A DNA stretch of 47,073 nt from positions 1 to 47,073 of the forward strand of contig JAFVNW010000013.1 in NCBI GenBank assembly GCA_017506175.1. Reading direction: 5' to 3'. Every line of letters starts with the position of its first letter. Within the stretch, counting starts at the first letter, position 1. Shown one piece after another: positions 1 through 47,073 of the stretch. A program made the translations under genes and the position numbers. Source of the stretch: Bacteroidales bacterium (GTDB lineage Bacteria > Bacteroidota > Bacteroidia > Bacteroidales > WCHB1-69). A model generated the notes under the pieces. The model saw nothing but the letters and a program-made list of their open reading frames with translations. It was not told the DNA's origin and searched no databases.

Positions 1-72
1 AAAAAAATTAAAAGGGCTGAAAAAACCATATATTTGCCCTCGTAAGTTAATATTAACCAATTATTCCCCAAA

Positions 73-1500
73 ATGAAAAAAATTTGTTTGTTAAGCTTGA
101 TTCTGGGCCTGTTTTTCCTAAACAATCTGAAAGCCCAGAACGATCCGACCAACCTTAATTTTGAAAACTGGAACGGCATAGAGCCGGCAGGCTGGACATC
201 CTCCAACGATCTGTCGATGGATGGTGGCGGAGCGCAGACGGTATTCAAGGAGACCTCCAATCCCGGCGAGGGCAGTGCCTCCCTGAAACTGGTGACTGGA
301 AGCTGTCCTGAGTGCGAAAACTACAGTCTGCTGTTCCTGCCTCTTCCTTTCCCCAATCCTGTCGGCGGGTTCATACAGCTCGGCTCCATTGGCGAAGACG
401 GGGTGGCCTACACCAAGCGTCCGGTTTCAGTAGATTTCCTGTACAAAGCACATCCCATGGGCGATGATGCCTGCTGTTTCCACGTGGAGCTCACCAAGTA
501 CAACGCCACCACCGATGAGGATGAGCTCGTCGGGGAGGCCTATTTTGAAGTCAACAGCATCGTAGAGAACTGGACACATGTAAACATTCCTTTTGTCTAT
601 TCCACCACCGCCCAGCCCGACAAGCTGAGCATCTTCATCTGCTCCAGTGCCGGCTCTATACCCGACTGGTCTGCCATTGCGCCCGGAATGCCCACTCCTT
701 CGCAGCTGGGGCTTCCCGCACCCGTAGCAGGTAGCGAATTCTATGTTGACGGCATTGTGTTCAACATGCCCTCCTGCGACGGCTTCAGTGTTACTATGAC
801 CGGCACGCACGAAACTGCCATCGGAGCTGCCGACGGCACGGCCACCGCCACTCCAAACGGTGGTACCGCCCCCTACCAGTACCGTTGGAGTAATCTTGAA
901 ACCACGCAGACCATCACCGACCTGTTTCCGACCACCTACACCGTCACTGTAACCGATGCCAACGCTTGTCAGAAGGTCGGCAACTTCACTGTGAATCCCG
1001 CGGGATGCAATATCTCTGTGTCGATGACCGGCACCAACTCCAACTCCTATTCCATCTACTCCGGAACGGGCAGTGTCACCGCCAATGTCACCGGTGGGAA
1101 CCCGCCTTACAGCTACACTTGGAACACGGGGGCCTCCACCGCCACCATCTCCAACCTTCCCGTTGGCACCTACTCCGTTTTGGTAAAGGAAACCAACAAC
1201 CCGGGATGTTTCACATGGGGCTACTACACCGTGTTCGGCCCCGGAGGGTCAGGGATTTCCACCGTAGAATCCTGCAGTTTCAGAATGTATCCCAACCCCG
1301 CATCCAACCTCATCCGCTTTGAAGGCGACACTCCGCTCAAGGAAATCGAGGTCTATAACGCGGAAGGCAAACTCATCCTAAAGAAAAAGATTCAAAACAC
1401 CGAAGGCGACTTGGACATCAGCCACTTCGCCAAAGGACTATATCTTTTGAAAATCAATACGGAAAACGGTCCAGCGGAAGCCAAATTCGTGAAAGAATAA
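73..1500 (+). CDS. T9SS-exported SprB-repeat surface protein
   Basis: 475 aa. An N-terminal Sec signal peptide (MKK, hydrophobic core, cleavage near NLKAQ at about residue 22) is followed by a beta-rich region of about 210 residues that I do not recognise. Two tandem repeats of about 75 residues follow (about 235-310 and 312-390) with the SprB pattern G-x-A-x-V-x-x-GG-x-x-PY-x-Y-x-W, ending in YTVTVTDANxC or YSVLVKE. The C-terminus (about 402-475) is a type A T9SS sorting domain: MYPNPASN, then an EVYNAEGK strand, then GLYLLKI and a basic end. In this family Sec moves the protein to the periplasm, and the T9SS then exports it, cleaves the C-terminal domain and attaches it to the surface. The ligand or partner is unknown. 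SprB repeats occur in gliding adhesins, but the type is widespread and does not prove adhesion. A terminator-like hairpin follows the stop. Confidence 0.85.
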   Translation: MKKICLLSLILGLFFLNNLKAQNDPTNLNFENWNGIEPAGWTSSNDLSMDGGGAQTVFKETSNPGEGSASLKLVTGSCPECENYSLLFLPLPFPNPVGGFIQLGSIGEDGVAYTKRPVSVDFLYKAHPMGDDACCFHVELTKYNATTDEDELVGEAYFEVNSIVENWTHVNIPFVYSTTAQPDKLSIFICSSAGSIPDWSAIAPGMPTPSQLGLPAPVAGSEFYVDGIVFNMPSCDGFSVTMTGTHETAIGAADGTATATPNGGTAPYQYRWSNLETTQTITDLFPTTYTVTVTDANACQKVGNFTVNPAGCNISVSMTGTNSNSYSIYSGTGSVTANVTGGNPPYSYTWNTGASTATISNLPVGTYSVLVKETNNPGCFTWGYYTVFGPGGSGISTVESCSFRMYPNPASNLIRFEGDTPLKEIEVYNAEGKLILKKKIQNTEGDLDISHFAKGLYLLKINTENGPAEAKFVKE

Positions 1501-1519
1501 AGCAATAATCCATAATAAG

Positions 1520-1555
1520 AAAAAACGGGGCGGGCATATCCTGCGCCGTTTTTTT
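1520..1555. terminator. Rho-independent terminator after the SprB-repeat gene
   Basis: A-run, GC-rich stem (AACGGGGCGGG pairing imperfectly with CCTGCGCCGTT) and a run of seven T, starting about 20 bases after the stop codon. It is nearly symmetrical, so it could work in both directions. Confidence 0.75.
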
Positions 1556-1781
1556 ATGAGTCGTATTCCACACTTATCGTAGCGAGCGGACAATCCATAC
1601 AGAACATGCATACAGAACATGAGCGCGAACTCTATGCCAGTATTCTGAAACAGACAGGAAATCTCAAAGGCTGACGATTCTTGAGAGCGCGTGCCACTGG
1701 CACGCCACTGGCTGTACGCTCTGCTTCCTCCCCACACTGACGTGCGGGGTTATTGAAAACAGCTCCCTCTGGGAGCGCTTC

Positions 1782-1866
1782 GAAATCATCCACTTTAATC
1801 CTATAGTATTCATAATCACGGAGTCGTCTATCGCTTTTTTTTACAAGAGGGAAAGGGATAATTCCG
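1782..1866 (+). repeat. MITE-like interspersed element, copy A
   Basis: Shares with copy B (14917-14992) the left end AATCATCCxCTTAATC, the block TAGTATTCATAATCAC and the right end TTTACAAGA...AAAGGGATAATTCCG. The outer ends are imperfect inverted repeats (GGAATYATCCC type). No coding capacity. Confidence 0.65.
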
Positions 1867-1871
1867 AAAAA

Positions 1872-1913
1872 CAATTCTCAGTTCTCAGTTTTCAATTCTC
1901 AGTTTTCAATTCC
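1872..1913. repeat. Short AT-rich repeat (TTCAATTCTCAG units)
   Basis: Alternating units of TTCTCAG, TTTTCAA and TTTTCAG. Similar runs lie at 12798-12834, 35073-35110 and 36473-36501, all between genes. Confidence 0.6.
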
Positions 1914-1920
1914 GCCGTCA

Positions 1921-2328
1921 TCACCCCAGAACCTCATCCAAAAACCGATAGAGTTCCTCCTCGTTGCGGTAGGGATGAAGTTGGAAGTAGGCATTTCCGC
2001 TGAGCATGGCGGAGATTTTGGTTCGGGATTTGTCGTAAAAGATATGGACCGGCTTTTGGTACTTCTCGGCGTAGGCTAATTCGTACCCTACCCCTAAGGA
2101 TGGCGTCGTGCATTCCGCTATCACCAAGTCGCTCTCCCGCAGCCAGGCGGTGTCCTGCTCGTAGATGGCTTTGTCGCGGTTGGCCAGCCCCTCGGTCTTG
2201 CTTTTGGAGAGATCTCCCACGTGTTCGGTGAGTACCGTGTGTCGCCGCTGAATGTAGGCGATCATGCGTTGGTAAAGCTCAGCATCGGTTCTTCCACCGC
2301 GGATGGAGCCTGCAAAGTAGATTTTCAT
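1921..2328 (-). CDS. 2'-deoxynucleoside 5'-phosphate N-hydrolase (DNPH1/Rcl-like)
   Basis: 135 aa, soluble, no signal peptide. The start KIYFAGSIRGGR (residues 2-13) is the nucleotide-binding loop of the nucleoside 2-deoxyribosyltransferase fold. The later VLTEHVGD, EQDTAWLRESDLVIAE and PSLGVGYELAYA motifs match the DNPH1/Rcl branch rather than classic deoxyribosyltransferases: the acid in 'AE' and the glutamate of GYEL are the catalytic region in that family. Known members cut the N-glycosidic bond of 2'-deoxynucleoside monophosphates, giving base plus deoxyribose 5-phosphate, a nucleotide-sanitising reaction. The gene stands alone, downstream of and on the same strand as the glycosidase group, and has its own TATATTTG -7 element (2349-2356). 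Length and motif spacing fit a complete protein. The exact substrate base cannot be read from sequence. Confidence 0.8.
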   Translation of the reverse strand: MKIYFAGSIRGGRTDAELYQRMIAYIQRRHTVLTEHVGDLSKSKTEGLANRDKAIYEQDTAWLRESDLVIAECTTPSLGVGYELAYAEKYQKPVHIFYDKSRTKISAMLSGNAYFQLHPYRNEEELYRFLDEVLG

Positions 2329-2348
2329 TGGATTGATTTTTTAGAATG

Positions 2349-2356
2349 CAAATATA
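2349..2356 (-). promoter_or_regulatory. Promoter -7 element of the DNPH1-like gene
   Basis: TATATTTG on the minus strand, 21 bases before the start codon, matches the Bacteroidetes TAnnTTTG -7 consensus. Confidence 0.55.
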
Positions 2357-2398
2357 CGAAGATTTCCGTTTTACCGCTTCAGGCGACCATGTGGGCTG

Positions 2399-4783
2399 CT
2401 ACCGCACCTCAAACTTCCCCTCCAGCCGGATGTCCTGCGAGGATTCACCCACCATCAGCGTGAAAGCGCCAGGCTCGACCACCCATTGCAAATCACCGTT
2501 CAACATCATCAAATTCTCTTCAGTCAAATGGAAAATGAGACGCCGGCTCTCCCCCGCCTTCAAATCCACCTTGGAGAAATGGCACAAACGGCGTTCGGGC
2601 TGGATGACCGAAGCGGCTTCATCCCGCAAGTACAACTGCGGCACCGCAAAACCTTGACGGCTTCCCGCGTTTTTGATGGTAAACGACACGGTGAATAGCG
2701 TTTGCGGCCCCTCCTCTTTTTGCAGCGGGGAATCGAATTTCTCAATCTTCAAATCCGAATACTCAAAATGCGTATAGCTCAAACCATAACCGAAAGGGTA
2801 TAGCGGCTGCGCTGAGCCATCAGTGTAATCCCTTCTCGGATAGGTATTGTTGTAATAGACAGGCAATTGACCGACATTTCTGGGATAAGAAATCGGGAGA
2901 TGCCCCGACGGATTCACATCGCCGAAGAGGATGTCGGCAATGGCTTCGCCACCGCGACTTCCTGGATACCACGCATTCAAAATAGCCGGCACGTTCGCAT
3001 CCGCCCAGGTCAAGTCTAACGGACGGCCCTGAATCATCACCAGCACCACCGGCTTGCCCGTGGCGCAAACCGCCTCCAGCAGTTGAAGCTGCAAGCCCGG
3101 AAGAGCAAGGTCGCACTTGTCGAAGCCCTCGCCTGACTCCATGTCACTGACCGTTTGCACCGAGGCATCGGCGGCGCCCGTCGTTTGATAGTTGGTACTG
3201 AAATCACGCGCACTGGAGCCGCCCAAAACCATCACAACCACATCCGAAGCCGCCGCCGCCCGCACCGCCTTGTCAATCTCGTTCCACGCGGTATCACGCA
3301 CGGCACACCCCTTCATATAGTCAATCCGCGCTTTCGGCACTTCAGACCGAATCCCCTCCAATATCGTCACCACATCCTCCTCGTGCTGCGGCGCCGTGTA
3401 ATCGCCCAACATATTGTACAAGTTGTCGGCATTGGGCCCGATAACCGCAATTCGCTGAATATCTTTGGATAACGGAAGAAGTCCGTTTTCGTTTTTCAAC
3501 ATCACAACCGACTGTGCAGCAGTTACATAGGCGGCCAATTGCTCTTCGGGATGCACGTTGAAATCATCGGGCTGTTCTTTGTCAGTTGAAACAAACGAGC
3601 TGTCGAAAAGTCCGAGTTTGAATTTCGCCTCCAAAATAGGACGGACGGCTTCATCCAACATTTGCTCGGTTACAAGCCCTAATCTTAGCGCTTCCAAAAG
3701 CGGTTCCGCATAGCAGGATGCGCCCAAATCGATGTTCACACCGGCTTTCAGTGCAATGGCTGCGGCCTCCTTCTTATCCGCTGCAAACCGCTGCCCAACA
3801 AGTCCGTCGATGGCGAACAAATCCGACATCACCATGCCTTGGAAGCCCCATTCTTTGCGCAGGACATCCTTCAAGAGCCACTCGTTTCCCGTACAGGGGA
3901 CCCCGTCCACATCGTTGTAGGCGGTCATCAGACCTTGCATGCGCTGGTGCTTGATGGGCATCATAAACGGATACGAAAGCACACTGAGAAGTTCGTTGCG
4001 TCCCACGTGGGCTGGTGCTCCGTTGTGTCCACCCTCGGAAGTCCCATACGCAGTAAAATGCTTGGGAACGGCCACCATGTTGCTGTAATCGCACCCTGTA
4101 ACAAACGCCTCCGCCATCATCGCCGACAGGCACGGGTCCTCGCCGTAACTCTCTTCCACCCGCGACCAACGCGGATCGCGCACGATATCCACTACCGGGC
4201 CGAATGCGAGGTGCGCGCCCTGCAAAGCCGCCTGCCACGAAATCGCAACGCCAACTTGCTTTTCCAATGGCGCGTTGAAGGTAGAGGCACGCCCGATGCC
4301 CGTTGGAAAAACGGTAGTGCCGATAGCCATGTGACCATGCGGGCACTCTTCGGCAAAAAACAACGGGATTCCGAGGCGCGTGTTCTGCCGTACCCAACGT
4401 TGCATACGGTCGGTAAGTTGACGCGCCGAAGGCGGGGTCAGTCCATTGTCAAATCCCTTTTCCGTCCATGGGTCGGCGCGCATCAAAGCCCACGTCCCGC
4501 CGATATGTCTTTCAAGGATGTCCTTTTCGAACTTCTCCGTAAGCACATACCCGGAACCCTGTTTCTCGTAGTACGGCCAGCCCATCGTCATCGCCATCTG
4601 CCCCACTTTCTCCTCCACCGTCATCATTTTCAAGAGATGGGAAACTCTCGCCGAAACCTCCAAATCGGGATTCTCGTAAGGGTCCAATCGTCCGTTGCGG
4701 TTCAAATCATTGTACTTCTGCGCAAAAAGAAGAACCGGCAACGAAAGCAGGAAGATGAGAACTGTTTTTTTCATAATTGACAT
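2399..4783 (-). CDS. Glycoside hydrolase family 3 (beta-glucosidase type)
   Basis: 794 aa. Signal peptide at 1-21 (KKTVLIFLLSLPVLLFAQ), then a short NDLNRNGRLDPYENP segment that looks like a calcium-binding dockerin-like loop. GH3 N-terminal barrel at about 50-390, with KHFTAYG (241-247) and the nucleophile motif MVMSD (Asp321). The alpha/beta sandwich domain follows (about 420-640), and a C-terminal fibronectin III-like domain ends the protein (about 690-794). Members hydrolyse beta-glucosides, beta-xylosides or related beta-linked sugars from the non-reducing end, here in the periplasm or at the surface. The second ATG (4774) is an equally good start; GAGGAAA lies just upstream. It is followed on the same strand by the DNPH1-like gene and preceded by an alpha-L-fucosidase, 49 bases away, suggesting a shared transcript. 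Substrate linkage is not readable from sequence. Confidence 0.9.
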   Translation of the reverse strand: MSIMKKTVLIFLLSLPVLLFAQKYNDLNRNGRLDPYENPDLEVSARVSHLLKMMTVEEKVGQMAMTMGWPYYEKQGSGYVLTEKFEKDILERHIGGTWALMRADPWTEKGFDNGLTPPSARQLTDRMQRWVRQNTRLGIPLFFAEECPHGHMAIGTTVFPTGIGRASTFNAPLEKQVGVAISWQAALQGAHLAFGPVVDIVRDPRWSRVEESYGEDPCLSAMMAEAFVTGCDYSNMVAVPKHFTAYGTSEGGHNGAPAHVGRNELLSVLSYPFMMPIKHQRMQGLMTAYNDVDGVPCTGNEWLLKDVLRKEWGFQGMVMSDLFAIDGLVGQRFAADKKEAAAIALKAGVNIDLGASCYAEPLLEALRLGLVTEQMLDEAVRPILEAKFKLGLFDSSFVSTDKEQPDDFNVHPEEQLAAYVTAAQSVVMLKNENGLLPLSKDIQRIAVIGPNADNLYNMLGDYTAPQHEEDVVTILEGIRSEVPKARIDYMKGCAVRDTAWNEIDKAVRAAAASDVVVMVLGGSSARDFSTNYQTTGAADASVQTVSDMESGEGFDKCDLALPGLQLQLLEAVCATGKPVVLVMIQGRPLDLTWADANVPAILNAWYPGSRGGEAIADILFGDVNPSGHLPISYPRNVGQLPVYYNNTYPRRDYTDGSAQPLYPFGYGLSYTHFEYSDLKIEKFDSPLQKEEGPQTLFTVSFTIKNAGSRQGFAVPQLYLRDEAASVIQPERRLCHFSKVDLKAGESRRLIFHLTEENLMMLNGDLQWVVEPGAFTLMVGESSQDIRLEGKFEVR

Positions 4784-4832
4784 CGAATTTCCTCTGTCAG
4801 ATAATTATGTAAAGAGGCGACAAGACAGATCT

Positions 4833-6242
4833 CTACATTGTGAATCGAATCGCTATGGTTTGCGCACTTCCCGCAATTTTCTTAGGAAGTGTCACTGTCA
4901 CCTGTCCGTCGTTGACCTTGACCACATATTTGAGAGGAATCATTTTTGAGCCGTCCAAAATGTACATCTTAGAGCCCTTTTCGGGCAGATTGCCGTGCCA
5001 TGTTAAAGTTGCCGGAAGCGGATTTGAGGCATCTGCAGTAACGATAGCGTAGGTCGTTTCCCCGTCCTTTTTAGCTGTGAACCAGACATTTCCATCATTA
5101 TAATGGGGAAGCGGACGCGTATTGTAGATGGCCTCTCCGTTCTTTTCAAGCCACCTCCCTATTTCGTACAACCGCTCCACGACGGGCGGTTCGATAAGTC
5201 CTTCAGGAGTCGGGCCGACGCCCAAGAGCAGGCTGCCGCCCTTCGCCACCACCTCCACCAGCATATTGATGATTTGGGAGGCGGGCTTGAAAGTGGCATG
5301 CGGCACATAGCCCCAGTCCTTGCTCAGCGGCACGCAGGTCTCCCATGGGTAGCCCAATTGCTTCTCCGGGACCATCTTTTCAGGCGTGCGGTAATTCTCG
5401 TACTTTCCTGTGACCGTCCGATCCACGATGAGCAGTCCGGGCTGGTTGCGACGTGCCATCGCCGCAATTGCATCCATCCCGACATCCTCTTTCGGAGCGC
5501 GCACCCAGCCGCCATCCAACCACAAAATATCAATGCTCCCATAGTTGCGAGTCACTTCATCTATCTGATTATAAACAAATTGCTTAAAATCCGACCATCT
5601 CTGCGGATGGTTTGCGATGTTGTAGTTGACATGCCGGTCGGGCGTGGCAAAATGGCTCCACCAATAATCCTGCGAATGCCAATCCGGCTTGGAGAAATAG
5701 GCGCCAACCATCATGTTGCGCGAACGAAAAGCCTCAAATACATAGCGCGCCACATCCGCTTTCGGGTTGTTCTTGAACGGCCCTTTGGCGATGGAATAGT
5801 CACTGTACTTCGTGTCGAAGAGGGCAAAGCCGTCATGGTGTTTGGTGGTGAAAACCACATACTTCATACCAGCCTTCTGCGCCACATCCGCCCACTGGTT
5901 CGGATCGAACTGCGTGGGATTGAAGTGCTCCGACAGTTCCCAGTACCATTTCTTATACTCGTTATAATCGAAAGTGCTATCGCGCGGAATCCAATCCACG
6001 TCCTCAGAACAGATGGACCACGACTCCACAATTCCAGGCACGGAATAGATACCCCAGTGGATAATCATCCCGAACTTAAGGTCACGCCAACGCTCCAGCT
6101 TGGCCTGCACCAAAGGATCTTGCGGCGGGAAGTACTCCGCATCCAATCGCAGGTCAGGATTGGCCTCTTCCGCATTTTGAGCAGAAGCACAAAAATGACA
6201 ACAAAATACAAAAAACAATAACAGGAGAATTGCCCTTTTCAT
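4833..6242 (-). CDS. Alpha-L-fucosidase, GH29
   Basis: 469 aa from the start at 6242. The frame stays open 38 codons further upstream, but MKRAILLLLFFVF begins a clean signal peptide ending near SAQ, so the inner ATG was chosen. GH29 features: FGMIIHWGIYSVPG (about 57-70), YVVFTTKHHDGFALFDT (about 128-144) and WLDGGW (241-246), whose Asp243 is at the position of the catalytic nucleophile. A beta-sandwich domain follows from about 385. The family removes alpha-L-fucose from glycans with retention of configuration; hosts' mucin and milk glycans or plant xyloglucan are typical sources. It lies 34 bases downstream of a small exported protein and directly before the GH3 gene. No SusC/SusD pair or sensor lies beside it, so this is not a classic polysaccharide utilization locus. 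Confidence 0.9.
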   Translation of the reverse strand: MKRAILLLLFFVFCCHFCASAQNAEEANPDLRLDAEYFPPQDPLVQAKLERWRDLKFGMIIHWGIYSVPGIVESWSICSEDVDWIPRDSTFDYNEYKKWYWELSEHFNPTQFDPNQWADVAQKAGMKYVVFTTKHHDGFALFDTKYSDYSIAKGPFKNNPKADVARYVFEAFRSRNMMVGAYFSKPDWHSQDYWWSHFATPDRHVNYNIANHPQRWSDFKQFVYNQIDEVTRNYGSIDILWLDGGWVRAPKEDVGMDAIAAMARRNQPGLLIVDRTVTGKYENYRTPEKMVPEKQLGYPWETCVPLSKDWGYVPHATFKPASQIINMLVEVVAKGGSLLLGVGPTPEGLIEPPVVERLYEIGRWLEKNGEAIYNTRPLPHYNDGNVWFTAKKDGETTYAIVTADASNPLPATLTWHGNLPEKGSKMYILDGSKMIPLKYVVKVNDGQVTVTLPKKIAGSAQTIAIRFTM

Positions 6243-6276
6243 ATACGGATGTACGAACGCAAAGTATTGCGTCGCG

Positions 6277-6672
6277 CTAGTTCCTGTTTCCCACCTCCTT
6301 GCTGAAATCGACTTTCCACTTTCCATCAACCCAAACGAGCGTATATTTTTTTTCAATCTGCTTGCCTTCGTTTTTGCAATGGAAAACGACAGTGACTATA
6401 ACTTCCTGATTTTCAACAACAACTTCTTCATTAATGACAGAAACGTCCACGAGCCCGCCCAGTCCATCGCACTCGGCTTTGACGCTTTGGGCATAATTGA
6501 AAAGCGAATGGGCGGAGATGGCCATCAAGCCTGCTTTTACGCCATCGCCATGACCGACGTAAAAACCGAACTGACGAGCGGCATCGGCAGCAGGACTTCC
6601 GTCATTAGAGGCTTTACATACTGATAATGAACAAGTTAACAAGATTACAAGAGCGAAAATGATTTTTTTCAT
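6277..6672 (-). CDS. Small exported protein, NTF2-like/DUF4878 type
   Basis: 131 aa. Signal peptide at 1-21 (KKIIFALVILLTCSLSVCKA). The rest is a compact alpha+beta domain: a helix with SPAADAARQFGFYVGHGD, then strands VDVSVINEEVVVENQEVIVTVVFHCKNEG and KKYTLVWVDGKWKVDFSKE. The final pattern (charged strand, WVDGKWKVDF) is typical of DUF4878/NTF2-like lipoprotein-type domains that bind unknown small ligands. There is no lipobox: the Cys at residue 19 lacks a proper -3 to -1 context. It starts the minus-strand group with the fucosidase and the GH3 enzyme. Function unknown; family call moderate. Confidence 0.7.
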   Translation of the reverse strand: MKKIIFALVILLTCSLSVCKASNDGSPAADAARQFGFYVGHGDGVKAGLMAISAHSLFNYAQSVKAECDGLGGLVDVSVINEEVVVENQEVIVTVVFHCKNEGKQIEKKYTLVWVDGKWKVDFSKEVGNRN

Positions 6673-6733
6673 AGCTATAAAATTCTGTAGGGATTTGTAT
6701 TAAATCATCATGCAAAATTGTCAATTATCAATG

Positions 6734-6771
6734 GCAAAGGTGGAATGCGGTCAATGTCATTCCACCTTTGC
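6734..6771 (-). terminator. Terminator-like hairpin after rny
   Basis: Perfect 14-base inverted repeat GCAAAGGTGGAATG / CATTCCACCTTTGC with a 10-base loop, 9 bases beyond the rny stop codon. The T-run is weak, so termination is inferred from position and stem. Confidence 0.6.
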
Positions 6772-6779
6772 GAGTTGAT

Positions 6780-8357
6780 TTATCGTGCGTAGTTCACCGA
6801 GCGGGTTTCGCGGATGACGGTGATTTTAATTTGACCTGGATAGGTCATTTCATTTTGAATTTTCTTGGAGAGATCGAAGGAGATTTGGTCGGCCTGCTGG
6901 TCGGTAACCTTTTCGGCGCCGACGATGACGCGGAGTTCGCGACCGGCTTGAATAGCGTAGGTTTTGACTACGCCTGGGTAGGTAAGAGCCAGATTCTCAA
7001 GGTCGTTCAATCTCTTCATATAGGCTTCCACCACTTCGCGGCGGGCACCTGGGCGGGCACCGGAGATGGCGTCGCAGACCTGTACAAGCGGGGAAATCAG
7101 GTTGGTCATTTCCATCTCATCGTGGTGGGCGCCGATGGCGTTCACAATTTCCGGTTTCTCCTTATACTGCTCTGCCAGTTGGGCACCAAAGAGGGCGTGC
7201 GGCATTTCGGGTTCGGTATCGGGCACTTTGCCGATATCGTGAAGCAGTCCGGCGCGTTTGGCCAACTTGGCGTTCAATCCCAGTTCAGCAGCCATGGTAG
7301 CACAAAGGTTTGCAACCTCCTTGGAGTGTTGTAGCAGGTTCTGACCATAGGAAGAGCGGTAGCGCATTTTGCCGACCATGCGCATGAGTTCGTGCGGCAT
7401 GTTGTGGATGCCGAGGTCGATGCAGGTGCGTTTGCCGATTTCGTTGATTTCCTGCTCGATTTGCTTCTTGGTTTTGGCGACGATTTCCTCGATGCGGGCG
7501 GGGTGGATGCGACCGTCGGTAACCAGTTTCTGGAGGGAGAGTCGGGCCACTTCGCGGCGCACGGGGTCGAAGCTGGAGAGCAGGATGGTGTCGGGGGAGT
7601 CGTCGATGATGATGTCAACGCCAGTAAGGTTTTCCAGGGCGCGGATATTGCGGCCTTCGCGGCCGATGATCCTACCCTTGATTTCATCATTTTCGATATT
7701 GAAGACGGAGACGGCGTTTTCGAGGGCCGTTTCCACGCCAGTGCGCTGGATGGATTTGATAACCAGCTTCTTGGCTTCCATATTGGCGGTATTCTGGGCT
7801 TCGTCCACAATCTCCTTGATGGTGACCATGGCTTCCGCGCGGGCCTCGTCCTCCATCAGTTGGATGAGTTGTTCCTTGGCCTGTTGGGCGCTCAGTTCGG
7901 CGATGGATTCAAGTTTCGCCTTCTGGATAGCGGTTTGTTTGTCGAGTTCCTCTTGTTTTTGGCGGTTGGCTTCAATTTGACGGTCCAGTTTTTCCTTCAG
8001 TGCGTTGTTCTCGTTGACTTTGCGGTTGAGTTCTTCTGTCTTTTGGTTCAAGCTGGCCTCTTTTTGCTTGATGCGGTTTTCGCCGGCGGCAATTTGCTGG
8101 TTCTTCTCGTTGACCAACTTCTCGTGTTCGGATTTGAGTTGGAGAAATTTTTCCTTAGCTTGGAGGATTTTCTCCTTTTTCAGCAGTTCGGCATCCTCTT
8201 CAGACTTTTTCTTGATGGCCTTGGCTTCGTCTTTTGCTTTTTGCATGAGCGCGGCACTGCCTTTGGTGATAGTTTTTTTGAGGAGGGTATAGGAAATAGC
8301 TATTCCAATTCCGACACCAACCACGCCTGCAATGATTCCAATTATTAATACGTTCAT
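6780..8357 (-). CDS. rny: Ribonuclease Y
   Basis: 525 aa. N-terminal membrane anchor (residues 4-25, [23 protein letters not shown]), long charged coiled coil (about 30-190), KH domain with [15 protein letters not shown] (228-242) and an HD phosphohydrolase domain with LLHDIGK (371-377; His373 and Asp374 bind metal). This is the standard RNase Y order and length. The enzyme is a membrane-tethered endoribonuclease that starts mRNA decay. It lies downstream of zapA with a 6S RNA between them, a gene order I recognise from other Bacteroidetes. Transcription may come from the zapB-like/zapA promoter or from read-through past the 6S RNA. Confidence 0.95.
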
Positions 8358-8410
8358 AGATTTAATTTAGGTTGATAATATATTGTGATTTAAGTGTTTA
8401 TAAATAAAAA

Positions 8411-8600
8411 GCCCGCAAACGTTCTATAGGGTTCTGTAAACTCCTATCATATACGGTGAGGGCGCCTTCGCCCCTCGAAAGTCCCTCGGGCGCAGGAGCG
8501 CCTTGTCTTGCGACAACAGGGCCGGTTCTAATGGCAAACGAGCATATCCCTCAATAATTTTGTGTTGAGTTTACCGGACGTATCCGAACGAATGCGGGTG
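8411..8600 (-). ncRNA. ssrS: 6S RNA
   Basis: About 190 nt on the minus strand in the 263-base gap between zapA and rny. The ends form a long closing stem: CCCGC-n3-CGTTC (8598-8586) pairs with GAACG-n3-GCGGG (8424-8412), and GTAAACTC (8574-8567) pairs perfectly with GAGTTTAC (8443-8436). Inside lie a large unpaired region and local hairpins such as TTGTC-GCAA-GACAA and GGCGC-TCCT-GCGCC. A long rod with a central bubble is how 6S RNA mimics an open promoter and binds housekeeping RNA polymerase. The 3' arm runs into TTTTTATTT, a terminator-like end. Position next to zapA is also the usual place of ssrS in Proteobacteria. Ends are approximate; a covariance-model search (Rfam 6S) would settle it. 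Confidence 0.72.
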
Positions 8601-8620
8601 TGGTGTATTCAAAGAGCCTT

Positions 8621-8980
8621 TTAATCAACGTTTTGCGCTGAAGTGGGTTCCATTATTTCCTTCTCTTCCTGCTCCAAAGCGTCCAATGCCTGTTCCATCA
8701 ATTCGGCTAAGCGGCTCAAACGCTCCATTCGCGGCAGCAGATTTTCTTCGTAACTATTCAGTTTCTCTTCTTTGGCTATATAGTTAACAGTCTGATCTAA
8801 AAGCAATTTAGAGAGCAAGTCCTGGTGATCTGTATAATTCCATCTTTTGGCAAAATCGGTTGCTTTTTCGTTGATTCGTTTTTCGGCTTCGCGGTAATAA
8901 CTCTCGAACTCCTTTCTAATCCACAAGTCAATGTGCCGCTGCAAGACCTCTATCTTGATGTGGATTTTTTCCTCTTCCAT
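8621..8980 (-). CDS. zapA: Cell division protein ZapA
   Basis: 119 aa, no signal peptide. It opens with a short beta segment (KIHIKIEVLQRHIDLWI) and continues as long helices ending in an acidic tail, the ZapA layout: a small globular head and a coiled coil. ZapA binds and bundles FtsZ filaments at midcell. The stop codon of the upstream 96-aa coiled-coil gene abuts this start (8981/8980), so the two are translated from one message. A 6S RNA and rny follow. The family is short and divergent in Bacteroidetes, so the name rests partly on gene order. Confidence 0.75.
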   Translation of the reverse strand: MEEEKIHIKIEVLQRHIDLWIRKEFESYYREAEKRINEKATDFAKRWNYTDHQDLLSKLLLDQTVNYIAKEEKLNSYEENLLPRMERLSRLAELMEQALDALEQEEKEIMEPTSAQNVD

Positions 8981-9271
8981 CTATTTACCATTTATGTAGC
9001 CGATACAGAAATCAATCTCCCGCACTAATTCATTTATTTCTTTCTTTAATTCGTTATTGTCTTCTTTATTCAATATTTTCTGAGACATCGCAAGCGCCCG
9101 ATGCTTGTTTTTCCACATTTCCAACTCCAGCCTGGCCGCCTCCGATTCCTCTTTCAGTTTTTTGTTCTCGTTTTTTATGTTATTTATAATCTGTTGATTT
9201 TCACTGATTCGTATGATTATCCTGCTTAATTTCTCCTCTAATTCGTTGTATTTGTTTTGCAGTGTTGACAT
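8981..9271 (-). CDS. Small coiled-coil protein paired with ZapA
   Basis: 96 aa, almost entirely heptad-pattern helix (LQNKYNELEEKLSRIIIRI... NENKKLKEESEAARLELEMWKNKHRALAMSQK), then a second short helix. No signal peptide, transmembrane segment or enzyme motif. It directly abuts zapA, and a promoter -7 element TATCTTTG (9296-9289) sits 18 bases before its start. By size, coiled-coil nature and operon it resembles ZapB, which links ZapA to other division proteins, but this is inferred from context; small coiled coils match many families by chance. Confidence 0.65.
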   Translation of the reverse strand: MSTLQNKYNELEEKLSRIIIRISENQQIINNIKNENKKLKEESEAARLELEMWKNKHRALAMSQKILNKEDNNELKKEINELVREIDFCIGYINGK

Positions 9272-9288
9272 ACCTGAATTTGAACGTG

Positions 9289-9296
9289 CAAAGATA
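9289..9296 (-). promoter_or_regulatory. Promoter -7 element of the zapA unit
   Basis: TATCTTTG on the minus strand, 18 bases before the coiled-coil gene; fits TAnnTTTG. Confidence 0.6.
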
Positions 9297-9386
9297 CGTA
9301 TTATTTTTGGGCTTTCAAATTAAGGCAATAAAAAAAATGATTTTTTTTAGTTATAAAATGTAATTAATTAATTACCAATAAAATCG

Positions 9387-9394
9387 TATTTTTG
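9387..9394 (+). promoter_or_regulatory. Promoter -7 element of the capD-like gene
   Basis: TATTTTTG, 18 bases before the ATG; fits TAnnTTTG. No clear -33 TTG was seen. Confidence 0.6.
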
Positions 9395-9411
9395 CGCGCT
9401 TAAAATCAAAT

Positions 9412-11292
9412 ATGAACAAATTCATCAAGTCCTTGGGGATTGTCCCCTCTCCGTTGGTTTTTCTGACCGATGTGCTGTGTATCTGTTGCGCCGCCCTCCT
9501 GGCCATGTTCGTGCGCGTGGAATTCGATTTGCAAAACAGTTCCGTTTTCGAACCGAAACATTACCTCATCATCCCTGCCATCATCCTTGCCGTCCGCATT
9601 TTCTACTTCCTTGTTTTCAGAACACCGAAAATCATCGTGCGCTATACCAGCACCAAGGATGTCGCAAAGATATTCCTCGCCTGCGTCGTCGGAAGCATCA
9701 CCTTGCTCATTTTCAACCAGATAAGCAAAATCGCCACACAAACCTACATCATCCCCCATTCCATCATCGTTATGGAATTCTTCATCACGATGGTCTCCAT
9801 GGTCTTCTACCGACTGACCTTCAAAATGCTCTATCTCGAGACCGTGAACCCCGCCAAGCTCAAAAAAAACATCGTGATTGTGGGTGCCGGCGAAGCAGGT
9901 ATCATCACCAAACACACCCTCGACCGCGATGCACAAAGCAAATACAACGTCCTCGCCTTCTTCGACAGCGACCCTAACAAAATCGGGAAAATGGTGGAAG
10001 ACGTAAACATTATTGACTATCAACAACTTGACAATTATCTGAAGAAGAATCCCGTCTCGTTCCTCATCATTGCCATCCAAAATCTACCCGCCGTCAAAAA
10101 GTCGGAAATCGCCGACATCGCACTCCAATACAACGTGAAAGTGCTTGTGGTGCCGCCCGTCGTTAAATGGATTAACGGCGAACTGAGTTTCAAACAGATT
10201 AAGAAAGTTCGCATTGAAGATTTGTTGGAACGCGGTCAGATTGTTTTAGACAATAATTTGATAATCAAGGATTTGTCCAACAAAACCATCCTCATTACCG
10301 GAGCGGCCGGCTCCATCGGTAGCGAAATCGTCCGCCAAGTGATGAAGTACAACTACAAACGCCTCATCCTCATCGATGAAGCTGAAACCCCTGTTTTCTA
10401 TTTAAGGAATGAATGCTACCAGGCAAACGGCTTAAAGAACATTGACATTGAGATCGTTAACATTCTGGATTTGGTTAAGATGGAGGAAATCATGGCCCGT
10501 GAAAAACCCGATGTCATCTATCACGCCGCCGCTTACAAGCACGTGCCGATGATGGAGGAGAACGTCGGCGCCGCCATCAAAAACAACGTCCAAGGCACCC
10601 GTCAACTCGCCGATCTTGCCGTCAAATACGGCGTAAAAAAGTTCGTGATGGTCTCCACCGACAAGGCTGTCAACCCCACCAACGTGATGGGCGCTTCGAA
10701 ACGCATCGCGGAAATCTACGTACAATCACTTAATTTCCAACAAGACACAACTAAATTCATCACCACGCGCTTCGGCAATGTCCTCGGCACCAACGGCTCC
10801 GTCATCCCGATTTTCAAAAAACAAATCGAAAACGGCGGGCCCATCACGGTCACCCATCCCGATATCACCCGCTTCTTCATGACCATTCCCGAAGCCTGCC
10901 AATTAGTCATCAATGCCGGCGCCATGGGCAACGGTGGCGAAATTTTCATCTTCGACATGGGCCAACCCGTCAAAATCTACGACCTGGCCGTGAAGATGAT
11001 CAAGCTCTCCGGACTCACACTCGGCAAGGACATCCAAATCAAGTTCACCGGCCTGCGCCCTGGAGAGAAACTCTACGAGGAACTGCTCGCCAACAAGGAG
11101 AATACCATCGAGACCAAGAACTCCAAGATCATGATTGCCAAAGTACGCACCTACAACTACGACGAGGTCGTACACGAGATTGACGCGCTCATCGCACTCA
11201 AGGACGAAGACCCGTTCGCCATCGTGAAGAAGATGAAGGATATCGTGCCGGAATACATCAGCAAAAACTCCGCCTTCGAGGTGCTGAACTGA
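9412..11292 (+). CDS. Membrane nucleotide-sugar 4,6-dehydratase (CapD/WbpM type)
   Basis: 626 aa. About four N-terminal transmembrane segments (within 15-140), then a first Rossmann domain with IVIVGAGEAG (154-163), then the catalytic dehydratase domain with TGAAGSIGSE (296-305), HAAAYKHVPMME (371-382) and STDKAVNPTNVMGASK (415-430). As in WbpM, the usual Tyr of the YxxxK motif is Met426 with Lys430. The family converts UDP-GlcNAc to a 4-keto-6-deoxy sugar, an early step to the special sugars of capsule, O-antigen or protein glycans. In Bacteroidetes such sugars can feed A-LPS, the anchor of T9SS cargo, but that link is inference here. No other glycan genes are adjacent. A decayed copy of its 3' end lies just behind it (11295-11370). 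Confidence 0.9.
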   Translation: MNKFIKSLGIVPSPLVFLTDVLCICCAALLAMFVRVEFDLQNSSVFEPKHYLIIPAIILAVRIFYFLVFRTPKIIVRYTSTKDVAKIFLACVVGSITLLIFNQISKIATQTYIIPHSIIVMEFFITMVSMVFYRLTFKMLYLETVNPAKLKKNIVIVGAGEAGIITKHTLDRDAQSKYNVLAFFDSDPNKIGKMVEDVNIIDYQQLDNYLKKNPVSFLIIAIQNLPAVKKSEIADIALQYNVKVLVVPPVVKWINGELSFKQIKKVRIEDLLERGQIVLDNNLIIKDLSNKTILITGAAGSIGSEIVRQVMKYNYKRLILIDEAETPVFYLRNECYQANGLKNIDIEIVNILDLVKMEEIMAREKPDVIYHAAAYKHVPMMEENVGAAIKNNVQGTRQLADLAVKYGVKKFVMVSTDKAVNPTNVMGASKRIAEIYVQSLNFQQDTTKFITTRFGNVLGTNGSVIPIFKKQIENGGPITVTHPDITRFFMTIPEACQLVINAGAMGNGGEIFIFDMGQPVKIYDLAVKMIKLSGLTLGKDIQIKFTGLRPGEKLYEELLANKENTIETKNSKIMIAKVRTYNYDEVVHEIDALIALKDEDPFAIVKKMKDIVPEYISKNSAFEVLN

Positions 11293-11294
11293 TT

Positions 11295-11370
11295 TCACCG
11301 ACGCTCGTCCTCAAAGGCGAAGACCCAGTTGCCATCACGAAGAAGATAAAGGAGTTCAGCTCCGAATAGG
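11295..11370 (+). pseudogene. Decayed copy of the capD-like 3' end
   Basis: Starting 3 bases after the capD-like stop, in another frame, the DNA reads LVLKGEDPVAITKKIKEFSSE then a stop. The gene's own tail reads IALKDEDPFAIVKKMKDIVPE. The DNA also aligns (GGCGAAGACCC, AAGAAGATAAAGGA against GACGAAGACCC, AAGAAGATGAAGGA). This is a remnant of a tandem duplication or of a lost paralogue. Confidence 0.65.
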
Positions 11371-11432
11371 CCAGCAAGAATTCACAGTTCGCAACTGTAG
11401 GGATGCCATAATATGACATCCCCACGGTGTGG

Positions 11433-11475
11433 TTTGAATTGGTAATTCAAACTTGTTTTAATTAGTAATTAAAAC
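11433..11475 (+). promoter_or_regulatory. Two tandem palindromes before the DUF4143 ATPase
   Basis: TTTGAATT-GGT-AATTCAAA (11433-11451) and GTTTTAATTA-G-TAATTAAAAC (11455-11475). Both arms are perfect and both share a core AATTnGTAATT. They end just before the -33/-7 elements, so they could be operators or a target of the downstream protein. Confidence 0.6.
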
Positions 11476-11477
11476 TA

Positions 11478-11508
11478 TTGGTTATTTGAATTATTTGGTG
11501 TATTTTTG
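11478..11508 (+). promoter_or_regulatory. Promoter of the DUF4143 ATPase
   Basis: TTG at 11478-11480 and TATTTTTG at 11501-11508, 20 bases apart, fit the Bacteroidetes -33/-7 pattern. The ATG follows 17 bases later. Confidence 0.6.
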
Positions 11509-11525
11509 CGGCAAATTTTTCGGCA

Positions 11526-12746
11526 ATGATAAAACAATCAGAAGTCTTTCGGACAATTGAGAATCAAAGGAATGCAATTCTTTGTAATACTGATACTTAT
11601 CCGCGTCAACTGCTCGCAACCTTGGACTTGCAGTTCACCCAGTATGCGGACATTATCACAGGTATTCGGCGTTGTGGGAAGAGCACTTTGGTGGAGCAAC
11701 TGATGAGAAAACATGCCGCGGAATCGCTTTATGTGAACTTTGACACACCACCGCTTTTCGGTTTCACATTGGATGATTTCAAGACAATCGACATTTTGAT
11801 AGAGCAGACTGGGGCTCACTTCCTCTTCTTCGACGAGATACAGGTGGTGGAAGGTTGGGAAGTCTATGTGCGGAGCAAGATTGATGCACACAAGAAGGTG
11901 GTAGTCACCGGCTCCAATGCATCCATGCTCAGCCGGGAGTTGGGAACGCGGATGACAGGTCGTCACATCAGCCACCGGCTTATGCCGTTCTCCTATACTG
12001 AATTTTTGGGATATAAAAAGTTGGAACCGAATTTGGAAAGTTTGGAGCTGTATATGCGGCTTGGAGGTTTTCCAGCCTACTTGCAGACCATGCATGCCGA
12101 GTTGCTGACGGATTTAGCTACAGATGTTTTATATCGTGACATTCTGGTGCGGTACGGACTGCGGGACGAACTTTCTCTGAAAATGTTGATGACTTTTTTG
12201 ATGGGCAATGTAGGCAATTTGGTTAGTGGCAACAAACTAACTCAGCCCTTGCGAATCAAGTCGCCTCAGACAGTTCTTGACTATATGGCCTATATGGAAA
12301 ATGCCTATCTGCTTTTTTCAATTCCAAAGTTCTCATATTCCTATCGCTCACAGGTGGTGAATCCTAAAAAAATATATAGCATAGACTTGGGTTTACAAGC
12401 GTTATTATCTCCATCATTCAATGATGACGAAGGTCATCGGCTTGAGAATCTGGTATTTATAGAATTATACAGGCAAGGAGCCGAGGTATATTATTATAAT
12501 GAAGGCGGAAGCGAGTGTGATTTCGTGGTTTGCCGTAATCATACGCCCGAAAAGTTGATACAGGTTTGCGCTGAGATAACACACGACAATCAGGAAAGGG
12601 AATATGACGGACTTACAGCCGCAATGAATACTTTTTCAATTGATAAAGGATTGATTATCACAATGAATCAAAATGATATAAGTTATCATAACGGCTGCGA
12701 AATCACAACGATGCCAGTATGGAAGTGGCTCTCTTCCAGCGAATAA
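11526..12746 (+). CDS. AAA ATPase with DUF4143 domain
   Basis: 406 aa, soluble. Walker A GIRRCGKST (46-54), Walker B FLFFDEIQ (99-106), a sensor-like VTGSNASML (about 125-133), then the DUF4143 C-terminal domain (about 190-350) ending in a nuclease-like fold region with a 'GSECDFVV' motif (E..D..), typical of this family. These ATPases are common in Bacteroidetes, often present in many copies, and their role is not established; the C-terminal restriction-endonuclease-like fold hints at DNA binding or cleavage. The gene is free-standing, and its base composition is more AT-rich than that of ligA behind it. Two tandem palindromes and a good promoter precede it, which suggests autonomous regulation. 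Possible recent arrival. Confidence 0.85.
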   Translation: MIKQSEVFRTIENQRNAILCNTDTYPRQLLATLDLQFTQYADIITGIRRCGKSTLVEQLMRKHAAESLYVNFDTPPLFGFTLDDFKTIDILIEQTGAHFLFFDEIQVVEGWEVYVRSKIDAHKKVVVTGSNASMLSRELGTRMTGRHISHRLMPFSYTEFLGYKKLEPNLESLELYMRLGGFPAYLQTMHAELLTDLATDVLYRDILVRYGLRDELSLKMLMTFLMGNVGNLVSGNKLTQPLRIKSPQTVLDYMAYMENAYLLFSIPKFSYSYRSQVVNPKKIYSIDLGLQALLSPSFNDDEGHRLENLVFIELYRQGAEVYYYNEGGSECDFVVCRNHTPEKLIQVCAEITHDNQEREYDGLTAAMNTFSIDKGLIITMNQNDISYHNGCEITTMPVWKWLSSSE

Positions 12747-12797
12747 TTTACTTTCACAGTAACCATCATAACGCCTCAGAATCCTGTATTTTCTACC

Positions 12798-12834
12798 TTT
12801 CAGTTTTCAGTTTTCAATTTTCAGTTTTCAGTTT
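12798..12834. repeat. Short AT-rich repeat (TTTTCAG units)
   Basis: Seven-base units TTTTCAG and TTTTCAA directly upstream of ligA. Same family as 1872-1913. Confidence 0.6.
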
Positions 12835-12836
12835 AA

Positions 12837-14882
<2,046 letters not shown>

Positions 14883-14916
14883 AGCTGCCTATTGTGCCCC
14901 GCTTCATTTGTTAACA

Positions 14917-14992
14917 GAATCATCCCCCTTAATCTTGTAGTATTCATAATCACAGGCTTCTTTTCTTTACAAGAAGTAAAGGGATAATTCCG
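14917..14992 (+). repeat. MITE-like interspersed element, copy B
   Basis: Left end GAATCATCCCCCTTAATC and right end AAAGGGATAATTCCG are near inverted repeats. The middle TAGTATTCATAATCAC matches copy A (1782-1866). It lies between ligA and the terminator hairpin. Confidence 0.65.
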
Positions 14993-15020
14993 TTTTATTT
15001 TACATAAATAGTAGAATAAA

Positions 15021-15052
15021 AAAACAGGCTGTTTCATTTTACAGCCTGTTTT
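15021..15052. terminator. Bidirectional terminator between ligA and tRNA-Pro
   Basis: Perfect 12-base inverted repeat AAAACAGGCTGT / ACAGCCTGTTTT with an 8-base loop, flanked by A-rich and T-rich ends. It lies between the convergent ligA and tRNA genes. Confidence 0.8.
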
Positions 15053-15095
15053 ACTAATTTTGGAAATCGTGCATTTGCTTGATTTCCCTTGAACG

Positions 15096-15169
15096 TCGGG
15101 GTGAGAAGACTCGAACTTCCGACCCCTTGCACCCCATGCAAGTACGCTAGCCAACTGCGCCACACCCCG
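15096..15169 (-). tRNA. tRNA-Pro (anticodon GGG)
   Basis: 74 nt on the minus strand. Acceptor stem CGGGGTG/CACCCCG with discriminator A, D arm GCGCAGTTGGCTAGCGT, anticodon stem CTTGC/GCAAG with loop ATGGGGT (anticodon GGG), and T loop GTTCGAGTC. The 3' CCA is not encoded. It is the last element of the minus-strand cluster. Confidence 0.93.
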
Positions 15170-15228
15170 TTCAATTTTGCGGTTGCAAAAGTAGAAAAAA
15201 AATCAATACGTTCGCCTTTTTCTGAAAA

Positions 15229-15822
15229 TTATTTTTCTTCCTTGAAAACACGTTTTTTCAGCACCTTAAAATAAAGGAAAACCGCCCCAAGACTCCAGCA
15301 ACTCCCTAATATTAAACCACATAGAATATCGCCTGGATAATGAACTCCTAGATAAATCCGGCTATAGCAGAGCAGCAGCGACCAGAAGACAGCCGCAACA
15401 ATCAACCATTTGCGACGTTTCCCAAAGAAAAAAACCACCATCCACGCGAACGCGATGGAGTTGGCGGCATGTCCTGAAGGGAAACCATACTGGCCTCCGT
15501 AATACAACGTCCCGTCAGGATTTTCCACCAGATGGATTTTCTCAGCCAACGTTTCTGTATGCGAGGGGCGCGGCCGCTGTACGGTGCGTTTCAGGAAATT
15601 GCAACTTTGGTCAGTACAAACAATTACCAATATCAACAAAGGAAGGATAATCCAACATTGTTTTTTGTATTTTTTTATCAACCAAAAGATGAAAAATAGA
15701 TACAACGGCACCCAAATCAAGATGTTCGAGGCCCAGTAGAACAAGAAATCCGCCCAAGGCGCGTGCATTCCATTGAAAAACAAGAATACCGCCGTATCCA
15801 GATGGGTTAACGTCTCAATCAT
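15229..15822 (-). CDS. PAP2-family membrane phosphatase
   Basis: 197 aa with about five to six transmembrane segments. The three PAP2 signature motifs are present: KRTVQRPRP (78-86), PSGH (115-118) and SRIYLGVHYPGD (154-165). The conserved His residues in the second and third motifs carry out phosphate transfer. Substrates in this family are lipid phosphates such as undecaprenyl diphosphate, phosphatidylglycerol phosphate or lipid A phosphates. The start overlaps the stop of the upstream NamZ gene by 4 bases, so translation is probably coupled, which favours a cell-wall lipid carrier role. That is inference; UppP (bacA type) is encoded separately at 29.1 kb. Confidence 0.9.
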   Translation of the reverse strand: MIETLTHLDTAVFLFFNGMHAPWADFLFYWASNILIWVPLYLFFIFWLIKKYKKQCWIILPLLILVIVCTDQSCNFLKRTVQRPRPSHTETLAEKIHLVENPDGTLYYGGQYGFPSGHAANSIAFAWMVVFFFGKRRKWLIVAAVFWSLLLCYSRIYLGVHYPGDILCGLILGSCWSLGAVFLYFKVLKKRVFKEEK

Positions 15823-16994
15823 TCGAAATCGGGATAAAGAAGATACTGTTTGCGCATTTTCTTGAACTCATCCAAAGCGGGCTGCCATGTGGCACGGATA
15901 TCCGCTTCGCTCATCCCCGCCGAAATCTGCTTTTGCAGCTGGTCGTTGCCCGCCAATTTTGAAAAGAAATTGTTGCGGGAGAAGAACTCGTCCTTGTTGG
16001 GGAAATTCTTGAACGCAATAATAATATATTGTAGGTTGAACGAGTTGGTGTCGGCCATGTACTTGCGTGCCGTATCGGTGAGGTCGAAGCCACGACACAA
16101 CTTACCATTCTGCAATGGATTCTCGGAAACGCCCTTGATGGGCTTGGGAGTGAAATAGCAGTCGCCGGCCTTCAAACTCGGATGACCGAAAATCTGAAAA
16201 GGCATGTCGGTGCCGCGTCCCACGCTAATGAAAGTACCCTCAAACAGGCAAAGCGATGGATAGAGATAGATGGCTTCGTCACTCTGCAAGTTCGGCGACG
16301 GCGGAATTGGGAGATGATAACGCATCGTATGGTCATAGCCTTCCATTTTCACCACCTGCAAATCACACTTCAACCCGTTGGGCAACCAGCCTTCGCCGTT
16401 CACCATCAGCGCATACTCCCCTATCGTCATGCCATGAACAACAGGGACCTTATGCATTCCGATGAAAGACTTGAACTTTGGATCCAAAACAGGGCCATCG
16501 ACAAAATAGCCGTTGGGATTCGGGCGGTCGAGCACGATCATCTTGACGTGGTTTTCCGCCGCCGCCTCCATCACATAGTGCATGGTGGAAATGTAGGTGT
16601 AAAAACGGCAACCCACATCCTGAATGTCGAAAAGGATCACGTCAATCCCCTTCATCTGCTCCGGCGTGGGCTTCTTATTGCTCCCGTACAAGGAGACTAT
16701 CGGAAGGTGCGTCTTGGCATCCATGCCCGATTGGATGGTCGCCCCCGCCTCGGCATCGCCTCGGAAACCATGCTCCGGCGAGAAGATTTTCACCAAATCC
16801 ACCTTCAAAGAAACCAAGGAATCCACCAAATGCGTAGTACCGACAACGGAGGTATGATTACCACAAAATGCCACTTTCTTACCTTCCAGCAGCGGCAAGT
16901 ATTCGTCCATTAACGCCGCTCCCACAGTAGGCTGAGCTATTGTGGGAGTTGCGATCAATATAAGTATTGAGAAAACTAAAATTCTACTATTCAA
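15819..16994 (-). CDS. namZ: Exo-beta-N-acetylmuramidase NamZ (DUF1343)
   Basis: 391 aa from a TTG start at 16994. The only ATG in frame (17060) would overlap the upstream gene by 74 bases; the TTG gives an 8-base overlap and places a normal signal peptide (NSRILVFSILILIATPTIAQ) at the N-terminus, with AGAAAAGG upstream. A TTG at 17000 is an alternative. The DUF1343 body shows GKKVAFCGNHTSVV, FSPEHGFRG, LPIVSLYG, DVILFDIQDVGCRFYTY, DRPNPNG and PVVHGMTIGEYA, all typical. NamZ members remove terminal MurNAc from peptidoglycan fragments (muropeptide recycling). It is coupled to a PAP2 phosphatase downstream. Confidence 0.88.
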   Translation of the reverse strand: MNSRILVFSILILIATPTIAQPTVGAALMDEYLPLLEGKKVAFCGNHTSVVGTTHLVDSLVSLKVDLVKIFSPEHGFRGDAEAGATIQSGMDAKTHLPIVSLYGSNKKPTPEQMKGIDVILFDIQDVGCRFYTYISTMHYVMEAAAENHVKMIVLDRPNPNGYFVDGPVLDPKFKSFIGMHKVPVVHGMTIGEYALMVNGEGWLPNGLKCDLQVVKMEGYDHTMRYHLPIPPSPNLQSDEAIYLYPSLCLFEGTFISVGRGTDMPFQIFGHPSLKAGDCYFTPKPIKGVSENPLQNGKLCRGFDLTDTARKYMADTNSFNLQYIIIAFKNFPNKDEFFSRNNFFSKLAGNDQLQKQISAGMSEADIRATWQPALDEFKKMRKQYLLYPDFE

Positions 16995-19515
16995 AGACAA
17001 TGACCTTTTCTGCTTTATCAATATTGAATTTTCCGAATTGTTTGGAGATGAAGTTCTCACCGATGATGAAGGAGGAGGTCAGACCTTTGCGGACAACCAC
17101 CGTCACATTTTGGGCCGTATTGTCACCCATCTTGAAATCCTTGAGCGTGAGGAGCGAGCCGTCAACGATCGTACCGTCTTCGGCATTGATGGCAGCCTCC
17201 TTGGCCTCGAAATCGTCCTTGGAGATGATGTGGTCTTTCAGGAAGCGGGTGGCATCATTGTAATCCATATAGACGGAATCAGAGCCGTAAACCATTTCAA
17301 ACTTGAAGGATTTGTTGTTGGCGATGCAAGTACCTTTCACGACGCCCTTAGAGATGGTAACCGGGATGGTTTTGTGCTTATAGACGTTGATTTGACCAGC
17401 ATCGGCAACTGGAGCGATGCTGTCGCCGCCAGGAACATAGTCATCGCGCAGGATGTAGAGTTCAGTTCTACGATTCAACTGGTGGGCTGCTTCCTGATAA
17501 TTCTTCGGAGAGAGCGAATTGATGTATTCTTCCGTCAGTTTGGTGCCCTTTGCGAAGGTGTACTGTTTTCTTTCGTAAGTAACCGTATAATCGCGATCAA
17601 GCGTACGCGGCATGTACTCACCATACCCCTTTGCCACCAAGCGGCCAGCGTCGATTCCCTTCACATTGACGAGATAGTCAACACAGGATTGGGCACGTTT
17701 TTGTGACAACTCCTCGTTATACTTGTCATCGGCACGGGCATCGGTATGGGAACGGAGTTCCACCACGAGCGTCGGGTTTTGAGTCATGATGTTGTAAACG
17801 AACTCCAGCGAGTCTTGGTATTGCGGTTTCAAATCCCATTTGGCCAAGTCGTACAAGATTTCAGGTAAAACAATCGGTTCCTTCGGAATCGGGGTCAATT
17901 TGAAATCCTGTTTCAAGTCAGTGTTTTCAGTCAAGCCGACCGTAGTTTGAGAAGCAGTGTTGTTCTCGCGGAAGTATTTCGGTTTGGTTACGGTCATTTG
18001 GTAAGTAGTGTTGCCCAAAATCTTGTCTTTTTCAAACTTGTAATATCCCTTGACATCGGTTTTGGTTTTGTAGGAAGAGCCGTCAGAGCCGATGATTTCA
18101 ACCTCAGCGCCATCGATGGGCTGCAAGTTGGCAGCATCCTTCACGAAACCGGCGAGAGTATAGACAATCGGACGGAGGAAGAAGTAATAGATGTCGTCGC
18201 CCCCCTTGCCACCTGCACGGTTAGAGGAGAAGTAACCCTTTTCCACATACGGGGTCTTGGACCGAGGATCCAAGGCGGGAGCATCATCGAACATAATGCC
18301 AATTTCATCGGCTTCTGAATTAATCGGTGAAAGCAGGTTTTGAGGAGTTTGATATACGCCGTTGATGCATTCGCTTGAATAGATGTCCAGACCACCGAGA
18401 CCATAATGACCATCGGAAGAGAAATAGAGCAGGCTGTCGCCACGGAGCGCCGGAAACACTTCGTTTCCTGCCGTATTGACGACATCGCCCAAATTCTTAA
18501 TATCGGCCATATTGAATGGTTTGGATTTCTTGGTACGGGTGACTTTGTAAAGGTCGTAGCCGCCGTAGCCGCCCGGTTTGTTGGAAGCGAAATAGAGGGT
18601 CAGTTCATCGCCCGTAATGAAGGGGTGAACACAGTTGACCATGGAATCGTTGTCCAACTTGATCAGTTCGGGTTGGGTCCAATCCTTGCCTTTCTTAGTG
18701 GTGACATAGATGTAGCAAGCCTTCACTTCGCGTTTGTCCTGCGGACAGTAGGTATAATAAACGGCGGTGGCTTTGCGGTTCGGACAGGCTTCGCCCTCAT
18801 TCACGCCAGTGTTGATGACTTCGTTTTCATCAAAAGAGGCGACTGGCGACCATTCGCCTGGCCACTCCGTGTTTCTGCTCTTCGGCAATTCGGAGATGTA
18901 AATGTCGGAGAAGGCCTGTTTCGTCCATTGGTCAGTTCCCTTGCCCACAGAGCCATCACGGTTTGAGGAGAAGAGGATCTGGGTCTGTTTGTCAGGATTG
19001 CCCCAACGGGGAGCCCACTCGTCATAGCGGGTGTTCAGACGTTTGAGCGGGAAGACCTCGTAGCGTGTAGGTGTTTCTTTCCAGGTTTTGGCGCGGGAAC
19101 AGGATTCAATCATCACATCGGCACGCTTGTCTTCCGGAGCACGTTTCTTGAATTCCTTATAATAAACCAACGCGGCATCATAATTGCCCTCGTTGATGTA
19201 GATATTTCCCAAATGATAGAGCAGCAACGGATTGTCTTTCTGGTAATTTTTCTTATACAAGGACTCGTACTGTTTCTTTGCATGCTTCACGTCGCCGGTG
19301 ATACGATAGCACTCTGCAATCTGGTAGGCGACACGGCGCGACTCCACTTTATTCTTCTTAATCTTGCCTGTAACTTTCTTATATAGTTCAAGTGCCTTCT
19401 CATATTTGCAAGTTCTGAAGGCATTGTCGGCATCCTTCGTCACTTGGGCATTTGAATTATAAGTCATTAAGAATAATACACTTAGAATTAAAATAGATAT
19501 TTTTTTAACGCTCAT
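16987..19515 (-). CDS. porE: PorE-like T9SS envelope protein with a retropepsin-like tail
   Basis: 842 aa. Signal peptide to about residue 23 (NSNAQ), without a lipobox. TPR repeats at about 27-130, a WD40-like PD40 propeller at about 150-450 (LFSSNRDGSVG, LYFASNKPGGYGGYDLY, FSSDGHYGLGGLDIY, YFSSNRAGGKGGDDIYYF), a carboxypeptidase-regulatory-like domain at about 452-540, and an OmpA_C-like peptidoglycan-binding domain at about 550-690 (VVELRSHTDARADDKYNEELS). This order is that of P. gingivalis PorE, which ties the T9SS to the cell wall. About 125 further residues (715-842) look like a clan AA retropepsin fold whose DTG is replaced by VYG (742-744). Paralogues with the same plan exist, so the T9SS role is likely but not certain. 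Confidence 0.82.
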   Translation of the reverse strand: MSVKKISILILSVLFLMTYNSNAQVTKDADNAFRTCKYEKALELYKKVTGKIKKNKVESRRVAYQIAECYRITGDVKHAKKQYESLYKKNYQKDNPLLLYHLGNIYINEGNYDAALVYYKEFKKRAPEDKRADVMIESCSRAKTWKETPTRYEVFPLKRLNTRYDEWAPRWGNPDKQTQILFSSNRDGSVGKGTDQWTKQAFSDIYISELPKSRNTEWPGEWSPVASFDENEVINTGVNEGEACPNRKATAVYYTYCPQDKREVKACYIYVTTKKGKDWTQPELIKLDNDSMVNCVHPFITGDELTLYFASNKPGGYGGYDLYKVTRTKKSKPFNMADIKNLGDVVNTAGNEVFPALRGDSLLYFSSDGHYGLGGLDIYSSECINGVYQTPQNLLSPINSEADEIGIMFDDAPALDPRSKTPYVEKGYFSSNRAGGKGGDDIYYFFLRPIVYTLAGFVKDAANLQPIDGAEVEIIGSDGSSYKTKTDVKGYYKFEKDKILGNTTYQMTVTKPKYFRENNTASQTTVGLTENTDLKQDFKLTPIPKEPIVLPEILYDLAKWDLKPQYQDSLEFVYNIMTQNPTLVVELRSHTDARADDKYNEELSQKRAQSCVDYLVNVKGIDAGRLVAKGYGEYMPRTLDRDYTVTYERKQYTFAKGTKLTEEYINSLSPKNYQEAAHQLNRRTELYILRDDYVPGGDSIAPVADAGQINVYKHKTIPVTISKGVVKGTCIANNKSFKFEMVYGSDSVYMDYNDATRFLKDHIISKDDFEAKEAAINAEDGTIVDGSLLTLKDFKMGDNTAQNVTVVVRKGLTSSFIIGENFISKQFGKFNIDKAEKVIVFE

Positions 19516-19540
19516 AATGAAAGTGTTTTACTTCATAAAA

Positions 19541-19588
19541 ATTAGGTTGCTAAAGTAGGAAAAAATTTCCAATGTTTAGCAACCTAAT
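19541..19588 (-). terminator. Hairpin between secDF and porE
   Basis: Perfect 14-base inverted repeat ATTAGGTTGCTAAA / TTTAGCAACCTAAT with an inner GGAAA/TTTCC stem and TTTTT after it on the minus strand. It sits behind secDF and 25 bases before porE. A TACTTTAG -7-like element overlaps one arm, so an operator role is possible. Confidence 0.6.
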
Positions 19589-19610
19589 CAAAGATTTTTA
19601 TTGTCAAAGA

Positions 19611-22589
19611 TTATTTCACGCTTAATTTGGCGACGTTGACCTTAACTTCTTTCTTTCTTTTCAACAAATCGAATGCCAAGCCGGGAGCGATGAACATACC
19701 GGAATAGGTACCGATGGCGATACCAGCGAGCATAGCGAATACGAATCCGCGGATGACTTCACCGCCGAAGATGAAGATGACGATCAATACCAGCAAGGTG
19801 GTGCCGCAAGTGTTGAAGTTACGTCCCAACGTGCTGTTGATAGATGCGTTGAACAATTGGTAGCGGTCGCCCTTCGGTGAGTTGGTGAGGTTTTCACGAA
19901 CACGGTCATAAATGATAACGACGTTGTTGATTGAATAACCGATTACCGTCAAGATAGCCGCGATGAACTGTTGGTCGATTTCCATGGAGAACGGAGAGAT
20001 TTTCCAGAACAGGGAGAAGAGGCCGATGGTCAGAATGGTATCGTGGGCCAAGGTCATAACGGCACCGAGACCGAACTGCCAGTTGCGGAAACGGAAAGCG
20101 ATGTAGATGAAAATCAAAACCAAGGCGACCAAGACAGAAATGATGGCCTTGCCCAACAGTTCGTGGGCAACGGTGGCCTGAATCTTCTGGTAGCTCTGGA
20201 TACCCTCTTCACCGACATTGGGTTCTTGGAAGGTCTTTTGGGAAGGAGTCACTTTGTAGAAGCCCTTCAAAGCTTTATACAGCTTGTTATAGCAATCGGC
20301 TTCGGCCTCTTGCGAGTTATCATTGATTTTATAGTTGACAGTAACTCTCAATTGGTTGTCGTTACCGAAAGTCTTCACTTGAGGAGTACCGCCAAATTCT
20401 GCGGTGACAGCATCAGCGGCAGCAGAAGCGTCAACGTCTTGGTCGAACAGGATTACATAGTTACGACCACCGGTGAAGTCAATGCCGGGTTGCAGTTTCA
20501 AAGTGAAGAAGGAGATGAGGGAGATGCAGATGAACGTAGCAGAAACGATGTAGAAAGTTTTCTTGGTTTTTAAGAAATCGAAATTGACTTTGGAAAAAGC
20601 GTTCATGGTAACGCGGTTGCCGAATTTCAGTTCCTTGCCCTTGTTCAATCTTGTATCGAACACCATGCGGGAGATGAAGATAGCAGAGAAGAGGGAGGAG
20701 AGGATACCGATAATCAAAGTGGTGGCGAAACCTTGAATAGGTCCGGAACCGAGGATGTAGAGCACGATACCGGTAATCAAGGTGGTGACGTTACCATCGA
20801 TGATGGCTGAGTAGGCGTTTTTGTAACCTTCATCCACAGCGAGGCGCTGGCCTTTGCCGTTACGGATTTCCTCACGGATACGCTCGTAAATCAACACGTT
20901 CGCATCAACGGCCATACCCAAAGTAAGTACGATACCAGCCATACCAGGCAGTGTGAGAACGGCCTGCAAGGAGGCGAGCACACCGATGATGAAGAATACG
21001 TTGCAGAGCAGGGCGAGGTCGGCAACCAGACCGGCTCTGTCGTAATAGATGAACATATAGAGAAGTACGAGGATGAAAGCGATGAGGAAGGAGAAGAAGC
21101 CAGCGTTGATGGAACGTTGTCCCAAAGTCGGACCTACCACTTCGGAGGCGATGATGTCCAGACCGACTTCCAAGTTACCGGAATTCAGAACGGTAGCCAA
21201 GTCCTTGGCTTCTTGAACGGTGAAGTTACCGGAGATTTGTGAATTGCCGTTGGCGATTTCGTTTTGGATGTGCGGGTAGGAATAGACGATTTCATCGAGG
21301 ACGATGGCGATGTTAACCGGATGTCCTTGGCTCATGGCGTTTTTGGTGATGCGTTGCCACTCTTTGGCGGCTTCATCTTCCATGGACATATTGACGATGA
21401 CGCGGTTCACTTCGTCCACGTTCTGGGAAGCGCTGCGGATGATACGTGCGCCATCGACGGTTTTGTTGCAAAGAACGGGGCCGACTTCGGGAGAGTTTTT
21501 AATCAATGGCACCAAGGGGATCAGTTTGGACTCGCGGTCGGCGATGCCCCAATAGAAGACGAGGTCGGGGTTGTTGAGTACATTTTTGATAGCGGGGAGG
21601 CATTGTCCAACGAGGGCGGTATCGGCGAGTTGATAGTAACCCACGGCAAGTCCGTCGTTTTGGCCACCTCCGAGGGTGAGCATTTTAGCGAGATTGGTGG
21701 AGTCGGCAGAGCTGGCACCAGCCATGGCGGTCTGCGCGGCTTGGCGGAATTGGCTGGGGAAGAAGTTGTTGCCGCCCTGATAGTTGACGTAAACGGTCCA
21801 GAATTCGAGTTGTGCGGTGCTCTTCAAGAGGTCTTCCACACGCTCTTTTTCCTTCACGCCGGGGAGTTCGACGAGGATACGACCACCCTGGAGTTTTTCG
21901 AGGTTGGGTTGGGCGACGCCGAATTTATCGATACGGGTGCGGAGGATTTGAAAAGTCTGGTCGAGCACTTCGTCACGTTTGCCTTTCATGCCTTGTACGA
22001 TTTCGGCATCGGTGCCGTTGGGTTTGCCCACTCTGTCGCCGAAGTAGGTGGCGAGGGTGGCGTTCATGCCCTTCTTGTTCTTATTGAAATTCTCGGCGAA
22101 GACATCGATGAAGTCGGTGCCATTGGCGCCGTTGTTGTACTCCTTGATGGCGGCGGCATAGGTGCTTGTGTAGAGGGAGTCCTCCATCACGCAGAGTTCC
22201 TTGACGATATCCTGGGAAGCGATGGCCAACGTCACATTCATACCACCCTTCAAGTCCAGACCGAGGTTCAGTTCCTTGTACTTGCATTCCTTGTAGGTGA
22301 AGCCGAGATAGACCTTCTCGTCGTTTTTCTTGGCGAGATATTCGCGTTCGCGATTGTTCAGCACCTCGTCGGTGATGAGTTTTTTCTGCATTTCGCTCAA
22401 GTTGCCAGTGGTGTCGGCTTGCTGGGCGCGGGCGATGGCGTTATTGACTTCAGTTTGAGCGGCATTATCATTCGCATAAGCCTTCGCATCCTTCTCAATC
22501 TTCCATGTTACGAAAGAAAATGACAGGCAATACAAGCAGGTGAGTGCAATTAGTATTGTAAAAAATAAAACTAAACCTTTGTTTCGCAT
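19611..22589 (-). CDS. secDF: Fused protein translocase subunit SecDF
   Basis: 992 aa, with SecD and SecF in one chain as usual in Bacteroidetes. A first membrane helix (about 6-28), the large periplasmic P1 domain with LGLDLKGGMNVTL (about 106-118), then six transmembrane helices with GMAVDANVLIYERIREE (SecD), then the SecF half starting near 660 with PGIDFTGGRNYVI and a second six-helix block with SINNVVIIYDRVRENL. SecDF uses the proton gradient to pull proteins through SecYEG on the periplasmic side. It is the first gene of a minus-strand series with porE, namZ and PAP2. A TATATTTG -7 element (22656-22649) precedes it. Confidence 0.97.
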   Translation of the reverse strand: MRNKGLVLFFTILIALTCLYCLSFSFVTWKIEKDAKAYANDNAAQTEVNNAIARAQQADTTGNLSEMQKKLITDEVLNNREREYLAKKNDEKVYLGFTYKECKYKELNLGLDLKGGMNVTLAIASQDIVKELCVMEDSLYTSTYAAAIKEYNNGANGTDFIDVFAENFNKNKKGMNATLATYFGDRVGKPNGTDAEIVQGMKGKRDEVLDQTFQILRTRIDKFGVAQPNLEKLQGGRILVELPGVKEKERVEDLLKSTAQLEFWTVYVNYQGGNNFFPSQFRQAAQTAMAGASSADSTNLAKMLTLGGGQNDGLAVGYYQLADTALVGQCLPAIKNVLNNPDLVFYWGIADRESKLIPLVPLIKNSPEVGPVLCNKTVDGARIIRSASQNVDEVNRVIVNMSMEDEAAKEWQRITKNAMSQGHPVNIAIVLDEIVYSYPHIQNEIANGNSQISGNFTVQEAKDLATVLNSGNLEVGLDIIASEVVGPTLGQRSINAGFFSFLIAFILVLLYMFIYYDRAGLVADLALLCNVFFIIGVLASLQAVLTLPGMAGIVLTLGMAVDANVLIYERIREEIRNGKGQRLAVDEGYKNAYSAIIDGNVTTLITGIVLYILGSGPIQGFATTLIIGILSSLFSAIFISRMVFDTRLNKGKELKFGNRVTMNAFSKVNFDFLKTKKTFYIVSATFICISLISFFTLKLQPGIDFTGGRNYVILFDQDVDASAAADAVTAEFGGTPQVKTFGNDNQLRVTVNYKINDNSQEAEADCYNKLYKALKGFYKVTPSQKTFQEPNVGEEGIQSYQKIQATVAHELLGKAIISVLVALVLIFIYIAFRFRNWQFGLGAVMTLAHDTILTIGLFSLFWKISPFSMEIDQQFIAAILTVIGYSINNVVIIYDRVRENLTNSPKGDRYQLFNASINSTLGRNFNTCGTTLLVLIVIFIFGGEVIRGFVFAMLAGIAIGTYSGMFIAPGLAFDLLKRKKEVKVNVAKLSVK

Positions 22590-22648
22590 ACGCTAATTAT
22601 TTGATTTTTATTGATTTATGATATTTTTTCCTATTTTATTTGAGCCTG

Positions 22649-22656
22649 CAAATATA
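22649..22656 (-). promoter_or_regulatory. Promoter -7 element of secDF
   Basis: TATATTTG on the minus strand, 60 bases before the start codon; fits TAnnTTTG. Confidence 0.5.
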
Positions 22657-22725
22657 CAAAAATTTTTGAATGGCAATTCAATAAAAAAACACAATTAAAT
22701 AATTAAATATTCCTCAAAAAAAATG

Positions 22726-22733
22726 TATTTTTG
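22726..22733 (+). promoter_or_regulatory. Promoter -7 element of the MFS gene
   Basis: TATTTTTG, about 70 bases before the ATG; fits TAnnTTTG. Confidence 0.55.
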
Positions 22734-22802
22734 CCGCTTTGAAATAGAGTTGGCAATCCGGCAAATTTCTTACAATATTTATATTAACAAAAATAATTTA
22801 TC

Positions 22803-24449
22803 ATGACAGAAAAACTTACATTAAGAGACAACGCGGCCTTTCGATGGATTGCGCTGCTGTTGTTGGCGTTGGCCATGTTCTGTTCTTACATTTTCATGGA
22901 CATCCTCTCGCCCATCAAGGACCTCATGCAGACTGAACGCGGCTGGGATTCGCTGGCATTCGGCACCATGCAGGGTGCCGAGACCTTTTTGAACGTGTTC
23001 GTATTCTTCCTCATTTTTGCCGGTATCATTCTGGACAAAATGGGGGTTCGTTTCACGGCCATTCTTTCCGGCGGTGTCATGCTGTTGGGAGCTCTCATCA
23101 AGTGGTATGCGGTATCGCCCAGTTTTATCGGCTCCGGTTTGGAGACTTGGTTCACCAATCACCTCAACTACATTCCGGGGTTCCAGGAATTAGGCGTGGC
23201 GCCTTTCTATGAAGGCATGCCGGCATCCGCGAAACTGGCCGCTCTCGGCTTCATGGTTTTCGGTTGCGGTGTGGAAATGGCCGGCATCACCGTGAGCCGT
23301 GGAATCGTGAAATGGTTCAAGGGACGTGAGATGGCTTTGGCCATGGGTTCCGAAATGGCCCTCGCCCGCCTCGGTGTCGCCACCTGTATGATTTTCTCCC
23401 CCTACTTCGCCAAATTGGGCGGACATGTAGATGTTTCCCGCTCAGTTGCTTTCGGCGTCGTCCTCCTCTGCATCGCTTTGATGATGTTCATCGTTTATTT
23501 CTTCATGGATAAGAAACTGGATGCACAAACCGGCGAAGCCGAAGAAAAAGACGATCCGTTCAGAATCAAAGATATCGGCCAAATCCTCTCCAGCGGCGGT
23601 TTCTGGTTGGTAGCCCTTCTCTGCGTACTTTACTATTCCGCCATCTTCCCGTTCCAAAAATACGCCGTCAACATGCTGCAATGCAACCTGACGCTGACTG
23701 CTCCCGCTGAGGGTTCATTCTGGAACTCCCCCGCAGTTACGATTGTACAATATGTTATTATGCTTGTAGTAGCCGCCACCGCCTTCGCTAGCAACTTCTC
23801 CAAGAAAAAAGGTTTGAAGTATAGTTTGCTCGTCGTGGCCATCGCCGCCCTTGTGTGCTACTGCTATATGGGTTACATGCGTCAATCCGCTGAAGCTATC
23901 TTCGCCGTATTCCCGCTGCTGGCCGTCGGCATCACCCCCATTCTCGGCAATTACGTTGACCACAAGGGGAAAGCCGCTTCCATGCTGATGATCGGCTCCC
24001 TGCTTCTGATTATTTGCCACCTCACTTTCGCCTTCATCCTACCGATGTGCAAAGGAAACGACATCCTCGGCGTTACGGTTGCCTACATCACCATCCTCGT
24101 TTTAGGGGCATCCTTCTCACTGGTTCCCGCATCTTTGTGGCCCAGCGTACCGAAGTTGGTGGATGCTAAAGTGATCGGTTCCGCTTACGCACTTATCTTC
24201 TGGATTCAAAATATCGGCTTGTGGCTCTTCCCGCTGCTCATCGGTAAAGTGCTTGACAACACGAACCCTGCGGGAACCGATGCGACCAAATTGGACTACA
24301 CTTGGGCCCTCATCATGCTTGCTTGCCTCGGCATCGCCGCGTTCATCCTCGGCATCGTGCTTAAGGCTTGGGACAAGAAGAAAGGACTCGGTCTTGAACT
24401 TCCAAACATTGTTGAAGAAAAAGACGCTAAAGAAATCGAAAACAAATAA
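22803..24449 (+). CDS. MFS transporter
   Basis: 548 aa with about 12 hydrophobic helices. The major facilitator pattern is visible: the first helix at about 14-33 (WIALLLLALAMFCSYIFMDILSPI), a loop DKMGVRF (about 79-85) matching the conserved DRxGRR-type loop after helix 2, and a central cytoplasmic loop at about 235-255 (KKLDAQTGEAEEKDDPF). A long periplasmic insertion lies between helices 3 and 4 (about 105-137). The C-terminal tail is charged. I cannot assign a substrate: no neighbour points to one. It has its own promoter and a strong terminator and is probably monocistronic. Confidence 0.85.
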   Translation: MTEKLTLRDNAAFRWIALLLLALAMFCSYIFMDILSPIKDLMQTERGWDSLAFGTMQGAETFLNVFVFFLIFAGIILDKMGVRFTAILSGGVMLLGALIKWYAVSPSFIGSGLETWFTNHLNYIPGFQELGVAPFYEGMPASAKLAALGFMVFGCGVEMAGITVSRGIVKWFKGREMALAMGSEMALARLGVATCMIFSPYFAKLGGHVDVSRSVAFGVVLLCIALMMFIVYFFMDKKLDAQTGEAEEKDDPFRIKDIGQILSSGGFWLVALLCVLYYSAIFPFQKYAVNMLQCNLTLTAPAEGSFWNSPAVTIVQYVIMLVVAATAFASNFSKKKGLKYSLLVVAIAALVCYCYMGYMRQSAEAIFAVFPLLAVGITPILGNYVDHKGKAASMLMIGSLLLIICHLTFAFILPMCKGNDILGVTVAYITILVLGASFSLVPASLWPSVPKLVDAKVIGSAYALIFWIQNIGLWLFPLLIGKVLDNTNPAGTDATKLDYTWALIMLACLGIAAFILGIVLKAWDKKKGLGLELPNIVEEKDAKEIENK

Positions 24450-24465
24450 CCCCGACTTTCACACT

Positions 24466-24507
24466 AAAGAATCGCTTAATCATCTAACCATGATTAAGCG
24501 ATTCTTT
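24466..24507 (+). terminator. Strong hairpin after the MFS gene
   Basis: Perfect 18-base inverted repeat (arms 24466-24483 and 24490-24507, starting AAAGAATCGC and ending GCGATTCTTT) with the 6-base loop CTAACC, 17 bases after the stop codon. Confidence 0.8.
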
Positions 24508-24539
24508 GTAACTATAGTCTTCCATCTTCCACCTGAAAA

Positions 24540-25763
24540 ATGATTTTCATAACCACTTTAGCCAACGGCATCCGCGTGATCCACGAGGAGGTGGCGTCGC
24601 CCATCTCGCACCTCGGCGTCATCATCAACGCCGGCACCCGCGACGAAGCCGACAACCTGAACGGCATCGCCCACTTTGTGGAGCATACCCTCTTCAAAGG
24701 CACCACCCACCGCAACAGCTACCAACTCACCAAACGCATCGAAAACGCCGGCGGCGAACTCAACGCCTCCACCGCCAAAGAGGAGACCTGCTTTCACACC
24801 TCCTTCCTCTCACCAGAGTACCGCCACGCCTTCGAAATCCTCGCCGACATCCTCTTCCACTCCACCTTTCCTGAAAAAGAAATCATCAAAGAGAAAGATG
24901 TGGTGCTGGAAGAGATCAACTACTACAAGGACACACCCGCCGAACTCATCTTCGACGAGATTGAAGAGATGGCTTTCGCCGGCCACCCCCTCGGTCGCAA
25001 CATCCTCGGCAGCAGGCAGTCGCTCAAACGTATCGGGCGACAGGACATTCTCAACTTTGTAAAAAGCCAATACACCGCCGACCATATCGTGGTGGCCTCG
25101 GTGGGCAATCTTTCACATTCCTCCTTTTTAAAATATTGTAACCAATATTTCAACCAGCCCATCGCCGCACAGTGCGCCAACAGCCGCTCGCCATTCCACC
25201 ACTACTCCCCTACCCACCTTGTGAAGCACAAGAACACCACGCAGTCGCATGTGATGCTGTGCAACACCGCCTTCTCGTTCCAGGAGGAGGGGCGACTTCC
25301 GTTGACGCTGCTCACCAACCTGCTGGGCGGACAGGCCAGCAGCGCCCGCCTCAACGTGAGCATCCGCGAGCGACGAGGCCTCGCCTACACGGTAGAGGCC
25401 AACTACTCGCCCTTCACCGACAGCGGACTTTTCACCGTATATATCGGCTGCGACAAAGATGAGGTGGAAAGATGTATTGATTTGACTTATAAAGAATTGC
25501 AAAAACTCTGCACCCAAAAATTGGGCACCATACAGTTGCACACCGCACAGAAGCAGTTCATCGGACAATTGGCCATCACCAACGAGGCCAAACTCAACGA
25601 GATGCTCGCTATTGGGCGTAGTGCGTTGTATTTTAACGAGGTAGAGACTATTGAACGCTCGTTCCAAAAGGTGGAGTCCATCACCGCCGAACAGATTTTG
25701 GAAGCCGCCAACCAGGTTTTCGTGCCGGACCATTTTTCCTCGCTAATCTATACGAGACTTTGA
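24540..25763 (+). CDS. M16-family zinc peptidase
   Basis: 407 aa. Inverted zinc motif HFVEH (45-49), with Glu124/125 in KEKDVVLEEINYYKD as the third ligand region, so this is an active-type subunit. The C-terminal M16 half (about 170-400) includes RERRGLAYTVEANYSPFTDSGLFTVYIGCD, the conserved R-Y type motif of the second domain. There is no signal peptide, so the product is cytoplasmic, like the mitochondrial processing peptidase-like bacterial M16B proteins. Substrates are probably short peptides. The stop overlaps a TTG-initiated extension of the next gene, and the two genes probably form an operon. Confidence 0.9.
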   Translation: MIFITTLANGIRVIHEEVASPISHLGVIINAGTRDEADNLNGIAHFVEHTLFKGTTHRNSYQLTKRIENAGGELNASTAKEETCFHTSFLSPEYRHAFEILADILFHSTFPEKEIIKEKDVVLEEINYYKDTPAELIFDEIEEMAFAGHPLGRNILGSRQSLKRIGRQDILNFVKSQYTADHIVVASVGNLSHSSFLKYCNQYFNQPIAAQCANSRSPFHHYSPTHLVKHKNTTQSHVMLCNTAFSFQEEGRLPLTLLTNLLGGQASSARLNVSIRERRGLAYTVEANYSPFTDSGLFTVYIGCDKDEVERCIDLTYKELQKLCTQKLGTIQLHTAQKQFIGQLAITNEAKLNEMLAIGRSALYFNEVETIERSFQKVESITAEQILEAANQVFVPDHFSSLIYTRL

Positions 25764-25789
25764 CATTGACCATGAATAATCATTCCATT

Positions 25790-26896
25790 ATGAAAAGAAC
25801 ACTTACCATATTGTTGATTTCCAGTATTTTATGCTGTGGATGCCATCAAAAAAAGAGTGACCACGAAGCACATCAAGCCCCCACGGCCGTAACCTTAAGT
25901 CTGGAGAGCGTGGCGACGTTCGCACGTATGTTGGAGCAGTCGGTGAACAACGACAGCCCGGCACCGGACATGATTAACAACGCCTTCGACAAAGCCGCAT
26001 TTCGGGAGAAGCTCTCACGCAACTCAGAGGTGGCCAGCGCACTCGACTTGAATTTCGGGCAAGAGATTTTAGACGGGAACCTCAACTATGGCGACCGCGT
26101 GGCCAGCATGATCGATGGTGGCGGCGACTTCCGCTTCGACACCTGCTACCAGGCTGGCAAGGAATTCCATGTGGTTTTCCGTCTTTACGACACACTTGGC
26201 GAAACGCATTTCGACGACTACACCGTTGCATTGAGAAACAACGAACTGAAAATCGTGGAAGGTTTCTCCTTCGACTACGGATGCAAACTCACCACCAAAA
26301 TAGCCTCGGAAATCATGTACAACGCCTTGAAAACGATGGGACAGTTGGATGCTTCTGCCCAAACAATGGAAAAAATTGTCGAACTGAACAAGGCGGGAAA
26401 GTACGGGGAGATGATGACAATTCTGCAAGCACATCAGGAGTTGGCGCTCCACTACCCTGCCTACAATCTTTATTACCTGATTGCCATCCGACACGCCTCC
26501 TCCAACTACATCGCCGACCTGCACAAGTTGCGTCAAACAGGGGTGAACGAGCGATTCATTCTTGCACACGAACTCTCCTACTACTCAGGAACCAATGATT
26601 TCAAAGCAATTACAAACACTATTGACTCCCTGATAAAATTCACGGGCGACGACCCTGTATTCTGCATTCAAGCAGCCAAGACCCTTAAAAACGCCAAACG
26701 CTATGAGGATGCGCTGCAATTCTACAACGTGGCGAAAGCGGGAATGCCCTACCTATGGGACATCTGGAAAGGCGAACTCGAATGCTACAGACGATTGAAC
26801 GATGAAACGAAATTCAACTCCTGCCTGGAGGCCGGCAAAAAGCTTTATGGTCTCAATGATGCGGAATTAGCAGACATAAAAAAAGATGCCCGATAG
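25790..26896 (+). CDS. TPR-containing lipoprotein, function unknown
   Basis: 368 aa from ATG 25790, chosen because MKRTLTILLISSILCCGC is a lipoprotein signal peptide; ATG 25772 is possible. Lipobox CCG-C puts the lipidated Cys at residue 18. The N-terminal half (about 30-180) has no clear family. The C-terminal half has TPR-like helical pairs: YGEMMTILQAHQELALHYPAYNLYYLIAIRH, FILAHELSYYSGTNDFKAITNTIDSLI and AAKTLKNAKRYEDALQFYNVAKAGMP. It follows the M16 peptidase by 26 bases. The terminator hairpin straddles its stop codon. Likely envelope-anchored; role unknown. Confidence 0.75.
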   Translation: MKRTLTILLISSILCCGCHQKKSDHEAHQAPTAVTLSLESVATFARMLEQSVNNDSPAPDMINNAFDKAAFREKLSRNSEVASALDLNFGQEILDGNLNYGDRVASMIDGGGDFRFDTCYQAGKEFHVVFRLYDTLGETHFDDYTVALRNNELKIVEGFSFDYGCKLTTKIASEIMYNALKTMGQLDASAQTMEKIVELNKAGKYGEMMTILQAHQELALHYPAYNLYYLIAIRHASSNYIADLHKLRQTGVNERFILAHELSYYSGTNDFKAITNTIDSLIKFTGDDPVFCIQAAKTLKNAKRYEDALQFYNVAKAGMPYLWDIWKGELECYRRLNDETKFNSCLEAGKKLYGLNDAELADIKKDAR

Positions 26897-26909
26897 AGCA
26901 TCTTTTTTT
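26878..26909. terminator. Bidirectional terminator overlapping a stop codon
   Basis: AAAAAAAGATGC / GCATCTTTTTTT, a perfect 12-base stem. The TAG stop of the TPR lipoprotein (26894-26896) lies in the 8-base loop. It serves the convergent genes on both sides; a second small stem AAGGT/ACCTT follows at about 26914. Confidence 0.85.
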
Positions 26910-26928
26910 ATTTAAGGTAAAAAAACCT

Positions 26929-27894
26929 TTATTTTTCTTCCGCAGATTGTGCGTCCTGTTCACCCTCCAATTGTTTCTTTTGGTCCTCAACCAATTGTTT
27001 ATCGATGAAGATACGGCCGCAGGCTTCGCAAACGATGATTTTCTTGTGAAGGCGGATGTCCAATTGACGTTGCGGAGGGATGGTGCTGAAGCAACCGCCG
27101 CAAGCATCGCGCTCGATTTGAACGATGGCCAAACCGTTGCGGGCATTCTTACGGATGCGCTCGAAAGCGGCCAAAAGGCGCGGTTCGATTTTTTCCTTAT
27201 ATACATCGGCTTGTGCACGCAAAGCTTTCTCTTTTTCCTCGGTTTCAGCCAAAATCCCTTCCAGCTCACTCTGCTTTTGAACCAGAATTTCATTCAATTC
27301 ATTCACTTGTTCCTCAAAGCCCTTGATAACCTTCTCCTCTTTTTCGCCGTCGCGGTTCTCCTTGACTACCTTGCCGCCTTTGATTGCCATGTTCTTCTCA
27401 TCGATGGCAGCTTGGCACTTGCCTTTATTCTTCTCGGCCAATTGAATTTCAAGGTTCTGATATTCAATCTCTTTGGTTAAAGATTCATATTCGCGGTTGT
27501 TGCGGACATTCTGCTGTTGTTCCTCATATCTTTTGATAAGGGCTTGAGCCTCCTCAATCTTGGCAGTTTCAGCCAGCAGTTTCGAGTGGATTTCCTTGAT
27601 GTCCTGCTCATAGTTGGCGATACGGGTTTTAAGACCTTCGATGGCATCTTCAAGGTCGCGGACTTCGTTAGGCAGTTCACCACGTTCAACAACTATTCTA
27701 TCTATTTGAGAATCAACTTGTTGCAAATTGTAAAGGGACAATAATTTCTGGGCGATGTTGAGTTCTTCCTGTTTTTGCTCAGCGGTTTCCTCATTTTTAC
27801 GTTCAATGATGATTTCTTTGGTACCGGTCTCATTGGTAGAAACTTCTACAACTTCGGCAGCAATTTCGTCTGCAACAGCTTTCTTTCTTGCCAT
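26929..27894 (-). CDS. Coiled-coil protein with C-terminal zinc ribbon
   Basis: 321 aa, no signal peptide. An acidic N-terminus is followed by a long two-stranded coiled coil (about 55-250), then a C4 zinc ribbon starting CGGC and ending CEACGRIF (about 264-292), then an acidic tail. This is the bacterial DUF164/C4-type zinc ribbon family. The coiled coil folds back as a hairpin in known members, and the ribbon may contact nucleic acid or a partner protein; the role is not settled. It lies 31 bases downstream of a Nif3-like gene, a pairing I recall as frequent in bacteria, which supports the call. Confidence 0.85.
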   Translation of the reverse strand: MARKKAVADEIAAEVVEVSTNETGTKEIIIERKNEETAEQKQEELNIAQKLLSLYNLQQVDSQIDRIVVERGELPNEVRDLEDAIEGLKTRIANYEQDIKEIHSKLLAETAKIEEAQALIKRYEEQQQNVRNNREYESLTKEIEYQNLEIQLAEKNKGKCQAAIDEKNMAIKGGKVVKENRDGEKEEKVIKGFEEQVNELNEILVQKQSELEGILAETEEKEKALRAQADVYKEKIEPRLLAAFERIRKNARNGLAIVQIERDACGGCFSTIPPQRQLDIRLHKKIIVCEACGRIFIDKQLVEDQKKQLEGEQDAQSAEEK

Positions 27895-27925
27895 AAATTA
27901 TTTTGTATTATATTGATTATTAATG

Positions 27926-29023
27926 TTATAAGATTCCAATTCGCATTTTTTCAGTTTGCGAAAATGCGACCGCAAAAGTAACAAAATTTTCTTTTATCTC
28001 ATTAAAAATTATTTCTTTTATAAATTGTTCGCTTTCGAGATGTCCGATGTCGGCAATCAGCATTTTTTTATCGGCCGTATGGAAGTCGTGATATTTGATA
28101 TCGCCACTCACAAAAACATCAGCACCAGCAGCAAGCGCAAGCCCAATCAGCGAACTTCCGCTACCGCCGCAAACGGCGATTTTCTGCACCGGTTTCTGCA
28201 AATCGCCGTAGTAACGCACCATTTTTACGCCGAAAATCTCCTTTAAAGAGTGCAGGAACTCTTGTGCATCAACAGGTTCAGGAAGTGTGCCGACACGTCC
28301 CAAGCCCACCTTGCGCGAGAGGTTTTCCAGCTTGTAGATGTCAAATGCCGGCTCTTCATAGGGATGTGTCCGGTAAAGCGCCTCCACGGCTTTTTTCTGC
28401 AAAAAGGCAGGGAATACCAATTCAATTCGTTCTTCTTCGACGGTTTCCAGTTTCCCTGGCTTGCCGATGAACGGATGAGCATCGGCTGCCGGACGGAAAC
28501 ACCCCTCGCCTTGCAGTTTGTAGGCGCAATGGTCGTAATCGCCCAACTTGCCGCACCCGACTTCAAACAGTGCGTCCTGCACCATTTGGGAATGTGATTT
28601 CGGAACAAAGAAGGCGATTTTCTGTAAACCGGCGCTTTGCGGCTCCAGCACACGCACATCCTGCAGGTTCAGCTTGTCGGCGAACACATCGTTCACACCG
28701 CCCGGCGCACTGTCGAGATTCGTATGCATGGAATAGAGTACCATCTTGTGTTCCAATGCCTTACACAATATCCTTCCCACGCGGTCGGTGGGCTCGATCT
28801 TGCAGATGCCGCGACGGAGGAGGAGCGGGTGGTGTGAAATCACAAGATTGGCTCCGCGGGCAATCGCCTCGTCGATGGTTTCATCCGACATTTCAAAACA
28901 GACCAGCACCCCCGTGATTTCGCGGTTTTTATCTCCGCATTGGACGCCACAATTATCAAAATCCTCCTGATAAGAGAGAGGATATTTTTTCTCCAAAAAA
29001 TCTAATACTTCCTTGATTTTCAT
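27926..29023 (-). CDS. Nif3-like dinuclear metal centre protein
   Basis: 365 aa from ATG 29023; the open frame extends upstream to 29077, but KIKEVLDFLEKKYPLSYQEDFDNCG is the usual N-terminus. Motifs: DNCGVQCGD (about 22-30), NLVISHHPLLLR (metal-binding HH), MHTNLDSAPGGVND (metal-binding), and near the C-terminus GSGSSLIGLALAAGADVFVSGDIKYHDFHTAD. A middle insert of about 100 residues is the PII-like/CutA-like domain found in the long form. The family binds two metal ions; the annotation 'GTP cyclohydrolase I type 2 homolog' is common, but the true reaction is uncertain. Confidence 0.9.
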   Translation of the reverse strand: MKIKEVLDFLEKKYPLSYQEDFDNCGVQCGDKNREITGVLVCFEMSDETIDEAIARGANLVISHHPLLLRRGICKIEPTDRVGRILCKALEHKMVLYSMHTNLDSAPGGVNDVFADKLNLQDVRVLEPQSAGLQKIAFFVPKSHSQMVQDALFEVGCGKLGDYDHCAYKLQGEGCFRPAADAHPFIGKPGKLETVEEERIELVFPAFLQKKAVEALYRTHPYEEPAFDIYKLENLSRKVGLGRVGTLPEPVDAQEFLHSLKEIFGVKMVRYYGDLQKPVQKIAVCGGSGSSLIGLALAAGADVFVSGDIKYHDFHTADKKMLIADIGHLESEQFIKEIIFNEIKENFVTFAVAFSQTEKMRIGIL

Positions 29024-29095
29024 AGTATCTGGGATTGATGAACAGTGAACGATGGTCTGTGCACAGTTTGTAATCACAGATTGCAGTTCACGCTT

Positions 29096-29890
29096 TTACA
29101 AGCAGGCGAAAACGATGGCGACGATGCCGACAACGGCGCAATAGATGGCGAACCAAGCGAGATTGGCACGTTTCACAAGGCCGATCATCCATTTGCAAGC
29201 AAGAAGACCGGAAAGATAGGCGGCCACGAAACCGCAAATCAGGGCGGTGGCGGAGATTCCGGAGGCGGCAACGGAAAAATTCCCGCCAATCAAATCGAGG
29301 AAACATTCACCCAAAATCGGGATGATGACCATTAGGAAGGAGAACTGTGCAACCTCCTCTTTTTTAACCCCCATGAGCAAACCTGTTGCAATGGTTGACC
29401 CTGAACGGGAGAGTCCAGGAAGAACAGCCACCGATTGCGCCAGCCCAATCACGAAAGCGGAGCCGAAGCCGATGCTTTTCCGTTCCTTGAATTTCACGAA
29501 CTTCGTAAGTGCCAACAAGATGGCGGTCACTAAAAGCATACATCCGACCAGCAGGATTCCATTTCCAAAAAAAGACTCTACTACGTCTTTAAAGAAAACA
29601 CCCACAATGAGAACGGGAATCATGGAAACGAGGATTTTGCAAATGTACTGCGTTTCAGGATTCCATTCAAATTTGAAGAGCTTGGCAAAGAGATTCCAGA
29701 TTTCCTTCCAGAGAATCGTAATGGTGCTGAGCACGGTAGCCGTATGCACGACCACCTCAAAGACGACATTGTCCGTCGCTTCGACTCCAAGGATTTCCTT
29801 ACCGAGAACCAGATGACCGCTGCTGCTGACCGGCAGAAATTCGGTCAATCCTTGGACGATGCCAAGGATAATTGCTTCAAACCACTCCAT
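29096..29890 (-). CDS. uppP: Undecaprenyl-diphosphatase UppP
   Basis: 264 aa with about eight transmembrane segments. Signature motifs: [17 protein letters not shown] (about 14-30), with the catalytic acid and the SSSGH loop, and [13 protein letters not shown] (about 158-170). The enzyme recycles the lipid carrier undecaprenyl diphosphate to the monophosphate for cell-wall and surface-glycan synthesis, and confers bacitracin tolerance. The start codon lies 2 bases after the DUF3098 stop codon, so the pair is probably translationally coupled within the ftsX - DUF3098 - uppP unit. Confidence 0.96.
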
Positions 29891-29892
29891 GA

Positions 29893-30252
29893 TTATTCAG
29901 CGGGGTTTTCTTGCGGTGTTTCCGTTGCCTCAGTGTTTTTCTTCTTGGACATCGGGTGCCACATAATGGCGAAAATTTCGATGACAAGGCCGAGCAGCAT
30001 CAATATCGGGGCGACGACGAGGCGGCGGGTATCGAAGATGGCCTCGCTGAACTGTCCCGGATCTTCGGCCGCGCCTCCCGAAAGAGTGATGTAGCCGATA
30101 ACGAGGATGACAGCCCCGATGATCATCAGAATATAATTAATCCTATGGAAAAGCGGTGCCGACGGCTTCGAATTTTCCTTTTTCCCGTAGGTACGACGAG
30201 TGGTCGTATTTTTCACAGGAGCGCTTGATTTAGTTGTAATTACCTGAGCCAT
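29893..30252 (-). CDS. DUF3098 membrane protein
   Basis: 119 aa. A basic, Ser/Thr-rich cytoplasmic N-terminus (about 1-35), then two transmembrane helices (about 38-58, [22 protein letters not shown], and about 78-98, [20 protein letters not shown]) separated by a short loop with [11 protein letters not shown], the DUF3098 hallmark. The protein is found almost only in Bacteroidetes between ftsX and uppP, as here. Function unknown; the context suggests cell division or wall synthesis. Confidence 0.88.
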
Positions 30253-30281
30253 TATTGATTATTCGTTAATTTTATTAAGGA

Positions 30282-31178
30282 TTACAGATACAATTGGTCG
30301 GAGTTTATTTTGATGTATTTGTTCACGTAGATAAAGGAGATGAACATGGTATAGAGGATGCTGAACACGAACGTACCACAAAGAACGATGGTTATCGTAT
30401 TGACATCCAGCACATTTAATATTTCCGGAGTATATGAATAGCCTAAATAAACGAGGAGCCCGAGCAAGACGACTGCGATGAAACCGCCCCATGTCCCTTG
30501 TACCAGTCCCTTGAAAACGAAGGGGCGGCGAACGAAACCGCGCGTGGCACCAATTAGCAATAGGCTCTTGATATTGAAACGTTTGGCATAGATATTCAGG
30601 CGCAGGCAGTTGCCGATCAACAGAAGGGAAATACACACGAACACGGCACAAAAACCAAAGACGACCCATTGGATGGTTCTAAAATTCGTTTGCAGCGATT
30701 GAACGATGTCGCTGGCATACTCCACATCCTGCACCATCTCGTTCTGTTTGATTTGCTTTATCACCTTGTTCAGCGAATCGGCGTTGTTGTAGTATTCGGG
30801 TTTGAGCGTAAGGATGATGGAGGCGTTTATCGGGTTGGCTATGACCTCTTCGTAATTGTTGCCGACGGCAGCCTTGGCCATTTCGGTATTGTCTTTTTGA
30901 GAGGAGACGCGGGAAGTCTGCACAAAATCCTGAAGTTTCAGCTGCTGTTCGTAGGCGACGATATCGGCCTCCTTCACGCCGGCGTCTTCGGAATAGAAGA
31001 GGACTTCCATCTCGAAATTCTTGCGAATTTCATTGATGAAACTATTGGAGAAAAAAACGATCAGTGCCAAGATTCCAATGAAAAACATGGTCAGAGCGAT
31101 GCTCAGGATGGAACTGAATGCCGAAAATGCCAAACGCGCTTTGGTGATTTTATCAATGGTGTCAGGATATTTGCTCAT
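30282..31178 (-). CDS. ftsX: Cell division protein FtsX
   Basis: 298 aa with the FtsX plan: a short cytoplasmic N-terminus, TM1 (about 20-48), an extracellular domain (about 50-165; NFEMEVLFYSEDAGVKEADIVAYEQQL), and three C-terminal helices (about 172-190, 222-240, 262-282). FtsX with the FtsE ATPase controls peptidoglycan hydrolases at the septum. No ftsE is next to it, which is usual in Bacteroidetes. It starts the minus-strand unit with DUF3098, uppP and perhaps the Nif3-like and zinc-ribbon genes. A TATATTTG -7 element lies at 31232-31225. Confidence 0.92.
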   Translation of the reverse strand: MSKYPDTIDKITKARLAFSAFSSILSIALTMFFIGILALIVFFSNSFINEIRKNFEMEVLFYSEDAGVKEADIVAYEQQLKLQDFVQTSRVSSQKDNTEMAKAAVGNNYEEVIANPINASIILTLKPEYYNNADSLNKVIKQIKQNEMVQDVEYASDIVQSLQTNFRTIQWVVFGFCAVFVCISLLLIGNCLRLNIYAKRFNIKSLLLIGATRGFVRRPFVFKGLVQGTWGGFIAVVLLGLLVYLGYSYTPEILNVLDVNTITIVLCGTFVFSILYTMFISFIYVNKYIKINSDQLYL

Positions 31179-31224
31179 AAAACTGTTTGGTTTTGCTTAA
31201 ATTTCAGTGCACTTTTTGAGGCTG

Positions 31225-31232
31225 CAAATATA
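31225..31232 (-). promoter_or_regulatory. Promoter -7 element of ftsX
   Basis: TATATTTG on the minus strand, 46 bases before the start codon; fits TAnnTTTG. Confidence 0.55.
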
Positions 31233-31278
31233 CACTAACTTTTTCAAATAGCGATGCGCTGGGGCGAATGGAATTTTG

Positions 31279-31387
31279 GGAATCATCCCCTTTAATCCTG
31301 CAAATGAAAAATCATCAAAAGCGACTCGTATAAGAAGCAACCGGAACTGACGTATTTCAGTCAGCAAGACTCAGAGAGATAATTCCG
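31279..31387 (+). repeat. MITE-like interspersed element, copy C
   Basis: Left end GGAATCATCCCCTTTAATCC and right end GAGATAATTCCG are near inverted repeats of each other. The middle, ATCATCAAAAGCGACTCGTA to TCAGCAAGACT, differs from copies A and B but matches copy D (39604-39666). It fills most of the gap between the divergent ftsX and VanX-like genes. Confidence 0.65.
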
Positions 31388-31472
31388 AATTATTTTTTTT
31401 ACAATCGTCAAAAGTTCATAAAAAGATCTTACTTTCGTATCATTGTTGAAATCAAATTCAAATTATTATAAC

Positions 31473-32261
31473 ATGTTGAAAATAAGAAGTTTGTTTTTTG
31501 TTTTTTGGGCAGTGTTGTGTACTTTTATGGCCGCCTGCATCCAAACCTCAGGTGAAGAGAAGAACACTGTGAAGAGCGCCATCGATCCTGATGATGCCAG
31601 CGATTTTGTGGTGATTACCGATGTTGTGCCAGATGTTCTTCTTGAAATCCGCTACTACAGCACCTACAACTTCATCGGCAGCCGTGTGGATGGCTATTTG
31701 GAGCCCACCGCACTGCTCACACGCCAAGCCGCCGACAGCCTCCGTGCCGTCAGCGACGAACTGAAAGAGCAGGGCTATCGCCTGAAAATCTACGACGCCT
31801 ACCGTCCGCAGATGGCCGTTGACCACTTCGTGCGTTGGGGGGCCGACCTCGCCGACACACTGATGAAGACCTACTTCTATCCGGATCTCATCAAGGATGT
31901 GCTGTTTGACCGCGGCTACATTGCCCGCCGCAGCAGTCATTCGCGCGGCTCCACCGTGGACCTCACCCTCTTCGACATTAACACCGAGAAAGAGGCTGAC
32001 ATGGGCGGCACTTTCGACTGGTTCGGTCCGGAGAGCCACCCCGACTTCGGCGGCGACCCCGAGGCGGGCCAATATACCGGAAAATGCAACAGTCCGCAAG
32101 GCCGCGCCATCACCCCCGAGCAGTTTGAGAACCGCATGATTCTGCGCCGCGCCATGATGCGCCACGGTTTCAAGCCCTACAATGAAGAGTGGTGGCACTT
32201 CACCCTGAAAAACGAACCCTACCCCGACACATACTTCACCTTTCCGGTACAGCATCTGTAA
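31473..32261 (+). CDS. D-Ala-D-Ala dipeptidase-like lipoprotein (VanX/DdpX, M15D)
   Basis: 262 aa from ATG 31473; the frame is open upstream, but MLKIRSLFFVFWAV begins a lipoprotein signal peptide with lipobox MAAC (Cys22). M15D motifs: YDAYRPQMAVDHF (107-119), SSHSRGSTVDLTLF (154-167; zinc ligands His156 and Asp163) and EEWWHF (238-243; catalytic Glu239, zinc ligand His242). Members cleave D-alanyl-D-alanine and related dipeptides, for vancomycin resistance (VanX) or for peptidoglycan recycling (DdpX). With no van genes nearby, wall turnover is the likelier role. A TACTTTCG -7-like element is at 31431-31438. Confidence 0.9.
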   Translation: MLKIRSLFFVFWAVLCTFMAACIQTSGEEKNTVKSAIDPDDASDFVVITDVVPDVLLEIRYYSTYNFIGSRVDGYLEPTALLTRQAADSLRAVSDELKEQGYRLKIYDAYRPQMAVDHFVRWGADLADTLMKTYFYPDLIKDVLFDRGYIARRSSHSRGSTVDLTLFDINTEKEADMGGTFDWFGPESHPDFGGDPEAGQYTGKCNSPQGRAITPEQFENRMILRRAMMRHGFKPYNEEWWHFTLKNEPYPDTYFTFPVQHL

Positions 32262-32265
32262 GATA

Positions 32266-32430
32266 TCAAGACGCAGGAACAGCCAAAGGATCCCTTACTT
32301 CCCCGTATATTTCTCCACAAACAAAACGCCCCATTGAAGCCTCGCGAATGACACGGTCTAACGGATGGCCAACATGGAAGACGACCTGCGGCTGCGGTTG
32401 AGACGCCGCCGAAAATAGTGAGACGGGAAC
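32266..32430 (-). other. Open but unassigned stretch between genes
   Basis: The 177-base gap has an uninterrupted minus-strand frame of about 54 codons ending at a TGA (32268-32266), reading ...VVFHVGHPLDRVIREASMG... No start codon in a sensible place and no family recognised. It may be the tail of a lost gene or chance. Confidence 0.2.
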
Positions 32431-32438
32431 GATAACGC

Positions 32439-33227
32439 TCAGTCTTTTACGCAGCGTACCGACTGTCCGCCGTACTTGTGGTGAACAGCGCGGGAGACGG
32501 TGGCGTGTCCATAGAAGAGCGAGCGGTCGTACGCGCTGCTGAGTTCTTCAGTGGATTCGGTAGCGCTCCAGAAGGAGGCGTACTCGCCAAAGCTGGTTTG
32601 AGTGCCGGGATAGAAGCCGGCGGGAAGTGCGGAAAAGCCCGTGGCATTGTTGGAGGCCAAATCGTTGCCGACCGTACATTCCACATCGTTTGATTTCCAA
32701 CCATAGCCTGCGGCCAATGCTTTCGCCACATTCGCACCCAAACTATCACAAACGAACTCGCTGACACCGCCGCAATAACTGGTCAACTGCGTCCACTCGG
32801 CATCGCTCGGCACGTGCCATCCATCGGGGCAGATGCCCTGCACGCCGCTGGGATTGGTTCCGGACGGAGCCTCCCCGTGCATCACAGCATAAAAGTTGTA
32901 CAAGTATCCGTAATACGGGTTGTCGGCTTGCGGGACGGCAAATCGGAGAGGAATGGTGTCGCTGTTGGAACCCTCGGGTATTGCGTCTCCGTTGGCGTAG
33001 CGGGTGGTGCGCAGGTTGGAGGCCATCCACACCTGCTCACCGATACGCACGGCATCGTAACTGTTGCCGTCATAGTCGGTAACTGCATCGTAAATCACTT
33101 CCGCGGTGGCGGGATAGGTCGGGGTATAACCGTTGTTCTCGTTATTCGGAGTTGGCAGTGGCTCCTCTTTTTCACAAGCCGCCAACAAAAAGAGGACAGC
33201 ACAGAATAAAAGACTAATTTTTTTCAT
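32439..33227 (-). CDS. FISUMP-domain lipoprotein (first copy)
   Basis: 262 aa. Lipoprotein signal peptide with lipobox LAAC (Cys18), an acidic/Pro linker (about 19-40), then the Fibrobacter succinogenes major paralogous domain: VTDYDGNSYDAVRIGEQVWMASNLRTTRYANGD (about 51-83), YGYLYNFYAVMHGEAPS, GICPDGWHVPSDAEWTQL, then GFSALPAGFYPGTQTSFGEYASFWSATES and a C-terminal SVRCVKD. These are surface or envelope lipoproteins of unknown role, abundant in this phylum. A paralogue lies at 35160-35984, on the other side of the C69 peptidase. TACTTTTG (33263-33256) is its -7 element. Confidence 0.9.
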   Translation of the reverse strand: MKKISLLFCAVLFLLAACEKEEPLPTPNNENNGYTPTYPATAEVIYDAVTDYDGNSYDAVRIGEQVWMASNLRTTRYANGDAIPEGSNSDTIPLRFAVPQADNPYYGYLYNFYAVMHGEAPSGTNPSGVQGICPDGWHVPSDAEWTQLTSYCGGVSEFVCDSLGANVAKALAAGYGWKSNDVECTVGNDLASNNATGFSALPAGFYPGTQTSFGEYASFWSATESTEELSSAYDRSLFYGHATVSRAVHHKYGGQSVRCVKD

Positions 33228-33255
33228 AAGGATAGGGATTTTGAAATTAATGTGG

Positions 33256-33263
33256 CAAAAGTA
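33256..33263 (-). promoter_or_regulatory. Promoter -7 element of the first FISUMP gene
   Basis: TACTTTTG on the minus strand, 28 bases before the start; fits TAnnTTTG. Confidence 0.55.
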
Positions 33264-33338
33264 TATAATTAAATTGATTTATACAATGATCGCACAAAAA
33301 TTTCAAATAATAGAATGATGCGCTCAGTCTTTTTTTCC

Positions 33339-33346
33339 TATTTTTG
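33339..33346 (+). promoter_or_regulatory. Promoter -7 element of the C69 peptidase gene
   Basis: TATTTTTG, 23 bases before ATG 33370; fits TAnnTTTG. Confidence 0.6.
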
Positions 33347-33369
33347 CAATTCAAATAAATGATTTGATA

Positions 33370-35070
33370 ATGAAAAAGATAATCCTGTTATCCCTGTTGC
33401 TGGCGGCCATGATGGCACCCGCAACGGCCTGCACCAACCTCATCGTCGGCAAGAAAGCCTCGGCAGACGGTAGTGTGATGTGTACCTATAATTGCGATGG
33501 CTTCGGTTTTTCCGGCTACCTATTTTACATTCCTTCGGGAAAGCACAGTCCTGACGAGAAAATTGCCGTACACGGCTGGGGACCATCGCACGAGGGGCGC
33601 TACGTGGACCAGGTGGAATACACCTACAACGTGGTCGGACTGATGAACGAGCATCAGGTGACGATTGTGGAGACCACCTTCGACGGCCGGTTGGAGCTGC
33701 AGAACAACGACGGGCTGCTCGACTATTTCAGCCTGATGCGCCTTGCCTTGCAGCGTTCTGCCACCGCCCGCGAGGCCATTCGATGCATGGCCGAACTGAT
33801 GGAACAATACGGCTACAACAGCACCGGCGAGAGCATCACCATTTGCGATCCCAACGAGGCTTGGATAATGGAGGTGGTGGGAAAAGGCCCCGGGCGGAAC
33901 GGTGCCGTGTGGGTAGCCCTGCGCATTCCCGACGACTGCATCTGCGCCCATGCCAACCTCAGCCGCATCCGGCAGTTCCCGTTGGAGAAGAAAGGCAAGT
34001 ACGCCAGCATCAGCAACCGGAATTTGAAACAGATCCATCGGCCCGAAGTGGAGTGCGTGTATGCCGCCGACGTCATCACCTTCGCCCGCGAGAAGGGATT
34101 CTTCAGCGGCAAGGATGAGGATTTCTCGTTCCGTGATGCCTACTGTCCCATCGACTTTGAGAATGTGCGCTACGCCGACGCCCGCGTGTGGAGCTTCTTC
34201 CGGCACCACTGCAGTCATGAGGAGATGGACAAGTACCTCCCCTACCTCAACGGCGACTTCCGCGAATACGACCATCTGCCATTGTGGGTGAAGCCCGACA
34301 AGCCGCTCTCGCTGCGCGACCTCCAGCTCGACATGCGCGACCACTTTGAGGGCACTCCGCTCGATATGACCGCCGACATGACCGCCGGTCCGTGGGGAAT
34401 GCCTATCCGTCCGCTGCCGATGCATTTCCGCGCCAGCGACAGCACCGACTACTTCCGCGAGCGGCCCATCGCCACGCAGCAGAGCGGGTTCACCATGACC
34501 TGCCAGATGCGCTCGTGGCTGCCCGACGATGTGGGCGGCGTGACATGGTTCAACTGCGACGATGCCGACATGGTGGCCTACGTGCCGCTCTACTGCTGCA
34601 TCACGCAGGTGCCCGACTGTTTCCGTCCCGAGAACAACCCGCGTACCGAGTTCAGCTTCGAGTCGGCTTTCTGGATGAACAACTGGGTGGCCAATATGGT
34701 GTACCCGCGCTACTCGATGATGATTGGCGACCTGCGGGCAGCACAGAACGAACTGGAGGACTATTACTTTGCCGATCAGGAGGAGGTGCTGGCGGCCGTG
34801 GAGAAGATGATGCCCGCCGACCGCCGCGAGTATCTCAACGGCAAGAGCATCGCCTACGCCGAGCGAATGATGACGCGCTGGGATAAGCTGGCCAAATTCT
34901 TGATTGTCAGATACAACGACCAAATCCAGCGGCGTTTGGACGCTGACGGCAACTTCCTGCGGTGGGGCTACGAGACCCCCGGCTACGACCAGCAATTTAT
35001 CGACGCCATCGCTCCCGCCACGGGCGACCGCTACCGCCTCGACAAGGTGATTGAACGGAGAGAACGGTGA
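33370..35070 (+). CDS. C69-family dipeptidase (exported)
   Basis: 566 aa from ATG 33370; a TTG two codons upstream is less likely. Signal peptide at 1-20 (KKIILLSLLLAAMMAPATA), directly followed by Cys21 in CTNLIVGKKASADGS. In this Ntn-hydrolase family the cysteine exposed by cleavage is the nucleophile, so export and activation are one step. Further family motifs: VVGLMNEHQVTIVETTF, ICDPNEAWIMEVVGKGPGR and VWVALRIPDDCICAHANLSRI. Members cleave dipeptides; this one probably acts in the periplasm on dietary or wall peptides. It is flanked by two FISUMP lipoproteins on the opposite strand. Confidence 0.92.
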   Translation: MKKIILLSLLLAAMMAPATACTNLIVGKKASADGSVMCTYNCDGFGFSGYLFYIPSGKHSPDEKIAVHGWGPSHEGRYVDQVEYTYNVVGLMNEHQVTIVETTFDGRLELQNNDGLLDYFSLMRLALQRSATAREAIRCMAELMEQYGYNSTGESITICDPNEAWIMEVVGKGPGRNGAVWVALRIPDDCICAHANLSRIRQFPLEKKGKYASISNRNLKQIHRPEVECVYAADVITFAREKGFFSGKDEDFSFRDAYCPIDFENVRYADARVWSFFRHHCSHEEMDKYLPYLNGDFREYDHLPLWVKPDKPLSLRDLQLDMRDHFEGTPLDMTADMTAGPWGMPIRPLPMHFRASDSTDYFRERPIATQQSGFTMTCQMRSWLPDDVGGVTWFNCDDADMVAYVPLYCCITQVPDCFRPENNPRTEFSFESAFWMNNWVANMVYPRYSMMIGDLRAAQNELEDYYFADQEEVLAAVEKMMPADRREYLNGKSIAYAERMMTRWDKLAKFLIVRYNDQIQRRLDADGNFLRWGYETPGYDQQFIDAIAPATGDRYRLDKVIERRER

Positions 35071-35072
35071 GG

Positions 35073-35110
35073 GAAGTTGAGAGTTGAGAGTTGAGAGTTG
35101 AAAATTGATA
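35073..35110. repeat. Short repeat (GTTGAGA units)
   Basis: Four GTTGAGA-type heptamers, then GTTGAAAATTGATA, directly after the C69 gene. Related in style to 1872-1913 on the other strand. Confidence 0.6.
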
Positions 35111-35159
35111 ATCAAATCCCTTCATCTTTTAATCTCTTCCTCATCTCCTCTCAGCCTCC

Positions 35160-35984
35160 CTAATCGCGGACACAACGGACTGATAATCCACTGGACTTAT
35201 AGGAGTAGTCGCCGCCCACGTAGGCGTAGTCGTAGAAGAGGTAGCGGGGATACGCTCTGTTAGCAGCGTCCTCGGTAGCGCTCCAGAAATAGGCGAAGTT
35301 GCGGAAACCCAAGTAGGTGCCGCTATGGTAGGATCCGTTGTAAAAGTCGGTGTAGAGGCCCGCAGGCAATGCACTGAAGCCAGTGGTATTGTTGGTATTC
35401 AAATCATTGCCCACCGCACACACATTCGTTGACAGTACCCAGTCATGGTCGGCAGCCAATGACTTTGCTATATTATCGCCATTTCCACTGCACACATATT
35501 CAGTTTGACTGAAACAATAGTCTGTGAGTTGCGACCACTCCGCATTGCTCGGTACATGCCACCCGTTGGGGCAGATGCCCTGCACCCCACTGGGGTTCTC
35601 TTCAGAAGAAGCTGCCCCGTGCATCATCGCAAACCAGTTATACAAATAACCGTAGGCGGCGACATTTGCCTCACTATTGTCAGGAGTATAACGATAAGGT
35701 TCCGTGTCGCTTAGAGTAGTCCCTTCAGGTATGTCCTCTCCATTGGCATAGTGCGTGGTGCGCAGGTTGGAGGCCATCCACACTTGCTCGCCAATACGCA
35801 CGGCATCGTAACTGTTGCCGTCATAGTCGGTGACTGCGTTGGGGATAATCACCTCCGTGGAAGGATCAACCTGCGTGGTATCGGATGGATTCGTAGGATT
35901 CTCTTGAGCAGGTGTGGGTTCATCTTTATCACAAGCCACCGCGAACAAGGCAACTGCACACCACAAAACGAAGATTCTTTTCAT
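35160..35984 (-). CDS. FISUMP-domain lipoprotein (second copy)
   Basis: 274 aa. Signal peptide with lipobox AVAC (Cys18), a Thr/Pro-rich linker (about 19-45), then the FISUMP domain: VTDYDGNSYDAVRIGEQVWMASNLRTTHYANGEDIPEG, YGYLYNWFAMMHGAASS, GICPNGWHVPSNAEWSQLTDYC, GFSALPAGLYTDFYNGSYHSG and SVRCVRD. It is a clear paralogue of 32439-33227; the stretch coding DYDGNSYDAVRIGEQVWMAS is nearly identical at DNA level, while other parts differ freely. Surface lipoprotein of unknown function. Confidence 0.9.
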   Translation of the reverse strand: MKRIFVLWCAVALFAVACDKDEPTPAQENPTNPSDTTQVDPSTEVIIPNAVTDYDGNSYDAVRIGEQVWMASNLRTTHYANGEDIPEGTTLSDTEPYRYTPDNSEANVAAYGYLYNWFAMMHGAASSEENPSGVQGICPNGWHVPSNAEWSQLTDYCFSQTEYVCSGNGDNIAKSLAADHDWVLSTNVCAVGNDLNTNNTTGFSALPAGLYTDFYNGSYHSGTYLGFRNFAYFWSATEDAANRAYPRYLFYDYAYVGGDYSYKSSGLSVRCVRD

Positions 35985-36018
35985 AATAAATTGGTTTAAT
36001 GATTGATCTATTTGAAGA

Positions 36019-36062
36019 AAAGATTATAAGATTATAAGATGAAAGGATTAAAAGATGAAAGG
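36019..36062. repeat. AT-rich GATTATAA / GATGAAAG repeat
   Basis: GATTATAAGATTATAAGATGAAAGG and AAAAGATGAAAGG in the gap upstream of the second FISUMP gene. Simple-sequence tract; no function seen. Confidence 0.5.
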
Positions 36063-36088
36063 AGTATGCGAAAGGGGTTGGATTAGGA

Positions 36089-36145
36089 TTATTGTTTGTC
36101 CAATTCGGACAAGTATTGTTTCAGCTGCGGGATGTTGATAGTGAT
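36089..36145 (-). pseudogene. Possible C-terminal remnant of a HEPN partner (HepT-like)
   Basis: Directly after the MNT stop codon, 18 codons in the same frame read ITINIPQLKQYLSELDKQ and then TAA. HEPN toxins paired with MNT proteins end in a helix of the form I-x-x-(D/N)-I/L-P-x-L-K. The rest of the HEPN gene is missing, so this would be a deletion scar. Very short, so tentative. Confidence 0.4.
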
Positions 36146-36436
36146 TTAGCATTCATAAAGTACTTTTTTATCAGTGTCAATATAGGGTTTGATGTATTTG
36201 GAAACGCCTCGCGAAGAAACAAGGTCAATTGATTTTTTCAAAAGGGATTGCAAATCCAATTGCATCTGCACGGATTCCAATCCTACTGGTTGGGAGTAGT
36301 CCAAATCCACCAATATGTCAACGTCGCTGTCCTCGGTCTCCTCGTTGCGGGCGTAGGAGCCGAACACCCACGCCTTCAGCACCGGCTGGGTCTTGAAATA
36401 GTCCTGAATGGTCTTGATCATTTCGGGCGACAACAT
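36146..36436 (-). CDS. MNT-type minimal nucleotidyltransferase (MntA-like)
   Basis: 96 aa from ATG 36436; the frame stays open upstream, but the family starts near here and a TATTTTTG -7 element lies at 36464-36457. Motifs: GSYARNEETEDSDVDILVD (26-44), with the G-S loop, the metal-binding pair Asp38 and Asp40, and Asp44. MntA antitoxins AMPylate and silence a HEPN RNase toxin (HepT) encoded next to them. Here no HEPN gene follows, only about 18 codons that look like its last helix. The protein appears intact. It could have lost its role, act on a distant HEPN protein, or do another nucleotide transfer. Confidence 0.85.
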   Translation of the reverse strand: MLSPEMIKTIQDYFKTQPVLKAWVFGSYARNEETEDSDVDILVDLDYSQPVGLESVQMQLDLQSLLKKSIDLVSSRGVSKYIKPYIDTDKKVLYEC

Positions 36437-36456
36437 ACTTGGGAAGGGTATCGGCG

Positions 36457-36464
36457 CAAAAATA
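36457..36464 (-). promoter_or_regulatory. Promoter -7 element of the MNT gene
   Basis: TATTTTTG on the minus strand, 20 bases before ATG 36436. Confidence 0.55.
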
Positions 36465-36472
36465 CAAAAAAA

Positions 36473-36501
36473 CTGAGAATTGAAAATTGAGAATTGAGAA
36501 T
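36473..36501. repeat. Short AT-rich repeat (GAGAATTGA units)
   Basis: CTGAGAATTGAAAATTGAGAATTGAGAA between the divergent MNT and GldM-like genes; same style as 1872-1913. Confidence 0.6.
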
Positions 36502-36539
36502 TTTTCTGTTGATGATAATGATCAACTTTTACATTTTTG

Positions 36540-36547
36540 TACTTTTG
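36540..36547 (+). promoter_or_regulatory. Promoter -7 element of the mini-GldM gene
   Basis: TACTTTTG, 48 bases before ATG 36596; fits TAnnTTTG. Confidence 0.55.
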
Positions 36548-36595
36548 CAGCCAAAGTGCAAGATAAAACAAACCATCTTCATAAAAACGACCATT

Positions 36596-37303
36596 ATGGA
36601 AAATCAGAAGTCTAACGCTAAAATGTACGTTACCTTTTTCGCCATCAGTATTATTCTTTTTGCGACGGCGGCAATGATTGGTCTCTCCATCAACGTCTCG
36701 AAAGACCACCTGAATGCAGTGACCTCCGCTGGCGAGGCCATTCATCGCAGTTGTGTGAATACCGAAGAGATGGTGTATCAAGAATACGCGCAACTATCTG
36801 AAGAACAAGACACTACATTCAAACCCAATGCTAAACAACTCCGCAATTTGTCATCCGACCTGATTAGCTACATTCAGCTCCTGCGCTATGAGATGATTCA
36901 ATATGTGGATGGAAAGCAGACAGCCGCCGACAATGCCCACGCATTCATGGGGAAAGTACCGTATATCAGGGCGAGTGCAATCATGAATAAGGACAATGTG
37001 GATGCCCAGATGCAGTTCATGTTGGGGAGCCAGCCCACCAGTCGAGCTACCGAGTTAAAGAACAAAATCAACGAGTATAAATCGACTGTGTTACAGCTTG
37101 TTCCAACTGAAAAGCGTAATGTTGTAGAGCAGAAATTGGACTTCCTTTCCACTGCGAATGTTTACGACCGTCGAAACGAAAGAGAGGTGTCGTGGGAAGA
37201 ATTTTTGTTTCAATATACTTTGGCCAGTGCTGCGGCCATGGAGTTGGAGACTTTGTCATTGGATATTCAGTCGGCAGAATTGATTATTTTGAAAAATTTA
37301 TAA
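36596..37303 (+). CDS. Miniature GldM/PorM-like membrane protein
   Basis: 235 aa from ATG 36596. A short cytoplasmic N-terminus (NQKSNAKMY), one transmembrane helix (about 11-33), then NVSKDHLNAV right outside it, as in GldM (NVSxExLNAF). The rest is an all-helical periplasmic domain whose end, ELKNKINEYKSTVLQLV ... VSWEEFLFQYTLASAAAMELETLSLDIQSAELIILKNL, follows the first periplasmic domain of GldM (WE..F...plaaA...L..lq.Di..aE...L..L). Full GldM/PorM is about 510 aa with three more domains; these are absent. GldM with GldL forms the proton-driven T9SS motor. A GldL-like gene follows 13 bases later. The family call is by eye and moderate. Confidence 0.6.
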   Translation: MENQKSNAKMYVTFFAISIILFATAAMIGLSINVSKDHLNAVTSAGEAIHRSCVNTEEMVYQEYAQLSEEQDTTFKPNAKQLRNLSSDLISYIQLLRYEMIQYVDGKQTAADNAHAFMGKVPYIRASAIMNKDNVDAQMQFMLGSQPTSRATELKNKINEYKSTVLQLVPTEKRNVVEQKLDFLSTANVYDRRNEREVSWEEFLFQYTLASAAAMELETLSLDIQSAELIILKNL

Positions 37304-37316
37304 ATGAATTATTGAT

Positions 37317-37490
37317 ATGAAACACTTTATTTGCATTTTCGGAGCCATCACCTTCGTCCTTTTAGACCTTGGTCTTTTGTTTAAAATCATGCACTGGCCT
37401 GGTTCTGCCCCAATGATAATACTGTCGATGGGCGCCCTGCTTCCTGTATTGATCATCTGTACCGCCATCTATGTGGCAAGGAAAAAGTAA
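37317..37490 (+). CDS. Miniature GldL-like membrane protein
   Basis: 57 aa, ATG 37317 to TAA 37490. Two transmembrane helices (about 3-20 and 32-52) joined by LLFKIMHWPGSAPMI. The KI-x-H-W-P-G loop and the following SMG-ALL segment resemble the N-terminal membrane hairpin of GldL/PorL (GALFKITHFxxG ... SIGLLTEALIF). The glutamate of the GldL second helix that takes part in proton transfer aligns with Pro here, and the cytoplasmic tail of GldL is absent. It follows the mini-GldM gene by 13 bases and precedes a T9SS cargo gene by 68 bases, so a shared transcript is likely. Function unknown; small KIxHWPG membrane proteins may be a wider Bacteroidetes family. Confidence 0.6.
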   Translation: MKHFICIFGAITFVLLDLGLLFKIMHWPGSAPMIILSMGALLPVLIICTAIYVARKK

Positions 37491-37558
37491 GTCTTTTCAT
37501 CCGTTTTTCGCTTGCTTTAAATAATTCGTAGTACTTTTTACCACAAAAGCAGATACCC

Positions 37559-39559
37559 ATGAAGCACCTTCTTCTGCTCTTTCTTTTCATGTGGGTCGTA
37601 CCCCTCTTCGCGCAGTCGGAGCAGCTGCCCAGTCCGCGCGGCAAGTATGTCAGGTTCCTTCTCTGCCATGACGGGACCACCTACGCTGCCACCGGCGGGG
37701 GTGTCTGCATCAGCCACGACCACGGCATCCATTGGGCGTTTTCCAACAGCGGCCTCGCCTCGCTGGACACCAAGTCGTTGGCGCGAATCGGCGATACCGT
37801 CTTTGTCTCCACCGATGAGAACGTCTTCCGCACCACCAATGGCGGACAAAGTTGGGAGCCGTGCGGCGCGGAACTGCAAGGCTTTTACTGCAAGCATATT
37901 TTGGCCCACAACGGCATTCTATTTGTCGGCACCTATCTGCGCGGCATTTGGAGATCTACCGATAGGGGAAATTCGTGGCAACATGTTTCAGACGGCTTCC
38001 CCGTCGATTATGCCTACTACCTGTCCGCCCACGGCGACTATGTCTTCGCCAGCACCTATCTGCAAGGATGCTACCGCTCCTCCGACAATGGCGAGCACTG
38101 GGAGAGTTGCAACACCGGGCTGACCGAAACCACGGGCATCTCTATTTATGCGTTTGGCAACCGATTGTTTATGAGCACATTGAGTGGAAGTCTTTTCACC
38201 TCCGATGATGATGGCGCGCACTGGACCGCTTCGAGTGGCCTACCCAGCATCAAGGCCTTTTGCTCGTGGCAGGACACACTCTATGCTGCCTCCTTCGGAC
38301 AAGGCATCTACTACTCTACCGACAACGGCAGCAATTGGAGTCACCCCGCCACCATACCGAATGCCACCAGCTTGTGGAGCATCGCCGTGGATGAAAGCAC
38401 TGTGTATCTGGGACTTGACAACGGTACAGTGGCTACGAGTGACCACATAGGGTCGAACGGACACATCTGCGATATGGCCCCGTTCAATGCCACCATCGGC
38501 GGACTGGCCTTTTGGGGCAATCGGCTGATTGCCACCTCGCATGGCTCCAACCTCTTCTATACCGACAATCTCGGGGAGAATTGGACCGGCGGCAACGTGG
38601 GCACTGTGGAAATACGTAGTATTCTCGTACACAACAATACCGTACTGGTGGGTACCGATATGTTGGGCGCTTTCCGCTCTACCAACGGAGGCGGCTCGTT
38701 TAGCGCCGTCAACAACGGTCTCAGCACCAATTGGATACAGTGCTTTGCCGCCACCGACAGCCAAATTTATGCGGGCAGCGGCAATGCCGGCGTGTTTGTA
38801 AGCACCAACGACGGACAAAGCTGGCAGAGCGCGGGACTTCCCGGCTTCGAAATCCGCAGCATGGCGGCCTCCGCCCGCGGCCTTTACGCTGCTACCGACC
38901 ATGGGCTTTATTTCCTGCCCATTGGCAGCAATAGCTGGCAGGGAATTGGCGGTGAAGAGGTGGGCGAACAGCCCACGGCGGTGGCCCACATCCACGACTC
39001 GCTGTGGGTGGGCACCCGCGACAGAGGGCTCTTCTACTACGATGAAACCGGCGACCGCTGGGGCAGTTGTCCGGGATACGAGAATGAACCCATCCGGTGC
39101 GTGCTGGCCAGCGAGCAAGGGTTTGTCGTCGCAGGGCTGGAACACGGACGCTGGGCGCAAATCAACCTCTCCAACGCATCGGCCTCCGCACTGGGGAACC
39201 TTGATATAAATTATCCCATCCTGACTGTCGCCGAAGGTCCTGACAGCCAGCTCTATTTCGGCACGCCAGTCGGCATCTTCCGGTGCCCTCCGTTTGAAAA
39301 TGTCGGGATTTCCGTCTGCGGACAGACAACCACAAGTCACATCGCTCCCAATCCGTGTCACGGACAGACGGTCGTTTCCGTACCCGACGGCGGCGCAGAG
39401 ATCTCGATCATCAATTCCATTGGAAAAACCATCGCCAACTATCAAACTTGCGATGGTATTTGCAATATTAACGAACTAGCAGCTGGCATTTATCTCGTAA
39501 GAATAAAATCCAAGCAAGGCACAGAAGTACACCAACTGATTGTTGGTGGGAGGCGATAG
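37559..39559 (+). CDS. T9SS-exported multi-blade beta-propeller
   Basis: 666 aa. Signal peptide at 1-20 (KHLLLLFLFMWVVPLFAQ). From about 25 to 590 the chain is a series of blades of the BNR/Ycf48 (photosystem II stability factor-like) type: repeated 'STDxGxSW' sequences such as RTTNGGQSW, RSTDRGNSW, RSSDNGEHW, TSDDDGAHW, YSTDNGSNW, YTDNLGENW, RSTNGGGSF and STNDGQSW. The C-terminal about 75 residues are a T9SS type A sorting domain (IAPNPCHGQTVVSV ... GIYLVRI ... QLIVGGRR). The propeller probably binds a protein or glycan at the cell surface; no sialidase catalytic residues (Arg triad, FRIP) were seen, so a sialidase label would be wrong. It follows the mini-GldM/GldL pair. Confidence 0.87.
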   Translation: MKHLLLLFLFMWVVPLFAQSEQLPSPRGKYVRFLLCHDGTTYAATGGGVCISHDHGIHWAFSNSGLASLDTKSLARIGDTVFVSTDENVFRTTNGGQSWEPCGAELQGFYCKHILAHNGILFVGTYLRGIWRSTDRGNSWQHVSDGFPVDYAYYLSAHGDYVFASTYLQGCYRSSDNGEHWESCNTGLTETTGISIYAFGNRLFMSTLSGSLFTSDDDGAHWTASSGLPSIKAFCSWQDTLYAASFGQGIYYSTDNGSNWSHPATIPNATSLWSIAVDESTVYLGLDNGTVATSDHIGSNGHICDMAPFNATIGGLAFWGNRLIATSHGSNLFYTDNLGENWTGGNVGTVEIRSILVHNNTVLVGTDMLGAFRSTNGGGSFSAVNNGLSTNWIQCFAATDSQIYAGSGNAGVFVSTNDGQSWQSAGLPGFEIRSMAASARGLYAATDHGLYFLPIGSNSWQGIGGEEVGEQPTAVAHIHDSLWVGTRDRGLFYYDETGDRWGSCPGYENEPIRCVLASEQGFVVAGLEHGRWAQINLSNASASALGNLDINYPILTVAEGPDSQLYFGTPVGIFRCPPFENVGISVCGQTTTSHIAPNPCHGQTVVSVPDGGAEISIINSIGKTIANYQTCDGICNINELAAGIYLVRIKSKQGTEVHQLIVGGRR

Positions 39560-39603
39560 TGTTTACTACCTTTTAGAGATTTTTACAAAACAATTTTGCA
39601 AAC

Positions 39604-39666
39604 AAAAATCATCGAAGGGACTCGTATAAATCATACAAGAATTGACGAATTTTACTCAGCAAGACT
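39604..39666 (+). repeat. MITE-like interspersed element, fragment D
   Basis: AAAATCATCGAAGG-GACTCGTATAA to TCAGCAAGACT matches the middle of copy C (31310-31372) but lacks the terminal arms. Confidence 0.55.
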
Positions 39667-39724
39667 AAAAATATTTTTAATTTTTGTCATATACGAACAA
39701 AAAGTTGTAATTTTGAAGCCGATT

Positions 39725-39915
39725 TTATGGTGAGAAATCCCTTGTGGATTTCGAGAGGGAAGCAGGTGAAAATCCTGCACAGTACCCGCTGCTGTAATCT
39801 CCACAATGCCTCAGACAAAGGTCACTGTCGCACCGCGATGGGAAGACGCCTGAAGGCGGAGTAAGTCAGAAAACCTGCCATAACATCTATCACGGTAAGC
39901 TCCGGGCATTGGGCT
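39725..39915 (+). promoter_or_regulatory. Cobalamin riboswitch
   Basis: All core blocks are present in order: GAGGGAAGCAGGTGAAAATC then CTGCACAGTACCCGCTGCTG (39753-39794), GTCACTG (39821-39827), GGGAAGACGCC (39840-39850), and the B12 box AGTCAGAAAACCTGCC (39864-39879). The family binds adenosyl- or hydroxocobalamin and turns off B12 uptake genes. The remaining about 100 bases before the next ATG hold a GGAGGA/TCCTCC hairpin (39971-39992) that may be part of the expression platform. Confidence 0.95.
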
Positions 39916-40016
39916 GCTGCCAACGGGTCACCTCCGCTGTGCTTCGTATGCCTTCCCCGGTCTTCCATCGGGAGGATTTTCTATTTTCCTCCAACTTGAT
40001 GACTTAATCATGATTT

Positions 40017-41144
40017 ATGATGAAGAAAGGACATACAACGAAACAGAAAAAAGAGAGCGTTTTCAGCGCAAAGCTGAAAGGAATAATCGCAATGGGAATG
40101 GTGGCGGTCATCGCACTGACCGGCTGCGAAAAAATCGAGCCGGCTCCCGAACACGAACCAGTTGACCCAGACGAAGCCGCCGCCTCCGGCGTCTATGTGC
40201 TGTGCGAGGGGCTTTTTCAAATGAACAATGCCACCCTCACCTTCTACAACTACCTCACCGGAGATATTGACAACAACTACTTTTTGACCCAAAACGGACG
40301 CGGGCTCGGCGACACGGGCAACGACCTCAAAGCCTACGGCTCGAAATTGTACTGCGTGGTCAATGCCTCCGAAACGGTGGAGATTATGGAATTAAAGAGT
40401 GCCAAATCGCTGAAACAGATTTCGTTGTCGGGCAAACAGCCCCGCCGTATCGCCTTCGCCGACGGCTACGCCTACGTGTGCTGTTTTAATGGCGACGTGG
40501 TGAAAATCGACACCGCCACCATGGAGGTGACCGCCACCGCACAGGCCGGCAGCAACCCCGACGGCATCTGCACCGCCAATGGCAAACTGTATGTGGCCAA
40601 CTCCGGCGGGCTCAACTACCCCAACTACGGAAACACCGTCACCGTATTCGACCTCGCCACCTTCACCCGCATCAAGGACATCACCGTGGTCATCAACCCC
40701 ACCCGCATCGCCGCCGACAGTCAGGGTGATGTGTATTTGGTGTCGAACGGCAATTACGGCTCGGTTCCGATGACCTTTCAACGTATTGATTCACAAACCG
40801 ATGAGGTGGTGCAAACCTTTGATTTCGCCGTTACCAATTTTGCCATCTGCGACAACTTGTGCTATTTCTACCATTATGATTATAGTACAGAACAATGTTC
40901 GGTGAAGGTGATGGATGTAATGACGGAACAGATTGTCAACGAGCATTTTATCGCCGACGGAACGGAATTGCGCACACCTTACGGCATCGCCGTCAATCCC
41001 GAAAACGGCGACGTGTATCTCACCGACGCATACCAATATACTACGAATGGGGATGTCTATTGCTTCGGCAGCAATGGTCAGAAGAAGTTCCAGTTTGAGA
41101 CAGGAATCTGCCCCAACAACATTATTTTTCTAAAAGCCAACTAA
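40017..41144 (+). CDS. BtuG-like YncE/DUF5074 propeller lipoprotein
   Basis: 375 aa. The N-terminus has a charged stretch (1-22), then a hydrophobic signal core and lipobox LTGC (Cys38), followed by an acidic/Pro linker (EKIEPAPEHEPVDPDEAA) that in Bacteroidetes often marks surface lipoproteins. The rest is a seven-bladed YncE-type propeller: NDLKAYGSKLYCVVNASETVEI, QPRRIAFADGYAYVCCFNGDVVKIDT, NPDGICTANGKLYVANSGG, NPTRIAADSQGDVYLVSNG and TPYGIAVNPENGDVYLTDAYQY. BtuG of Bacteroides is such a surface propeller, binds cobalamin very tightly and hands it to the BtuB receptor. A cobalamin riboswitch directly upstream strongly supports this role. No btuB lies within the window. Confidence 0.8.
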   Translation: MMKKGHTTKQKKESVFSAKLKGIIAMGMVAVIALTGCEKIEPAPEHEPVDPDEAAASGVYVLCEGLFQMNNATLTFYNYLTGDIDNNYFLTQNGRGLGDTGNDLKAYGSKLYCVVNASETVEIMELKSAKSLKQISLSGKQPRRIAFADGYAYVCCFNGDVVKIDTATMEVTATAQAGSNPDGICTANGKLYVANSGGLNYPNYGNTVTVFDLATFTRIKDITVVINPTRIAADSQGDVYLVSNGNYGSVPMTFQRIDSQTDEVVQTFDFAVTNFAICDNLCYFYHYDYSTEQCSVKVMDVMTEQIVNEHFIADGTELRTPYGIAVNPENGDVYLTDAYQYTTNGDVYCFGSNGQKKFQFETGICPNNIIFLKAN

Positions 41145-41174
41145 CTTTTTTACAATAATTTAAACATCAAAATT

Positions 41175-43556
41175 ATGAAAAAAATTCTATTGATTTTATT
41201 TGCTTTCTGCACTTTAATGGGTGCGGTAAAGGCGCAGGAAGATGCCACCATCTCCGCTGACCAGATTCAGTATTGGATTGGTGAAGGTGAAAACGAAGCC
41301 ATCCTCATCGTGCAATGGTGCGACCCCGAAATCGCTTTCGCATGGGGCTACCGCTTTGATGGCGAGGTGAATGTTCAAACCATGCTGGATGACATCACTG
41401 CTGAAGACAGCCGCCTCACTTACGAAGGCGATGCCAGTACAGTGAACCAGATTTACTACAATGATGATGACTACAGCTTGTCATTGACCGGCTGGGGCTG
41501 GATGTACAATATGAATGGATGGATGGCCGGCCTCGGCTACACTTCACAGATGGTCACTAATGGTGACGTGGTGAAATGGGGCGATGCAGGCTGTGCCACT
41601 GAAGTGGGCGACATGTCCGACTGGCAAAACTTCACCTATATCTGGACTACCGATGTCACTCCCGTAAGCAACCCGAACGATACCGAGGTGGTGGACGCCA
41701 CCATTGAGCCCGAAGACATCGAATTCTGGGTTGGCGAAGGTGAAAACGAAGTGGTGGTCGCCATCAGCTGGTGCAGCAACACCGAGGCCGCTTTGGCATG
41801 GGGCTACCGTTTCGACGGTGCTGCCACCGTTTTCCAAGCGCTGACCGATATTGCCGCCGCCGACAGCCGCCTCACGGTGGTGGGTGCCGCTCCCTCCAAT
41901 GTCACTTATCAGGATGGTGAGCTCGACCTTACCATGCAGCCCAACCCGAACGCTCAGTGGGGCGATCCCGATTACGATGTTCCGATGCACAGTGTGAACG
42001 GACTGATGGGGCAGAACGCAATGTCCGCCGAACCGATTCACAATAACGATTTTGTGAAAATTGGCGGTGTGGCCTGCGGCATCATGTCCGACGACTGGAC
42101 CACCATTTCTTGGACCACTCCCATCACTCCCGCCACGGTTCCCGTACCGGTTGACACAACCGATGAGGTGGATGCCACCATTTCCGCCGACCAGATCACC
42201 TATTGGGTAGGCGAAGGCGAAAACGAAGTGGTAGTGGCCATCAGCTGGTGCAGCAACACCGAGGCCGCTTTGGCATGGGGCTACCGTTTCCACGGCGATG
42301 CCACCGTTTTTGAAGCGCTGACCGCTATTGCTGCTGCCGACAGCCATCTGGCTGTGGTGGGTGCCGCTCCCTCCAACGTCACCTATCAGGATGGTGAGCT
42401 CGACCTTACCATGCAACCCAACCCGAACGCCCAGTGGGGCGATCCCGATTACGATGTTCCGATGCACAGCGTGAACGGTGCAATGGGCATGAACGCAATG
42501 TCCGCAGAACCGATTCACGATGGTGATTTCGTGAAGATTGGTGGTGTGGCCTGCGGCATCATGTCCGATGACTGGAGCACCATCTCCTGGACTACCACCA
42601 TCAATCCCGCCACTGCACCCACTGAAGTGGGTCCGAGCGACGAGACCTTCGACGGCATCGTGGGTACGGAAGGCTGCCAGGGTATCCATTGTCAAGATCC
42701 CGCTATCTTGGGCTGGGCTACCACCTGCACCATTGAACGTGGCCGCCAGGACATCACCACTCCCGGCGTTTTCGCCACCTACGGCACTGAATCTGATGGC
42801 GTGGGCGCCGCTACCGAAAGCACGGCCGACGTGGTCAGCTTGGGAGACTATGGTATCGCAGTCCTCACTTTCGACATCCCGGTTCAGAACGGTGATGGTT
42901 ACGACTTTGCCGTATTTGAAAACTCTCTGAACGACACCTTCCTTGAGATGGCATTTGTAGAAGTAAGCTCCGATGGGGTCAGCTACTTCCGCTTCCCCTG
43001 CGTTTCCAACTCACCCACTGATGTACAGGTGAACAACGGCGGCAGCGTGGATGCCTCCCTCATTCACAACCTCGCTGGCAAATACAAAGCTGGCTGGGGC
43101 ACTCCCTTCGATTTGGAAGAACTGGCTGGTACGGAAGGACTTGATGTGAACAACATCACCCACATCCGCTTGGTGGACGTGGTGGGCTGCGTTGAACCGC
43201 GCTATGCCACCCGCGACAGCCACGGCCACATCATCAACGATCCTTATCCGACAGCTTTCCACTCCAGCGGATTCGACCTCGATGGCGTTGCCGTGATGAA
43301 CGGTTGGAGGCCCAATGGCGTTGAAGAGAGCACAATGGTGAACCATACGCTTATGGTATATCCCAACCCGTGCCACAGCAACCTCACCCTCAACACCGAA
43401 GCCCATGATGTGGTCATGCTCTTCAACATGCAGGGCGCTCTGCTGCAGCGCGTAGTGGCTACCGACATCACGACCACCTTGAATATGCAAGACCTGCCCG
43501 CCGGCCTTTATATCGTGCGCTGCGGCAACCAGTCGGCCAAGGTAGTCAAACAGTAA
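41175..43556 (+). CDS. T9SS protein with triplicated domain, B12-regulated
   Basis: 793 aa. Signal peptide (KKILLILFAFCTLMGAVKAQ). Three tandem domains of about 140 residues (about 24-160, 174-318, 331-475), each beginning I-x-x-x-YWxGEGENE, then a W-C-x-x-E-x-A-x-AWGYRF core; copies 2 and 3 are nearly identical. A jelly-roll-like domain follows (about 495-715; GDGYDFAVFENS, FVEVSSDGVSYFRFP, ITHIRLVDVVG, SGFDLDGVAVMN). A T9SS type A sorting domain ends it (YPNPCHSNLTLNT ... LPAGLYIVRC). It is 30 bases behind the BtuG-like gene and so falls under the B12 riboswitch. The repeated GYRF domain may bind corrin; this is inference from the operon only. Confidence 0.8.
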   Translation: MKKILLILFAFCTLMGAVKAQEDATISADQIQYWIGEGENEAILIVQWCDPEIAFAWGYRFDGEVNVQTMLDDITAEDSRLTYEGDASTVNQIYYNDDDYSLSLTGWGWMYNMNGWMAGLGYTSQMVTNGDVVKWGDAGCATEVGDMSDWQNFTYIWTTDVTPVSNPNDTEVVDATIEPEDIEFWVGEGENEVVVAISWCSNTEAALAWGYRFDGAATVFQALTDIAAADSRLTVVGAAPSNVTYQDGELDLTMQPNPNAQWGDPDYDVPMHSVNGLMGQNAMSAEPIHNNDFVKIGGVACGIMSDDWTTISWTTPITPATVPVPVDTTDEVDATISADQITYWVGEGENEVVVAISWCSNTEAALAWGYRFHGDATVFEALTAIAAADSHLAVVGAAPSNVTYQDGELDLTMQPNPNAQWGDPDYDVPMHSVNGAMGMNAMSAEPIHDGDFVKIGGVACGIMSDDWSTISWTTTINPATAPTEVGPSDETFDGIVGTEGCQGIHCQDPAILGWATTCTIERGRQDITTPGVFATYGTESDGVGAATESTADVVSLGDYGIAVLTFDIPVQNGDGYDFAVFENSLNDTFLEMAFVEVSSDGVSYFRFPCVSNSPTDVQVNNGGSVDASLIHNLAGKYKAGWGTPFDLEELAGTEGLDVNNITHIRLVDVVGCVEPRYATRDSHGHIINDPYPTAFHSSGFDLDGVAVMNGWRPNGVEESTMVNHTLMVYPNPCHSNLTLNTEAHDVVMLFNMQGALLQRVVATDITTTLNMQDLPAGLYIVRCGNQSAKVVKQ

Positions 43557-43590
43557 ATCACACTTTACGACTGATTGATCAGGACGCTTT

Positions 43591-43633
43591 TAGCGGGTTG
43601 TACTCTGTGACGGGTGCAATCCGCTATTTTTTT
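43591..43633 (+). terminator. Terminator of the B12 operon
   Basis: TAGCGGGTTG pairs with CAATCCGCTA (one G-T pair), loop of 16 bases, then seven T. It starts 34 bases after the T9SS gene. Confidence 0.82.
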
Positions 43634-43703
43634 CGGAAATACTCCTTTGCGTCTTGTAAAAAAACGAAGCGATATGAATAATTACGTGATTACGACTATT
43701 GCG

Positions 43704-43711
43704 TATATTTG
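43704..43711 (+). promoter_or_regulatory. Promoter -7 element just before the CRISPR-type repeat
   Basis: TATATTTG, ending 12 bases before the repeat, so a transcript would begin with only a few bases of 5' extension and then the repeat. Confidence 0.5.
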
Positions 43712-43723
43712 CGCCCGATATAA

Positions 43724-43770
43724 GTTGTGAATTGCTTTAATTCTTGTATCTTTGCAACCGCAGACACAAC
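43724..43770 (+). CRISPR. Solitary type II-C-like CRISPR repeat
   Basis: A 47-base unit beginning GTTGTGAATTGC and ending GCAGACACAAC. It has the length, GTTGTG start and internal GTATCTTTG block I associate with type II-C repeats of Bacteroidetes. Its ends are inverted (GTTGTG/CACAAC). Bases 43725-43744 are perfectly complementary to 43814-43833 in the tracrRNA-like element. Only one copy is present: no second repeat or spacer array was found in the window. TTG-N19-TATCTTTG inside the repeat is a good promoter. Confidence 0.7.
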
Positions 43771-43799
43771 GCTTGAACGTCATATTCAAAAAAAAGTAG

Positions 43800-43807
43800 T
43801 ATTTTTG
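43800..43807 (+). promoter_or_regulatory. Promoter -7 element of the tracrRNA-like gene
   Basis: TATTTTTG, ending 6 bases before the anti-repeat; fits TAnnTTTG with the RNA start near 43813. Confidence 0.6.
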
Positions 43808-43813
43808 CCGCAC

Positions 43814-43893
43814 AGAATTAAAGCAATTCACAATAAGGATTATTCCGTTGTGAAAACATCAAGTTCGGGGCCCACGCGGCCTCGTCTTTTTTT
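43814..43893 (+). ncRNA. tracrRNA-like RNA (type II-C)
   Basis: The RNA begins with a 20-base anti-repeat, AGAATTAAAGCAATTCACAA, perfectly complementary to the repeat 70 bases upstream. Next comes TAAGGATTATTCCGTTGTGAAAAC, the nexus-type sequence seen after the anti-repeat in type II tracrRNAs, with a small GGA/TCC stem. It ends with a terminator hairpin CGGGGCC-CACGC-GGCCTCG (43866-43884) and TCTTTTTTT. Promoter, anti-repeat, nexus and terminator are all present, so the gene looks intact. No cas9, cas1 or cas2 is in the window; the next gene is kamA. Confidence 0.72.
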
Positions 43894-43927
43894 ATCCCGT
43901 CACTACGCACTATTCACTAAATAGTTG

Positions 43928-43935
43928 TATCTTTG
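43928..43935 (+). promoter_or_regulatory. Promoter -7 element of kamA
   Basis: TATCTTTG, 55 bases before the ATG; fits TAnnTTTG. Confidence 0.55.
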
Positions 43936-43990
43936 CAGCCGCAAAAGATGGATCCTTTGATTTTCAAAACAAATTAAAATTCAACAATAT

Positions 43991-45232
43991 ATGGCAAGTA
44001 GAAGAAAAGAATTATTTCCGAACGTTACCGATGAACAATGGAACGATTGGAAATGGCAGGTCAAGAACAGAATCGAGACCCTCGACCAACTGAAAAAGTA
44101 CATCCAACTGACCCCGGAAGAGGAAGACGGCGTGGCGAAATCGCTGCAAACCCTCCGCATGGCAATCACCCCCTACTATCTGAGCTTGATCAACCCCGAC
44201 GACCCGTACTGCCCGATTCGCCGGCAGGCCATCCCGACCGCCGCTGAACTGCACCAAAGCAAGGCCGATTTGCTGGATCCGCTCCACGAAGATGAGGACT
44301 CCCCCGTCCCTGGCCTCACCCACCGCTATCCGGACCGCGTGCTGCTGCTCATCACCGACCAGTGCTCGATGTACTGCCGCCACTGCACACGCCGTCGTTT
44401 TGCCGGACAACACGACTGCGAAATGCCAGGCGAACGCATCCAGAAAGCCATCGACTACATCGCCGCCACCCCGCAAGTGCGCGACGTACTGCTTTCCGGC
44501 GGTGACGCCCTGATGGTGAGCGACAAAATGCTGGAATCCATCATCCAACGCCTGCGCGCCATCCCCCACGTGGAAATCATCCGCCTCGGCACCCGCACCC
44601 CGGTCGTCTGCCCCCAACGCATCACCGACGACCTCTGCAACATGCTGAAGAAATACCACCCGATTTGGGTCAACACGCATTTCAACCACCCGAACGAAAT
44701 CACCCCAGAATCCAGCGAGGCCTGCGCCAAATTAGCCAACGCCGGCATCCCGTTGGGTAACCAGTCCGTGCTTCTGCGCGGCGTGAACGACTGCGTTTAC
44801 GTCATGAAGAAACTCGTACAACAGCTGGTCAGAATCCGCGTACGCCCCTACTACATCTATCAATGCGACCTCTCCATGGGCCTGGAACACTTCCGCACCC
44901 CCGTTTCCAAAGGCATCGAAATCATCGAGAACCTGCGCGGACACACCTCCGGCTTCGCCGTCCCCACCTTCGTGGTTGACGCTCCCGGCGGCGGCGGCAA
45001 AACACCTGTCATGCCCAACTACGTGATTTCACAAAGTCCAAACAAGGTGATCCTGAGAAACTTCGAAGGCGTCATCACCACCTACACCGAACCGGCCGAC
45101 TACAAAGACGAGTGCCACTGCGAAGAGTGCGAGAAGAATTTCAAGACCGAAGGCGTCGCCTCCCTGCTCAAAGGCGACCACCTCGCCCTTGAACCACAAG
45201 AGCTCGAACGCAGAAAAAGACACCGTAAATAA
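43991..45232 (+). CDS. kamA: Lysine 2,3-aminomutase
   Basis: 413 aa, the full KamA length. Radical SAM cluster motif CSMYCRHC (Cys125, Cys129, Cys132) followed by TRRR, SGGDAL (about 166-171) for SAM, the PLP-lysine region [15 protein letters not shown] (about 329-343), and a C-terminal Cys-rich CHCEECEK (zinc site). The enzyme uses SAM, a 4Fe-4S cluster and PLP to turn L-lysine into L-beta-lysine, the first step of anaerobic lysine fermentation and also a route to a compatible solute. None of the other lysine-fermentation genes is adjacent. It is longer than EpmB, so an EF-P role is less likely. It sits right behind the tracrRNA-like gene with its own promoter. Confidence 0.95.
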
Positions 45233-45252
45233 CTATGAAATAGGTTCTATTT

Positions 45253-45283
45253 AAAAGGTTCGGGAAACCCGGACCTTTTTTTT
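45253..45283 (+). terminator. Terminator after kamA
   Basis: AAAAGGT-T-CGGG pairs with CCCG-G-ACCTTTT, loop AAA, followed by T-run; 21 bases after the stop. Confidence 0.85.
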
Positions 45284-45326
45284 GTGTGCGATGAAAAGCG
45301 AACCATTCGCGGCTCCGGATTTTTAG

Positions 45327-45334
45327 TAATTTTG
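45327..45334 (+). promoter_or_regulatory. Promoter -7 element of the thiamine pyrophosphokinase gene
   Basis: TAATTTTG, 61 bases before the ATG; fits TAnnTTTG. Confidence 0.55.
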
Positions 45335-45394
45335 CACGCTAATTGAAAACAGAGAATCATCCAACCAAATAAAAACTGAGGAGAAACAAGCAAG

Positions 45395-46039
45395 ATGTCC
45401 GATAAATTTTCCACGGTGGTGATTGCCAACGGCGAATGCCCCACCCACCCGATTGCCTTGGAACTTCTGCACAACGCGAGGAATATCGTTTGTTGCGACG
45501 GAGCCGTGCGACATTTGGAGCAGTTGCATGCCGTGCCCACAGCGATTGTGGGCGACGGGGATTCGATTAGCGAGGAAAACCGTGTAAAATATGCAAAATT
45601 CCTTGTTAATTTGGACAAAAGCGAGGAATACAACGACCTGACAAAGGCATTCAATTATTGCGAGGCCAACGGCTTTCACACGGTCGCGATTGTGGGCGGA
45701 TGCGGCCTGCGCGAGGACCACACACTCGCCAACATCAGTCTGCTGATGGGCTACGCCGAGCGTTTTGAGGTGATTATGGTGACCAATTACGGCATTTTCA
45801 CCCCGATTTTGAAAACGCATACTTTTCAAAGCCATCAAGGCGATGCCGTTTCTGTTTTCAGCTTTACGCCGAAGACACCTCTTACTTTCCACGGCCTCAA
45901 GTACCCTGTTAACAATCGCTGTTTCAACCACTTGTGGGAAGGCTCGCTGAACGAAGCCCTCGCGGACAAGTTCACAGCGGAACTTCACGACGAAGGGCGC
46001 ATCTTGGTTTACCAGGCTTTCAAAAAGGAAAACAGCTGA
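45395..46039 (+). CDS. Thiamine pyrophosphokinase
   Basis: 214 aa, soluble. N-terminal catalytic domain: VVIANGECP (about 8-16), CCDGAVRHL (34-42), IVGDGDSIS (about 52-60; metal and ATP-binding acids), SEEYNDLTKAFNYC (about 76-89; the D-x-x-K motif) and VGGCGLREDHTLANI (about 100-114). A smaller C-terminal beta domain binds thiamine. The enzyme transfers pyrophosphate from ATP to thiamine, giving the cofactor TPP. No TPP riboswitch was seen in the 160-base upstream gap. A HAD phosphatase follows closely. Confidence 0.92.
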   Translation: MSDKFSTVVIANGECPTHPIALELLHNARNIVCCDGAVRHLEQLHAVPTAIVGDGDSISEENRVKYAKFLVNLDKSEEYNDLTKAFNYCEANGFHTVAIVGGCGLREDHTLANISLLMGYAERFEVIMVTNYGIFTPILKTHTFQSHQGDAVSVFSFTPKTPLTFHGLKYPVNNRCFNHLWEGSLNEALADKFTAELHDEGRILVYQAFKKENS

Positions 46040-46113
46040 TGGGCGAACTGCAACCAGTGAATACTGAACAGCCTTGGGGGCAGGTCACTCATCTCAGATC
46101 ACAACTTTTTAAT

Positions 46114-46740
46114 ATGGAGAATCAAATTAAGAACATCATTTTTGACTTGGGTGGTGTGATTTACGACATCCGCTACCAAAATATCCCCGAAGCTTTCGCC
46201 CAATTCGGGTTCTTCAACTTCGAGGAACACTACACGCAGAACCAACAAACCGGCCCGATTGATTTGTTTGAGGAGGGCAACATCTCCGTTCCCGAATTCC
46301 GGAACTACATTCGTTCGTTGTCGCCCGTATCGCTCACTGATGAGCAGATCGACGAAGCGTGGAACGCCATCATCATTGACGTGCCTGAAAAGCGCGTGGA
46401 AATGTTAGAGTCGTTGAAACCGAAGTACAACCTTTATCTTTTCAGCAATACTAACGAATTGAATTACAACAAATTCTGCTCATTATTGCAACAGAAATTC
46501 GGCTTCAACATCTTTGAGAGATGCTTCATCAAGGCCTATTTTTCGCATTTGGAACATATTCGGAAACCATTGGTCAGTGCCTTCCAATATGTCTTGGAGG
46601 ATGCCAAACTGAATCCCGATGAGACGTTGTTCATTGACGACACCGAGCGCCACATTGAAGGTGCGAAGAAGGTCGGTCTGCACACCTATCTTCTGCCGAA
46701 AGGCGAGGATGTAGTGGAGATGAAATGGCTTCATTCTTAA
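46114..46740 (+). CDS. HAD-superfamily phosphatase (subfamily IA)
   Basis: 208 aa from ATG 46114. An in-frame ATG at 46039, overlapping the upstream stop codon, is possible but would add 25 residues outside the fold. Motif I IIFDLGGVIYD (8-18; nucleophile Asp11), a helical cap (about 20-95), motif II LFSNTNE (about 109-115), motif III Lys in IRKPLVSAF, and motif IV LFIDDTERHIEGAKKVG (about 172-188). This matches the YihX-like sugar-phosphate or FMN phosphatase group; the substrate is not evident. Perhaps co-transcribed with the thiamine pyrophosphokinase gene. Confidence 0.9.
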   Translation: MENQIKNIIFDLGGVIYDIRYQNIPEAFAQFGFFNFEEHYTQNQQTGPIDLFEEGNISVPEFRNYIRSLSPVSLTDEQIDEAWNAIIIDVPEKRVEMLESLKPKYNLYLFSNTNELNYNKFCSLLQQKFGFNIFERCFIKAYFSHLEHIRKPLVSAFQYVLEDAKLNPDETLFIDDTERHIEGAKKVGLHTYLLPKGEDVVEMKWLHS

Positions 46741-46792
46741 TTTTTTCCAGCGAAAAAATGCACTTTGGGGACCATTTGTGGTTTCATCCGCG

Positions 46793-46827
46793 AAAAGTGC
46801 AATTTTTGGATTGAAAATTGCACTTTT
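46793..46827 (+). terminator. Hairpin after the HAD gene
   Basis: Perfect 14-base inverted repeat AAAAGTGCAATTTT / AAAATTGCACTTTT with a 7-base loop. A third TGCACTTT lies at 46759-46766. It could be a terminator or part of the control region of the next gene. Confidence 0.5.
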
Positions 46828-46888
46828 ATCTCATTGATTTTCAGTGAAATATTTTTCAAAAGAGGTTACACATCTATTCAAATTTTAG

Positions 46889-46896
46889 TATCTTTG
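46889..46896 (+). promoter_or_regulatory. Promoter -7 element of the Rpn-like gene
   Basis: TATCTTTG, 49 bases before the ATG. Confidence 0.55.
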
Positions 46897-46945
46897 CACC
46901 GTTGTTCGAACATCACTCCCGATTTCTCATTAAAACTAATATATC

Positions 46946-47073
46946 ATGACTATTGAACGCAAGAACATCCATCTGCTGACTGACTTCGGTTTCAAGCGAA
47001 TCTTCGGCACTGAAGAGCACAAGAAAAACCTCATCCGATTCCTTAACGCCTTCCTCAAGGAGCATACCGGCAC
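46946..47073 (+). CDS. Rpn/PD-(D/E)XK nuclease-family transposase-like, partial
   Basis: The first 42 codons only; the gene runs off the window. The start TIERKNIHLLTDFGFKRIFG, followed by TEEHKKNLIRFLNAFL, is the typical N-terminus of the Rpn family (recombination-promoting nuclease, PD-(D/E)XK transposase-like), abundant in Bacteroidetes. The nuclease residues lie beyond the edge and cannot be checked. Confidence 0.85.
   Translation, partial: MTIERKNIHLLTDFGFKRIFGTEEHKKNLIRFLNAFLKEHTG

Follow-up and report, generated by a model that had tools for sequence, protein, structure and literature searches.

Why does a tracrRNA gene, together with a single CRISPR repeat, lie between two unrelated protein genes in a genome in which its Cas9 is not found? 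The question is raised by a stretch of 47,073 nucleotides, here called the window, which spans the entire contig C68 of a Bacteroidales genome assembly (G000; 2.46 Mb in 99 contigs, estimated to be 91.09% complete). Such a remnant could belong to a cas9 elsewhere, be left over from a lost array or have a regulatory role of its own. We consider it probable that a type II-C CRISPR-Cas9 locus of the Bacteroidota kind was deleted and that the remnant is its scar.

Table 1. Features of the remnant and of its surroundings; positions are those of the window.
Feature	Position	Strand	Basis
T9SS-secreted protein gene; unrelated upstream neighbour	41175..43556	+	TIGR04183
Truncated copy (left part) of a short, dispersed, MITE-like element, ending at the CRISPR remnant	43625..43703	+	blast matches
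Promoter-like -7 box TATATTTG, 5' of the repeat (predicted)	43704..43711	+	motif search with the Bacteroidota-type consensus
Single 47-nt II-C-type CRISPR repeat	43724..43770	+	47-nt alignment with the array repeats of G005 (same genus) at 87% identity
Promoter box TATCTTTG within the repeat (predicted)	43747..43754	+	motif search with the Bacteroidota-type consensus
About 15 nt that may be the beginning of a spacer; putative junction of the deletion	43771..43785	+	lies between repeat end and onset of similarity to the G005 tracrRNA promoter
Predicted tracrRNA promoter region, -7 box TATTTTTG at 43800-43807	43786..43813	+	alignable with the G005 tracrRNA promoter
Anti-repeat	43814..43833	+	20/20 complementary to 43725-43744
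Nexus hairpin of free tracrRNA	43827..43854	+	folding; model R1; conserved core of alignment A1
Intrinsic terminator (GC hairpin and T run)	43861..43893	+	folding
kamA, lysine 2,3-aminomutase; unrelated downstream neighbour	43991..45232	+	TIGR03820, 638.8 bits vs cut-off 525.4

The neighbours of the remnant are chromosomal in appearance. Downstream lies kamA, as the initial annotation had it, with a predicted promoter-like box of its own at 43928. The "B12 operon" placed upstream is loosely right: a cobalamin riboswitch is indeed present at 39711-39896, but the genes that it leads encode beta-propeller and T9SS-secreted proteins. The remnant sits between the T9SS-protein gene and kamA, against the cut copy of a dispersed repeat, and this order of flanking genes was not met in the relatives examined. 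The dispersed element is roughly 100 bp long and has blast matches at six other places of the same genome and at four in genome G008; the eight copies compared are 77-84% identical. Its inverted end, absent from the window copy, is reached in five of these eight, as judged by eye, and not in the other three. A collection of phage records yielded no match to the remnant. Among plasmid records there were three partial matches, one of which (H3) adjoins cas9, while another (H1) carries no annotated feature in the matching stretch.

The tracrRNA gene is complete-looking, extends from about 43786 to 43893 and reads on the same strand as the repeat. The two complementary arms, 20 nt each and separated by 69 nt, pair without a single mismatch; when the 351-base region was shuffled base by base 100 times, no perfect inverted repeat exceeded 12. 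Folding of the tracrRNA tail (43811-43895) yields -23.3 kcal/mol (z=-3.8), that of the entire remnant (43724-43895) -51 kcal/mol (z=-5.3). The motif TAnnTTTG, which we take to be the Bacteroidota-type -7 promoter box, occurs at 43704, inside the repeat at 43747, 5' of the tracrRNA at 43800 and 5' of kamA at 43928. A covariance model (R1), built from 45 other tracrRNAs, each of them adjoining a cas9, and with the window left out, gives a full-length match of 82.8 bits at 43809-43900; this is the sole match in the window at E<=1. The invariance of the core in alignment A1 is in part due to construction, since most of its rows were picked by that very core. Rfam, at gathering thresholds, lists no tracrRNA entry for the window. 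Of the traits that characterise a Bacteroidota II-C tracrRNA, anti-repeat pairing, nexus and terminator are all there, but an adjacent cas9 is not. Judged by its sequence, the orphan type II-C-like repeat with its tracrRNA is genuine, and the parts that the initial annotation had listed (a single 47-base repeat, promoter box, perfect anti-repeat of 20 bases, nexus and terminator) are all recovered.

A partner for this RNA was sought throughout the genome. No cas9 was found on the contig or in the rest of the assembly with TIGR01865. The Cas9 of G005, a member of the same genus, used as query, and a six-sequence Cas9 profile (five from the same family, one from the same order), which is positive in 33 of 104 genomes of the family, also found none in the assembly. 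TIGR03639, the type II cas1 model, gives a single match in the genome, below cut-off and within a type I-B cas1 on contig C99. Both models are fit for purpose, as they score the G005 proteins at 512 bits (Cas9) and 318 bits (Cas1). The Bro-N protein that accompanies II-C systems has no match in the genome at E<=1e-20. A second repeat, searched for with up to three mismatches over the first 20 nt, does not occur in the assembled genome except for one place on contig C90; this place, with three mismatches, was dropped as chance-like, because it has no repeat-like continuation. A 31-base exact stretch of the repeat has no match in a collection of genome contigs. The assembled 91% thus holds neither a cas9, nor a type II cas1, nor an array of two or more II-C repeats. 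The search for cas9 and arrays that the initial annotation had proposed therefore came out empty. Its statement that no Cas9 lies within about 43 kb upstream or 3 kb downstream holds for the contig; the 3-kb side, though, simply ends with the contig. In relatives, cas9 is found on the upstream side, opposite to that end. The genome keeps another CRISPR type: a type I-B operon (L182, C99:18000-28074) with the genes cas6-cas5-cas3-cas8b-cas7-cas4-cas1, the array of which, located at the contig end, has repeats that differ from the II-C-type repeat.

An intact counterpart exists in the same genus. In G005 the order, in the direction of the tracrRNA, is array, cas2, cas1, Bro-N gene, cas9, tracrRNA; array and tracrRNA read one way, and the four protein genes between them lie on the opposite strand. 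Its Cas9, Cas1 and Cas2 are confirmed by NCBIfam. The tracrRNA is located just upstream of, and divergent from, the gene of a 1455-aa Cas9 and shares 91% identity over 104 nt with that of the window, for which it is the best match outside the own genome among 60 genomes searched. The window sequence 3' of the stretch of about 15 nt aligns with the promoter of the G005 tracrRNA. If one takes out of the G005 layout the segment from an array unit to the tracrRNA promoter, the layout of the window results. From this correspondence we infer that a deletion took place and how the events followed one another. The ancestral locus would have been built like that of G005, with array and tracrRNA codirectional and the protein genes between them on the other strand. 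The deletion would have run from a point just within a spacer up to the tracrRNA promoter and taken away cas2, cas1, Bro-N and cas9, and the remaining array units would have collapsed or been lost, so that one repeat came to stand beside an intact tracrRNA gene. What is left would be a small and probably cheap RNA gene that has so far escaped decay; if transcribed, its RNA would presumably be without a partner. No relative with a cas9 at exactly the window site was found, which means that the deletion was not directly observed. What speaks against the scar is that every part of the tracrRNA is still intact and that products of decay are scarce, whereas scars of this kind, if old and common, ought to include more half-decayed examples. 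In 13 genomes of the genus, R1 yields three weak extra matches (E 0.04-0.84), possibly by chance.

Relatives display other stages of such losses. In a Paludibacteraceae MAG (L146), an array, a whole cas2 (TIGR01573) and a tracrRNA are preserved; cas9 and cas1 are both absent between them, and the genome has no cas9 match. In G010 the tracrRNA is accompanied by a complete Bro-N gene and by a stub of cas9 (about 20-25 codons); in G006 the cas9 stub is frameshifted and only a fragment of Bro-N is left beside the tracrRNA. These two may descend from one damaged ancestor, as both have a C where six linked genes encode the Leu of codon 5. In G115 a distance of 36 bp separates the tracrRNA from the start of a gene whose first 107 aa match Bro-N. 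In G007 a 47-nt repeat, with two changes from the 47-mer of G002, is joined nearly straight to the nexus, and most of the anti-repeat is gone. In a Bacteroides MAG (L075), inspection by eye suggests a shortened repeat that runs into the end of the anti-repeat; this is probably a fusion of repeat and tracrRNA. As for Bro-N, several II-C loci of the family carry its gene between cas9 and cas1, e.g., L024:15769-16593; in the wider sample it is present in 3 of 119 among the loci listed, 47 of which have a cas1 match. It is possibly an accessory gene of II-C loci.

How common are tracrRNAs without a cas9? In 104 genomes of the family, with tracrRNAs counted at E<=1e-4 and Cas9 at E<=1e-10, 33 have a tracrRNA; 28 have both, five the tracrRNA only and another five Cas9 only. 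The five without cas9 are the genome of the window, G006, G007 and G010, all of the same genus, and G115 (91, 76, 88, 95 and 83% complete, respectively). Within the genus, 8 of 13 genomes bear a tracrRNA and 4 of 13 a cas9. The cas9-less share, four of the eight tracrRNA-bearing genomes in the genus versus 1 of 25 elsewhere in the family (Fisher p=0.008), is a softer enrichment than the figure suggests, because G006 and G010 may share an ancestor and the genomes are 76-95% complete. A broader sample comprises at least 119 loci found by an exact-core pattern and 3 viral ones, hence at least 122. Among the loci listed, Cas9 homology lies within 0.7 kb of the tracrRNA in 106 of 122; of the 16 without it, five are in records with a Cas9 match and 11 in records without. 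These 11, again among the loci listed, comprise four with fewer than 400 bases on the cas9 side, L146 and six remaining ones: L075, L133, L139 (456 bases on the cas9 side), L159, L164 and L169, a virus record. Exact-core patterns miss tracrRNAs with a decayed core, and decay is thereby hidden. A looser pattern, applied to viral contigs alone, gave four records, the extra one (L213) with Cas9 adjoining. At L122 and L142, there is no cas9 in cas9-side flanks of 4.8 and 2.8 kb, respectively, and a Cas9 match is found elsewhere in the record.

The virus record is a case of its own. It is a contig of 61 kb (IMG/VR 3300013936_000003) with genes for a phage-type helicase, a tape-measure protein and virion proteins, and with no Cas9 match in the record. 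It carries a stand-alone II-C tracrRNA (L169:1025-1055; L214, about 12.82 kb) some 230 nt from a phage integrase gene. Promoter box, anti-repeat, nexus and GC hairpin are present; a clear T run is not. Conceivable readings of this tracrRNA are an RNA anti-CRISPR, an attachment site and passenger DNA.

Is the RNA of the window kept by selection? The initial annotation had taken the perfect complementarity of the two arms as a hint that it is kept. This reading is not supported. In G005 the longest perfect run of repeat and anti-repeat is 22 nt, which makes the 20 nt of the window no more than inherited; in four other intact systems it is 13-14 nt, so that perfect pairing is not the rule either. 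Nor is the locus conserved, a finding that the initial annotation itself had named as speaking against it. At the kamA loci of 10 other members of the genus, the tracrRNA adjoins none, being either missing or located on a different contig. Homologues of the upstream T9SS gene exist in 11 of 12 other members, and none of the seven loci examined has a tracrRNA. A conserved regulatory locus was rejected for this reason. The comparison of G006 with G010 is of little help to the idea: anti-repeat and nexus differ at 1 of 47 sites versus 14 of 176 in stub and intergenic sequence (p=0.20), and the terminator is the most changed part (9 of 29). At fourfold sites of kamA, the two genomes differ at 47 of 196, compared with the mentioned 14 of 176; whether through constraint or through transfer, this stretch has thus diverged less than the genomes as such. 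Selective retention of the tracrRNA is neither shown nor excluded. Among the three options of the initial annotation, the leftover of a lost array or system fits best, with the window one deletion away from the layout of G005 and with other stages in relatives.

The rival explanations deserve to be weighed against this background. With an assembly that is 91% complete and in 99 contigs, there is room for a cas9 elsewhere in the genome, and a II-C system could work in trans, with a cas9 in the unassembled 9% using the tracrRNA of the window. That five of the 16 listed loci without nearby Cas9 lie in genomes with a Cas9 match is in line with it; at least two of them, L122 and L142, have at least 2.8 kb of flank on the cas9 side. 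Such separation is unusual, though, in view of the 106 of 122 listed loci with Cas9 close by, and the genome search came up with no second repeat, no II-C cas1 and no Bro-N. We regard a system in trans as quite unlikely. Two stretches might also have been wrongly joined at the remnant by assembly or binning. The MAG is fragmented, the element on the left is multi-copy, and the flanking gene order has not been met in the relatives examined. Yet the copies of this element are merely 77-84% identical, and a repeat fused to a tracrRNA is seen separately in G007 and, by eye, in L075; foreign contamination is not indicated, as the best match outside the genome, among the 60 genomes searched, is to the same genus. 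An artefact is extremely improbable.

The most interesting alternative is a functional RNA that has been retained. A transcript starting at 43704 would comprise repeat and tracrRNA and could fold on itself like a single-guide RNA, with a 20-bp hairpin, nexus and terminator; in principle, it would occupy a Cas9 that comes in with a plasmid, a phage or a transferred II-C locus and block its loading with real guides. By analogy, the logic would be comparable to that of RNA anti-CRISPRs and of long-form tracrRNA. Promoter boxes, perfect pairing and terminator are all present, and 43716-43860 folds with a z of -4.5. II-C systems circulate in the genus, one of them with the 91% identical tracrRNA; the enrichment of cas9-less tracrRNAs in the genus, the low divergence of their stub and intergenic DNA between G006 and G010, be it from constraint or recent transfer, and the stand-alone tracrRNA of the temperate-phage contig also accord with a decoy. 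Against it stands, apart from the lack of conservation, that no repeat was found by the tracrRNA in G006, in G010 or in the 3-kb locus of G115, and that most of the anti-repeat is gone in G007: no common design is kept. The p of 0.20 for anti-repeat and nexus does not help either. For the transcript from the predicted promoter within the repeat (43758-43893), the advantage in folding over shuffles is moderate (z -1.8), and if transcription starts at the usual distance from the promoter box, no more than about 7 nt of 5' overhang would precede the repeat. A decoy is thus quite unlikely. Still bolder, and in our opinion highly improbable, is the generalisation that stand-alone tracrRNAs are a recurrent, selectively kept by-product of cas9 loss in Bacteroidota, serving as decoys against incoming II-C systems, with the same trick played by a temperate phage beside its integrase.

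The probable deletion scar, then, has consequences for the reading of genomes. A tracrRNA gene can outlive its cas9, and the relatives display different stages of type II-C loss. To deduce a Cas9 system from a tracrRNA or a repeat alone would mislead annotation in such genomes. The question posed is whether orphan tracrRNAs are inert or interfere with a Cas9 that arrives by transfer.

The single components of this picture are already known in the literature, as far as the consulted parts of the respective papers go: the Bacteroidota II-C tracrRNA (PMC9067536), type II arrays without cas genes (PMC5491264) and solitary repeats as RNA anti-CRISPRs (PMC10651486). In titles and abstracts of the open-licence literature, no paper on orphan tracrRNAs was found. 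According to the consulted portion of PMC9067536, the tracrRNA model CRISPRCas_38 comprises 578 of 599 members from Bacteroidetes, is exclusively II-C and is typically located upstream of cas9 at a distance of not more than 100 bases. Taxon and position in relatives suggest that the tracrRNA of the window is of the same kind, if set alongside by description; it differs in having no cas9, and that work, in the sections consulted, covered cas operons and associated arrays, not isolated ones. The orphan CRISPR2 of Enterococcus faecalis, as described in the consulted part of PMC5491264, is likewise a type II part without cas genes and can be reactivated once cas9 is supplied. There, however, the array is kept, and cas9 and a predicted tracrRNA were added; the window keeps the tracrRNA and one repeat.

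Other parallels concern what a solitary repeat or a long RNA may do; here too, we refer to the consulted portions of the sources. In II-C arrays, the repeats have promoters of their own, and the first repeat together with upstream transcription gives rise to an extraneous crRNA without a proper guide (PMC12080349). For the repeat of the window, promoter-like boxes are predicted upstream and inside, but the extraneous crRNA comes from a repeat in the array of a II-C system, and that of the window does not. RNA anti-CRISPRs resemble it as solitary repeats behind a predicted promoter, away from cas genes; they are mimics borne by viruses or prophages, the tested one of which acts on type I-F, whereas the window has an apparently chromosomal repeat plus tracrRNA (PMC10651486, PMC11656645). 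The scaRNAs share the idea that remnants of arrays may turn into new RNA units, yet the search for them covered strains whose type II loci were putatively complete (PMC6199352). Finally, tracr-L unites a repeat-like strand and an anti-repeat in one RNA, which would be possible at the window as well; it is described from some II-A systems, the cas operon of which it represses, whereas in the genome of the window no cas9 promoter that a guide segment might match and no type II cas operon were found (PMC8616872).
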